Source: Planctomycetota bacterium
Lineage (GTDB): Bacteria > Planctomycetota > Phycisphaerae > WQYP01
DNA length: 40,200 bases
Assembly: GCA_021805985.1 (NCBI GenBank)
Contig: JAJZDN010000035.1
Span: 1-40,200 of the forward strand
Direction: 5' to 3'
Position numbers and translations under genes: made by a program. Under the pieces are notes generated by a model, which saw nothing but the letters and a program-made list of their open reading frames with translations, was not told the DNA's origin and did no database searches. Below, piece after piece: positions 1-40,200 of the stretch. Positions within the stretch are counted from its first letter, which is position 1; each line of letters begins with the position of its first letter.

Positions 1-1142
1 GATGCCGCGGCCCCCAGAACAAACAAGGCCGCGGTTGCCGCAAACCAGGGATATTTCTTACGCCAGATCATCTGCCGGGCAATTTCCACCGGCAGCAAAT
101 TGGTGTTGATCGTCGCCAGGCCGACGCCTTGCAGCGCCAAACCATACGCCGCGGTCATACCCAGCGCCTGATCACTTAAGCCCGCCGCCATCTTGGCGTC
201 TTCCACTTCAATTTTTGTAAAGCCGTCAAGCCGCGCCACTTCCATGCCCAGATACTGCTGAAGATACTTCTGCAAATTAGACAGGCGGAAGGGATTCCCC
301 ATGCCGATAATTTGCTCCACGCGGCTTTCGCGATGGGAACTGTTGTAGTATCCGATGGAGCGTTGAATTTCCGCGACAACATCCGCGAAGGTCGGCCGCA
401 TCGCCTGAAAAATCTGCCGGGCGTATTTACTGGTGGCGGCCGTCTTCTTAAGGGATTCCGCCTTTTTGAACGCGAAGCGGAAACTTTTTGCCAGTGATTC
501 GGTAAAACTGTTGCCGCCCAGATTAATGTTACGCAGCCATAATCTTCCCTGATCCACCACAATCATATCTGTATGGTCAGCTCCGATGTCCAGGAAGATT
601 GTCCCCTTATCCAATCCTTTGCCTTCATGAACTACCGCGTTGTACACCGCAAGGGGGGCCAGTTGCAGACCATGAACCGTGATACCCAGGGACTGAAAAT
701 CAGCCAGTATCGCCCCCACCAGATCGGTTTTTATGGCGAATATTCCGATTTCAACATCCGGACTATCCGGATTACGGAAGCTGTGATAATCCCAATTAAC
801 CTGATCCAGCGGGAAAGGAATCTGCTGTATCGCTTCAAAACGCACAATTTCCGGAATTTTACGCGGTTCCACCGGCGGCAACTTCACAAATCGCGAAAAA
901 CTCGTGGCACCCGGTGCACCGATATAAACCTGTTCACCATGCAAGGAATACCGTTCAAGAAATCGCGCCAGACTCTCACGCACGATCTCCCGCCGATCCA
1001 CATCCGGCTCGCTTAAAAAATGCCCATGCTCAATAACTTCCATGGCCTCAAGAAATACCTTGTCGCCATCGCGGCGGAGCTTAATAGCTTTAATCGCCGT
1101 CGTTCCGACATCGATACCCCATGCTGATTGTGAACTGGCCAT
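1..1142 (-). CDS. pilM: Type IV pilus assembly ATPase-like protein PilM, with start of a fused PilN-like segment (3' end outside window)
   Basis: Reading leftward from ATG at 1142, the protein opens with the actin-like phosphate-1 motif GIDVGTTAIKAIKL (about residues 9-22). It continues with a second nucleotide-binding motif, FLDIGADHTDMIVV, near residue 190, and the adenosine-region stretch IGMGNPFRLSNL. This is the PilM family, the cytoplasmic actin-like protein that links the inner-membrane PilN/PilO complex to the type IV pilus or type II secretion machine. A strong Shine-Dalgarno (GGAGG) lies 5 nt upstream of the ATG and fixes the start. After the PilM fold, at about residue 350, the frame runs on into TNLLPVEIARQM, a basic stretch and a hydrophobic helix (WFAATAALFVLGAAA) that touches the window edge. 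PilN proteins normally begin this way, so a PilM-PilN fusion is inferred. The C-terminus is not visible. Confidence 0.9.
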   Translation of the reverse strand, partial: MASSQSAWGIDVGTTAIKAIKLRRDGDKVFLEAMEVIEHGHFLSEPDVDRREIVRESLARFLERYSLHGEQVYIGAPGATSFSRFVKLPPVEPRKIPEIVRFEAIQQIPFPLDQVNWDYHSFRNPDSPDVEIGIFAIKTDLVGAILADFQSLGITVHGLQLAPLAVYNAVVHEGKGLDKGTIFLDIGADHTDMIVVDQGRLWLRNINLGGNSFTESLAKSFRFAFKKAESLKKTAATSKYARQIFQAMRPTFADVVAEIQRSIGYYNSSHRESRVEQIIGMGNPFRLSNLQKYLQQYLGMEVARLDGFTKIEVEDAKMAAGLSDQALGMTAAYGLALQGVGLATINTNLLPVEIARQMIWRKKYPWFAATAALFVLGAAA

Positions 1143-1555
1143 GAAGACCTCCGGCAAGCTCCGATGCAACCCCCGGGCACCGCGTGTTGAATCAGACTTG
1201 ATCCGACACGCTGTTAGTATATCTTACGTCGAGCCACAGCTCCACGAAAGTCTACTCCACCTCGTCGCCCGGTTGAGAATCAGGGATCGCCACCCCCGAA
1301 CAAAAAATTTAACCCGCTACATCGCCAGGACTTCGGTCAAAGGCGCCGCGCAGGCTCGCATCAGTGTCCTTAATAAAACCCAGATTACATGATTCGTCAA
1401 GCAATAAAGATTCTATTTTTTTCTTTCCCGCTCCGCGATGTGCGGAATTTGCGGCGACGATATCTCTCATAAAACCCTTTAGATCATGCTGTGCCAGCTT
1501 ATGGGGATCACAATTTTGCTTATCTTTGCTGAAAATTCTGCTACAATAAAAAACT
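1143..1555. other. Divergent intergenic region, no gene seen
   Basis: This 413-base gap separates leftward pilM from the rightward lipoprotein gene. Short open frames exist but lack ribosome sites and recognisable products. On the minus strand a TATACT box at 1216-1221 could serve pilM, giving a leader of about 65 nt, but the matching -35 is poor. At the right end TACAAT (1542-1547) precedes the lipoprotein ATG by only 8 nt. No hairpin with a T-run was found. Confidence 0.5.
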
Positions 1556-2278
1556 ATGAAATTATATTATCTGCCATTATTGACGCTCACGTTTCTCGCG
1601 GCAACTCTGGCCGGATGCCATTCTTCAATCGTGCCTTTAAAGCCTTCGGCATTGGGGCCGCCATGGGCCTTAAGCCGACCTTTGCAAACCGCTCATCCAG
1701 CAACTCGACCTCATGCCGCACTAACGCGAGCAGCCCGTCACTCTCCATCGCATCCCACGATTGCCGATAACGGAAAGTGGTTTATCAATGCCCGCAATGG
1801 CACAAGCCGAAAAATTACTATCGCCCGTTACAAAAATATCTGGCGACAAACTCAACACCTTCTGGTCCGTATGGGCTATACCATTCAATGGGCCAGCTAC
1901 CGCCTGGGCGTTATCACCACCCGATACAGAACTGGCCCCGAAATCCTGCAATGGTGGCGCGCGGACGCTACAACCTTTCCCGAGCTTATGGAAGGCACGA
2001 TTAACACGTTCCGTCGAACCATACGTATTGTTATCCGCCGATCCGCCCATCCGCACACTTTTTCCATCACCGTTGAAGCGCTCGTGGAGCGACAGGAAAA
2101 CCCCCAGGGGACAGTGGGAAATGTTGCATTTTATGGAGCCTCGGCCTTCGGCAATAATCCGCTGCCCCTGAATTCCCATCATACCCTGGCTTCAGATGGA
2201 GGCCCCTACTGGATGCGGGTAGGGCACGATCCGGCATTGGAAAAGAAAATTCTTCATCGCTTATTCCGCAAATTCTGA
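1556..2278 (+). CDS. Putative lipoprotein of unknown function
   Basis: The 240-residue product starts with a short lipoprotein signal peptide, MKLYYLPLLTLTFLAATLAGC, whose lipobox LAGC places the lipidated cysteine at residue 21. A proline, serine and threonine rich linker follows to about residue 65. The rest is a soluble domain with many aromatic and arginine residues (for example MGYTIQWASYRLGVITTRYR), which I do not recognise. It is probably attached to the outer or inner membrane. There is no Shine-Dalgarno before the ATG. Instead a TACAAT box ends 8 nt upstream, suggesting a leaderless mRNA. Function is unknown; the signal peptide is the only firm statement. Confidence 0.75.
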   Translation: MKLYYLPLLTLTFLAATLAGCHSSIVPLKPSALGPPWALSRPLQTAHPATRPHAALTRAARHSPSHPTIADNGKWFINARNGTSRKITIARYKNIWRQTQHLLVRMGYTIQWASYRLGVITTRYRTGPEILQWWRADATTFPELMEGTINTFRRTIRIVIRRSAHPHTFSITVEALVERQENPQGTVGNVAFYGASAFGNNPLPLNSHHTLASDGGPYWMRVGHDPALEKKILHRLFRKF

Positions 2279-2394
2279 ATTTACGGAGCTAATTGGACAA
2301 TAGGGCAAGCACAGGCATGATATTCATAACTGGTGTCTTGTGGGAAGAAGAGGCATGAATCAGGGCTGCAGGTCGGCGAGGAGTATTTTACATT

Positions 2395-2808
2395 ATGGGC
2401 CAAAACCTGCTGTCCATTTTTAATGATCTCGGGCGCTTGTTGCAATTCCTGGGTAAAAAGATACTTCGGATTATTCTGGCGTGGATTGTTGTTTATTTTT
2501 TATCGCAGCTCTTTTCCAAAGGGTCCTGGATGCTGATAGAGCCGGTTATCGGTGCTGTCGCCGGTGCGGTGGTAGGCTGGGAAATTGCGGATAACGCGGT
2601 GTCAGAAGCGGGTTTCACGGGGGTCGTTCTCTGGGTCCTGCTCGTGCTGTCATGTTGGGTCCCCATTTGGGCCACGCAGGGGGGCATGCAATGGATTATG
2701 ATGGAGACCGTGGGATGGAAAATGACCTTTGGGCAATGGATGCTTCTAACCATGGCCACAATTTTCAGCCTCATTGCATCCATCTGGCGAGCTTTGGCTG
2801 ATGATTGA
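2395..2808 (+). CDS. Small integral membrane protein of unknown function
   Basis: The 137-residue protein has about four hydrophobic segments: near residues 20-38 (ILRIILAWIVVYFLSQLF), 45-65 (glycine and alanine rich, VIGAVAGAVVGWEIA), 75-95 (GVVLWVLLVLSCWVPIW) and 112-130. An upstream in-frame start is possible, but the ATG at 2395 is preceded by GAGGAG at 2378-2383, so I prefer it. No domain is recognised. The gene sits between the lipoprotein and the phosphodiesterase on the same strand, with gaps of over 100 nt on both sides, so it need not share a transcript with them. Confidence 0.65.
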   Translation: MGQNLLSIFNDLGRLLQFLGKKILRIILAWIVVYFLSQLFSKGSWMLIEPVIGAVAGAVVGWEIADNAVSEAGFTGVVLWVLLVLSCWVPIWATQGGMQWIMMETVGWKMTFGQWMLLTMATIFSLIASIWRALADD

Positions 2809-2919
2809 ATTCATTGTAGCGAGGGCTTCAATTTTTCAATATGACGAGGATATTGGGCAGTAAGCAGCACAGTGGATATTGAAGTTTGACTTAAAAAGTC
2901 GGGAAAAATTCTGGTCGCT

Positions 2920-2947
2920 TTGAACGTTGGCCCGGAGTTGTTATACT
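2920..2947 (+). promoter_or_regulatory. Promoter of the phosphodiesterase gene, probably leaderless
   Basis: TTGAAC at 2920-2925 and TATACT at 2942-2947 are spaced 16 nt. Transcription would begin about 7 nt downstream, at or next to the ATG at 2954. Confidence 0.5.
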
Positions 2948-2953
2948 TCAGTA

Positions 2954-3673
2954 ATGGCTAACGCTGCCGTGATGGCTATCGCCCATCGGGGAGCATCCGC
3001 TGAAGCCCCAGAAAACACCGTGGCCGCTTTCGATGAGGCAATTCGACTCGGCGCTCGAGCTGTGGAGATGGATGTGCGTCTTTGCAAAGACGGCATTCCC
3101 GTTATTCTGCATGATGCGACGGTGGATAGAACCACCAGCGGCACCGGGGCAGTGGCTGATCTCACGAGACTCGACTTACTGAGACTCGATGCCGGGTCTT
3201 GGAAGCATCCGCGTTTTGCCGGCACACGCATTCCGCTTTTAACCGAAGCGTTGCAGGCCGTCAGTGATGACGCCATCGCGGTTTTAGAGATTAAAGAGCC
3301 GATCGATCCGAAAATGCTGCGGCGAATCCTTGATGAATTCGCCCCGCGTGACCGGTGGATCATGCTAAGCTTTGAAGACGATATTCTGAAAGCTATCCGC
3401 AAAGAAATGCCACATGCGGCCTTGGGCCTGCTAAGTGACGGATGGCAGTCAGATTTACCCCAGCGGTGTGCTACGCTGGAAGCGGGTATCTTGGCGTTGA
3501 ATACTGCGATTTTGAGTATCGAACGAATCAAGTCCGCCCGTGAAAAGCATCTACGGGTATGGACTTATACTCCTAACGACGCCGGTTCTGTGGCTGCGTG
3601 TGCGGCCATCGGCGTGGAAGGAATTATTACGGATCATCCTGAATTGATCCGTCCGGCGGCTAATCGGAGTTGA
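2954..3673 (+). CDS. Glycerophosphodiester phosphodiesterase family protein
   Basis: This enzyme family hydrolyses glycerophosphodiesters to an alcohol and glycerol-3-phosphate, in phospholipid turnover. The sequence shows the GDPD hallmarks in order: AHRGASAEAPENTVAAF near the N-terminus (catalytic HR, and the E and N of the metal site), then EMDVRLCKDGIPVILHDATVDRTT with the metal-binding E-x-D and the second catalytic H. Later come VLEIKEP, and VWTYTPNDAG with GIITDHPEL near the C-terminus. At 239 residues it is the usual size of the cytoplasmic UgpQ-type enzymes and has no signal peptide. A longer frame could start at a TTG at 2927, but the ATG at 2954 gives the canonical N-terminus and lies just behind a good promoter. 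Its stop lies just upstream of the rho start, so the two may be cotranscribed. Confidence 0.9.
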   Translation: MANAAVMAIAHRGASAEAPENTVAAFDEAIRLGARAVEMDVRLCKDGIPVILHDATVDRTTSGTGAVADLTRLDLLRLDAGSWKHPRFAGTRIPLLTEALQAVSDDAIAVLEIKEPIDPKMLRRILDEFAPRDRWIMLSFEDDILKAIRKEMPHAALGLLSDGWQSDLPQRCATLEAGILALNTAILSIERIKSAREKHLRVWTYTPNDAGSVAACAAIGVEGIITDHPELIRPAANRS

Positions 3674-3678
3674 CTGAA

Positions 3679-4848
3679 GTGTCAGAAAATGTGGTAGTGG
3701 AAAAAGTTGAAAAGCAAGTGACCGGCATGCTGGAGATCACCGACAAAGGCGTCGGGTTTATCCGCTCGGAACAGCGAAAATTTAAACCCGTGCCTGCGGA
3801 TCCAACGGTTTCGGCCGCCCTTATTGAAGAAGCCCACTTGCGCCCTGGCCTGACCGTCACGGTTAATACCAAGCCTGCGGCGCGCGGACCGGCCCCCCAG
3901 GTGACTGAAATCATCAGCGTCATGGATCAACCGATGGAAAAGTATTGGGCCTTGCCCACGTTCGGGGATATGACGGTCATTGATCCGCGTGAACGCATCC
4001 GTCTGGAAACGCCCGGCGGCCCGGACTCCATGCGCATCATGGATATGCTCACCCCCATTGGCCGCGGCCAGCGCGGACTGATTGTCGCCCCTCCAAAAAC
4101 CGGAAAAACCACGCTGCTAAAGCAAATCGCACATGCCGTACTGACCAACCATCCGGACATGAAGGTTTTTATCCTTTTGGTAGACGAACGCCCTGAAGAA
4201 GTCACCGACTTCCGCCGCACACTTAATGCCGAAGTCTGGGCCAGCAATAATGATGAAGATGTGCTTTCTCACGTTCGCACCAGCCGCTTAGTTACTGAAC
4301 GCGCCCGTCGGATGGTGGAGTTCGGCCATCACGTGATTATCATTCTGGATTCGCTGACGCGGCTGGGAAGAGCTTTTAACCATTTTGTAGGCAGTTCCGG
4401 ACGCACCATGTCCGGCGGCGTGGATTCGGGGGCCTTGTTGGAGCCACGGTCTATTTTTGGTGCCGCGCGGAATATTGAGCATGGCGGATCATTAAGCATC
4501 ATCGCCTCCGCGTTGATTGAAACCGGCAGCCGAATGGATGATTTAATATTTCAGGAATTCAAGGGCACCGGCAACATGGAACTGGTGCTTTCCCGCCGGC
4601 TTGCGGAACGTCGAATCTGGCCTGCCATTGATTTGCCGGCCTCTGGAACCCGCAAAGAAGAATTGCTGCTGGGGCCGGAAGCCACGCGCAAAGTCGCGAT
4701 GGTCCGTCGCGAAATGCTTCAACGCGATCCCGCGCAGGGCATGGATCAGCTCATCCGCATGATGCGACGCTACAAAACCAATAGTGAATTCCTTGCCGCC
4801 TTTACGCCCGAGCGCCAAGGCTCCCACTCGGGCCGATCCCGCAATTAG
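3679..4848 (+). CDS. rho: Transcription termination factor Rho
   Basis: Rho is a hexameric RNA-dependent ATPase that ends transcription. The protein carries the OB-fold RNA-binding region (ITDKGVGFIRS, residues 20-30) and the RecA-like motor. The motor has Walker A APPKTGKTTLL (about 137-147), the DERPEEVTDFRR motif (about 169-180), Walker B IIILDSLTRLGRAFN, and the Q/R-loop region with GALLEPRSIFGAARN. I choose GTG 3679 because GGAG at 3666-3669 lies 9 nt ahead. An in-frame TTG at 3670 that overlaps the upstream TGA is the alternative. At about 390 residues it is shorter than E. coli Rho (419) and seems to lack the N-terminal helical Rho_N domain, starting almost directly at the OB fold. Function is secure from the motor domain. 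Confidence 0.95.
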   Translation: MSENVVVEKVEKQVTGMLEITDKGVGFIRSEQRKFKPVPADPTVSAALIEEAHLRPGLTVTVNTKPAARGPAPQVTEIISVMDQPMEKYWALPTFGDMTVIDPRERIRLETPGGPDSMRIMDMLTPIGRGQRGLIVAPPKTGKTTLLKQIAHAVLTNHPDMKVFILLVDERPEEVTDFRRTLNAEVWASNNDEDVLSHVRTSRLVTERARRMVEFGHHVIIILDSLTRLGRAFNHFVGSSGRTMSGGVDSGALLEPRSIFGAARNIEHGGSLSIIASALIETGSRMDDLIFQEFKGTGNMELVLSRRLAERRIWPAIDLPASGTRKEELLLGPEATRKVAMVRREMLQRDPAQGMDQLIRMMRRYKTNSEFLAAFTPERQGSHSGRSRN

Positions 4849-4924
4849 TTCCCCATAACAGTCGGGCAGCAACCGCGGGTGCTTTTCGCAAGTTTGGGAA
4901 CCGTTTCCGACGACTCTTGCGCTG

Positions 4925-4953
4925 TTTGCAGGAATCGTAGTTTTTCTTATAAT
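4925..4953 (+). promoter_or_regulatory. Sigma-70-type promoter ahead of the ferredoxin gene
   Basis: TTTGCA at 4925-4930 and a consensus TATAAT at 4948-4953 are spaced exactly 17 nt. The predicted start near 4960 gives a leader of about 65 nt to the ferredoxin ATG at 5026. Confidence 0.6.
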
Positions 4954-5025
4954 GCTGAATTCCGATGATACCGGGTTGATATGACCGGCGGGAGATCGGG
5001 GTTTGGATTTGAGGAGTTGGCGGCG

Positions 5026-5286
5026 ATGCCACATATTATTACTGAACCGTGCATTGGCACAAAAGATTCTTCATGTGTAGCGGTTTGTCCTGTGGATTGT
5101 ATTCATCCACGTAAGGATGAGTCGGAATTTTCCCCCGCCACGCAGTTGTATATTGATCCTGATACCTGCATTGATTGCGGGTTGTGTGTTGATGAATGTC
5201 CGGTTAAGGCGATTTTCCCGGAAGATGATGTTCCGGAAGAATGGAAAAAGTATATCGCCATTAATGCGGAACATTACAAGAAATAA
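5026..5286 (+). CDS. Seven-iron ferredoxin ([3Fe-4S][4Fe-4S])
   Basis: This 86-residue electron carrier begins MPHIITEPCIGTKDSSC and has the N-terminal cluster pattern C-x7-C-x3-C-P-V-D-C. A classical CIDCGLCVDECPVKAI box follows near residue 49. The second position of a normal CxxC in the first motif is threonine, as expected when that site holds a [3Fe-4S] cluster. The C-terminal EDDVPEEWKKYI closely matches my memory of the Thermus seven-iron ferredoxin. GAGGAG at 5011-5016 sets the ATG at 5026. An earlier in-frame ATG at 4981 would add 15 residues that do not fit the family. It is a single gene with its own promoter; its redox partner is not evident here. Confidence 0.92.
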   Translation: MPHIITEPCIGTKDSSCVAVCPVDCIHPRKDESEFSPATQLYIDPDTCIDCGLCVDECPVKAIFPEDDVPEEWKKYIAINAEHYKK

Positions 5287-5384
5287 ACAAGGTACCTGGG
5301 CCTGAGATTTGGCGGAAATGTTTATTGCCGTTGCATCGGGCCGTTACGCGGGATCACGTAGCTGACGGGTGTCGGCCAACCATC

Positions 5385-5436
5385 GAACAGACACACCGGC
5401 AATGATGGTCATTGCTGGTGTTTACTTAGCCTGTTC
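5385..5436 (+). promoter_or_regulatory. Extended hairpin in the leader of rpsR
   Basis: Bases 5393-5405 (ACACCGGCAATGA) pair with 5409-5421 (TCATTGCTGGTGT), with one G-U pair and a 3-nt loop. An outer GAACAG (5385-5390) pairs with CTGTTC (5431-5436). The structure ends about 28 nt before the rpsR start. Ribosomal protein genes are often autoregulated through leader RNA, and an S6:S18-binding leader is known in other bacteria. Equivalence to that motif is only a guess. Confidence 0.5.
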
Positions 5437-5464
5437 GCGTGACCTGCAAATTGAGGATTTAATC

Positions 5465-5722
5465 ATGGCTACCACCACTCGCAAACCCCGGTTTCAAAGC
5501 TTCAGCCGTCCGAAAATCCGGATTGGCAAAGTCGCCAGCACCGGCAAGGTCTATGTTGATTACAAAGATACTGAAACGCTGAAGAAAATGCTGACGCTCA
5601 ACGGAAAAATTCAGCCCCGCACCCGCATCGGTGCCGCGGCGTTTGAACAACGCATGATCACCGATGCCATCAAGCGGGCACGCTTCATGGCTCTTTTGCC
5701 CTATGTCGGCTCGGCCCAGTAA
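5465..5722 (+). CDS. rpsR: 30S ribosomal protein S18
   Basis: The 85-residue product matches bacterial S18 across its core: VDYKDTETLKKMLTLNGKIQPRTRIGAAAFEQR corresponds to the family's IDYKDVELLKKFIS-NGKI-PRR segment. It ends with the near-invariant IKRARFMALLPYVG. It binds the central domain of 16S rRNA as a heterodimer with S6. ATG 5465 is preceded by GAGG about 8 nt upstream. A longer frame from 5369 runs through the leader hairpin and is rejected as a start. Unusually, rpsF, ssb and rplI, which often accompany rpsR, are absent on both sides, so the gene stands alone. Confidence 0.93.
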   Translation: MATTTRKPRFQSFSRPKIRIGKVASTGKVYVDYKDTETLKKMLTLNGKIQPRTRIGAAAFEQRMITDAIKRARFMALLPYVGSAQ

Positions 5723-5746
5723 TCACTTCTTTTGGTTTTGTGTTTC

Positions 5747-5776
5747 GTATTTCAGCGTTTGAAAAGGCTGAAATAC
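5747..5776. terminator. Strong hairpin between convergent rpsR and the PH-like gene
   Basis: GTATTTCAGC (5747-5756) and GCTGAAATAC (5767-5776) form a perfect 10-bp stem with a 10-nt loop, placed between two converging stop codons. No T-run follows on either strand, so it is not a textbook intrinsic terminator. It could block 3' decay or act with Rho. Confidence 0.45.
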
Positions 5777-5806
5777 ACGGAAAGTTGCGCATTTGGCGCA
5801 TGTTTC

Positions 5807-6436
5807 CTACGCGCCCTTCCTTTTGCTGATGGCGGCTTGAATCTGCTGATGTATACGGGGCGCATTGGGAATCCATTCCCATAGGCTGTCGGGATTAATG
5901 CCCTTATCAACCGCAAAACCAATGGTTCCCAATCCAAGCATGTTTTGCGCGGCCGGCTCAATGAGCCGCGCTTCGGAAATGTGGGCCAGACCCGCTTCGA
6001 AAATAGTGGGATGCCGTGCCCCTTTTATGGTAACAATGCGGCAGGTCGTCAGCAGGTACAAATGGCTGGTCCATTCCATTAATCCATAAACGATACGCAC
6101 TCCAACGAGTGCCGAGGAAATAATCAGGGCTGTTCGCGGCAGCAGGAGATCCCCAAAAACTCCGGTGCGAATGGTTAAAACCCCCAGCAAAATAACAACT
6201 CCACAAAAGCGGAAACTGGTGGCGATAATGTACCATAAAGATGGACGAACCATCAGAATGACCAGTTCATTACCGCGCAGCAGCGATTCTGGCGAGAGTT
6301 TGGCCGCTCCAGCTTCAACCCGAGCCGCTTCACCAGCAGCCTGATGGGGCCGAGTGACCGTCGAGGGACTCCAGTGGCCTATGGGGCGGCAACGGGTCTT
6401 CAACACAGGCAGGTCTATGGACTTCTCTGCTATCAT
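5807..6436 (-). CDS. Membrane protein with bacterial PH-like (YdbS/bPH2-type) domain
   Basis: The 209-residue protein has an N-terminal charged region and two adjacent hydrophobic helices near residues 66-88 ([22 protein letters not shown]) and 100-120. A domain with the sequence [21 protein letters not shown] follows, whose Y-x-L-T-x-x-R-I pattern is typical of the membrane-flanked bacterial PH family (DUF304). The tail [16 protein letters not shown] resembles the second half of that domain. The family is membrane-bound and mostly of unknown role. The start ATG at 6436 lacks a clear ribosome site. On the minus strand a TTACTT/TAAACT pair with 17-nt spacing ends 6 nt before it, so this may be another leaderless gene. 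It is divergent from metK and converges with rpsR. Confidence 0.7.
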
Positions 6437-6472
6437 GCCATTAGTTTACCAGATTTTTTCCCGGCAAGTAAT

Positions 6473-6501
6473 TTGGCTTGAGTGCCGGATTGGTGTATTC
6501 T
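6473..6501 (+). promoter_or_regulatory. Promoter of metK
   Basis: TTGGCT at 6473-6478 and TATTCT at 6496-6501 are spaced 17 nt. The leader to ATG 6561 would be about 50 nt, too short for a SAM riboswitch; none was seen. Confidence 0.5.
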
Positions 6502-6560
6502 GTAGCGCTTTGCCCGATGCGGACAAAAGTGAGATTGTACCAAAAGAGAGGTATCGTAAG

Positions 6561-7802
6561 ATGACCAAGAAGCACCTGTTTACCAGTGAGTCCGTTAGCA
6601 TGGGCCACCCGGACAAAGTGGCGGATCAAGTATCCGATGCAGTACTGGATTCCCTGTTGGAAGCTGATCCGTTAGCGCGCGTCGCCTGTGAGACCTTGGT
6701 AACCACCGGCTTGGTGGTGTTGGCCGGCGAGGTTACGGTGCATAATCAGGCCGCCATCGAAGCGCTTAATCGCGCTGAAGATACGGCCCGTGAAGCGATT
6801 CGGGAAATTGGTTACGACGATCCGCGTACTGGCTTTGATTACCGCAGTTGCGCCGTATTACGAGCCTTGCACAGCCAATCTGCGGATATCTCCCGCGGTG
6901 TCACCGCGTCGGGTGCCCATGAGCAAGGGGCTGGAGATCAGGGCATTATGTTTGGCTTTGCGTGCAATGAAACAAAATCATTGATGCCATTGCCGATTTA
7001 TCTTAGCCACCGATTGGTAGAGCAACAGGCTAAACTGCGGCGCGAGGGAGCCATCCAGTGGCTGCGGCCCGACGCCAAGAGTCAGGTCACCGTCGAATAC
7101 CATGATGACAAACCGCATCGCATTCATACCGTGGTACTTTCCACCCAGCATACCGAAGAAGCAGTTGATGCCAAGACCGACAGCTTTTCCGATGCCGCGC
7201 GTCATGAAATTATTGAAAAAATCATCAAACCCGTCATCATGGACGAGTGTCCGCAATTGTGGAACAACCAGATGATTTTCCACATCAACCCCACGGGCAA
7301 ATTTCTCATCGGCGGCCCGCATGGCGATTCCGGCCTCACGGGCCGCAAGATTATTGTTGATACATACGGCGGTCGCGGCTGCCATGGCGGCGGTGCGTTC
7401 TCCGGCAAGGATCCATCAAAGGTAGACCGCTCGGCGAGCTACATGGCCCGCTATATTGCTAAGAATGTGGTCGCAGCGGGCCTGGCCACTGCTTGTGAGG
7501 TACAGTTGGGCTATGCAATTGGTGTTGCCGAACCCGTTAGCGTGCTGGTGGATACCGAAGGCACTTCGACCATTGATGAACAGATCATCAGCGACTTGGT
7601 GCGCAAAGTGTTCCCGCTTAAACCGCAAAGTATTATCAAGCATCTGAATTTACTCCGTCCCATTTACCGTGAAACCGCCCGTCACGGCCACTTTGGCCGC
7701 GAATTGCCGGAGTTTACCTGGGAAGCCACGGACAAGGCCGACGAATTAGCCCGTCTTGCGGGCGTCAAGACCAGCCGGTCCGCTGCGGCTTCTATGGTGT
7801 GA
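6561..7802 (+). CDS. metK: S-adenosylmethionine synthase (methionine adenosyltransferase)
   Basis: MetK makes S-adenosylmethionine from ATP and methionine in the cytosol. The 413-residue product starts [19 protein letters not shown], with the catalytic GHPDK. It carries the ATP-binding [10 protein letters not shown] hexapeptide region (about residue 125) and [18 protein letters not shown] (about residue 280), which holds the P-loop-like motif. Other conserved pieces are [21 protein letters not shown] and the C-terminal HGHFGRE. An in-frame ORF extends upstream to 6354, but GAGAGG at 6546-6551 and the conserved N-terminus favour the ATG at 6561. The gene seems monocistronic, with its own promoter and a gap of 121 nt to the next gene. 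Length is slightly above the roughly 385 of E. coli, mainly from a longer C-terminal tail. Confidence 0.97.
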
Positions 7803-7923
7803 CAGCCCGCACCGTGATGGCTCCCACCGTTTGCAACACGGGGCGGATAAGGTTTATAGTAATGCTGTGGCTCGATATTCGTGTCGAACCCATCATCGGC
7901 GTTATACTAAGACCGGAGTTTTC

Positions 7924-9939
7924 ATGGCGGACGCGTTGCGATGGGGTATTCTTGGCACCGGGACGATTGCCGCCAAGTTTGCAAAAGAGCTTTTAGCCTC
8001 GAAGACGGGTCAGATCGTTGCCGTCGGCAGTCGTAGCGCGGAGGCGTCGCAGCGCTTCGGCCGGGATTTTCTCCATGAAACGCCGATCAACCGGCACGCT
8101 ACATATGACGCATTACTGGCGGATCCCTCCGTTGACGTGGTTTACATTTCCACACCCCATCCGTTCCATGCACAGTGGAGCATTCGGGCGGCAATGGCGG
8201 GCAAGCACATATTGTGCGAAAAACCGCTGGCATTAAATTTTGCCGACGCCATGACCGTGGTGGAGGCCGCGCGGGCAAATCACGTATTTCTCATGGAAGC
8301 TTTTATGTATCGCTGTCACCCGGTCGTGGAGCGACTGATTCAATTGCTGCGCGAAGGCGTGATCCATGACATGCGCATGATTCAGGCCAATTTTGGCTTT
8401 CATTGTGCTGTGAACTATGAGCATCGACTGCTAAACAACGCCCTTGGCGGCGGCGGAATACTGGATGTCGGATGCTATCCGGTTTCACTGGCGCGTCTTA
8501 TAGCCGGCGTGGCGGCCGGGAAGGAATTTCTGAACCCGGTGCATGTTGCGGCCTCCGGGATTGTTGGAGAAAAAAGCCGGGTTGATGAAATCGCCTCTCT
8601 GATCCTTACATTCCCTAATAATGTTGTGGCCAGTATCAGCACAGCCTTACAGTGCACGCTTAACAATGACATCCATATTTATGGCACCGGCGGCAGTATC
8701 TACATCCCGTGGCTTTGGATACCGCAGCCCAAAGGCAACAAAATTTTTATTCGCCGCCACGGTAAACCGCAGGAAGAAATCACCGTGGATGCTCCGGCTG
8801 GAGTCTACACGCTGGAAGCGGATGTGGTGGCCGCCGCTATTGAAAAGCGCCAACTTGAGGCCGCCTGGCCGGCCATGCGCTGGGATGATACGCTGGAGAA
8901 CATGAAAACGCTGGATCAATGGCGGCGAATGGCAGGCGTCACCTATGATGATGAAAAGCCTGAAAATCGCCTTGCCCCGCTGCACGGAGGGGCGCTAACT
9001 ATCCATGAACCCGCTGCGATGGAATATGGCCGGGTTCCGGGGCTGGAAAAGCCCGTGTCCCGGCTGATTTTTGGAGTTGATAAAATCAGCCTTCATGATT
9101 TTCCAATGGCCCAGGCCATGCTGGATGATTATTTTCAACGCGGCGGCAACACGTTTGATTCTGCTCATATTTACTCCATGGGTGTTTGCGAAAAGGCCTT
9201 GGGACGCTGGGTTGCCAATCGCGGAATTCGTGAACAAATCGTCATCATAGGCAAGGGCGCGCACACCCCGGACTGTAATCCCACAGCTCTTACCCGCCAA
9301 CTTATGGAAAGCCTGGATCGCCTTAAAACAAATTATGTCGACATTTACATGATGCACCGCGACGACCCCGCCGTTCCGGTAGAGGAATTCGTGGATGTCC
9401 TTAATGAGCATAAACGTGCTGGACGTATTGGCGCCATTGGGGCATCAAACTGGAGCATCCCACGCATTGAGGCGTTTAATTTCAGTGCCCGTTCACGGGG
9501 GCTGTCGGGCTTTTGCGCCATTAGCAATAATTTCTGCCTGGCTCGCATGATTCGTCCTCCCTGGCCGGGGTGTATGTCAAGCTCGGATCTGGAGTGGCGG
9601 GACTTCCTGAAAAGCAATGACATCATTCTCATGCCTTGGAGCAGCCAGGCACGCGGATTTTTTACCGATCGCGCGGCACCGGAAAAAACAGCGGACGCGG
9701 AGCTGGCGCGGTGCTGGTATTCACCGGATAACTTCCGCCGCCAGGAAAGAGCCTGCGAATTGGCACGTAAACTGGGCGTAACCCCCATCGTCATCGCCTT
9801 GGCCTATGTGCTATGCCAGGCGTTCCCTACTTTCCCGATGATTGGCCCAGCCACCATTGCCGAGACGCGTGAAAGCTGTGAGGCCTTGAAAATAAAACTC
9901 ACCACGGAGCAACTTCACTGGTTGAATTTGGAAAGATAA
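7924..9939 (+). CDS. Fusion of Gfo/Idh/MocA-type dehydrogenase and aldo-keto reductase
   Basis: One uninterrupted 671-residue frame joins two NAD(P)-dependent oxidoreductases. Residues about 1-340 are a Gfo/Idh/MocA protein, with the Rossmann motif GILGTGTIA (8-16), the CEKP motif (98-101) and a beta-sheet domain containing GGGGILDVGCYPVSLAR. Residues about 375-671 are an aldo-keto reductase, with FDSAHIY (D412, Y417), K444 and H478 forming the AKR tetrad, then IGAIGASNWS and a C-terminal MIGPAT cofactor loop. Both halves keep their catalytic residues, so both are probably active on sugars or polyols. The substrate cannot be deduced. GGAG at 7915-7918 supports ATG 7924, and TATACT at 7903-7908 suggests a very short leader. 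Joining two redox halves would allow cofactor recycling or substrate passing; that is inference. Confidence 0.9.
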   Translation: MADALRWGILGTGTIAAKFAKELLASKTGQIVAVGSRSAEASQRFGRDFLHETPINRHATYDALLADPSVDVVYISTPHPFHAQWSIRAAMAGKHILCEKPLALNFADAMTVVEAARANHVFLMEAFMYRCHPVVERLIQLLREGVIHDMRMIQANFGFHCAVNYEHRLLNNALGGGGILDVGCYPVSLARLIAGVAAGKEFLNPVHVAASGIVGEKSRVDEIASLILTFPNNVVASISTALQCTLNNDIHIYGTGGSIYIPWLWIPQPKGNKIFIRRHGKPQEEITVDAPAGVYTLEADVVAAAIEKRQLEAAWPAMRWDDTLENMKTLDQWRRMAGVTYDDEKPENRLAPLHGGALTIHEPAAMEYGRVPGLEKPVSRLIFGVDKISLHDFPMAQAMLDDYFQRGGNTFDSAHIYSMGVCEKALGRWVANRGIREQIVIIGKGAHTPDCNPTALTRQLMESLDRLKTNYVDIYMMHRDDPAVPVEEFVDVLNEHKRAGRIGAIGASNWSIPRIEAFNFSARSRGLSGFCAISNNFCLARMIRPPWPGCMSSSDLEWRDFLKSNDIILMPWSSQARGFFTDRAAPEKTADAELARCWYSPDNFRRQERACELARKLGVTPIVIALAYVLCQAFPTFPMIGPATIAETRESCEALKIKLTTEQLHWLNLER

Positions 9940-9972
9940 TAAAAGCATTTTCCACTTTATAATTACCGGCGA

Positions 9973-9978
9973 TATAAT
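9973..9978 (+). promoter_or_regulatory. -10 box of pabA/trpG, predicted leaderless start
   Basis: A consensus TATAAT ends 7 nt before the ATG at 9986. A weak TTCCAC at 9950-9955 lies 17 nt upstream. No Shine-Dalgarno is present between box and start codon. Confidence 0.45.
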
Positions 9979-9985
9979 CCTGACC

Positions 9986-10591
9986 ATGATTGTACTAATT
10001 GATAATTATGATTCCTTCACCTACAACCTCGTGCAGCGGCTGGGGGAAATTGACGCCACGCGCGTCATAGAAGTGGTGCGCAATGACAAAATTTCCATTG
10101 ACCAAATCGAAAAGTGGCAGCCGGAAAAAATTATTATCTCTCCCGGCCCATGCACGCCACGTGAAGCGGGCATCAGCAATGATGTGCTGAAGCACTTTGG
10201 CCCCCGGCTGCCTGTCCTGGGTGTTTGTCTGGGCCATCAGTGCATCGGTCACGCATTTGGGGCCGTGGTGGAACGAAACTATCGGCTTATGCACGGCAAG
10301 ACTTCGCCGATCTACCATCAGAATCAAGGCCTGTTTGCCGGGCTTTCAAATCCCTTTGACGCCGCCCGCTATCACAGTCTGGTCATCCGTCCTGGTACGT
10401 TACCCGATGACTTTACGGTGACCGCCTGGACAGAAGAAAAAGAGATCATGGGCGTGCAGCACAAACGCTGGCCGTTGTACGGCGTGCAATTCCATCCGGA
10501 AAGTTTTCTCACGCCGGAAGGTTATACGCTGTTGGCTAATTTTCTTAAAATCCCATCCACCATCGTCTCAAGCCCCGCCAGCGTGGCCTGA
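9986..10591 (+). CDS. Glutamine amidotransferase subunit of anthranilate / aminodeoxychorismate synthase
   Basis: The 201-residue class I glutaminase starts MIVLIDNYDSFTYNL, the hallmark of TrpG/PabA. It has the nucleophile loop GVCLGHQ (C81), the oxyanion motif SPGPCTP (52-58), and the H170/E172 pair in VQFHPESF. It releases ammonia from glutamine for the chorismate-using partner TrpE or PabB, making anthranilate (tryptophan) or aminodeoxychorismate (folate). The motif set does not separate TrpG from PabA, and many bacteria use one protein for both. No trpE, pabB or other tryptophan gene lies nearby, so the pathway is open. It converges with the tolC-like gene. Confidence 0.92.
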   Translation: MIVLIDNYDSFTYNLVQRLGEIDATRVIEVVRNDKISIDQIEKWQPEKIIISPGPCTPREAGISNDVLKHFGPRLPVLGVCLGHQCIGHAFGAVVERNYRLMHGKTSPIYHQNQGLFAGLSNPFDAARYHSLVIRPGTLPDDFTVTAWTEEKEIMGVQHKRWPLYGVQFHPESFLTPEGYTLLANFLKIPSTIVSSPASVA

Positions 10592-10651
10592 TCAGCAACC
10601 CATGGACTATTCGATTTCGGTTTAATGCTTTTAACGCGTGGGGAAGTGCGA

Positions 10652-12433
10652 TCAATGAAACACACCGTCGGGCCAGCGCCGCAGCCAGGATGGACCAATG
10701 GGTTTGACGGCCACAGCGCCGGGTGCCCGGATGTGGCAGCGCTCCAGCAGAGAGCCTTCCTGCAAATATAACGTGCTAAGAGCATCAAGATAGGCGACAT
10801 TGGCCTGAGCCTGCGCCAAGCGTGCGGAAAGCAGGTTTGATTGCGCCAGCGATACCAAAATAGCAGTGCTTTCACCCACTTTAAATTCGCCCTGGGTGGC
10901 GCGTAATGTTTCCGCTTGCGCTTCAGTTGTGGCTGCGGTTGCAGTAATCTGCTGGTTGTCGGTCTGGGCCTGAATGTATGCGGTGCGAACGCTTAGTTCC
11001 ACGCTGCGAACCGTATTGGCCAGCGCGGCCTCTTCCTGATCGCGACTTAGAACCGCGCTTTGATAATTCGCGGTGGGAGTGCGATTAAAAATCGGATAAT
11101 TGAACGACAGGCCTCCGACAAGCTGATAGGGTGACCCGTTAAGATTTTCACTTGCCGGACCAAAAGACTCGGCGTAGCCGGTTTTTCCAAAGGTTATAAA
11201 CATGTTCAGCACCGGCAGCAGACCGTTGCGGGTTTGAATCACCGATAAATCTCCCTGTTCGATCTGCAAACGGGTCTGATTGAGAACCGGACTCATTTTC
11301 AATGCCAGTTCTGTATGCTCCTTCAGCGGTGCGGTTGGTCCCCCGGGCATATAGGGCAACGTGGTAAGCTGCAGATGATCATGCCAGAAAGGACGATCCG
11401 TCGGTGCCACCAGACTCAACAAATTAAGCCGGGCGATTTTCATGGCACCGATCGCGCTGACCAATTGTTCACGTGTTACGGCGGTCTGGGCCACGGCAGA
11501 CGCGAACTGCGCCGGCGAAGTGCGGCCTACGTGGATAAGTTCCTGGGTTTGAGCTTCCTGTTGTTTTGCAACGCTCAAAGCGGTTTTCAAAATGTGCACA
11601 TTCTGTTGTGCCAGTACATACGCCCAGTAGGCTTGGATAATATCATCGGTAATGGTCAGGGCCTCACCGCGCAGCTGATAGTCTGATATTTTCCTACCGA
11701 TCCTTGCACTTTCAATTCCCGCCAGGTTGGCCTGCAGATTGCCGCCCTGCAAGAGTGCCTGCGTTACAGTTATTGAGCCATTGACCGTTGTAGATTGACC
11801 GCCGCCATTCTCACTGTCGTTGAGTCCGGAATTCATGGAGGTAGAAATAGATGTGCCGGTGGGCAGTTTTTCACTCAGGCCGACATTGGCGTTTCCGGAA
11901 TCAGTGGTGCCAAAATGCTGGCTGCCGGGGATATACCCGCCGCTGGCAGTAACATAGCCGCCGCTGGTAGGCACACGATTTTTAGAGGCCTGAACACCGG
12001 CTGTAACCGTCGGATCAAACGCGCCGCGCTGGGCCACAATTTGTTCCTCGGAAAGTGCGGGATTATATCTTTGCACCAGTAACGTGGGGTTATTTTTTAA
12101 GCCAATTACCAATGCGTCGGCCAGTGACAGCTTGATAAGTTTTCCGCTGCTGGCAAAATGGGCGATCGGCTGGTTCGTGGGTTGTGCTTCGCCCGGCGGC
12201 AAAACGGCGTGCAGCTCTGTTACAGATGTCCGCGTGGCTGCACCGGATTCAATAGCCTGCTGATGGGTGATCGCGGCGTGCTGGTAGTTTTCAAAGCCCC
12301 CGGAATCAATACTGGCGCAACCGCACAAACTTGTTATCACGCCAAGCGCTGCCGCCGCACATACGGACCGCTTGACTCGTGAATCATGGAGAAGGCGCTT
12401 AGCGTTTCGGACCGGAGAAAACCGTTTATTCAT
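10652..12433 (-). CDS. TolC-family outer membrane efflux lipoprotein
   Basis: The 593-residue protein starts with a basic region and a hydrophobic stretch ending LCGC, a lipobox, so it is probably a lipidated outer membrane factor. Two repeats of long helical OEP domains follow. Helical sequences such as RGEALTITDDIIQAYWAYVL and RSVELSVRTAYIQAQTD are typical of the periplasmic helical barrel, and the barrel strands are glycine, serine and threonine rich. It should form the trimeric exit channel of the pump encoded just upstream. The ATG at 12433 overlaps the end of the macB-like gene by 8 nt, indicating translational coupling. A longer in-frame upstream extension (to 12610) lies wholly inside that gene and is rejected. 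It is the last gene of a four-gene operon. Confidence 0.9.
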   Translation of the reverse strand: MNKRFSPVRNAKRLLHDSRVKRSVCAAAALGVITSLCGCASIDSGGFENYQHAAITHQQAIESGAATRTSVTELHAVLPPGEAQPTNQPIAHFASSGKLIKLSLADALVIGLKNNPTLLVQRYNPALSEEQIVAQRGAFDPTVTAGVQASKNRVPTSGGYVTASGGYIPGSQHFGTTDSGNANVGLSEKLPTGTSISTSMNSGLNDSENGGGQSTTVNGSITVTQALLQGGNLQANLAGIESARIGRKISDYQLRGEALTITDDIIQAYWAYVLAQQNVHILKTALSVAKQQEAQTQELIHVGRTSPAQFASAVAQTAVTREQLVSAIGAMKIARLNLLSLVAPTDRPFWHDHLQLTTLPYMPGGPTAPLKEHTELALKMSPVLNQTRLQIEQGDLSVIQTRNGLLPVLNMFITFGKTGYAESFGPASENLNGSPYQLVGGLSFNYPIFNRTPTANYQSAVLSRDQEEAALANTVRSVELSVRTAYIQAQTDNQQITATAATTEAQAETLRATQGEFKVGESTAILVSLAQSNLLSARLAQAQANVAYLDALSTLYLQEGSLLERCHIRAPGAVAVKPIGPSWLRRWPDGVFH

Positions 12434-13631
12434 ATCGGAGAGCCTCAATGGGATTAAGCCCGGCGGCACGTCGGGCGGGGTAATAGCCGAAGAAAATACC
12501 AATCGCGGCGGAAATGGACAGCGCAAGAATGACCATGTGCGGTTCAACCTGTCCGGAAAAATTCCGGAACTTGACGAAATGGGCCGCCACCACGCCCACA
12601 ACCACACCAATAAGTCCGCCCAACAAGCTCACCAGCACTGATTCAATTAGAAACTGCCGGAGAATATCACGGCGTCTGGCACCGATAGCTTTACGAATTC
12701 CAATTTCCCGCGTGCGTTCGGTAACAGTCACCAGCATAATATTCATAATGCCGATTCCGCCGACCAGAAGCGAAATCCCCGCTACCGATCCCAGGAACAT
12801 GGTAAACGCTCCACCGATATTATTGGCCATTTGAATGACCTGCAATTGATTGGAAATCCAAAAGTCATCTTCATCGCCCTGGATCAGCGAATGTCGAATG
12901 CGGAGAATCTGTTCGGCTTTATTCTGCACGGGCGTAAGGTCTACGGCATGGTCCACCTGCATGTCGATATGATTTAACGCTACCGCCCGGCCCATGAGTT
13001 TGGTCATAGCGGTGCTGTAGGGCATCAGGACCTGATTGTCCGGATCAAACCAGCCGTGACGGCCTTTGGGCACCAATACACCGATAACCTGGAATCGCTC
13101 CGTGCTGATGGTAATCGTATGGCCCAGCGGGTCTTGTGATCCGAACAGGCGCGTCGCCGTTTCCGGCCCAATGACGGCCACAGAGGCCCGGTCACGGGCA
13201 TCAAAATCGTTGAACATGTGGCCGCTCTGCACCTGAAAGTCATGGATGATAATATAGGTTGACGCGCATCCAACAATATTGCAGTACGTTTCATTGGTGC
13301 CCCATTTTACGGGATCCCCCGAAGTTACCACGGGCGAAACGTATTTCACGCCCGGAATCGATAGCATAGCGTGGGCGTCGCCAAGCGTCAGCGGCTCGGC
13401 AGAACCGTTGAGCACCGGAGGCATTTTGGGATTGTGCGGAAAGATAGTAATGGTATTTTTTCCCATACGGGAAACCCAACCGAGAATGCGTGATTTGGCA
13501 CCATTGCCCAGCGCCAGCATCGCGATGACCGCCGCTACACCGATAATCATACCCAGCATGGTCAATATGGCTCGCAGCTTATTGGCCAGCATGCTGCGTA
13601 AGGCAATTTTAATTGTTGTCCAGAAAAGCAT
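12426..13631 (-). CDS. MacB-like ABC transporter permease (FtsX fold)
   Basis: The 401-residue product has one N-terminal transmembrane helix (near residues 20-40, ending VIAMLALGNGAKSRI), a large periplasmic MacB-PCD domain and three C-terminal helices. These include GSVAGISLLVGGIGIMNIML, followed by the VTERTREIGIRKAIGARRRDIL coupling loop, which is diagnostic of the FtsX/MacB family. Unlike E. coli MacB it has no attached ATPase; that subunit is encoded separately at 15073-15804. GAGAGG precedes ATG 13631. It would act with the adaptor and the TolC-like channel to export small molecules or lipoprotein-like cargo; the substrate is unknown. Confidence 0.93.
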   Translation of the reverse strand: MLFWTTIKIALRSMLANKLRAILTMLGMIIGVAAVIAMLALGNGAKSRILGWVSRMGKNTITIFPHNPKMPPVLNGSAEPLTLGDAHAMLSIPGVKYVSPVVTSGDPVKWGTNETYCNIVGCASTYIIIHDFQVQSGHMFNDFDARDRASVAVIGPETATRLFGSQDPLGHTITISTERFQVIGVLVPKGRHGWFDPDNQVLMPYSTAMTKLMGRAVALNHIDMQVDHAVDLTPVQNKAEQILRIRHSLIQGDEDDFWISNQLQVIQMANNIGGAFTMFLGSVAGISLLVGGIGIMNIMLVTVTERTREIGIRKAIGARRRDILRQFLIESVLVSLLGGLIGVVVGVVAAHFVKFRNFSGQVEPHMVILALSISAAIGIFFGYYPARRAAGLNPIEALRYE

Positions 13632-13648
13632 GGTTAACCTCTCAAAAA

Positions 13649-14992
13649 TCAGTGGGGGTGCGGCGTCCACATGCTCGATGCCACGCCTAGATGAATCAAC
13701 ACTTTCTGCCCGGCCTTTAGCCCGTGTAGCACCTGCCAATCCAGATCATTACGTTGCCCGAGCGTGACGGGCTTAAATATCTGCTTCCCATCCGGCAGTA
13801 CGACCGTTACGTTATCTTCGTTATTTTGAATTACCACAGCCTGTAATGGAATGTAGACCACATTGGGCAGTTTATCAGCGAAGACATCCACATTGGCGGT
13901 CATGCCTGGTTTGAGCAAATCCTTTTGCGAACCTAAAACTTCAATTTTTGCCTGAAAGGTGACAACATTGCTGGTAGAGCCGCTGGTGCTGCTGGCATTT
14001 TGATCTTGAATGGACTCCGGAGCAATCAGTGCTACGCGGCCAGGAAATACGACCCCTGGTGCACCAGCGGCGGTAATTTGCACTTTATCCCCGATTTTCA
14101 CATGATTGATATCACTTTCATTAACCGTCGTGTTGATATAAATATGGGATGTATCCACCAGGGTCATGACGGTTGTTCCACCGCCGACATTATTGGTGGC
14201 GGACGCAATAATTTGCCCCTGCTGTACATCCACATTGGCGACGTAACCGGTAAACGGTGCCTTCACCTTGCAGTACCGCAGATTCGTATTGGCCTGATCC
14301 AGATTGGCTTGCGATTTTTTAACCGCGACTTTATCCAGATCCACATTAAGTTTCTGCAACTTGACCTGCAGCGCCTGCTGTTTGAGCTGACTGATCTGCA
14401 CTTCTGCAAGGCGCTGGGCCTGCTCATCTCTTACCAGCGTGGTGTAATCCGTATCGTAAGTCTGTTGTGCGGCAAGATTTTCTTTTAATAATGTAGCGTC
14501 GCGCTGCACATTCAACTTGTCATTTTTAACTTGAGCTCTTGCTGAAAGCAAATTTGCTTCGTCGGTTTGACGCGTGGTAATCAGGCTTTGTTCGGCAATC
14601 TGATAACTTAGTTCAGCCGTGTTCAATGTCAGTTTGGCCTGCTCAAGATCCTGCTGAGCAATGGTGACCGCCTGCAGTTCCAATGTCGGATCAACCGTCA
14701 GAATCACCTGCCCCTTCTGAACCAAATCTCCGATTTGAATCTGTTCATCAGGGTGGCTGGCACTTAGCGGCAGGCTGGTAATTTTTCCCCCTGCCTGGCA
14801 TTTGATATCTACAGTTCTGTTGGCCAGCACATTACCAGTGGCGTACACATGTACGGTTAAGGTACCTTTTTTGACTACCGCTGTACGCACTTTTTGTGCT
14901 ACTGGTGCGCCCGTGGCGTGGTAATGCTGGTACGCGGCCGCGCCGATAACCACGACTGCGATAACTCCGATGAGTATTAAACCTTTTTTCAT
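13649..14992 (-). CDS. Periplasmic adaptor (MacA/HlyD membrane fusion protein)
   Basis: The 447-residue adaptor has an N-terminal membrane anchor (LILIGVIAVVVIGAAAYQHY), a lipoyl half-motif, and a long alpha-hairpin rich in Q, L, A and K. The hairpin spans roughly residues 110-235 and includes VKLQKLNVDLDKVAVKKSQA. A second lipoyl half follows (VKAPFTGYVANVDVQQGQI), then beta-barrel and membrane-proximal domains ending near the C-terminus. This is the MacA branch that pairs with MacB-type permeases. The hairpin is long, as needed to contact a TolC-like channel. The stop lies 17 nt before the permease ATG, and the gene follows the ATPase by 80 nt. The tail of about 30 residues after the last domain is not conserved in my memory of the family. 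Confidence 0.93.
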   Translation of the reverse strand: MKKGLILIGVIAVVVIGAAAYQHYHATGAPVAQKVRTAVVKKGTLTVHVYATGNVLANRTVDIKCQAGGKITSLPLSASHPDEQIQIGDLVQKGQVILTVDPTLELQAVTIAQQDLEQAKLTLNTAELSYQIAEQSLITTRQTDEANLLSARAQVKNDKLNVQRDATLLKENLAAQQTYDTDYTTLVRDEQAQRLAEVQISQLKQQALQVKLQKLNVDLDKVAVKKSQANLDQANTNLRYCKVKAPFTGYVANVDVQQGQIIASATNNVGGGTTVMTLVDTSHIYINTTVNESDINHVKIGDKVQITAAGAPGVVFPGRVALIAPESIQDQNASSTSGSTSNVVTFQAKIEVLGSQKDLLKPGMTANVDVFADKLPNVVYIPLQAVVIQNNEDNVTVVLPDGKQIFKPVTLGQRNDLDWQVLHGLKAGQKVLIHLGVASSMWTPHPH

Positions 14993-15072
14993 CCGTACCT
15001 GTTCCGCGTGTCGCGGCTCCTTTATTGGAAATTCCCGGAATCTATTTTGCTGAAGCGCTCCGACTGTGGGTC

Positions 15073-15804
15073 TTAAACCGCCTGGGCCATCAGTTCTCTT
15101 GCTGCGCGATTATGCTCGATAATATCGACAATCTGGCCGTCCCGAATCTGCACCTCGCGCCGGCAATGCCGGGCCACATTCGAGTCATGGGTGACAATGA
15201 CAATCGTGCGGCCCTGGTCATTAATTTTGTGAAACACGTCCAGAATTTCCCGGCCCACCCGCGAATCGAGATTTCCGGTTGGCTCATCCGCCAGAATAAT
15301 CGCCGGGTTTGTCACAATCGCCCGGGCAATTGCAACACGCTGCCGCTGGCCGCCCGAAAGCTGCGTAGGTTCATGATGCATGCGATCCGCCAGGCCCACG
15401 GCCTCCAAGGCCTTCCGTGCCGCAGCCTTGGCGTCTTTATGCGCGGAATACAAAAGCGGCAATTCAACGTTTTCCAGCGCCGACAACCGGGGCAATAAAT
15501 TAAAATTTTGAAACACAAACCCAATCAGACGATTACGAATATCCGCCAGTTTATCGCCGGTAAGTTTGGAGACATCCTCGCCGGAAATAATGTACGTCCC
15601 GGCGTCAAAATCATCCAGGCACCCTAAAATATTCATCAATGTTGACTTACCACTGCCCGACGGCCCGGTGATTGCCACCATGTCGCCTTCTTCAATCGAT
15701 AAATCAACCTCATTGAGGGCTAGAACTTCAGTTTCGCCCAGCATGTACCGCTTGACCATGCCGCGAATTTCCAGAAGCGCAGATTTATTTTTTAATTCAA
15801 CCAT
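15073..15804 (-). CDS. ABC transporter ATP-binding protein (MacB/LolD type)
   Basis: The 243-residue ATPase has Walker [20 protein letters not shown]-loop [22 protein letters not shown], signature [15 protein letters not shown], Walker [13 protein letters not shown] and H-loop VIVTHD. The GCLD after Walker A and the [14 protein letters not shown] stretch identify the LolD/MacB/FtsE-like group. It is the first gene of the efflux operon, followed by adaptor, permease and channel, so it energises the MacB-like permease. A leader of about 150 nt separates it from waaA; no clear promoter was found there. LolD as an alternative is unlikely because the downstream set is MacAB-TolC. Confidence 0.95.
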
Positions 15805-15958
15805 GACATTAACCCGTTCCGGATCTTTTATGCCCTTAAAAGGACAACCTGGCCATATGCCGTGAGCTTGCGCATAACCGCAAATCCACAGTATACACGC
15901 TTATCAATAAACTTCGCCACGCGACATCGCGCCACCGCCGCCGAAAAACCGGCAACAC

Positions 15959-17332
15959 TTATCCCTTGCTGGTATAACGGGCCAGATCACCGGAAGTTGC
16001 AGATGCTGAAAAGATATTTTTCAGTATACGATGCGCATAAAGCCTACTACTGCCACGCTGGGATTCCACGCACGCTCGCGCCCGCTGCCCCACCGCATGC
16101 GCCTGGTCCGGATGCTCCAGCCAGTTTTCCAATACATTCTGTATTTCCTGAGCGTTTTTCACTATGGTGCCGGCACCCCCGGCCGTCAGCAACGCCACCG
16201 TATCGGAAAAATTAAACGTGCTGGGTCCGAAACAGCACGGTTTGGCTAGCGCCGCCACCTCAATCATGTCACTGCCACCCAAGGCCGCCATCGAACGTCC
16301 GGAAAATACAGCAAATGCCAAACTATAGAGCTTCTTAAGCTCCCCCATGGTATCTAATACGATCACTTGACCACTTTGGATCGGTGCCAAGGCGTTTCCG
16401 CTAACATCAGGCCGTTGTGTGCGCAAGACTGGTTCCAGGCCCGCCTGCACAATAGCTGCGATTACTTGACCGATAACCTCCGGCTTGCGCGGCGCGATCG
16501 CGAGTCGTAAAGCGGGCCACTTTTTTCTAAGCGTTTGGTATACCGGCAAAAGAATGTCTTCTTCGCCGGGGCCGGAAGAGCCGGCTACAAATAATTTGTG
16601 ATCGCTCTGAATGCCTAACGCCGCCGCCATAGCCTGCGCTGCGGGAATTTCATCGGCGAAATCCGCACTGTCATATTTCATGCTGGGGATGACCTCAATG
16701 CGCGATGCCAATGCCCCCAAATGCGTGAATCGCTCGGCAATTTCCGGTGTTTGGACACTTACATGATTCACCTGTCGCAACATCCTTTGCATCAGGGGTC
16801 GTATGACGCGATAACGCTTAAAGGACCGGGCGGTCATTCGCCCATTGATAATCTCAACAGGAATTGACCGGCGGTGTGCCAAGGCCAGAAAATTGGGCCA
16901 CGTTTCCAGTTCCACCAAAGCGATGAATGAGGGATTTACGGTGTTGAGAAATTTTCGCACTGCAAACGAAAAATCCAGTGGATACCGCACCGCCACCACC
17001 CGCGATCCCGGGTGCGCCGGATACAAAGCCAATGCCCGCGCCATGCCCGTATCCGTGGTAGTGGAAATGATCATCATCAATGTTTGATCGCCCTGCAGCA
17101 ACTCTTCCACGAGTTTGCGCGTGGATAACAACTCTCCCACCGATACGCAGTGAATCAACACGCGCTTCTGGCCGCCGGCGGCCTGCAAAATTTTGCCAAC
17201 GTCATCCGAAATTTGCCCCAGACGGCCTGCCCAGTCCGTGCGATACTTGCCCGTTTTTCGGCTTTTTATCAACAAAAACGGAGCTGCCAGCAGCAGTCCA
17301 AGGAAGTATAAAATGTCCAGAATCCAAGGCAT
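15959..17332 (-). CDS. waaA: 3-deoxy-D-manno-octulosonic acid transferase (Kdo transferase)
   Basis: The 457-residue glycosyltransferase begins with a short hydrophobic anchor (LYFLGLLLAAPFLLIK) and has family signatures HCVSVGE (near residue 60) and VELETWPNF (near 140). GSSGPGEE (near 255) is close to the usual GSTHxGEE, and LAIAPRKPE and TMGELKKLYSLAFAVFSG follow. WaaA transfers Kdo from CMP-Kdo to lipid A precursor at the inner membrane face, so this cell should make LPS. The conserved N-terminal GRLG is present (WAGRLGQ). In the GSS motif the histidine of GSTH is replaced by G-P, a small departure. It is followed by the efflux operon and preceded by two unknown genes on the same strand. 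Confidence 0.93.
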   Translation of the reverse strand: MPWILDILYFLGLLLAAPFLLIKSRKTGKYRTDWAGRLGQISDDVGKILQAAGGQKRVLIHCVSVGELLSTRKLVEELLQGDQTLMMIISTTTDTGMARALALYPAHPGSRVVAVRYPLDFSFAVRKFLNTVNPSFIALVELETWPNFLALAHRRSIPVEIINGRMTARSFKRYRVIRPLMQRMLRQVNHVSVQTPEIAERFTHLGALASRIEVIPSMKYDSADFADEIPAAQAMAAALGIQSDHKLFVAGSSGPGEEDILLPVYQTLRKKWPALRLAIAPRKPEVIGQVIAAIVQAGLEPVLRTQRPDVSGNALAPIQSGQVIVLDTMGELKKLYSLAFAVFSGRSMAALGGSDMIEVAALAKPCCFGPSTFNFSDTVALLTAGGAGTIVKNAQEIQNVLENWLEHPDQAHAVGQRARACVESQRGSSRLYAHRILKNIFSASATSGDLARYTSKG

Positions 17333-17383
17333 ATTCCGGGCATGATAAGATATTTTTCCACTTCCGGCATGGTTGGCCCGAAG

Positions 17384-18181
17384 TTATTTCGATCTACCGG
17401 GGCTAACCGCCGGGGAAAATTGATTCAAGAGTTGCGTAATCTGATCGCGTCGGATTGAATTCAGCCAGATTCGTGAGCCGTCGGCGCTGCAATCCACCCA
17501 TTCCAGTTGGCGGAGATAGGCCAAGGTAGGTGTCAACGTCGCCGGCTCTTCTCCGGGCTTCAACAGATCGGCGGTGGCCACTCCCCGATCCCGTGCTGCC
17601 AGCTTGACCAAAACTTCCGAAGCGCGAGCGCGGTCGGTATTCCTGGAAAGAATCTGTAAGAGTTTTCGTAAGGGCAACGCCCGCACGACCATACGAGGTC
17701 CGAAAAAAAAGGGGCGAAACAACCAGTGCTCCACATCCGCCTGATCATCATTGAGTTGCGTTCCCAATGGCCCGAAACTTTGTAAATCCATTTCTGTTTC
17801 CATCACGGAAACTACCCGGCGACCATCATCATCTTCACGCGTGCGAATAATGGCCGCATCCGGGGCAATGTTCGACTTTTCGCGCAGCAGGAGCAGAGGG
17901 ACAAACAACACCGTGAAGAAAAACACCCAGGCCAGCCAGCCGAGCCACGATCCTGATCCGCTGGAAAATTGCCGATAGGCAAAATAAGCCAGGGAGCCTA
18001 ACATCACGGGCAATATCAAACTCAAGGCTACGCCGATAACCAGCATCCAGAGCAATTCCTTGTCGCGGGATTGTTCCCGGCGCTTGAGTATCGCGGCAAC
18101 CGCAACTAATTCCATTCCAGCCATTTTTGCATTGTCGATAAAGCGGTGGCGGGAATCAAGTGTGTCACAAGCATTTTGCAT
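17384..18181 (-). CDS. Membrane protein of unknown function
   Basis: The 265-residue protein has two transmembrane helices near residues 44-70 (LLWMLVIGVALSLILPVML, then LAYFAYRQF) and 80-100 (LGWLAWVFFFTVLFVPLLLL). A soluble domain of about 165 residues follows, with no family I know. The C-terminal part (LVKLAARDRGVATADLL) looks helical, perhaps a winged-helix-like fold. The start is uncertain: ATG 18181 has no ribosome site, and methionines about 20 and 23 residues later are possible. It lies between the metallopeptidase-like gene and waaA on the same strand, with gaps of 57 and 51 nt, so cotranscription is likely. Confidence 0.7.
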   Translation of the reverse strand: MQNACDTLDSRHRFIDNAKMAGMELVAVAAILKRREQSRDKELLWMLVIGVALSLILPVMLGSLAYFAYRQFSSGSGSWLGWLAWVFFFTVLFVPLLLLREKSNIAPDAAIIRTREDDDGRRVVSVMETEMDLQSFGPLGTQLNDDQADVEHWLFRPFFFGPRMVVRALPLRKLLQILSRNTDRARASEVLVKLAARDRGVATADLLKPGEEPATLTPTLAYLRQLEWVDCSADGSRIWLNSIRRDQITQLLNQFSPAVSPGRSK

Positions 18182-18238
18182 AATTAACTTTTCGGCTCAA
18201 CCCCTGCTGCGCCTTGAGTAAGGGGCATTAATTTCCCG

Positions 18239-18823
18239 CTATCCTACCGGTTGCCGCCCGGGCCGCCACGACCAGCTAGTCGCCGAGTCGTCGGGCGAAA
18301 AATCCACGGCGGCGTAGGTTCGATAGCGGCTGCAGGCGTCGTGCGGGGTGGCGGCCTGCATGGCTTGTTCGGTTATAAACTTGGCTTGGATTTCCAAGGG
18401 GGCGTTGCCATAGCCAAATTGCAGACAATCGTTGACGTAGCGTTTGATATAATTTTCGGATCCCCCCAGTTCTTCCATTTGCGCCACATGCACCAGATGG
18501 TGCAGGAGCACCGCACGATCTTTCGCGTACATTCGCCGGATAATAATGCCATAGCCGAAGGTCATAGCTCTGCTGTCGGGGCGAACCAACTGCAATCCGG
18601 GAGCCAATTTTTGCATTAACCCAATGCCGTGAATTTTAATTTCGTCTACCGGAAGTATGCGAACTCTGCCCGGATTTTGTACGCCCGCCAGTCGCGCGTC
18701 TCTCGCCTGTGAAGCGGTCAGGGCAGCGCCGCTTCGCCGTACCGTGGCTTCTTCACAGACAAACCACCGCTGAATATGCGGCACAACAACGGGGAACAGA
18801 GATGCAAAATCGGCACTGGCCAT
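18239..18823 (-). CDS. Uncharacterised protein with degenerate zincin-like motif
   Basis: The 194-residue protein contains LLHHLVHVAQMEELGG at about residues 111-126. This resembles the HExxH...E helix of small zinc peptidases found in planctomycete and actinobacterial secreted proteins, but the catalytic glutamate position is histidine (HHLVH). No signal peptide or membrane helix is seen. A TAA-free frame with CGGAG 10 nt before ATG 18823 supports the start. The first half holds LPVDEIKIHGIGLM and several short hydrophobic strands. It may be a non-catalytic relative or bind metal in another way. Function unknown. Confidence 0.65.
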   Translation of the reverse strand: MASADFASLFPVVVPHIQRWFVCEEATVRRSGAALTASQARDARLAGVQNPGRVRILPVDEIKIHGIGLMQKLAPGLQLVRPDSRAMTFGYGIIIRRMYAKDRAVLLHHLVHVAQMEELGGSENYIKRYVNDCLQFGYGNAPLEIQAKFITEQAMQAATPHDACSRYRTYAAVDFSPDDSATSWSWRPGRQPVG

Positions 18824-19204
18824 ATAATTTTACTCCGATGCAATGCGAACTCGCGATTGAATCTACCTGATGTTTATCGGCATAATCCCATGGATGAATA
18901 TTAGAACATTGTCCGAATATCCGCTTAAAACGGCCCATAACCGCCGGGAATTGCTTCTTGCCACGAGATTGGTGGATAAAGTGATTGCTTACATTTTTCA
19001 AGGCACCCCAAACAACTGGGCTGACAATTCTACTCAAAGAGATTCACGTGTACTGCAGTGTCGGCCGCGCAGCTGGATGCAGTGACCGGGACAAACTGGA
19101 TGGGGTGATCCTGCGGCATGCACGTGCCTTGGTAACGTGCCGGTGCGCGATACGTGTTTCTTGGAATTTTTGCTACCGCTTGGAATCTGATAGAATTTGC
19201 CTCG
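18824..19204. other. Intergenic region between divergent genes, little seen
   Basis: In these 381 bases the only notable element is TAGAAT at 19191-19196, ending 8 nt before the ATG of the next gene, with a weak TTGCTA upstream. Short open frames (for example 18870-19085) have no ribosome site or recognisable content. Confidence 0.5.
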
Positions 19205-20122
19205 ATGAACGTGATAGTTAAATTATCGCCCGTATTAAAAAATGCCAGCCTTTTGCGGCATGGCCAGCCGGTGAAGCGCCGGGCGTTTTCCCTTATTGAA
19301 TTGCTGGTTGTCATTTCGATTATCGCCGTTTTAATTGCGTTGCTTCTGCCCGCTTTGGCTATGGCCCGCCGCGCGGCCCAGGCTACGGTATGCGCCTCTA
19401 ATTTGCATGAATTCGGCGCAGCCTATATTGAATACTTCACCGAAGAACAGGCCCATGGACTGCCTTATGACCCGGACCTGCCCAACATGTACTGGCTGGA
19501 AATGCTGGGGCCTTATTTTGCCAATCAACCGCCGGTGTTTCAGGATCAGAATACCGCCTCCTATATTCCCCCTGTTGAGCAGGCAGCCCTGATATGCCCT
19601 AGCACGCCGAATCGCACGCTGGCACCCGGCTCAGCTGGATATGGCGATGCGTTTACTACATGGGGTCCGGCGGCCTGGTGGAACAAGCCCACGATCACGG
19701 GGCATTTCGGCAGCTATGGCATTAATGCATGGCTCTTTGATACGTCTTTAGTGGCCTCCCCAGCCGACCCCAAGCCCCTGTCCTGGTACACGTTCCATCA
19801 GCTTCTGGGGTTGCAGCCCTATTTCAGTTACAGCGATCAGATGCCCGGGCCGCAGACGCCCGTATTTGCCGACGCCATCTGGGCTGACACGTGGCCCGAC
19901 AGCAGCAATCAACCGCCCCAGTTGCCTTATACGCTTAATACCGGATATCCCACCGGTGCTCCAAAAGGTCCCGGCGGATTGGGCCGCCTGTGTATCGATC
20001 GTCATGGTCGAGCGATTAATGTTTCGTATGAAGACGGCCATGTGGAGCGCGTGCCCCTGCCGCACCTCTGGATGCTGCGCTGGTCCGCCACATCGGTACC
20101 GCGACAGGTTGTTATTCCGTAA
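19205..20122 (+). CDS. Prepilin-type N-terminal cleavage protein with H-X9-DG motif
   Basis: The 305-residue protein has the type IV prepilin signature [19 protein letters not shown]. It would be cut by prepilin peptidase before F28, placing E32 at the +5 position, and the following hydrophobic helix inserts in the membrane. The C-terminus carries H267-x9-D277-G278, the H-X9-DG signature of the DUF1559-like secreted proteins, very numerous in Planctomycetes and other PVC bacteria. The rest is tryptophan, proline and tyrosine rich ([19 protein letters not shown]). These are thought to be pseudopilins exported by a type II secretion-like machine, but their true role is not established. PilM at the left edge could belong to such a machine. 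TAGAAT lies immediately upstream, so the mRNA may be leaderless. Confidence 0.9.
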
Positions 20123-20149
20123 TGGCGGAGAGTACGTGCGGTACATTTA

Positions 20150-20205
20150 GTAAATGCAGTATTGGCAGTAGCGTCAGTATATTCGGTATATTCAGTAGCG
20201 GGCGG
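20150..20205. repeat. Low-complexity tract of short imperfect repeats
   Basis: Just after the prepilin gene, motifs of the type CAGTA and GTATATTC recur with irregular spacing over about 55 bases. In the other strand's frame it reads as a YTEYTD-like repeat, which is an artefact of the nucleotide repetition. No function is inferred. Confidence 0.5.
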
Positions 20206-20312
20206 TGCATTCGTTGGGAAAAAGAGCGGCGGCACCGCTTCCAAAGCCTTCCAGGTTCCAGGTTATATTCAACCTGATTTCCGTATTCTTGCGCTTTTAC
20301 GTGCTTGCAGGA

Positions 20313-21680
20313 TCAGTGCAGGTTTCCCGGCATGGTTAATTCGCCCACGCCAAGACGATGGTGACGAACCACCATGACGCGAACCTGCCCCTGGTCGGGC
20401 AACCGCGGTAACAGGGCACCCAGATCAGTGAGGGTTCGGATGCGATATGGACCAAGCTGCACCAGAACATCCCCCGGCTTCAAACCGGCCTTGGCCGCCA
20501 TGGAGTTGGCATTCACCTGCGTAATAAGCAGGCCGTTTTTCACGCCGAGACTAAATTTTTTCCCCAGTGTCGGCGTTACCTGTTCAATGATACAGCCCAT
20601 GACTTTTTTTACGGCCCGGACGATTCGCTGCACCCGCATCTGGGCCGGTGTCGGCGGAGCCACGCTCACGGGGTAGGTTTTCTTGGTGCCGTTGGAAAAA
20701 TCCACCGCCACGGTTTTTTGCCGCAACGTTACGTTCAACAAAGCCGCATAAGCATCGAGTAAATTCGGCGTGGGAATTCCGTCTATCGATACCACCGTCG
20801 GGCCGTGCGTGCCGGCAATTACCACATGTTGATCAACGGTGGCCGGCAAATGAAATGTTCTCTGGCCTGCAAAGGTGACGGGAATCAGCACACCGTTGGT
20901 GATTTCCGGGTTCATCAGCGTGCTTATAAGCTGATACAAGCGATTCACCCCGATGGCAAAGCCAATATTTTGTGCATTACCACGGATGGCGGTATTGATG
21001 CCGATGACCTGCCCATACGCATTTAACAGTGGACCTCCGGAGTTGCCGGGATTAATCGCAGCGTCGGTTTGTATCAGGTTTTTCAGCGGTACCGGATTGT
21101 TAGGCTCGTGAATCTCCCGGCCGATAGCCGAGACAATTCCCGTACTGACACTTTGACTGAATCCGAATGGATTTCCCACGGCGATCGTAGGTTCGCCGAT
21201 CATCAGTGTTGATGAATCGCCTAGAGTCAGGGTTGGAAAAGTGTGGCTGGAGGCAGCGTTTATTTTCAAAATTGCCAAGTCCGCCTGCGGATCACTGCCG
21301 ACAACATGGGCGGCATATTTTTTTCCGTTGGATAATGTCACAGAAATCTGTTTTGCCTGGTCTACCACATGATTGTTGGTCACCACGTAACCGTTCTTTT
21401 GAATAATAAACCCGCTTCCCAGAAAATCGGCGGGCGTGCGGACAATTTCTCCAAACCCCGGCGCTAAAAACATGTTGGGGAAAACGTTGACCTCACGCGC
21501 AATGATTTTTTTGGCCGTAATAGACACAATGGCAGGCTGCGCGTGATGAATAATCTGAACGGTAATCGTATCGCGTAAATTCGCAGTATTTACATGGGGT
21601 TGCCACGTCGCCGCGAAACCAGCGCCCGCCGGTATCAGTGTGGCAATCATAAGGGCCGCCAGAATTTTGCTCACGCGCAT
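20313..21680 (-). CDS. HtrA/DegP-family periplasmic serine protease with PDZ domain
   Basis: The 455-residue protein has a Sec signal peptide (MRVSKILAALMIATLIPAGAGFA). The trypsin-like S1C domain carries H104 (TNNHVVD), D134 (ADLAIL) and S214 (PGNSGGP). A degenerate middle region follows, then a C-terminal PDZ domain (about 395-450: NANSMAAKAGLKPGDVLVQLG). HtrA proteins degrade or hold misfolded envelope proteins. GGAG with 8-nt spacing supports ATG 21680; an upstream in-frame start at 21716 lacks support. The unusual middle segment (NLLDAYAALLN) looks like a weak PDZ, so it may be a two-PDZ DegP-like enzyme. A 15-bp palindrome sits just upstream. Confidence 0.94.
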   Translation of the reverse strand: MRVSKILAALMIATLIPAGAGFAATWQPHVNTANLRDTITVQIIHHAQPAIVSITAKKIIAREVNVFPNMFLAPGFGEIVRTPADFLGSGFIIQKNGYVVTNNHVVDQAKQISVTLSNGKKYAAHVVGSDPQADLAILKINAASSHTFPTLTLGDSSTLMIGEPTIAVGNPFGFSQSVSTGIVSAIGREIHEPNNPVPLKNLIQTDAAINPGNSGGPLLNAYGQVIGINTAIRGNAQNIGFAIGVNRLYQLISTLMNPEITNGVLIPVTFAGQRTFHLPATVDQHVVIAGTHGPTVVSIDGIPTPNLLDAYAALLNVTLRQKTVAVDFSNGTKKTYPVSVAPPTPAQMRVQRIVRAVKKVMGCIIEQVTPTLGKKFSLGVKNGLLITQVNANSMAAKAGLKPGDVLVQLGPYRIRTLTDLGALLPRLPDQGQVRVMVVRHHRLGVGELTMPGNLH

Positions 21681-21705
21681 GAGTGTATCTCCAATACTAT
21701 CGTTC

Positions 21706-21720
21706 CTGTATGTCATACAG
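21706..21720. promoter_or_regulatory. 15-bp palindrome upstream of the HtrA gene, possible operator
   Basis: CTGTATG-T-CATACAG is a perfect odd palindrome, 26-40 bp upstream of the protease ATG and between the divergent protease and polyprenyl synthase genes. Perfect 7-bp arms near a start codon suggest a repressor site; the regulator is unknown. Confidence 0.4.
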
Positions 21721-21865
21721 CATCGGCGCGCATGAATCCAGTAACCGACTTAAATTATTAATCCCACGCGCTACAATATCGCTGCCTGCCGGGCGTCTGC
21801 CCGGTGCCTGTGCGTAATGATGCGCCCTGCGGTATAATTTGCACGCGGAATATTTAGGAGGCACC

Positions 21866-22789
21866 ATGGCTGCATCGGCACCAGTTGCATCAACTTGTAA
21901 TGTTATGGATATGGTTAAATCATTTGCGTTGCAAACGGATGATTTTCTTCGCGTTTTTCTCTCGCACGTGCCTGACGCACCACCGATCCTGATGGAATCC
22001 ATTTCCTACAGCCTCTTTGGTCCCGGAAAGCGCATTCGCCCCGCATTGGCCATGTTGTCCTGCCGGGCGGTAGGAGGCGATGCGGCGACGGCTTTACCGG
22101 CGGCCGGTGCCTTGGAACTCATTCACTGCTTTTCGCTGGTACATGATGATCTGCCCGCCATGGACAACGATGATCTGCGCCGCGGTAGACCCACCAATCA
22201 TAAAGTTTATGGCGACGCCGTAGCCATCCTGGCGGGCGATGCGATGAACACTCTGGCCTTTGAACTTCTGGCAAGCCACGTGCCCGATCCCGTATTGGCC
22301 ATGCGACTGGTCAAAGAATTGGGCCTGGCTACGGGAGCTGCGGGCATGATCGGCGGCCAGATATTAGACACATGCTACCCGGCGGAAAAATCCAAAGGGG
22401 CCAATGGCTCATTAACGCATTTGCAGCGCATTCACCGTATGAAAACCGGAGCACTTATCAACGCCGCCTGCCGCATGGGGGCCTTATCAGGCGGTGTTTC
22501 TGAGACCGATTTACACACCGTTGACGCCTTAGGGCGAGCCGTAGGATTAGCATTTCAAATTGTAGATGACGTGCTTGATGCGACTTCCACTGCGGAAAAC
22601 CTGGGCAAAAAGGCCGGCAAGGATGCCGCTATTGGCAAACTGACCTATCCTTCGCTTTTGGGCCTGGACGAATCGCGCCAACATCTTGCCAAGCAGGTTC
22701 AAATTGCCCAGGACATGGCCGCCCGCCTGGGTCCCGCCGCCCAACCCCTGGCCCAACTGGTCGTCGAATTAGCCCACCGCGATCACTGA
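21866..22789 (+). CDS. Short-chain polyprenyl diphosphate synthase (farnesyl/geranylgeranyl type)
   Basis: This enzyme condenses isopentenyl diphosphate with allylic diphosphates. The 307-residue product has GPGKRIRPAL (about 52-61), the first aspartate-rich motif DDLPAMDND (94-102), and the second motif VDDVLDAT near residue 235. The two extra residues in the first motif, DDxxxxD, mark the bacterial FPP synthase type (IspA-like), though geranylgeranyl synthases can share it. TAGGAGG about 5 nt upstream of ATG 21866 is a strong ribosome site. TATAAT at 21833-21838 is the likely -10. With ispD downstream in the window it fits the MEP isoprenoid pathway. Confidence 0.9.
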   Translation: MAASAPVASTCNVMDMVKSFALQTDDFLRVFLSHVPDAPPILMESISYSLFGPGKRIRPALAMLSCRAVGGDAATALPAAGALELIHCFSLVHDDLPAMDNDDLRRGRPTNHKVYGDAVAILAGDAMNTLAFELLASHVPDPVLAMRLVKELGLATGAAGMIGGQILDTCYPAEKSKGANGSLTHLQRIHRMKTGALINAACRMGALSGGVSETDLHTVDALGRAVGLAFQIVDDVLDATSTAENLGKKAGKDAAIGKLTYPSLLGLDESRQHLAKQVQIAQDMAARLGPAAQPLAQLVVELAHRDH

Positions 22790-22898
22790 GGGATTAGCTC
22801 GCTACGCGTCTTTCACTCTTCGCTACCGTCGACAAGTAACAGAGCAACACCGTTTGCGGCAGTGACCTGTATTGCCTATCCGATCGTACGGGATATTG

Positions 22899-23534
22899 TC
22901 AGGGGCCGCCGGCGCAAAGTGTGTCGATCGACTCAACAACAAGGTGTACCTCTGTCCACGACGGATCATTACGCCGCCGGTGCTGTTTGCAACATTCAAC
23001 GGCATCAGCGCGAAGCGGCATAAGTTTGGAGTAGTCGGCCTGGGCCTTTTGTTTCCCGAAATCGCTTCCCAGTCGTTTCTGCCATTCAGATTTGACGGCT
23101 GCGAGTACGGCTTTGCAATCCTTGAATGCCGCGCCGGTGTCTACAAAGTGGGCGAGCGTCCAGATCTCAAAACAGGGCTTTGAATGTGCGATCTGCACGT
23201 CCGTACCGGAGATTCTACTTTTTGCTTTGGCTGCGGAATCCTGCCGCTCCGGCTCGCTTTCAAGGTCAATCAGGGCCCAGACGGTATTCGAATCCGCGTC
23301 ATCCCGCTCCCGATCAAGTTCCTCCGCTTGCGCCTTGGCGACCGCGATCACGCTGTCCGCAGTCGCACCATGGCACGGGGGTTTTACGACCATCACGGTA
23401 ACGCGGTGTTTAACTTCCCGCTTTAATTCTGTGAAATATGCGACGGCGGTTCTGGAATCATCACAGACAACCACGACAATGGGTAATGGCTTGCGGGTAG
23501 GGCCAGGGCGTACGAATCTGCTGCGGTTCTGCAT
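22899..23534 (-). CDS. RloB-like protein, probable effector of an ATPase-nuclease defence pair
   Basis: The 211-residue protein has the hallmark HSKPCFEIWTLAHF (118-130) that matches the S-NPCFE-W-L-HF motif of RloB (restriction-linked ORF B). An N-terminal core strand reads VVVVCDDSRTA, followed by a helix (TAVAYFTELK) and VWALIDLESE near residue 90. In typical members the first strand ends in E-G-E and the second in D-x-D; here they are CDD and DLE, so acidic positions are partly altered. The fold is thought to resemble TOPRIM nucleases, but I state that with reserve. It follows the ATPase gene by 46 nt on the same strand. AAGGA precedes its ATG by 9 nt. Confidence 0.75.
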   Translation of the reverse strand: MQNRSRFVRPGPTRKPLPIVVVVCDDSRTAVAYFTELKREVKHRVTVMVVKPPCHGATADSVIAVAKAQAEELDRERDDADSNTVWALIDLESEPERQDSAAKAKSRISGTDVQIAHSKPCFEIWTLAHFVDTGAAFKDCKAVLAAVKSEWQKRLGSDFGKQKAQADYSKLMPLRADAVECCKQHRRRNDPSWTEVHLVVESIDTLCAGGP

Positions 23535-23580
23535 CGACTGTATTCCTTAATATGTCTTTTTTTAATCCGGCACCCGAGGC

Positions 23581-24864
23581 TTAATCAGAAAAATCACCCA
23601 GCGATGGCAGCGCTCCGTAGCGCCCCTGCAAATAGCGCCGCCGAATATTGAGATTGTTACGTTCTCGAAACTCGGCAACAGAATACAGCCGGGCCGCCCC
23701 GGAGGCGTCTTTTTCTGTCAGATAAATCTGGTCCCGTCGCAATACGGCGTTTTTTGCCTCAGCGTCGAGCAGAGAGGTCTCGTGCGTGGCGAAAATAAGT
23801 TGGCCGCAGGCGGCCTTCATGTGTGTACCACAATTGAAATCGCGGATAATTTCTTCGAGCAGTTTCGGATGCAGAGATTCGTGCAACTCATCAACAAACG
23901 CGACGATCGGCGGTGCGGCGTGGACCAAGTCGTAAAGCAACGGGGAGAGTTCCACGAGTCTCTTTGTTCCGCGCGACTCAAGTTGATAGGGAACCGTGAA
24001 GCTGCGGTCCGTGATACCATGTGTCAGCTTGAGCCGATACGCTTTGCCCTTGCCCAGCATGTCGGCGTTGTCCAGCCAAAGAAATCGGGCAGCGATCCAG
24101 CTTGCCTCCCGGTCCTCAGATTCCTCGGACCTCAAGCTGTCGACTCCGATATCCGCTGATTTTAATCGGGAAATAAGCCAGTCGGCGAAGGCACTGTCGG
24201 AATAGACCCGTCTCGCCGCGTTGTCGTTGCGATCAAGGCCTATTCCCGTGAACGGGTATTCGCTTGGGCCTAAGAGCCGACGAAAACTGACTGCAATATT
24301 CTTGGCCAGCGCCGGAGCCAGGCGATCCGCGAGCGAAAGCAAAAGCGCGTTGGGTCGAAAGTCTGCTGCTATCAGGGCAAATTGTGGATCTCCCGTCCAC
24401 TGGCCGGTTACCGACTGTGCCTGCCGATCCAACAGCACGGTAGGCTCGCCATCGATGTGCAGTATCATCAGCCGCTCGGAAGTGAAATGCGATCCGAGAA
24501 ACTGGACTTCGTAATCGTATACCCCACCGTCGATTACCGCACAGGCACCCAACCGTACGGGCGCTTGTTGAGTATTCAGACCAAATGGCCTATAGGGCTC
24601 GAGCGGGGAATCCGACTCAAGTGATGCTGTCTCAGTGATAAGAATTCCCAGCTCTCTTGCCGCGCGCAGCAACGTTGATTTTCCAGACGCGTTAGGTCCG
24701 TAAATAGCCACAGCCCGCAAGAGCCGCAAAGGATCGTCGTCCCCCTTCACCGCCACTTCAACAATGCCGCGATCCGATCCAGGATCAATATCCGCAGCCA
24801 GCATCGACAGACGAAATTCATCCCGGAAGCAGCCGTAATTCTGGCCGTAAAATTCAATAAGCAT
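23581..24864 (-). CDS. RloA-like AAA/ABC-type ATPase (COG1106-like), partner of RloB
   Basis: The 427-residue ATPase begins MLIEFYGQNYGCFRDEF, the usual N-terminus of this OLD/RecF-like ATPase group. Walker A is GPNASGKS (56-63). Walker B is IVAFVDELHESLHPKLLEEI near residue 320, the D-E pair being followed by the H-P-x-L that marks these ABC-like ATPases. A switch histidine lies in LIFATHETSLLD. Between Walker A and B is a long insert of about 250 residues, probably the coiled or sensing part. Such ATPases partner with RloB or TOPRIM-type effectors in phage-defence modules (the PARIS system is a related example by architecture). AAGAGG precedes ATG 24864. It is the first gene of the pair. 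Confidence 0.85.
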   Translation of the reverse strand: MLIEFYGQNYGCFRDEFRLSMLAADIDPGSDRGIVEVAVKGDDDPLRLLRAVAIYGPNASGKSTLLRAARELGILITETASLESDSPLEPYRPFGLNTQQAPVRLGACAVIDGGVYDYEVQFLGSHFTSERLMILHIDGEPTVLLDRQAQSVTGQWTGDPQFALIAADFRPNALLLSLADRLAPALAKNIAVSFRRLLGPSEYPFTGIGLDRNDNAARRVYSDSAFADWLISRLKSADIGVDSLRSEESEDREASWIAARFLWLDNADMLGKGKAYRLKLTHGITDRSFTVPYQLESRGTKRLVELSPLLYDLVHAAPPIVAFVDELHESLHPKLLEEIIRDFNCGTHMKAACGQLIFATHETSLLDAEAKNAVLRRDQIYLTEKDASGAARLYSVAEFRERNNLNIRRRYLQGRYGALPSLGDFSD

Positions 24865-24887
24865 AATCGCCTCTTGAGCACACCAGG

Positions 24888-24904
24888 GCGCAGAAAAACT
24901 GCGC
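24888..24904. repeat. Palindrome copy 1, GCGCAG-AAAAA-CTGCGC
   Basis: A 17-bp palindrome with perfect 6-bp arms and a 5-A centre, 24 bp upstream of the ATPase ATG. It pairs with copy 2 at 24971-24987, which has a 5-T centre; together with one extra base they form an 18-bp perfect inverted repeat. Confidence 0.7.
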
Positions 24905-24970
24905 AGCTATAGAATCATAGGCTATTATCGGTTATTTGGCCAGCGCTGCCGGGGCAACTAATCAGTGCGT

Positions 24971-24987
24971 GCGCAGTTTTTCTGCGC
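24971..24987. repeat. Palindrome copy 2, GCGCAG-TTTTT-CTGCGC
   Basis: Second copy of the palindrome, in opposite orientation, 66 bp from copy 1. The DNA between them contains the likely minus-strand -10 region of the ATPase gene, so paired sites could fold or be bridged by a dimeric repressor. Confidence 0.7.
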
Positions 24988-25325
24988 GATATACCTATTT
25001 ATGGATTAATTATCCGTTCTTCCGCGACCAAGGGCGCTTCACAAACTAATTTTTGGGTTATAAGACGTTTACATATCATGAAACAAAGTGCCGGGTGCCC
25101 TCTTCCCGGGCCTTCACAGTAATTGTATACCGGGCAGCGGGTTGGCGGGAAACAGACTCGGTAGAAACCGCCTGCGCAATCCCGGCACAGCGGAATCCGT
25201 CGTGAGACCGCGAACTGCGCGGCGACAACGGCAAATAGATACCCGGGAGCCTGTCCCAGTAACGCGCCTTCCACCACAGGTGTAATTTGCTAACGGTCTT
25301 ACGTGGCCGTTCTTTTTTACCGCGG

Positions 25326-25354
25326 TTGACGGCTGGCACCGATGACCGTACAAC
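25326..25354 (+). promoter_or_regulatory. Promoter of the MFS gene, predicted leaderless
   Basis: TTGACG at 25326-25331, 17-nt spacer and TACAAC at 25349-25354. The box ends 7 nt before ATG 25362, so transcription should begin at the start codon. Confidence 0.5.
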
Positions 25355-25361
25355 GCATAGT

Positions 25362-26600
25362 ATGAATGCTACGATTCCTACAACTTCCGAACCACAAAAT
25401 TCTTGGCTTACGCGCGATGTGCTGTTTATCTGCCTTTCGGCGTGTTTTGCCGATCTGGGTTATCAGGCCGTGCTGGCGATATTTCCCCTGTTTCTTGTGA
25501 TGAATCTTCACGCGGCAGTTTGGGTATTTGCCTTGGCCACGGCCATCAGCTACGGCCCCGGGGCGATATTCGGTTTAATGGGTGGACGCCTGGGCGACCG
25601 GTACGGCCACAAAAAAATAGCCATTACGGGTAATTTATTTATTCCGCTTTTATCTTTAGCCGGGCTGGCAGCAACGCCGGTGGCGGCCGTGGCATTGTTT
25701 GCCGGCGGCTGGTGGGCCAGGAACTTTAGATCGCCGCCCCGGCGCACGCTTATGACGCAAATGGTCTTGCGCGCTAACCGCAGAAAAGCCCTTGGTTTGC
25801 TGCACGCATTAGACATCGGCGGCGGATTCCTCGCGGCCACCGGCGCTATGATCCTGATTTGGGGCGGCACACCGTTAAAAATCATATTCCTGATCACCAT
25901 CATTCCGCTGCTTTGTTCCAGTGCGGTCCTGGCGTTGGTGCGAAACAGAAAAGTTGAAGAACCCGACGTTGCAGGTGCGGGTGCAAAAGGTTCCGCTGGG
26001 ACGGGGAACACGGCTGATGCAGCCGCCGACACCGGCCGTCGGACGTTGTATCGCCGATTGCTCTGGGCCACGGGTTTATATGGTTTCAGTTCCTTCAGCT
26101 TCGGATTTCCGATCCTCACCGTCGATCAGGCCACCGGCAGTCGGGCGTTGGCGGTTTTGGCGTATGTGGTGTTTTTTGGCGTCTCAGCGCTGACCGGTTT
26201 GGTGGTTGGGAAATTTAATAAATTTAACGTGAAAGCGTTGGCCTTGGCGGGATATCTGGCCGGCGGTGTTGGGGCTGCAGGCATGGCGGTGGTCAGTGCC
26301 CTGCACGGTTCCGCGTTTTTATTTTATCCGGTTGTAGCGTTAATGGGATTGGCGCTGGGGGTGATTGAAACACTGGAACCCACTATTATTTCACTGATAA
26401 TTCCACCCAAGAAAACCGGCAGCGGAATGGGAGCTTTAACCGCCACGCGTAGTCTCGGGTTATTTTTCGCCAACATTCTCATGGGCTTGCTTTATAACAT
26501 TCACGCATCCTGGGTATGGGCCTATGGCTATGCCGCCATTTTGGGCGTGGTAGCCGCCGGGATTTTACTTTCCGCCCCGCGGGTAGAATTTGAATCCTGA
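25362..26600 (+). CDS. Major facilitator superfamily transporter
   Basis: The 412-residue protein has about 12 hydrophobic helices in two halves separated by a charged, alanine and glycine rich loop (NRKVEEPDVAGAGAKGSAGTGN). The loop between helices 2 and 3 carries GGRLGDRYGHKKIAITG, the MFS signature. The third helix region has GWWARNFRSPPRRTLMTQ. No substrate is recognised; membership is certain but specificity is not. The ATG at 25362 fits the promoter next to it. A longer frame from 25287 would start inside the promoter. It stands alone, divergent from the ATPase gene and convergent with the DUF502 gene. Confidence 0.9.
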   Translation: MNATIPTTSEPQNSWLTRDVLFICLSACFADLGYQAVLAIFPLFLVMNLHAAVWVFALATAISYGPGAIFGLMGGRLGDRYGHKKIAITGNLFIPLLSLAGLAATPVAAVALFAGGWWARNFRSPPRRTLMTQMVLRANRRKALGLLHALDIGGGFLAATGAMILIWGGTPLKIIFLITIIPLLCSSAVLALVRNRKVEEPDVAGAGAKGSAGTGNTADAAADTGRRTLYRRLLWATGLYGFSSFSFGFPILTVDQATGSRALAVLAYVVFFGVSALTGLVVGKFNKFNVKALALAGYLAGGVGAAGMAVVSALHGSAFLFYPVVALMGLALGVIETLEPTIISLIIPPKKTGSGMGALTATRSLGLFFANILMGLLYNIHASWVWAYGYAAILGVVAAGILLSAPRVEFES

Positions 26601-26667
26601 CGTGAAAGTAGGCTCAACAGCCAAAGGGTTAACACACAGCGCTGCTAATAGCATAAGCGCAAGTGGA

Positions 26668-27453
26668 TCAGCCATTATTTTTCCCAGGATCAACAATAGC
26701 AGTTTTCTCTGCGACAATAGCCGGTGCCGGGGAGTCGCCGAAGTTTAATTCCTTGGGGGCCAGCAATCCGCCGCTTAGAACAATTTTTATCCCCTGATCG
26801 ACGGTCCAATCCGTATTGCGTACTTCATGCTCCCGGACCATCTGGAAAAAGCCGCTGGTGGGGTTGGGCGTCATGGGAATAAAGATGGTGACATATTTTT
26901 CCCCGCACGACGTGTCGGTAATTTCATTGGTGACAAACGCGAGGGTCCACAGGCCGATGCGTGGGAATTCCACCAGCACCACACGTTGAAATCCGGAGCC
27001 TCCGCCGCTCTGCCGAAATACGCCAATGACCTGTTTGGTGGTACCGTAAATGCCCTTCAATAGCGGCAGATTTTCGACAAAACCATCCAAGGCATTAAGA
27101 ATCTGTCGTCCAATGACGAACGTGGTTAACACACCGATCAAGTAAATAAATCCCGCCGTGAGCAGCACGGCCAGCACCGGCGCGAGATACGCCGCGGCTC
27201 TGCTGGTATCAATGTGTGCGACGTGGCCAACGAAGTTGGACTTAAGTATCCACCGCGCTACAGGATACGAAAAGCCTGTGGCAAAGTCATAGATGAAGCT
27301 TAGGATATACAGGGTAACAAGCAACGGAATCAGGACGACAAAACCGCCGATGAATACCGACTGCATGTGCCGGCGAAATGCACCGGATTGGGGAGCACTG
27401 GCCGGCGTCGTCGGCGGGAGGCTGGGAGAAGATGGAGTTGGATTCGGCGTCAT
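26668..27453 (-). CDS. DUF502 family membrane protein
   Basis: The 261-residue protein has a proline and serine rich N-terminus and two transmembrane helices (GGFVVLIPLLVTLYILSFIY, and YLAPVLAVLLTAGFIYLIGV). A conserved segment follows with ENLPLLKGIYGTTKQVIGVF, FQRVVLVEFPRIGLWTLAFVT and VTIFIPMTPNPTSGFF. These are the DUF502 hallmarks, a conserved family of unknown function. Its ATG overlaps the TGA of the Rrf2 gene (ATGA), so translation is coupled and the regulator may control it. It is the last gene of the leftward cluster from 28516. Confidence 0.9.
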   Translation of the reverse strand: MTPNPTPSSPSLPPTTPASAPQSGAFRRHMQSVFIGGFVVLIPLLVTLYILSFIYDFATGFSYPVARWILKSNFVGHVAHIDTSRAAAYLAPVLAVLLTAGFIYLIGVLTTFVIGRQILNALDGFVENLPLLKGIYGTTKQVIGVFRQSGGGSGFQRVVLVEFPRIGLWTLAFVTNEITDTSCGEKYVTIFIPMTPNPTSGFFQMVREHEVRNTDWTVDQGIKIVLSGGLLAPKELNFGDSPAPAIVAEKTAIVDPGKNNG

Positions 27454-27887
27454 ATATAGTACATTTGTCCTCCGCGACTCTTCTGGCTGACCTGCTCCAC
27501 AAGCGTCGCGAGTGTTGTGGAGTCCATTACGTCACACATGGCCGCGGAAATGCGGGTTTGCAGTATTTCTACGGCCATTTCGCCAGGTTTCATATCATCG
27601 TTGAGTGCCACGTTTTCCTGGGTGAGCTTCTTGCCTTCCAAGCGTCCGATGACTTCCCCCACGATAATATGTTCAGGGCTGCGAGCAAGGCGGTAGCCCC
27701 CCATCGCACCAATTTTCGATATTAAAAATTTGCCGCGTGCCAGGGACGACAAGATCGATTCCAGAAACTTTGGTGGCAGTGCTTCGCGGGCGGCAAGCTC
27801 CCGCGTTTGGATGTACCCGCGGGGATACGCCTCACACAAACAAATAAGCGCACGAATTCCATACTGCGTGCGTTTGGAAAGCTGCAT
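27450..27887 (-). CDS. Rrf2 family transcriptional regulator
   Basis: The 145-residue protein begins MQLSKRTQYGIRALICLCE, the typical Rrf2 start. Its winged helix-turn-helix follows (LAAREALPPKFLESILSSLARGKFLISKIGAMGGYRLAR). Family members such as IscR, NsrR and RsrR sense Fe-S, nitric oxide or redox through three cysteines near residues 90-105. Here the region LQTRISAAMCDVMDSTTLATL shows only one cysteine, so a normal Fe-S cluster is unlikely. GGAG upstream supports ATG 27887. It lies between a small cysteine-rich ORF and DUF502. Target genes are unknown; it may regulate its own operon. Confidence 0.9.
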   Translation of the reverse strand: MQLSKRTQYGIRALICLCEAYPRGYIQTRELAAREALPPKFLESILSSLARGKFLISKIGAMGGYRLARSPEHIIVGEVIGRLEGKKLTQENVALNDDMKPGEMAVEILQTRISAAMCDVMDSTTLATLVEQVSQKSRGGQMYYI

Positions 27888-27911
27888 GTATACTCCGTAA
27901 GACCAAACCCA

Positions 27912-28172
27912 TTAAGCACTTCCACTACCCTGCTCGCAACGGTCTACCTTACAGGCGCATGCCCCTTGGCGGCATAGCCATTCGGTAGGCTCTGCAAAAG
28001 CCGGCTCGCCCCCAACCGTGCCCATAGCTATCGAATTGTACGCCTTGAATGAGTCTACGGCAAACCAATGGCGGCCAATAGCGGCCGCGTGCCGCTGACC
28101 GCAAAGCTGTTGGTATTCGCGGCCCGTCAGTTCGCCCTTGCTTCCGGATTCAGTGGCATAAATTCTTTCCAT
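27912..28172 (-). CDS. Small hypothetical protein with cysteine-rich C-terminus
   Basis: The 86-residue product is soluble, with a C-terminal cysteine group LCRQGACACKVDRCEQGSGSA that might bind metal. No family is recognised. It fits neatly between the zinc-ribbon gene (26-nt gap) and the Rrf2 gene (24-nt gap) on the same strand, which supports it as a real gene. The ribosome site (GCGAGGCG) is modest. It could be a short ORF without a product. Confidence 0.5.
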   Translation of the reverse strand: MERIYATESGSKGELTGREYQQLCGQRHAAAIGRHWFAVDSFKAYNSIAMGTVGGEPAFAEPTEWLCRQGACACKVDRCEQGSGSA

Positions 28173-28198
28173 CGCCTCGCGCGATAAACATCCGGAAT

Positions 28199-28516
28199 TT
28201 ACCGCGTGGGAGCCGCGAAGACTGAAATAATTGCAATGGCGACAACTATAAGAAACAGTAAAAACATCAAGTCCAGGATAGCGTGAAATACAGCGCTTTG
28301 GACGTCGCGCTTGGTCAGCCCGGGCGGATGGGGATCCGCGTCCCCGGTGTCCTGGGTGTTCAAATAGGTAGGCCGCGCAGCGTCTGGTTGGAGTGTATAC
28401 ACAAGGTGATCACGACACTCTCTACACACCACATGTTCTTCCCAAATCATCGACTTTTCGAGCTTGCCGATTTGCCGTCCGCAGTTTTCGCAGACTTCCA
28501 AATTATTTTCAGCCAT
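28199..28516 (-). CDS. Zinc-ribbon protein with one C-terminal membrane helix
   Basis: The 105-residue protein has a CENCGRQIGKLE...VVCRECRDHL zinc ribbon (CxxC-CxxC) at residues 8-36. A proline-rich linker follows, then a single hydrophobic segment near the C-terminus (AILDLMFLLFLIVVAIAIIS). It is tail-anchored with the ribbon in the cytosol if the orientation is usual. I choose ATG 28516 because GGGAG sits 8 nt upstream; ATG 28531 overlaps that ribosome site. No function is known. It is the first gene of the leftward cluster. Confidence 0.75.
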   Translation of the reverse strand: MAENNLEVCENCGRQIGKLEKSMIWEEHVVCRECRDHLVYTLQPDAARPTYLNTQDTGDADPHPPGLTKRDVQSAVFHAILDLMFLLFLIVVAIAIISVFAAPTR

Positions 28517-28685
28517 CGGCTGGACTCCCATTTAGTGCTGGCCTAAGCAGCCGGTGCGGCAATGAGCAAACCATTTGGCTGGGATTATATCACCGCCGTT
28601 CATTGTAGTAAATTTATAGCCTTGCCTCAGCCTCGACTTAGTTGACCAGGACGCCGGTCCCGGGCCGACCATACCGGCAGCAGCT

Positions 28686-28726
28686 TTGACGCCGGTCTCA
28701 CCTATGACTACTATGGTCATAGTAGT
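28686..28726 (+). promoter_or_regulatory. Promoter and palindromic operator of the toxin-antitoxin operon
   Basis: TTGACG (28686-28691), a 17-nt spacer and TACTAT (28709-28714) form a promoter. A 20-bp perfect palindrome, ACTACTATG-GT-CATAGTAGT (28707-28726), overlaps the -10 box and the likely start. Such sites bind the antitoxin alone or with its toxin for autoregulation. Confidence 0.65.
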
Positions 28727-28747
28727 TTAATTCAGGAGTATAGCGGT

Positions 28748-29005
28748 ATGAAAAACATGCATTCCTGGCCGGTGGCTGTGGCGAAGGCGGAATTCAGCCA
28801 TCTGCTGGAGCAGGCCCAATCGGATGGGCCGCAGATGGTGACACGGAACGGTCGGCCCGCCGTCGTGATCGTTTCAGTAAAGGAGTGGGAAGCCAAAGCT
28901 AAACGCTCGCAGAAGCTCTCCGAGTTTCTGATCGGTTCGCCGCTGGGAGGTTCTGATCTGGAAGCGCCACGTTTGAGGGGAAAATGGCGAAAAGCGAAAC
29001 TATGA
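28748..29005 (+). CDS. Phd/YefM-family antitoxin
   Basis: The 85-residue protein has the Phd/YefM N-terminal DNA-binding and dimerisation pattern. This is SWPVAVAKAEFSHLLEQAQSDGPQMVTRNGRPAVVIVSVKEWE, written here as parts: AKAEFSHLLE, RNGRPAVVIVS and VKEWE. A basic, disordered C-terminus (KSEFL.. to LRGKWRKAKL) is likely the toxin-binding tail. It neutralises the downstream PIN toxin and represses the operon. CAGGAG 9 nt before ATG 28748 fixes the start. The stop overlaps the toxin ATG by ATGA. Confidence 0.85.
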   Translation: MKNMHSWPVAVAKAEFSHLLEQAQSDGPQMVTRNGRPAVVIVSVKEWEAKAKRSQKLSEFLIGSPLGGSDLEAPRLRGKWRKAKL

Positions 29006-29436
29006 AGTTCTTGCTGGATACCCATGTCATTTCTGAACTGGCAAGGCACCCGCCAAGCAGGTCGGTTATGTCGTGGCTGGACCAGACGCCGGAGGATAGA
29101 CTTTTTATAAGCGTCGTGACTCTGGCGGAACTGCACCATGGAGCAGCAAGGCTACCAGACGGCACCCAACGTTCGCGGCTGCATCGTTGGCTTTCGGAAG
29201 CCTTACCGGATCGATTCGACGGAAGGATATTGCCCCTGGATGCCCCCGTTGCCCGGCAATGGGGACTTCTCGTTGCACAATGCGAAGCCGATGGGCGTCC
29301 GATGGAAGCCATGGACGCATTGCTGGCTGCAACCGCGATGGTTTATAAATTGACGTTCGTCACGCGAAATGTCCGCCATTTTTCGATTCTGATCGATGGC
29401 GTTTTGAATCCATGGGACTCCACATTACATACTTAG
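29002..29436 (+). CDS. PIN-domain ribonuclease toxin (VapC/FitB type)
   Basis: The 144-residue protein starts MKFLLDTHVISELAR, with the catalytic D6 and the E12 region of the PIN fold. It continues with ISVVTLAELHHG (third acidic residue) and AMDALLAATAMVYKLTFVTRN, the last acidic pair being in MDAL and TRN. PIN toxins cleave RNA, often tRNA. I choose ATG 29002 because its A overlaps the antitoxin TGA. An in-frame ATG at 28984 would add six residues. It forms a standard antitoxin-toxin operon. Family membership is clear; the RNA target is unknown. Confidence 0.88.
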   Translation: MKFLLDTHVISELARHPPSRSVMSWLDQTPEDRLFISVVTLAELHHGAARLPDGTQRSRLHRWLSEALPDRFDGRILPLDAPVARQWGLLVAQCEADGRPMEAMDALLAATAMVYKLTFVTRNVRHFSILIDGVLNPWDSTLHT

Positions 29437-29480
29437 ATATTGGCGGTAGCCTGCAACGCGACTTTTTTCCACGCAAGGGA

Positions 29481-29497
29481 CCAGCTATAATCGCTGG
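29481..29497 (+). promoter_or_regulatory. TATAAT box inside a CCAGC/GCTGG palindrome
   Basis: TATAAT at 29486-29491 is flanked by CCAGC (29481-29485) and GCTGG (29493-29497), so the -10 box is centred in an inverted repeat. The hydroxylase ATG lies about 35 nt downstream. A repressor site is plausible; the -35 region is T-rich and not clear. Confidence 0.4.
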
Positions 29498-29525
29498 CAC
29501 CGGTACCATCACTTGGAGTCGAATA

Positions 29526-30410
29526 ATGTTTTCCGCTTTTCTCATTCACGCCGGGGCAATTCGCGTCAGTGCTTTTCTTGGTATTCTGGCGCTGATGGCG
29601 TTGTGGGAAGTTGTGGCTCCCCGCCGGCCTCGGGTGGTGGCCCATTCGCGTCGCCGACGCTGGCCCGCCAATTTGGGGATCACTATTCTTAATGGCACGC
29701 TGCTGAGATTCATCCTCCCCGGTGCGGCGCTCTTTGTAGCCGCCGCCGCTACCAAAGCCGGGTGGGGGCTGCTGAATTATTCGCTATTCCCTTATTGGAT
29801 GAAAGTCGCCGCCGCTATACTGCTTCTTGATTTAACCATTTACCTCCAGCATGTTTTGTTTCACGCCGTTCCGCTGCTCTGGCGTATTCACCGCATGCAT
29901 CATGCAGATGTTGATCTTGATGTCACCAGCGGCGGACGGTTTCATACCTTTGAAATACTGCTTTCCGGCCTGATCAAAATAAGCGCCGTCGCGGCCTTGG
30001 GTACACCGATGTTGGGAGTGTTCCTCTTTGAGGTGCTTCTCAATGCCACGTCTATGTTCAATCACAGTAATGTGTCTATGCCGCTGGGGCTGGATCGCGT
30101 GCTGCGGCTGCTCCTGGTAACACCGGATATGCACCGGGTTCATCACTCCATTGAGGTTGTGGAAACCAACAGTAATTTCGGTTTTAATCTGCCTTGGTGG
30201 GACTACATTTTCCGTACCTATCGGGCACAGCCACGGCTCGGCCACACCAACATGGTCCTGGGCATTGAGCAGTTTCGCGAGCCGGTTAATCAGCGATTCG
30301 ACCGCATGTGGTTGATTCCTTTCCGGGGCAACACCGGCGCATATCCGATGAGTGGCGCGGATCGCCCGCCGGAACAAGAGCCTCCGCTGGAGTCCGGAAA
30401 GGTACCGTGA
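29526..30410 (+). CDS. Sterol desaturase / fatty acid hydroxylase superfamily membrane protein
   Basis: The 294-residue protein has several membrane helices and the histidine clusters of the family, which bind a di-iron centre: H109-VLF-H113, H122-RM-H125-H126, then FNHSN and HRVHHS near residue 205. The members hydroxylate or desaturate lipids such as sterols, fatty acids or carotenoids. The substrate here is not known. GGAG with about 8-nt spacing supports ATG 29526. The stop overlaps the GTG start of the rhodanese gene (GTGA), so the two are translationally coupled. Confidence 0.9.
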   Translation: MFSAFLIHAGAIRVSAFLGILALMALWEVVAPRRPRVVAHSRRRRWPANLGITILNGTLLRFILPGAALFVAAAATKAGWGLLNYSLFPYWMKVAAAILLLDLTIYLQHVLFHAVPLLWRIHRMHHADVDLDVTSGGRFHTFEILLSGLIKISAVAALGTPMLGVFLFEVLLNATSMFNHSNVSMPLGLDRVLRLLLVTPDMHRVHHSIEVVETNSNFGFNLPWWDYIFRTYRAQPRLGHTNMVLGIEQFREPVNQRFDRMWLIPFRGNTGAYPMSGADRPPEQEPPLESGKVP

Positions 30411-30961
30411 AAAAGCTCTTGTTTACCCTTTTTGTTGTCGGCGCGTCGGTAGCCGGCGTTGGCGGCTGTTGGTGGTATCAACACAGCCGCCGCCTGACGT
30501 GGACGCAAGTCAACGGAATGATTCAGGGTAATTTTCCACACGTGCCGCAGTTGTCCGTGCCGGCGCTCCATGCGTGGCTTACGGATGCTCATAAACCAAA
30601 GCCGCTGTTGCTGGATGTGCGTGCGCGAATCGAGTATGAAGTCAGTCACTTGCATCATGCCCGATGGATCAATGCGGATGAATCCGTAGCCAAGGCGATG
30701 GCGGGAGTGCCGCACAATCAACTCATCGTCGCGTATTGCTCTGTCGGCTATCGCTCGTCCGCTTATTGCGCCCGGCTGATGAAAGATGGCTTTACCAACG
30801 TGCATGATTTGAAGGGGTCAATTTTTCAGTGGGCCAACGCGGGGCTGCCGGTATATCGCGACGGCACACTTGCCCATCATGTGCATCCATATAACCACCG
30901 TTGGGGTCAGCTGCTCAAGCGGTCTCTGTGGGCATTCCATCCGCCGACAAAGAAGCATTAA
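30407..30961 (+). CDS. Membrane-anchored rhodanese-like protein
   Basis: The 184-residue protein begins with a hydrophobic segment ending VGGCWW, which could be an anchor or a lipobox (C21). A rhodanese domain follows: LLLDVRARIEYEVSHLHHARWINADES, given here as LLLDVRA and EVSHLHHARWIN. The active site is YCSVGYRSS with C111. Rhodaneses transfer sulfur or act as phosphatase-like or redox domains. The CSVGYRS loop (six residues after the cysteine) is typical of sulfurtransferases. The start is GTG 30407 because it overlaps the preceding stop. Linkage to a di-iron hydroxylase is uncommon in my knowledge, and the functional link is unknown. Confidence 0.85.
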   Translation: MKKLLFTLFVVGASVAGVGGCWWYQHSRRLTWTQVNGMIQGNFPHVPQLSVPALHAWLTDAHKPKPLLLDVRARIEYEVSHLHHARWINADESVAKAMAGVPHNQLIVAYCSVGYRSSAYCARLMKDGFTNVHDLKGSIFQWANAGLPVYRDGTLAHHVHPYNHRWGQLLKRSLWAFHPPTKKH

Positions 30962-30979
30962 GCCCGGCACACACGGGCT
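30961..30979 (+). terminator. Possible weak terminator hairpin
   Basis: AGCCCG (30961-30966) pairs with CGGGCT (30974-30979) around a 7-nt loop, beginning at the last base of the rhodanese stop codon. No U-tract follows, so the call is weak. Confidence 0.3.
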
Positions 30980-31352
30980 TCCTACGGGCAGATTGCTACT
31001 TTGCGCCGCACCTATCTATTTAGCTTTGATTTCCGTTTCAAATTGATCCTCGTCAATAGGGAGAAATTACGCCAACCACACGTATTACGATCACAACTAC
31101 TTTGCCTTTCCACTTCGCAGTATTGAGATGGCCCCCCATTCAACAGTGCGCCGGTTATCACAAGGGGCTTACCCTGAACTGAACCGGCACCACCCGCTTT
31201 CCTGGCCACACTGTACGCCGCTTCTTTCATCGTCGCCGTTTTAGCCGATCCGCTGCAACGTTTGGCCGCGCGCCCAACGGCAGGCCCCTGCAGCATGACC
31301 ACCGCTGCAACGGCCAATAAGACTGCGGTGGTGGGTATCGTACACGGCTGCT
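30962..31352. other. Gap with no convincing gene
   Basis: A minus-strand frame (31012-31449) contains a signal-peptide-like stretch but has no good start or ribosome site, and its C-terminal half looks random. No recognised domain was found. The following small gene ends at 31353. Confidence 0.45.
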
Positions 31353-31475
31353 TTATTTCCTTCGTCGGCCGCCCCGAAATAAGTAGACCAGTATCGCGAT
31401 CAGGAAGATAAGAAATATCAATGGAACTATCATCATCCACGAAAGCCACATACCAGCCCCATGCATCGACATCAT
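31353..31475 (-). CDS. Predicted 40-residue single-span membrane peptide
   Basis: Minus-strand GGAGGT at 31482-31487 lies exactly 6 nt from an ATG at 31475, a near-perfect ribosome site. The 40-residue product has a short histidine and methionine rich N-terminus (MMSMHGAGMW), one hydrophobic helix (IVPLIFLIFLIAILVYLF) and a basic tail (RGGRRRK), as a typical bitopic peptide. The open frame continues upstream to about 31760 without ATG support, so a longer protein is possible. Homologous short membrane peptides with MHG starts occur near metal or stress genes, but I cannot claim relation. The 287 bases upstream to the desulfurase gene hold nothing else I can support. Confidence 0.5.
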   Translation of the reverse strand: MMSMHGAGMWLSWMMIVPLIFLIFLIAILVYLFRGGRRRK

Positions 31476-31762
31476 CACATGACCTCCGCTTCCGCCCACG
31501 CCCGCACGCATATTATTATAGGCATACGAATGCTTTGTGAAATCCACTGCATGGTCGCCCAGACTGGAAATACCGCCCGGTTTACTGGACAAGATGCGAT
31601 GGCTAAGCTGCGCCGCCTTGTTTGAAAGCGCGCCATGGCCGTTATATATTGCTCTTTTGAACCGTTGGGCAGCATCAAAGGCGGTGCAAACTTGGACCAG
31701 AAGATCCGCCGGCCAAGGCCCGAATAAATTATCTGGGGTGGCACTTTCCGAGGTTGCAAAAA

Positions 31763-32941
31763 ATGATTAACACCAACAGACGCCCCATCTACATGGACTA
31801 CAACGCTACGACACCGGTATGGCCGGAGGTCCTGGAAGCCATGCTCCCATTTCTGCGCCGGAAGTTCGGTAATCCCTCCAGCGACCACGCCTATGGGCGG
31901 GCCGCCCGCACTGCCGTGGAGCAGGCCCGCCGTCAGGTTGCCGATTTACTGCACTGCGCGGAAGATGAAATTATTTTCACGTCGGGTGGAACAGAGGCCA
32001 ATAATCTCGCCATTCGCGGAGCGATGGAACTTAGTACAGAGCGCCGTCATATCGTCACATCCGCGGTGGAACACCCGGCCACAGTCCAACCTTGCGCGTG
32101 GCTGGAAAGCCAGGGAATTGCAGTCACGCGTGTTCCCGTAAATCGCACGGGGCACGTAGAGGAACAATCCGTTAGTGCTGCGTTGCGTTCGGATACGGCG
32201 CTGGTGACAATTATGCTGGCGCAGAATGAAACCGGCGCGGTCATGCCGGTGGCGCGGAGCGCAGCGTTGGCCCATGCGTGTGGGGCCATCATACACACCG
32301 ATGCGGCACAGGCGGCTGGAAAAATTCCGGTGCATGTGGATAAATTACAGGTGGATCTGCTGTCGCTGGCGGGCCATAAGCTGTACGCCCCCAAAGGCAT
32401 CGGTGCGTTGTATGTGCGGCGGGGAACGCGGCTGGCCCCGGTCTTACGCGGTGCCGGGCAGGAACGCGGCCTGCGACCGGGAACCGAGAATGTTCCTTAT
32501 ATTGTTGGTTTGGGCGCGGCCTGCGCACTGGCGAAGAAAAATCTGATGGCGGAATCCCGCCGGCAACGCGAGCTCCGGGATGAACTTTGGGCTTTACTGC
32601 GCGTAGGTGTTCCGGGATTGAAACTCGCTGGCGGCCAGGGACCGCGCTTGCCCAACACACTAAGTGTCTGTTTCCCGGAAGTTTACGGCAGTGCGGTATT
32701 AGCTGCGGCACCGCAGATAGCGGCTTCCACCGGCTCGGCGTGCCATGCCGGTGATCAGCGCGCACCCGACGTGCTGCTGGCAATGGGAGTACCAGCGTCG
32801 GTGGCGCTGGGAGCGGTGCGGTTGTCATTGGGGCGCGGCACCACCGGTCCCGAAATCGTCGCCGTTGCCGCCGCCCTGCAACGGGCATACGAGGGGCTTA
32901 CAAAAGACGGACTCGCGGCAAAATACCGGTCCGGCAAGTAA
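31763..32941 (+). CDS. Cysteine desulfurase (NifS/IscS family)
   Basis: This pyridoxal phosphate enzyme takes sulfur from cysteine for Fe-S clusters or thio-modification. The 392-residue product has DYNATTPVWPEV near the N-terminus, TSGGTEANNLAIRG, SAVEHPA, AQNETGAVMP and HTDAAQAAGK. The PLP lysine is in SLAGHKLYAPKG, RPGTENVPYIVGLGAA follows, and the catalytic cysteine loop is ASTGSACHAG. The loop matches the group I, NifS/IscS type. GAGG about 9 nt ahead supports ATG 31763; a TTG at 31754 is in frame. No iscU or other Fe-S assembly gene lies next to it. The small Rrf2 regulator elsewhere in the window is not adjacent. Confidence 0.94.
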   Translation: MINTNRRPIYMDYNATTPVWPEVLEAMLPFLRRKFGNPSSDHAYGRAARTAVEQARRQVADLLHCAEDEIIFTSGGTEANNLAIRGAMELSTERRHIVTSAVEHPATVQPCAWLESQGIAVTRVPVNRTGHVEEQSVSAALRSDTALVTIMLAQNETGAVMPVARSAALAHACGAIIHTDAAQAAGKIPVHVDKLQVDLLSLAGHKLYAPKGIGALYVRRGTRLAPVLRGAGQERGLRPGTENVPYIVGLGAACALAKKNLMAESRRQRELRDELWALLRVGVPGLKLAGGQGPRLPNTLSVCFPEVYGSAVLAAAPQIAASTGSACHAGDQRAPDVLLAMGVPASVALGAVRLSLGRGTTGPEIVAVAAALQRAYEGLTKDGLAAKYRSGK

Positions 32942-33106
32942 CTCGTGTTGCTACTTTTTCTGCACCAGCATCATGCCGGCACCGACGGTGGCGATCATCG
33001 CATCCACTCGCGGGTCAGCACGTATTTTCATGTTCAGGGAGTGCATCGGGCAGCAGGCGGGATCATAATGTTTGTAGCTGGCCGGAGTTTCAGCGATACT
33101 GGGGGG

Positions 33107-33844
33107 ATGGTAAGGGCACCTGAATTTACGGTTATTCTACCGGCGGCGGGAAATAGTACGCGGTTTGCCGCGGGGGATAAATTATTGGTGGATGTTGCCG
33201 GACTGACGGTTTTGCAACGGGCGGTACGGCTGTTTACGCAGCGGGCGGATGTGGCAGCGATTATTGTGGCTACCGGTGAAGACCGCAGAGATCTCTACCG
33301 GGAACATTTGCAAAGCGTTTTATATGGTAAGCCGCTGCATGTTTTATCCGGCGGTTCAGAGCGGTGGGAAAGTGTTTATAAAGCATTATCCAGTCGAAGG
33401 GTAGAGACACCTTATGTTGCGGTGCATGATGCCGCCCGGCCAATAACTCCGGTGGAAGTTATTGATGGGGCATTTGCCGGGGCGGTTTTGCACGGCGCCG
33501 CGTTGCCGGTGCTGGCGGAACCCGCGACGCTCAAACGCATGGGGCCGGATGGCATGATTATGCAAACGGTGGATCGCGCCGGGCTGTTCCAGGCACAAAC
33601 GCCGCAGTGCTTTCGCACGGAACTGCTGCGGCGGAGTTTTGAGGAATTAATTCAGGCTGATCGCATCCGGCATGTCACAGATGATGCGCAAATTATTGAA
33701 TTAACCGGAGGTGTAGTTGCCGGCACGCGCGGGGATGCATTAAATATAAAAGTGACTACCGCCGGTGATGCTCGATTATGCGCAGCTATTGGGGCAGGCA
33801 TTGAAAATGCAGCGTTGCTCGGTAATGGGAGCAGACGGTTATGA
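33107..33844 (+). CDS. ispD: 2-C-methyl-D-erythritol 4-phosphate cytidylyltransferase
   Basis: IspD joins CTP and methylerythritol phosphate in the MEP isoprenoid pathway. The 245-residue product has the nucleotide-binding ILPAAGNSTRF near the N-terminus, SGGSERWESVYKAL, VAVHDAARPITP, QTPQCFRTELL, TDDAQIIE and GDALNIKVTT, all family landmarks. The start is uncertain: ATG 33107 gives the canonical N-terminus but follows a G-run directly without spacing, with GATACT 6 nt before that run. ATG 33068 is an in-frame alternative adding 13 residues. The stop overlaps the polX ATG (ATGA). It pairs with the polyprenyl synthase at 21866-22789 in the same route. Confidence 0.93.
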   Translation: MVRAPEFTVILPAAGNSTRFAAGDKLLVDVAGLTVLQRAVRLFTQRADVAAIIVATGEDRRDLYREHLQSVLYGKPLHVLSGGSERWESVYKALSSRRVETPYVAVHDAARPITPVEVIDGAFAGAVLHGAALPVLAEPATLKRMGPDGMIMQTVDRAGLFQAQTPQCFRTELLRRSFEELIQADRIRHVTDDAQIIELTGGVVAGTRGDALNIKVTTAGDARLCAAIGAGIENAALLGNGSRRL

Positions 33845-35655
33845 GTAGAAATCAGGACCTTGCCGAATTGTTTAACCGCGCTGCGGACGTGATGGCGTTG
33901 CTGGAGGAAAACTCATTTCGTGTGCTGGGAACGCGCAAAGTTGCGCGGATCATTGAAGATTTGCCGGAAGATGTGAAATTGTTGGATACGCAGGGGCGGT
34001 TGGAGCACCTACCCGGCATTGGCAAAAGCACGGTCGAAAAGATTCACGAATTTTTACGCACGGGGCATATTTCCGAATTTGAAGAACTCACCGGGCGCGT
34101 GCCAGCCGGTGTGCTGGAGATGCTGGCGATTTCATCGGTTGGGGTGAAAACAGCGCATCAGTTGTGGAAAGAGGCGGGAATCACATCGGTTGCAGATTTG
34201 AAAAAGCATCTGGTTGAAGGCACGATGCCGAAGCTCAAAGGCTTTGGAGAAAAAAAACAGCTTAAAATACGCCAGAACATGGAATTTATGGAAGAAGCGG
34301 GCAAGCGTATTGGCATAGGCTGGGCGCTGCCGCTGGCGGAAAGTTATTGCGGCACGATCGCCAAGGTAACGGGGGTTTCGCAGGTGCAATATTGCGGAAG
34401 CCTGCGGCGTGGAAAAGAAAGTGTCGGAGATATTGACATTCTGGTGTGTGCTGAAGCCAGCGCCGCGCCGGCGATAACCCAGGCGGTGCTGGCGCATGAA
34501 CAGACGCAGCAGACAATTGGAGCGGGCGATACAAAAATCAGCATTCGAACCAAGGCAGGATTGCAGATTGATTTCAGAATTGTAGCACAACAGCATTGGG
34601 GCGCAGCGCTGCAATATTTCACCGGGTCTAAAGAGCATAATGTGCGCGTGCGGGAAATAGCCGTGAAGCGCGGACTGAAACTTAATGAATGGGGACTTTT
34701 TAAGGGCGAAGAATCTGTGGCGGGAGAAAATGAGCAGGGAATTTATACCACGCTGGAACTGGCGTGGCTCCCACCGGAAATGCGGGAAGATCGGGGCGAA
34801 ATTGAGCTAGCCCAACAGATGTATAAGCGAAGTCAGGGCGAGAGCATTGAAGTAAAAGACCCGCGGTTGGAATATCTTGGGAAGAAGATTCCAGCGGTTT
34901 GGCCGGTGCTGGAAATAGCCGATATTCGCGGCGACATGCATTCCCACACCACTGCCAGTGACGGCCATTGCAGCATTGACGATATGATTGCCGAGGCCAA
35001 GCGGCGGGGTTATGAATATTTCGCCATTACCGATCACAGCAAATCGCAAGTCCAGGCCAACGGCCTGCGTGTGGACCGGTTGATGGAACATTGCAAAGCC
35101 ATTCGCGCAGCGGCGGCCAAAGTAAAAGGAATCACGGTGCTGGCGGGCAGTGAGGTAGATATTCTGGCTGACGGTTCATTAGATTATCCTGATGAGGTTC
35201 TGCAGGAACTGGATTGGGTGGTGGCGTCGCCCCATTCGGCCTTAAGTCAGGAAAGTGATGCAGCCACCGCCCGTCTGATTCGCGCGGCAGCAAATCCGCT
35301 GGTGGATGTTCTCGGGCACCCAACCGGGCGGCTGGTCGGTGGCCGGCGGGGGTTGGAACCGGATATGAAGGCGGTGGTGATGGCAGCGGCCCGCAGCGGC
35401 GTAGCCTTGGAAATAAATTCCCATGATCTGCGGATGGACCTGCGGGATATTCACGCCAGACTGGCGGTGGAGCTGGGCGTGCCATTATGTATTAACACCG
35501 ATGCGCATCAACGCGAGGATATGGATAAAATAATCTATGGTATTCTAACCGCGCGGCGGGCCTGGGCGAGGGCAGAAAATGTGATCAATACCTGGCCCTG
35601 GGAAAAAATTCATCAACGGCGAGAAAGCCGGCGTAATGGCAGCTTTGAGGGATAA
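33841..35655 (+). CDS. polX: DNA polymerase X family protein with PHP domain (PolX)
   Basis: The 604-residue protein combines an N-terminal pol-beta-like region with a C-terminal PHP nuclease. Helix-hairpin-helix motifs LPGIGKSTVEKI (about 60) and ISSVGVKTAHQLW (about 98) bind DNA. The polymerase site is CGSLRRGKESVGDIDILV with catalytic aspartates, and the third is in QIDFRIV. The PHP part (about 360-600) has DMHSHTTASDG, ITDHS, GSEVDI, SPHS, GHPTGR and NTDAH, which bind metal. Bacterial PolX fills gaps and has 3'-5' exonuclease and AP-endonuclease activity in base excision repair. ATG 33841 overlaps the ispD stop. Confidence 0.95.
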   Translation: MSRNQDLAELFNRAADVMALLEENSFRVLGTRKVARIIEDLPEDVKLLDTQGRLEHLPGIGKSTVEKIHEFLRTGHISEFEELTGRVPAGVLEMLAISSVGVKTAHQLWKEAGITSVADLKKHLVEGTMPKLKGFGEKKQLKIRQNMEFMEEAGKRIGIGWALPLAESYCGTIAKVTGVSQVQYCGSLRRGKESVGDIDILVCAEASAAPAITQAVLAHEQTQQTIGAGDTKISIRTKAGLQIDFRIVAQQHWGAALQYFTGSKEHNVRVREIAVKRGLKLNEWGLFKGEESVAGENEQGIYTTLELAWLPPEMREDRGEIELAQQMYKRSQGESIEVKDPRLEYLGKKIPAVWPVLEIADIRGDMHSHTTASDGHCSIDDMIAEAKRRGYEYFAITDHSKSQVQANGLRVDRLMEHCKAIRAAAAKVKGITVLAGSEVDILADGSLDYPDEVLQELDWVVASPHSALSQESDAATARLIRAAANPLVDVLGHPTGRLVGGRRGLEPDMKAVVMAAARSGVALEINSHDLRMDLRDIHARLAVELGVPLCINTDAHQREDMDKIIYGILTARRAWARAENVINTWPWEKIHQRRESRRNGSFEG

Positions 35656-35680
35656 AAGGCGGGCAACTTGGAGTTGGTTA

Positions 35681-36592
35681 ATGGCTAAAAAAGTAAAACA
35701 CTTGAACATTGCAGCGCGGGTATGCTTGGCAACCGCTGCGGCCTTGGCAGTGGGTTTGTATGGCAGCTCAGCAGTCGCCGCCCGGCATCATCGGAAGACA
35801 ATCGCGCCAGCCAAAGTGATACCGGCCAGTGGTGCAAGGGGCCTGCATACTGGAAGCGTGTTAACCAATGTTCCAGGAAAGCTCATTTCGTCCGGCAAAG
35901 GGAGATATCCGGATTTTGAATTCACTAAGCCGCAAAGACATTGGCCCCACAGCGTTAAGCTGCTGCCCTGCCTGACCTTGCAGGCCATGGAAGCACTTCA
36001 TGATCCGCACAGCGGCTTTGTCATCAGTGGAATATTAACGCGCTATCAACACGGGTTTTATCTATTACTGGATGCAGATGTACGATTACTTAGAAAACAG
36101 GCAAAGCCCGCGATAGCCACCCCACCGGCATCTGCGACAGAGCCGAAAACAGCAGTCAAAGTGCCTGCCAACAGCGCCCAGGCGGTGCTGCAGAATTTAT
36201 TATCGCACCATATTTCCCGGCCGGTGCAACAACTGGTGACGATCCAACCGATGCTCACAGCCAAGCCCATTGCCGATTTGCCGCTACCCATTGGATCTGC
36301 GCAGTCACCGGCACTGCGCGAAGGATCGTACATCTGGAATCGGCCGGGGCGACTGCTGTTTAATCGTCCACTGCAGGAATGGATTTTTGTATTCCAGAGC
36401 GATGGGCAGGGGCTTGCAGAACCGCCGCTGATCCTGCTTCCGTGCCGCCTTTTGCAGCGCATGCAGACGCGCAGTGGCCAGCGGGGAACCGAAGTAAAAT
36501 TCCGAGTCAGCGGTAAAATTACGCAATTCAAGGGCCGCAATTATCTATTTACAACCTATGTCGAAGTCGCCCATAATTTAGGGCGATTCTAA
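35681..36592 (+). CDS. Secreted protein of unknown function
   Basis: The 303-residue product has a basic N-terminus and a signal peptide ending SSAVAA (about residue 33). The rest is a mature domain of basic character, with proline and glutamine rich parts. It includes an alanine and threonine rich linker (ATPPASATEPKTAVKVPA), which may separate two repeats: the stretches VKLLPCLTLQAMEAL and LILLPCRLLQRMQTR look alike and each contain one cysteine, so two related domains are likely. No family is recognised. GGAG with 9-nt spacing supports ATG 35681. It lies 25 nt after polX and may share its transcript. Confidence 0.7.
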   Translation: MAKKVKHLNIAARVCLATAAALAVGLYGSSAVAARHHRKTIAPAKVIPASGARGLHTGSVLTNVPGKLISSGKGRYPDFEFTKPQRHWPHSVKLLPCLTLQAMEALHDPHSGFVISGILTRYQHGFYLLLDADVRLLRKQAKPAIATPPASATEPKTAVKVPANSAQAVLQNLLSHHISRPVQQLVTIQPMLTAKPIADLPLPIGSAQSPALREGSYIWNRPGRLLFNRPLQEWIFVFQSDGQGLAEPPLILLPCRLLQRMQTRSGQRGTEVKFRVSGKITQFKGRNYLFTTYVEVAHNLGRF

Positions 36593-36609
36593 TTAGCTCG
36601 CCGCCACGC

Positions 36610-36712
36610 TCTATAACGCAACGCGCCCCGAGAGCACCGGATGATAATCCGGTGGTTGATCCAGTGCCATGAGCCAACCACCGGGTTATCACCACGGTGG
36701 TCTATAACACAA
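36610..36712. repeat. Nested-hairpin element flanked by near-direct repeats
   Basis: Bases 36643-36658 pair with 36675-36690 over 16 positions, with one G-U. Within it, ACCGGAT (36636-36642) pairs with ATCCGGT (36647-36653), and ACCACCG (36677-36683) with CGGTGGT (36695-36701). Nearly identical 12-mers TCTATAACGCAA (36610-36621) and TCTATAACACAA (36701-36712) flank it. It lies between convergent genes. REP-like or miniature mobile element are possible; no T-run makes a terminator unlikely. Confidence 0.5.
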
Positions 36713-36746
36713 TTAATCCTGGTCCGTACGCGTGACAGCGCACAGG

Positions 36747-37598
36747 CTATAACTTACCGATCAGTTCAACCGGCCCTTGCGGCTGCATATCTCCGCCGGC
36801 CGGCTCGATGGTAACCGCGGCGGTTACAGTGTGAGACAACTTCATGCCGGACGGAATCGTGGGGGTGAACATGGCAAAACCGGTTTCATCCACATTAAAA
36901 GTTCCTGCCGGAATTTTTTTACTCGCGGGCGTAATCCACCATAGCTCGTAGGTTTTGTCCGCTTGAAGACGCTTTAAATCGGTGGCACAAAATTTCCACA
37001 TTTTGGCATGCTGATCCCAGAGCAATCGGCCGAACGCGGAAGGCTGCTTACCGGCCCCCGCCAGGGACGCCATTTGAAGATGCGGAACTTTGAGCATCTT
37101 AATGACTTCGTTGGCCTGTTGTACGCGGCTCTGCAGCAGATGAACGCGATTTTCCCAACCGGTGACCACGGTTGCTTCATGGGCCATAACCTTACGGTTC
37201 TGATTTTCACTGAATGCCAACAGTTGGTGCAGACCATGAATTTCAGTTTTCTGAAGATGCTGAATATAAAGGCTCATACCAACCGCAACCAATAGTGCGA
37301 TACTGGCGGCAAGAGCCATGATAAAGCCCATCCGCGAAGTCTGCGACGGCATTTTCAGCGGGGGCAACTGAGTTAAGGACTGATCGATGCGCCAGTCCAG
37401 GGCTTCACGCAGCACCGCGGGCACGGGCGTTGGAGTTGCTGCGATGGCCAGTTGCGCGGCCACCTGCGTGAAATCGCCCATAAGCTCCCGGCAATGCGGG
37501 CACTGTTGAAGATGCGCTTCGAGTTGCGCACTATCTTCCTGCACTGCGGCTCCGGCAGCTTGAAGGGGTATGAGGTCTTGAGCGTCACGACAATTCAC
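36747..37598 (-). CDS. Anti-sigma factor, RskA/zf-HC2 type
   Basis: The 283-residue protein has an N-terminal zinc-binding anti-sigma motif, with H29-x3-C33-x2-C36 (HLQQCPHC) and C3 as the possible fourth ligand. One membrane helix follows (GFIMALAASIALLVAVGMSLYI, near 110-130), then a periplasmic coiled region and an RskA-type domain. The RskA signature YELWWITPASKKIPAGTF is recognisable. It holds the sigma factor at the membrane and releases it on an envelope signal by cleavage; the signal is unknown. Its ATG overlaps the TGA of the sigma gene, so the ratio is fixed by coupling. Confidence 0.9.
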   Translation of the reverse strand: MNCRDAQDLIPLQAAGAAVQEDSAQLEAHLQQCPHCRELMGDFTQVAAQLAIAATPTPVPAVLREALDWRIDQSLTQLPPLKMPSQTSRMGFIMALAASIALLVAVGMSLYIQHLQKTEIHGLHQLLAFSENQNRKVMAHEATVVTGWENRVHLLQSRVQQANEVIKMLKVPHLQMASLAGAGKQPSAFGRLLWDQHAKMWKFCATDLKRLQADKTYELWWITPASKKIPAGTFNVDETGFAMFTPTIPSGMKLSHTVTAAVTIEPAGGDMQPQGPVELIGKL

Positions 37599-38209
37599 AG
37601 TGTTGACTCCGCATCTACACCTACATTACGTAAAATCTCACGTAAGCGGATCAAACCTGAACGAATATGGCTTTTAACGGTCCCCAGTGGGATACTGGTT
37701 TTCTCGGCAATTTCCGTGTGGCTAAGTCCTTCAAAAAACGCTAATTCCAGCGTTTGCCGCTGCGGAGCACTTAATTGTCGGACTCCGGCGCGGACTATTT
37801 CTCTTTGTTCCGCCAGATCAGCATAATCCACGCGCTCGCCACGATCCGCAATATCCAATCCTTTATCGGCCGCGGCCTCAACAGAAATCTGCATTCCGGG
37901 CGGCATTTTTTTTACCGCATTGGCACTGCGATGGCGGTCTATCGCCCGGCTGCGACATAACATCACCAAATAAGTCAATGGAGCGGCGCGTGCCGGGTCA
38001 TACCGATCGGCGCGATTCCAGAGTTCCCAAAATACGTCAATCAGCAGGTCTTCTGCCTCGCTGCGGTCGGATAGCAGGCGGGAGCAAAGCGTCAGAAGCG
38101 TTGAGGAATATTTATTGTAAAGAGAATTAAGTGCGGAGCGATCGCGTGCTGCAATACCCTGCATCAACGCGAGATCATTTCCTAAAGGGCCACCGGCCTC
38201 AGAGATCAA
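37595..38209 (-). CDS. ECF sigma factor (SigK-like)
   Basis: The 204-residue sigma factor has region 2 (NSLYNKYSSTLLTLCSRLLSDRSEAEDLLIDVFWELWN, shown here by parts SEAEDLLIDVFWELW and YLVMLCRSRAIDRHR). Region 4 holds the helix-turn-helix LSHTEIAEKTSIPLGTVKSHIRSGL. Size and the linkage to an RskA-like anti-sigma factor place it in the SigK/ECF19-like group. It recruits RNA polymerase to envelope or stress genes. The inverted repeat at 38227-38270 lies 17-60 nt upstream and may regulate it. TATACT at 38295-38300 (minus) is a possible -10. Confidence 0.93.
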   Translation of the reverse strand: MISEAGGPLGNDLALMQGIAARDRSALNSLYNKYSSTLLTLCSRLLSDRSEAEDLLIDVFWELWNRADRYDPARAAPLTYLVMLCRSRAIDRHRSANAVKKMPPGMQISVEAAADKGLDIADRGERVDYADLAEQREIVRAGVRQLSAPQRQTLELAFFEGLSHTEIAEKTSIPLGTVKSHIRSGLIRLREILRNVGVDAESTL

Positions 38210-38226
38210 AATGCAGCTCCTTGGAT

Positions 38227-38270
38227 CATCCCAGCCGATTCAGCGAAAACCAAATCAGCCCACTGGGATG
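38227..38270. repeat. Inverted repeat in the leader of the sigma factor gene
   Basis: CATCCCAG (38227-38234) and CTGGGATG (38263-38270) are perfect 8-bp arms separated by 28 bases. The DNA lies between the nuoB stop and the sigma ATG; an operator or leader hairpin is possible. Confidence 0.35.
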
Positions 38271-38306
38271 GAAAAACTTCTCCGCACAGGTCCAAGTATA
38301 CCCGCT

Positions 38307-38882
38307 TTATCGCATGGCGGCCGTCAGACGCGGCCCAAGTTCAATTTGCGGCTGCGGAGCAGGCTTATACGTCGGCGGAATTGAGATTTTCAGCGGCTGT
38401 CGCTTAGATGCCGGCAGGCCGTCCTGATCAATAATCCGCTGAATGGCCATGATACCTTCAATGAGCGTTTCCGGGCGGGGCGGGCAACCGGGAACGTAAA
38501 CATCCACCGGCATAAACTGATCAATGCCCTGCACGGTGGCGTAATTATCAAATACACCGCCCGTACTGGCGCACGCCCCCATGCTGATGACCCATTTCGG
38601 TTCGGCCATTTGCAGGTAAATGCGATGCAGCACGGGAACCATCTTAAAGCTGATGCGCCCCGCGACAATTAACAAATCCGCCTGGCGCGGTGAAAACCGC
38701 ATCACTTCTGCCCCGAAGCGGGCCAGATCATAGCGACTGCTGGCCGTGGCCATGAGTTCAATACCGCAGCAAGCGGTGGCAAACGGCAGCGGCCAGACGC
38801 TGGATCGGCGGCACCAGTTCACCACTTTTTTCAGGTTCAGGGTGAGGAAATTATCTGGTAATGTTGTTGGTTCAATTGACAT
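38307..38882 (-). CDS. nuoB: NADH-quinone oxidoreductase subunit B
   Basis: NuoB holds Fe-S cluster N2, the last cluster before quinone in complex I. The 191-residue product carries the paired cysteines [17 protein letters not shown] and [11 protein letters not shown], which give the four ligands. It also has [31 protein letters not shown] at 38889-38892 lies 6 nt before ATG 38882, so that is preferred over ATG 38894. The C-terminus beyond the core is longer and proline rich ([11 protein letters not shown]). It follows nuoA by 30 nt. The next genes are the sigma factor operon, so nuoC does not follow directly: the complex I operon is split here. Confidence 0.96.
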
Positions 38883-38912
38883 TCCAAGCTCCATGGGGTC
38901 CGGGTTCTGGTG

Positions 38913-39338
38913 TTAATCCCATTGAAATACGCCTTTACCCCAGGCGTACACATAGGCAACCAGCAGAATTAATGTAAAAACTAAAATACTTACAAACAGT
39001 GCCCCCAGCGGCAGCACGACCCAGGGGTGGCGCTCATTATTAAATACGTAAAGCCAGGGAATGATAAACAGCACTTCAACATCAAACACCAGAAATATCA
39101 TCGCCACAAGGTAAAAGCGAACATTAAATCGGTCTTTCGTGCTGCCCAGAGGATCAACGCCCGATTCGTAGGAAGAATCCTTGACCCGTCCCTTGCGTGC
39201 CGGCCCCAGCAGGTGCGAAATGACCACGTTACCCAGACCGAAGGCCGCCCCAATAAAAAGCAGGATTCCCATCAACAGCCATTCGCTGTAATACGCGACA
39301 TGGGTAGCGGCCAAAGTTGTTGTCAATACGTTTAACAT
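38913..39338 (-). CDS. nuoA: NADH-quinone oxidoreductase subunit A
   Basis: NuoA is a three-helix membrane subunit of complex I. The 141-residue protein has helices near residues 20-40, 79-97 and 107-130, and the conserved loop YESGVDPLGSTKDRFNVRFYLVAMIFLVFDVEVLF, seen here through YESGVDPLG, RFNVRFYLVAMIF and LVFDVEVLF. The acidic D-x-E in the second helix is conserved. It is the first gene after a good promoter and is followed by nuoB. The N-terminus is slightly longer than usual. Confidence 0.96.
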   Translation of the reverse strand: MLNVLTTTLAATHVAYYSEWLLMGILLFIGAAFGLGNVVISHLLGPARKGRVKDSSYESGVDPLGSTKDRFNVRFYLVAMIFLVFDVEVLFIIPWLYVFNNERHPWVVLPLGALFVSILVFTLILLVAYVYAWGKGVFQWD

Positions 39339-39383
39339 TCACTTGTTTCCATCATCAGTGAAACAATTCACAATCTGTCAGAG

Positions 39384-39413
39384 ATTATATCGGAACGCAG
39401 CGGCAATGGTCAA
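39384..39413 (-). promoter_or_regulatory. Promoter of nuoA-nuoB
   Basis: On the minus strand TTGACC (39408-39413), an 18-nt spacer and TATAAT (39384-39389) give a good sigma-70 promoter. The start near 39377 leaves a leader of about 39 nt. Confidence 0.65.
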
Positions 39414-39542
39414 AGGAGGGGGAAATATCGCAGAAATATGAAATATCACTCTGGTTGGGCGCGGCTAATTTCCCGGGGTATGCCGAAATGGTACCAAATA
39501 CAGCAGGCAAGTGTCTTAGCCCAACCTTCGCACTTTGGCACT

Positions 39543-39569
39543 AAAAAAGGCTCTGGCGCTCAACCAGAG
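39543..39569 (-). terminator. Intrinsic terminator (minus strand)
   Basis: In the minus-strand reading, CTCTGG, a 7-nt loop and CCAGAG (39551-39569) are followed by CC and a T6 run (39543-39548). It lies just downstream of the transposase fragment. Confidence 0.5.
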
Positions 39570-39601
39570 GCAAAAGTCTGTACCATAAACTCATGGTCCA
39601 C

Positions 39602-39781
39602 TTAGTGGCTTGGCCCCTCCTGATGCGGTGCCTGGGCCGCTTTGGCATCGGGGTAAATTTTTGGTGGTGGCTGTTGCGGAAGCTCCAGGCCCAGCTTGGT
39701 TAATAGTAACTGCTGCTCCGGTGCCGGTTCGGTGCAACGCGGCATCATCAGGCACCTTCCGTCATTGACCGGAAGATGCCC
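39602..39781 (-). pseudogene. C-terminal remnant of a transposase (IS1634-like)
   Basis: The minus-strand frame reads about 59 codons from 39781 to a stop at 39602-39604, with GRCLMMPRCTEPAPEQQLLL and TKLGLELPQQPPPKIYPDA. The pattern EPxPEQQLLLxxLGLxLP resembles the C-terminus of IS1634/IS4-type transposases from memory. A TAG in frame directly precedes it and no catalytic part remains, so this is decayed. The family assignment is tentative. Confidence 0.45.
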
Positions 39782-39853
39782 CTATATGGGTCAGTTGGTC
39801 ATATCGCTAGCAGAGGACTTCGGGCGAAAGGCTGGGAGTGGGGCATCTTATTT

Positions 39854-39882
39854 TTGATTTAACCGGAAAACGGCGCTATAGT
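39854..39882 (+). promoter_or_regulatory. Strong rightward promoter with no obvious gene
   Basis: TTGATT (39854-39859), a 17-nt spacer and TATAGT (39877-39882). A hairpin CCCGTT/AACGGG (39893-39910) follows in the predicted transcript, which then enters the foldback region. Confidence 0.45.
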
Positions 39883-39939
39883 TAGGCAATCGCCCGTTGA
39901 ACCGAAACGGGTAGTGGGCAAGCGTTGTTTAGGAGCCTG

Positions 39940-40200
39940 TCCGAGTTATCGCCGGGTTGCGATGGCGTGATTTTTGGCTTTCATCAAGAAGCGGCGACGA
40001 TGGCGTACCTGACACGGATGGTACTCCGAGGAGCCGCGCCGCAGAGGAAGGCCAAAAAGCACACCGCCCCGCGGGGTGGGCCTGAAATGCCCCGTCTGCT
40101 TTGTTGTCGGATCTCGCAGACTCATTATTAAGAGTCGGCTCGATCCTCCGCCGCGCATACGGGACATTTCAGACCCATCGCAATCCCGGCCATTACTCGG
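39940..40200. repeat. Foldback element with long imperfect inverted arms
   Basis: Outer arms at about 39941-39965 and 40175-40200 match over about 21 of 25 positions, one arm touching the window edge. Inner arms at 40078-40094 and 40160-40176 match over 15 of 17. The inner and outer motifs are adjacent on the right but 112 bp apart on the left. Both inner arms could encode the same short LKCPVC-like peptide, in opposite orientation. Confidence 0.5.

Follow-up and report, generated by a model that had tools for sequence, protein, structure and literature searches.

A conserved single-chain fusion of a Gfo/Idh/MocA dehydrogenase with an aldo-keto reductase, a putative carbohydrate oxidoreductase of Planctomycetota and other bacteria

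The window, by which we mean the whole stretch of 40,200 nucleotides of planctomycetotal DNA that was analysed, carries on its forward strand a single reading frame, free of internal stops, in which a Gfo/Idh/MocA-type dehydrogenase is followed by an aldo-keto reductase (AKR). The fusion gene, its parts and its immediate neighbours are as follows (coordinates are those of the window):

6558..7802, + strand: metK (S-adenosylmethionine synthetase), upstream neighbour (Pfam; start codon chosen by eye)
7915..7918, + strand: GGAG, likely ribosome-binding site, 5 nt 5' of the ATG (sequence reading)
7924..9939, + strand: Gfo/Idh/MocA - aldo-keto reductase fusion gene, 671 aa plus stop
7936..8700, + strand: Gfo/Idh/MocA half, Pfam extent, residues 5-259 (Pfam, conservation)
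8929..9021, + strand: linker, residues 336-366 (aligned fusions; model pLDDT)
9064..9915, + strand: aldo-keto reductase half, residues 381-664, with D412, Y417, K444 and H478 (Pfam, conservation)
9986..10591, + strand: class-I glutamine amidotransferase (trpG/pabA-like), downstream at 46 nt (Pfam)

Both domains are ordinary members of their families. In Pfam searches, GFO_IDH_MocA (PF01408) matched residues 5-126 (1.8e-23; 83.9 bits against a cut-off of 24), GFO_IDH_MocA_C3 matched residues 137-259 (4.3e-15, above its cut-off) and Aldo_ket_red (PF00248) matched residues 381-664 (3.8e-50; 171.1 bits against a cut-off of 24), the reductase half covering positions 2-283 of the 291 in that profile. 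The dehydrogenase half as a whole extends beyond its Pfam match to about residue 335, and consists of a Rossmann domain bearing the EKP motif followed by a C-terminal domain bearing D181 and Y185. None of 16 NCBIfam matches reached its own cut-off; the inositol 2-dehydrogenase (IolG) equivalog TIGR04380 scored 75.5 bits against a cut-off of 355, and the D-xylose 1-dehydrogenase Gfo6 equivalog NF041392 scored 87.3 bits against 350. The open frame extends upstream as far as a TTG at 7756, but a start there was rejected: in the same-genus loci L002-L004 the frame extends no more than four codons upstream of the ATG. Given this and the GGAG at 7915-7918, the ATG at 7924 is, on sequence reading, the better start. 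The protein is taken to be cytoplasmic, since no signal peptide is apparent at its N-terminus (MADALRWG, judged by eye).

The first-pass annotation of this DNA had described two complete nicotinamide oxidoreductases in one chain, and had left room for a missed stop or a frameshift between them. Orthologues exclude the latter, and the joining frame is genuine: of 136 loci fetched (L001-L136, a partly redundant set in which 14 are second copies of the same contig), 130 encode both halves in one frame, or 46/49, 78/80 and 6/7 by locus set, the exceptions being L047, L048, L049, L073, L095 and L135. Because so many loci have a single frame, an origin by chance, sequencing error or misassembly was rejected. 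A full-length single-frame protein was present in six of seven same-genus relatives, the seventh, a 67% complete genome, being without it; the same-genus locus L003 shares 92% identity with the query.

The fusion is widely distributed. Among 392 genomes sampled evenly across the phylum, 26 (the window's own included) encode a full-length, stop-free fusion, and in one further genome a contig edge truncates it. When named genomes were scanned with two peptide patterns, at least 597 stretches matched one or the other, and at least 572 of these code for a protein related to one half or both; the 80 best were retained, and all 80 align from residue 18 or earlier to residue 667 or later. By record title, which for MAGs may mislead through misbinning, the fusion loci include ones from Planctomycetota, Opitutae and other Verrucomicrobia, Lentisphaerae, Chloroflexi, Armatimonadetes and Gammaproteobacteria, with strains of Kribbella, Actinopolymorpha, Streptomyces, Inquilinus, Mesorhizobium and Geminisphaera, so titled; the phyla named in titles include Planctomycetota, Verrucomicrobiota, Chloroflexota, Actinomycetota and Proteobacteria. 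In a plasmid collection, 193 records matched at least 80% of the query at E <= 1e-100, comprising 122 from Rhizobium, 65 from Sinorhizobium and 6 others.

Databases name the protein for one domain, for instance "aldo/keto reductase" or "Gfo/Idh/MocA family oxidoreductase", and such labelling by one half explains how a widespread two-enzyme protein could go unnoticed. A search of the open-access literature (subscription papers lay mostly outside it, and absence there is not proof) found no publication that describes or characterises the fusion; the fusion treated in PMC2064935 is a different one, of a Gfo-type dehydrogenase with an aminotransferase. Among the best 60 of 135 matched solved chains, in none did the best stretch cover both halves. 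As far as we found, it is the combination of the two domains that is uncharacterised.

The residues expected of each family are present in both halves: an EKP lysine motif with C-terminal Asp and Tyr (E99, K100, P101, D181, Y185) for Gfo/Idh/MocA, and the Asp-Tyr-Lys-His tetrad (D412, Y417, K444, H478) for aldo-keto reductases. C98, E99, K100, P101 and the four tetrad residues stand exactly where the first-pass annotation had placed them, and its description of two complete enzymes is borne out by the Pfam domains and by alignments of 46 and 72 sequences. Among 46 aligned Planctomycetota fusions, the window included, E99, K100, P101, D181 and Y185 are invariant in all 45 that cover these positions; D412, Y417, H478, S508 and N509 are kept in 46/46, K444 is kept in 45/46 (Q in L007), and conservation reaches 93% or more in 166 columns. 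In the alignment of 72 sequences spanning several phyla, with a mean column identity of 56%, E99, K100, P101, D181, Y185, D412 and H478 are invariant, and Y417 and K444 are conserved at 90% or more without being invariant.

Selection was gauged by comparison with six same-genus orthologues, for which dN/dS was 0.066-0.102 in the dehydrogenase half and 0.043-0.091 in the reductase half. At these values both halves are under purifying selection and neither domain is decaying. The linker gave 0.112-0.207, the highest of the three regions in 6/6 comparisons; it is 31 aa long in 30 of the 46 aligned fusions, within a range of 28-45.

An AlphaFold2 model built from a 72-sequence alignment had a mean pLDDT of 96.3 and a pTM of 0.94. 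The linker is predicted to be ordered (pLDDT ~94-97), and the reductase half shows alternating strands and helices. Loosely joined domains usually give a lower pTM, so the two halves and the linker are predicted to form one compact body in a fixed arrangement; a high pTM is a statement of model confidence and not proof of that arrangement. All 50 Foldseek matches listed were to the Gfo half, headed by dimeric dihydrodiol dehydrogenase and KijD10; a streptococcal oxidoreductase that is uncharacterised and aldose-aldose oxidoreductase were also among the best. Sequence comparison places the second half closest to DepB, MtmW and an aryl-alcohol-dehydrogenase-like protein, with IolS next.

Dimeric dihydrodiol dehydrogenase (2o48; Foldseek rank 1, 27% identity) shares the fold of the N-terminal half, carries the Lys, Asp and Tyr of its site, and has an Arg aligned with residue 37; we take the fungal NADP+ D-xylose dehydrogenase to belong to its group. 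Unlike the fusion, both dihydrodiol dehydrogenase and the NADP+ D-xylose dehydrogenase (PMC2228372) are single-domain enzymes with no aldo-keto reductase half. KijD10, a sugar 3-ketoreductase (3rc1; Foldseek rank 2), is 26% identical to the N-terminal half, with which its Lys-Asp-Tyr residues and an Arg at residue 37 align, and its structure was solved with NADP and a TDP ligand. It is a nucleotide-sugar enzyme and, unlike the fusion, stands alone. The glucose-fructose (1ofg) and aldose-aldose (5a02) oxidoreductases have a related N-terminal fold and run both half-reactions in one active site, whereas the fusion has two complete active sites from two superfamilies. Precedent for paired products in the Gfo family comes from the aldose-aldose enzyme, which makes xylonate and xylitol together (PMC4628093). 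The solved proteins closest in sequence to the C-terminal half include DepB (8hwn), MtmW (6ovq) and IolS (1pyf), all of which align only with that half. DepB acts on the mycotoxin deoxynivalenol.

A pairing of oxidation and reduction is also known from levoglucosan catabolism. As described in PMC7676230, LgdA and LgdC resemble what is proposed for the fusion in pairing nicotinamide-dependent oxidation with reduction of a 3-keto sugar, and genes for a sugar ABC transporter lie near theirs; levoglucosan use is driven by the addition of LgdC, which the authors suggest regenerates NAD+. Unlike the fusion, LgdA and LgdC are separate proteins, and two further enzymes act between them. LgdC is annotated there as Gfo/Idh/MocA, and the term aldo-keto reductase has 0 occurrences.

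The two halves also occur as adjacent genes, an arrangement that the first-pass annotation had proposed to look for. Adjacent, same-strand halves were found in 11 Planctomycetota genomes (L137-L147, in a search that was not exhaustive) and on a plasmid of Paenibacillus cellulosilyticus (L135). In one of these genomes the pair lies within a same-strand, sugar-catabolism-like run (L137, 196-7124) that opens with a 6-phosphogluconate dehydrogenase gene (Pfam); the intervening genes resemble, by eye, a short-chain dehydrogenase and a HAD protein.

One tree was computed for each half, with 131 sequences in each and 115 fusion loci among them. The 115 fusions form one clade in the reductase-half tree with a support of 1.0, and one clade in the dehydrogenase-half tree with a support of only 0.50. 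L073 and L095, in which a stop lies between the halves, fall inside the fusion clade in both trees, and 12 other split pairs fall outside it; a lone half, L148, whose contig ends 199 bases past the gene, lies inside the clade in the dehydrogenase tree. Distances in the two trees agree (r 0.85, n=129; the highest of 500 permutations was 0.27), as is expected for fused genes; the split pairs are the informative part and are few (r 0.76, n=14, two of them within the clade). Because the 115 fusions group together in both trees, the data suggest one ancient fusion of an adjacent gene pair, and the simplest history would be a single fusion followed by a few later splits (or MAG errors). At the two in-clade split loci, both from MAGs (L073, 8001-10022; L095, 3489-5462), the intervening stop represents either secondary fission or an assembly error.

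Within the genus, metK lies upstream of the fusion in L001-L007, and the trpG-like gene adjoins it in L001-L005, none being seen in the flanks of L006 and L007. A functional link to either gene was set aside: the arrangement holds within the genus, but outside the genus the neighbours are others, and metK and the trpG-like gene are probably not functionally linked to the fusion. At loci from Planctomycetota, Verrucomicrobiota and other groups for which longer flanks were available, neighbours vary from genome to genome. Neighbour genes were called by codon usage; tight neighbours numbered 40 upstream and 37 downstream, of which 28 and 26 were scanned after split halves and near-duplicates had been omitted. 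Conserved Planctomycetota neighbours gave no lead to a substrate, most families among the first 25 of each list being single, and no nucleotide-sugar gene was recognised beside the fusion among the scanned neighbours (again the first 25 families per list). The 54 scanned neighbours include ABC transporter parts, three putative cyclases and two xylose-isomerase-like barrels, as well as one family-1 glycosidase and one arabinofuranosidase in tight apparent operons.

Elsewhere in the window are a gene for a Rho-type transcription termination factor with RNA-binding and ATPase domains (3670-4848, + strand; 392 aa from a putative TTG start) and one for a PolX-type DNA polymerase with polymerase beta and PHP domains (33841-35655, + strand). 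An outer-membrane efflux protein gene (10652-12610, - strand) and an HlyD-type membrane-fusion protein gene (13649-14992) share a strand, and an ORF at 12426-13739 sits between them.

Outside the Planctomycetota, a recurrent type of neighbour was found. A CUT1-like binding protein or permease gene lies within four genes and on the same strand in 16 of 115 fusion loci; since 45 of the 115 have a flank of only ~1.5 kb, the fair figure is 16 of the 70 loci with longer flanks. The same 45 are among the 99 loci at which no such importer gene was seen within that distance and strand. Importer-type genes made up 50/302 of the near same-strand genes in the 70 loci, as against 2/157 of far same-strand, 3/189 of near opposite-strand (all three in L092 and L102) and 1/136 of far opposite-strand genes in the same loci; they are thus far commoner near the fusion and on its strand than further off or on the opposite strand. 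When seeds came from the annotated Rhizobium etli operon alone, 15/70 loci were linked; the importer genes of L136, three and four genes away, were found only with seeds from other fusion loci. The 16 loci, which include five from Mesorhizobium, three from Inquilinus, two from Kribbella and two from Rhizobium, are all from Alphaproteobacteria or Actinomycetota, and as they are related to one another the independent cases are few.

The gene order at these loci is compact. In R. etli p42b, R. leguminosarum WSM2304 and Phyllobacterium it runs helix-turn-helix regulator, binding protein, permease, permease, UgpC, fusion, the regulator being of AraC type in R. etli (Pfam), where the fusion protein is WP_011427608.1. 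The same binding protein-permease-permease-UgpC set precedes the fusion in Sinorhizobium meliloti 2011 (Pfam); the regulator there belongs to the ROK family according to the annotation of strain RCAM1750. In Kribbella and Inquilinus a binding protein and two permeases lie directly 5' of the fusion. Linkage to sugar-type ABC importers is thereby seen in two bacterial groups; the within-locus control strengthens this link and not the redox coupling considered below.

We tentatively propose, at close to but short of an even chance, that the fusion is a conserved two-domain cytoplasmic oxidoreductase, NADP(H)-linked and acting on carbohydrates, that oxidises and reduces within one chain. The N-terminal domain would be an enzyme of the dihydrodiol-dehydrogenase/sugar-ketoreductase type with a Lys-Asp-Tyr site (K100, D181, Y185); the C-terminal domain is a complete aldo-keto reductase (D412, Y417, K444, H478). 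One site may oxidise a sugar-type hydroxyl to a ketone or lactone and the other reduce a carbonyl, the halves being held in a fixed arrangement. For the first half, NADP(H) is suggested by the Arg at residue 37 and the Lys-Asp-Tyr residues, both aligned in relatives, and by the solution of KijD10 with NADP; NADPH use is common among AKRs, and both domains probably use NADP(H). If both halves use one cofactor, with one oxidising and the other reducing, the cofactor would be recycled between them and the net reaction would be redox-neutral. Such a reaction could convert a sugar into an isomer or epimer by way of a keto intermediate, or it could pair the oxidation of one sugar with the reduction of a second. 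We infer the coupling, the substrate class and the cofactor; that a cofactor is shared, or an intermediate passed, between the two sites, as the first-pass annotation had suggested, is plausible.

A narrower form of this proposal, which we consider rather unlikely, is a self-contained redox epimerase or isomerase that would take a sugar through a keto intermediate to another stereoisomer or isomer, with NADP(H) or the intermediate passed between sites. The rhizobial sets, consisting of regulator, importer and fusion, would fit a converter that needs no further private enzyme, and an importer plus a single protein would then make up a complete entry route into central metabolism.

It is also a serious possibility, which we would place well below even, that each domain acts on its own substrate, within one pathway, in a reaction independent of the other, and that the two were joined only to secure equal amounts, with neither cofactor exchange nor channelling. 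Stand-alone relatives exist for each half, the linker is the least constrained region, and outside the fusion clade 12 gene pairs have stayed split, all of which would suit such an arrangement; yet in the model the two halves and the linker form a single packed body, and the fusion occurs across several phyla with only two split copies (L073, L095) in its clade. That catalysis in the cell falls to one domain alone, with the other serving as an NADP(H)-sensing or scaffolding domain, seems improbable. Some AKR and Gfo-fold proteins are non-catalytic (Kv beta, for instance, is a channel subunit), Kv beta is among the AKR matches, and one fusion, L007, has lost the AKR lysine, but the catalytic residues of both sites hardly vary, and strong purifying selection acts on each half.

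Little credence is given to a non-carbohydrate substrate, such as dihydrodiols or aromatic or other carbonyls, with the fusion acting as a detoxification enzyme. Among solved proteins, the N-terminal half is closest to a dihydrodiol dehydrogenase and the reductase half to DepB, and tight neighbours are mostly one-off genes without a link to sugars; against these points, the recurring type of neighbour is a sugar-type ABC importer, and the xylose-isomerase-like barrels, glycosidase and arabinofuranosidase occur in tight apparent operons.

That the two genes occur both fused and side by side strongly hints at a shared pathway for a Gfo-type dehydrogenase and an aldo-keto reductase. Should the sites of the proposed carbohydrate oxidoreductase share a cofactor, the protein would amount to a natural converter of sugars with two sites and no net redox change, of use in making rare sugars. 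The importer-linked copies on rhizobial plasmids offer a growth-based route to the substrate; a literature search by guessed locus tags found no induction data for the S. meliloti fusion.

Two S. meliloti strains differ at this locus. On pSymA of strain 2011 (L132, 4789-8942), a 4154-base block encoding a sugar-type binding protein, permeases and ATPase (Pfam) ends 40 bases before the fusion. Strain RCAM1750 (L133, at 8942/8943) lacks exactly that block and keeps the fusion and both flanks at ~99% identity, so that the two strains form a natural presence/absence pair for the importer.
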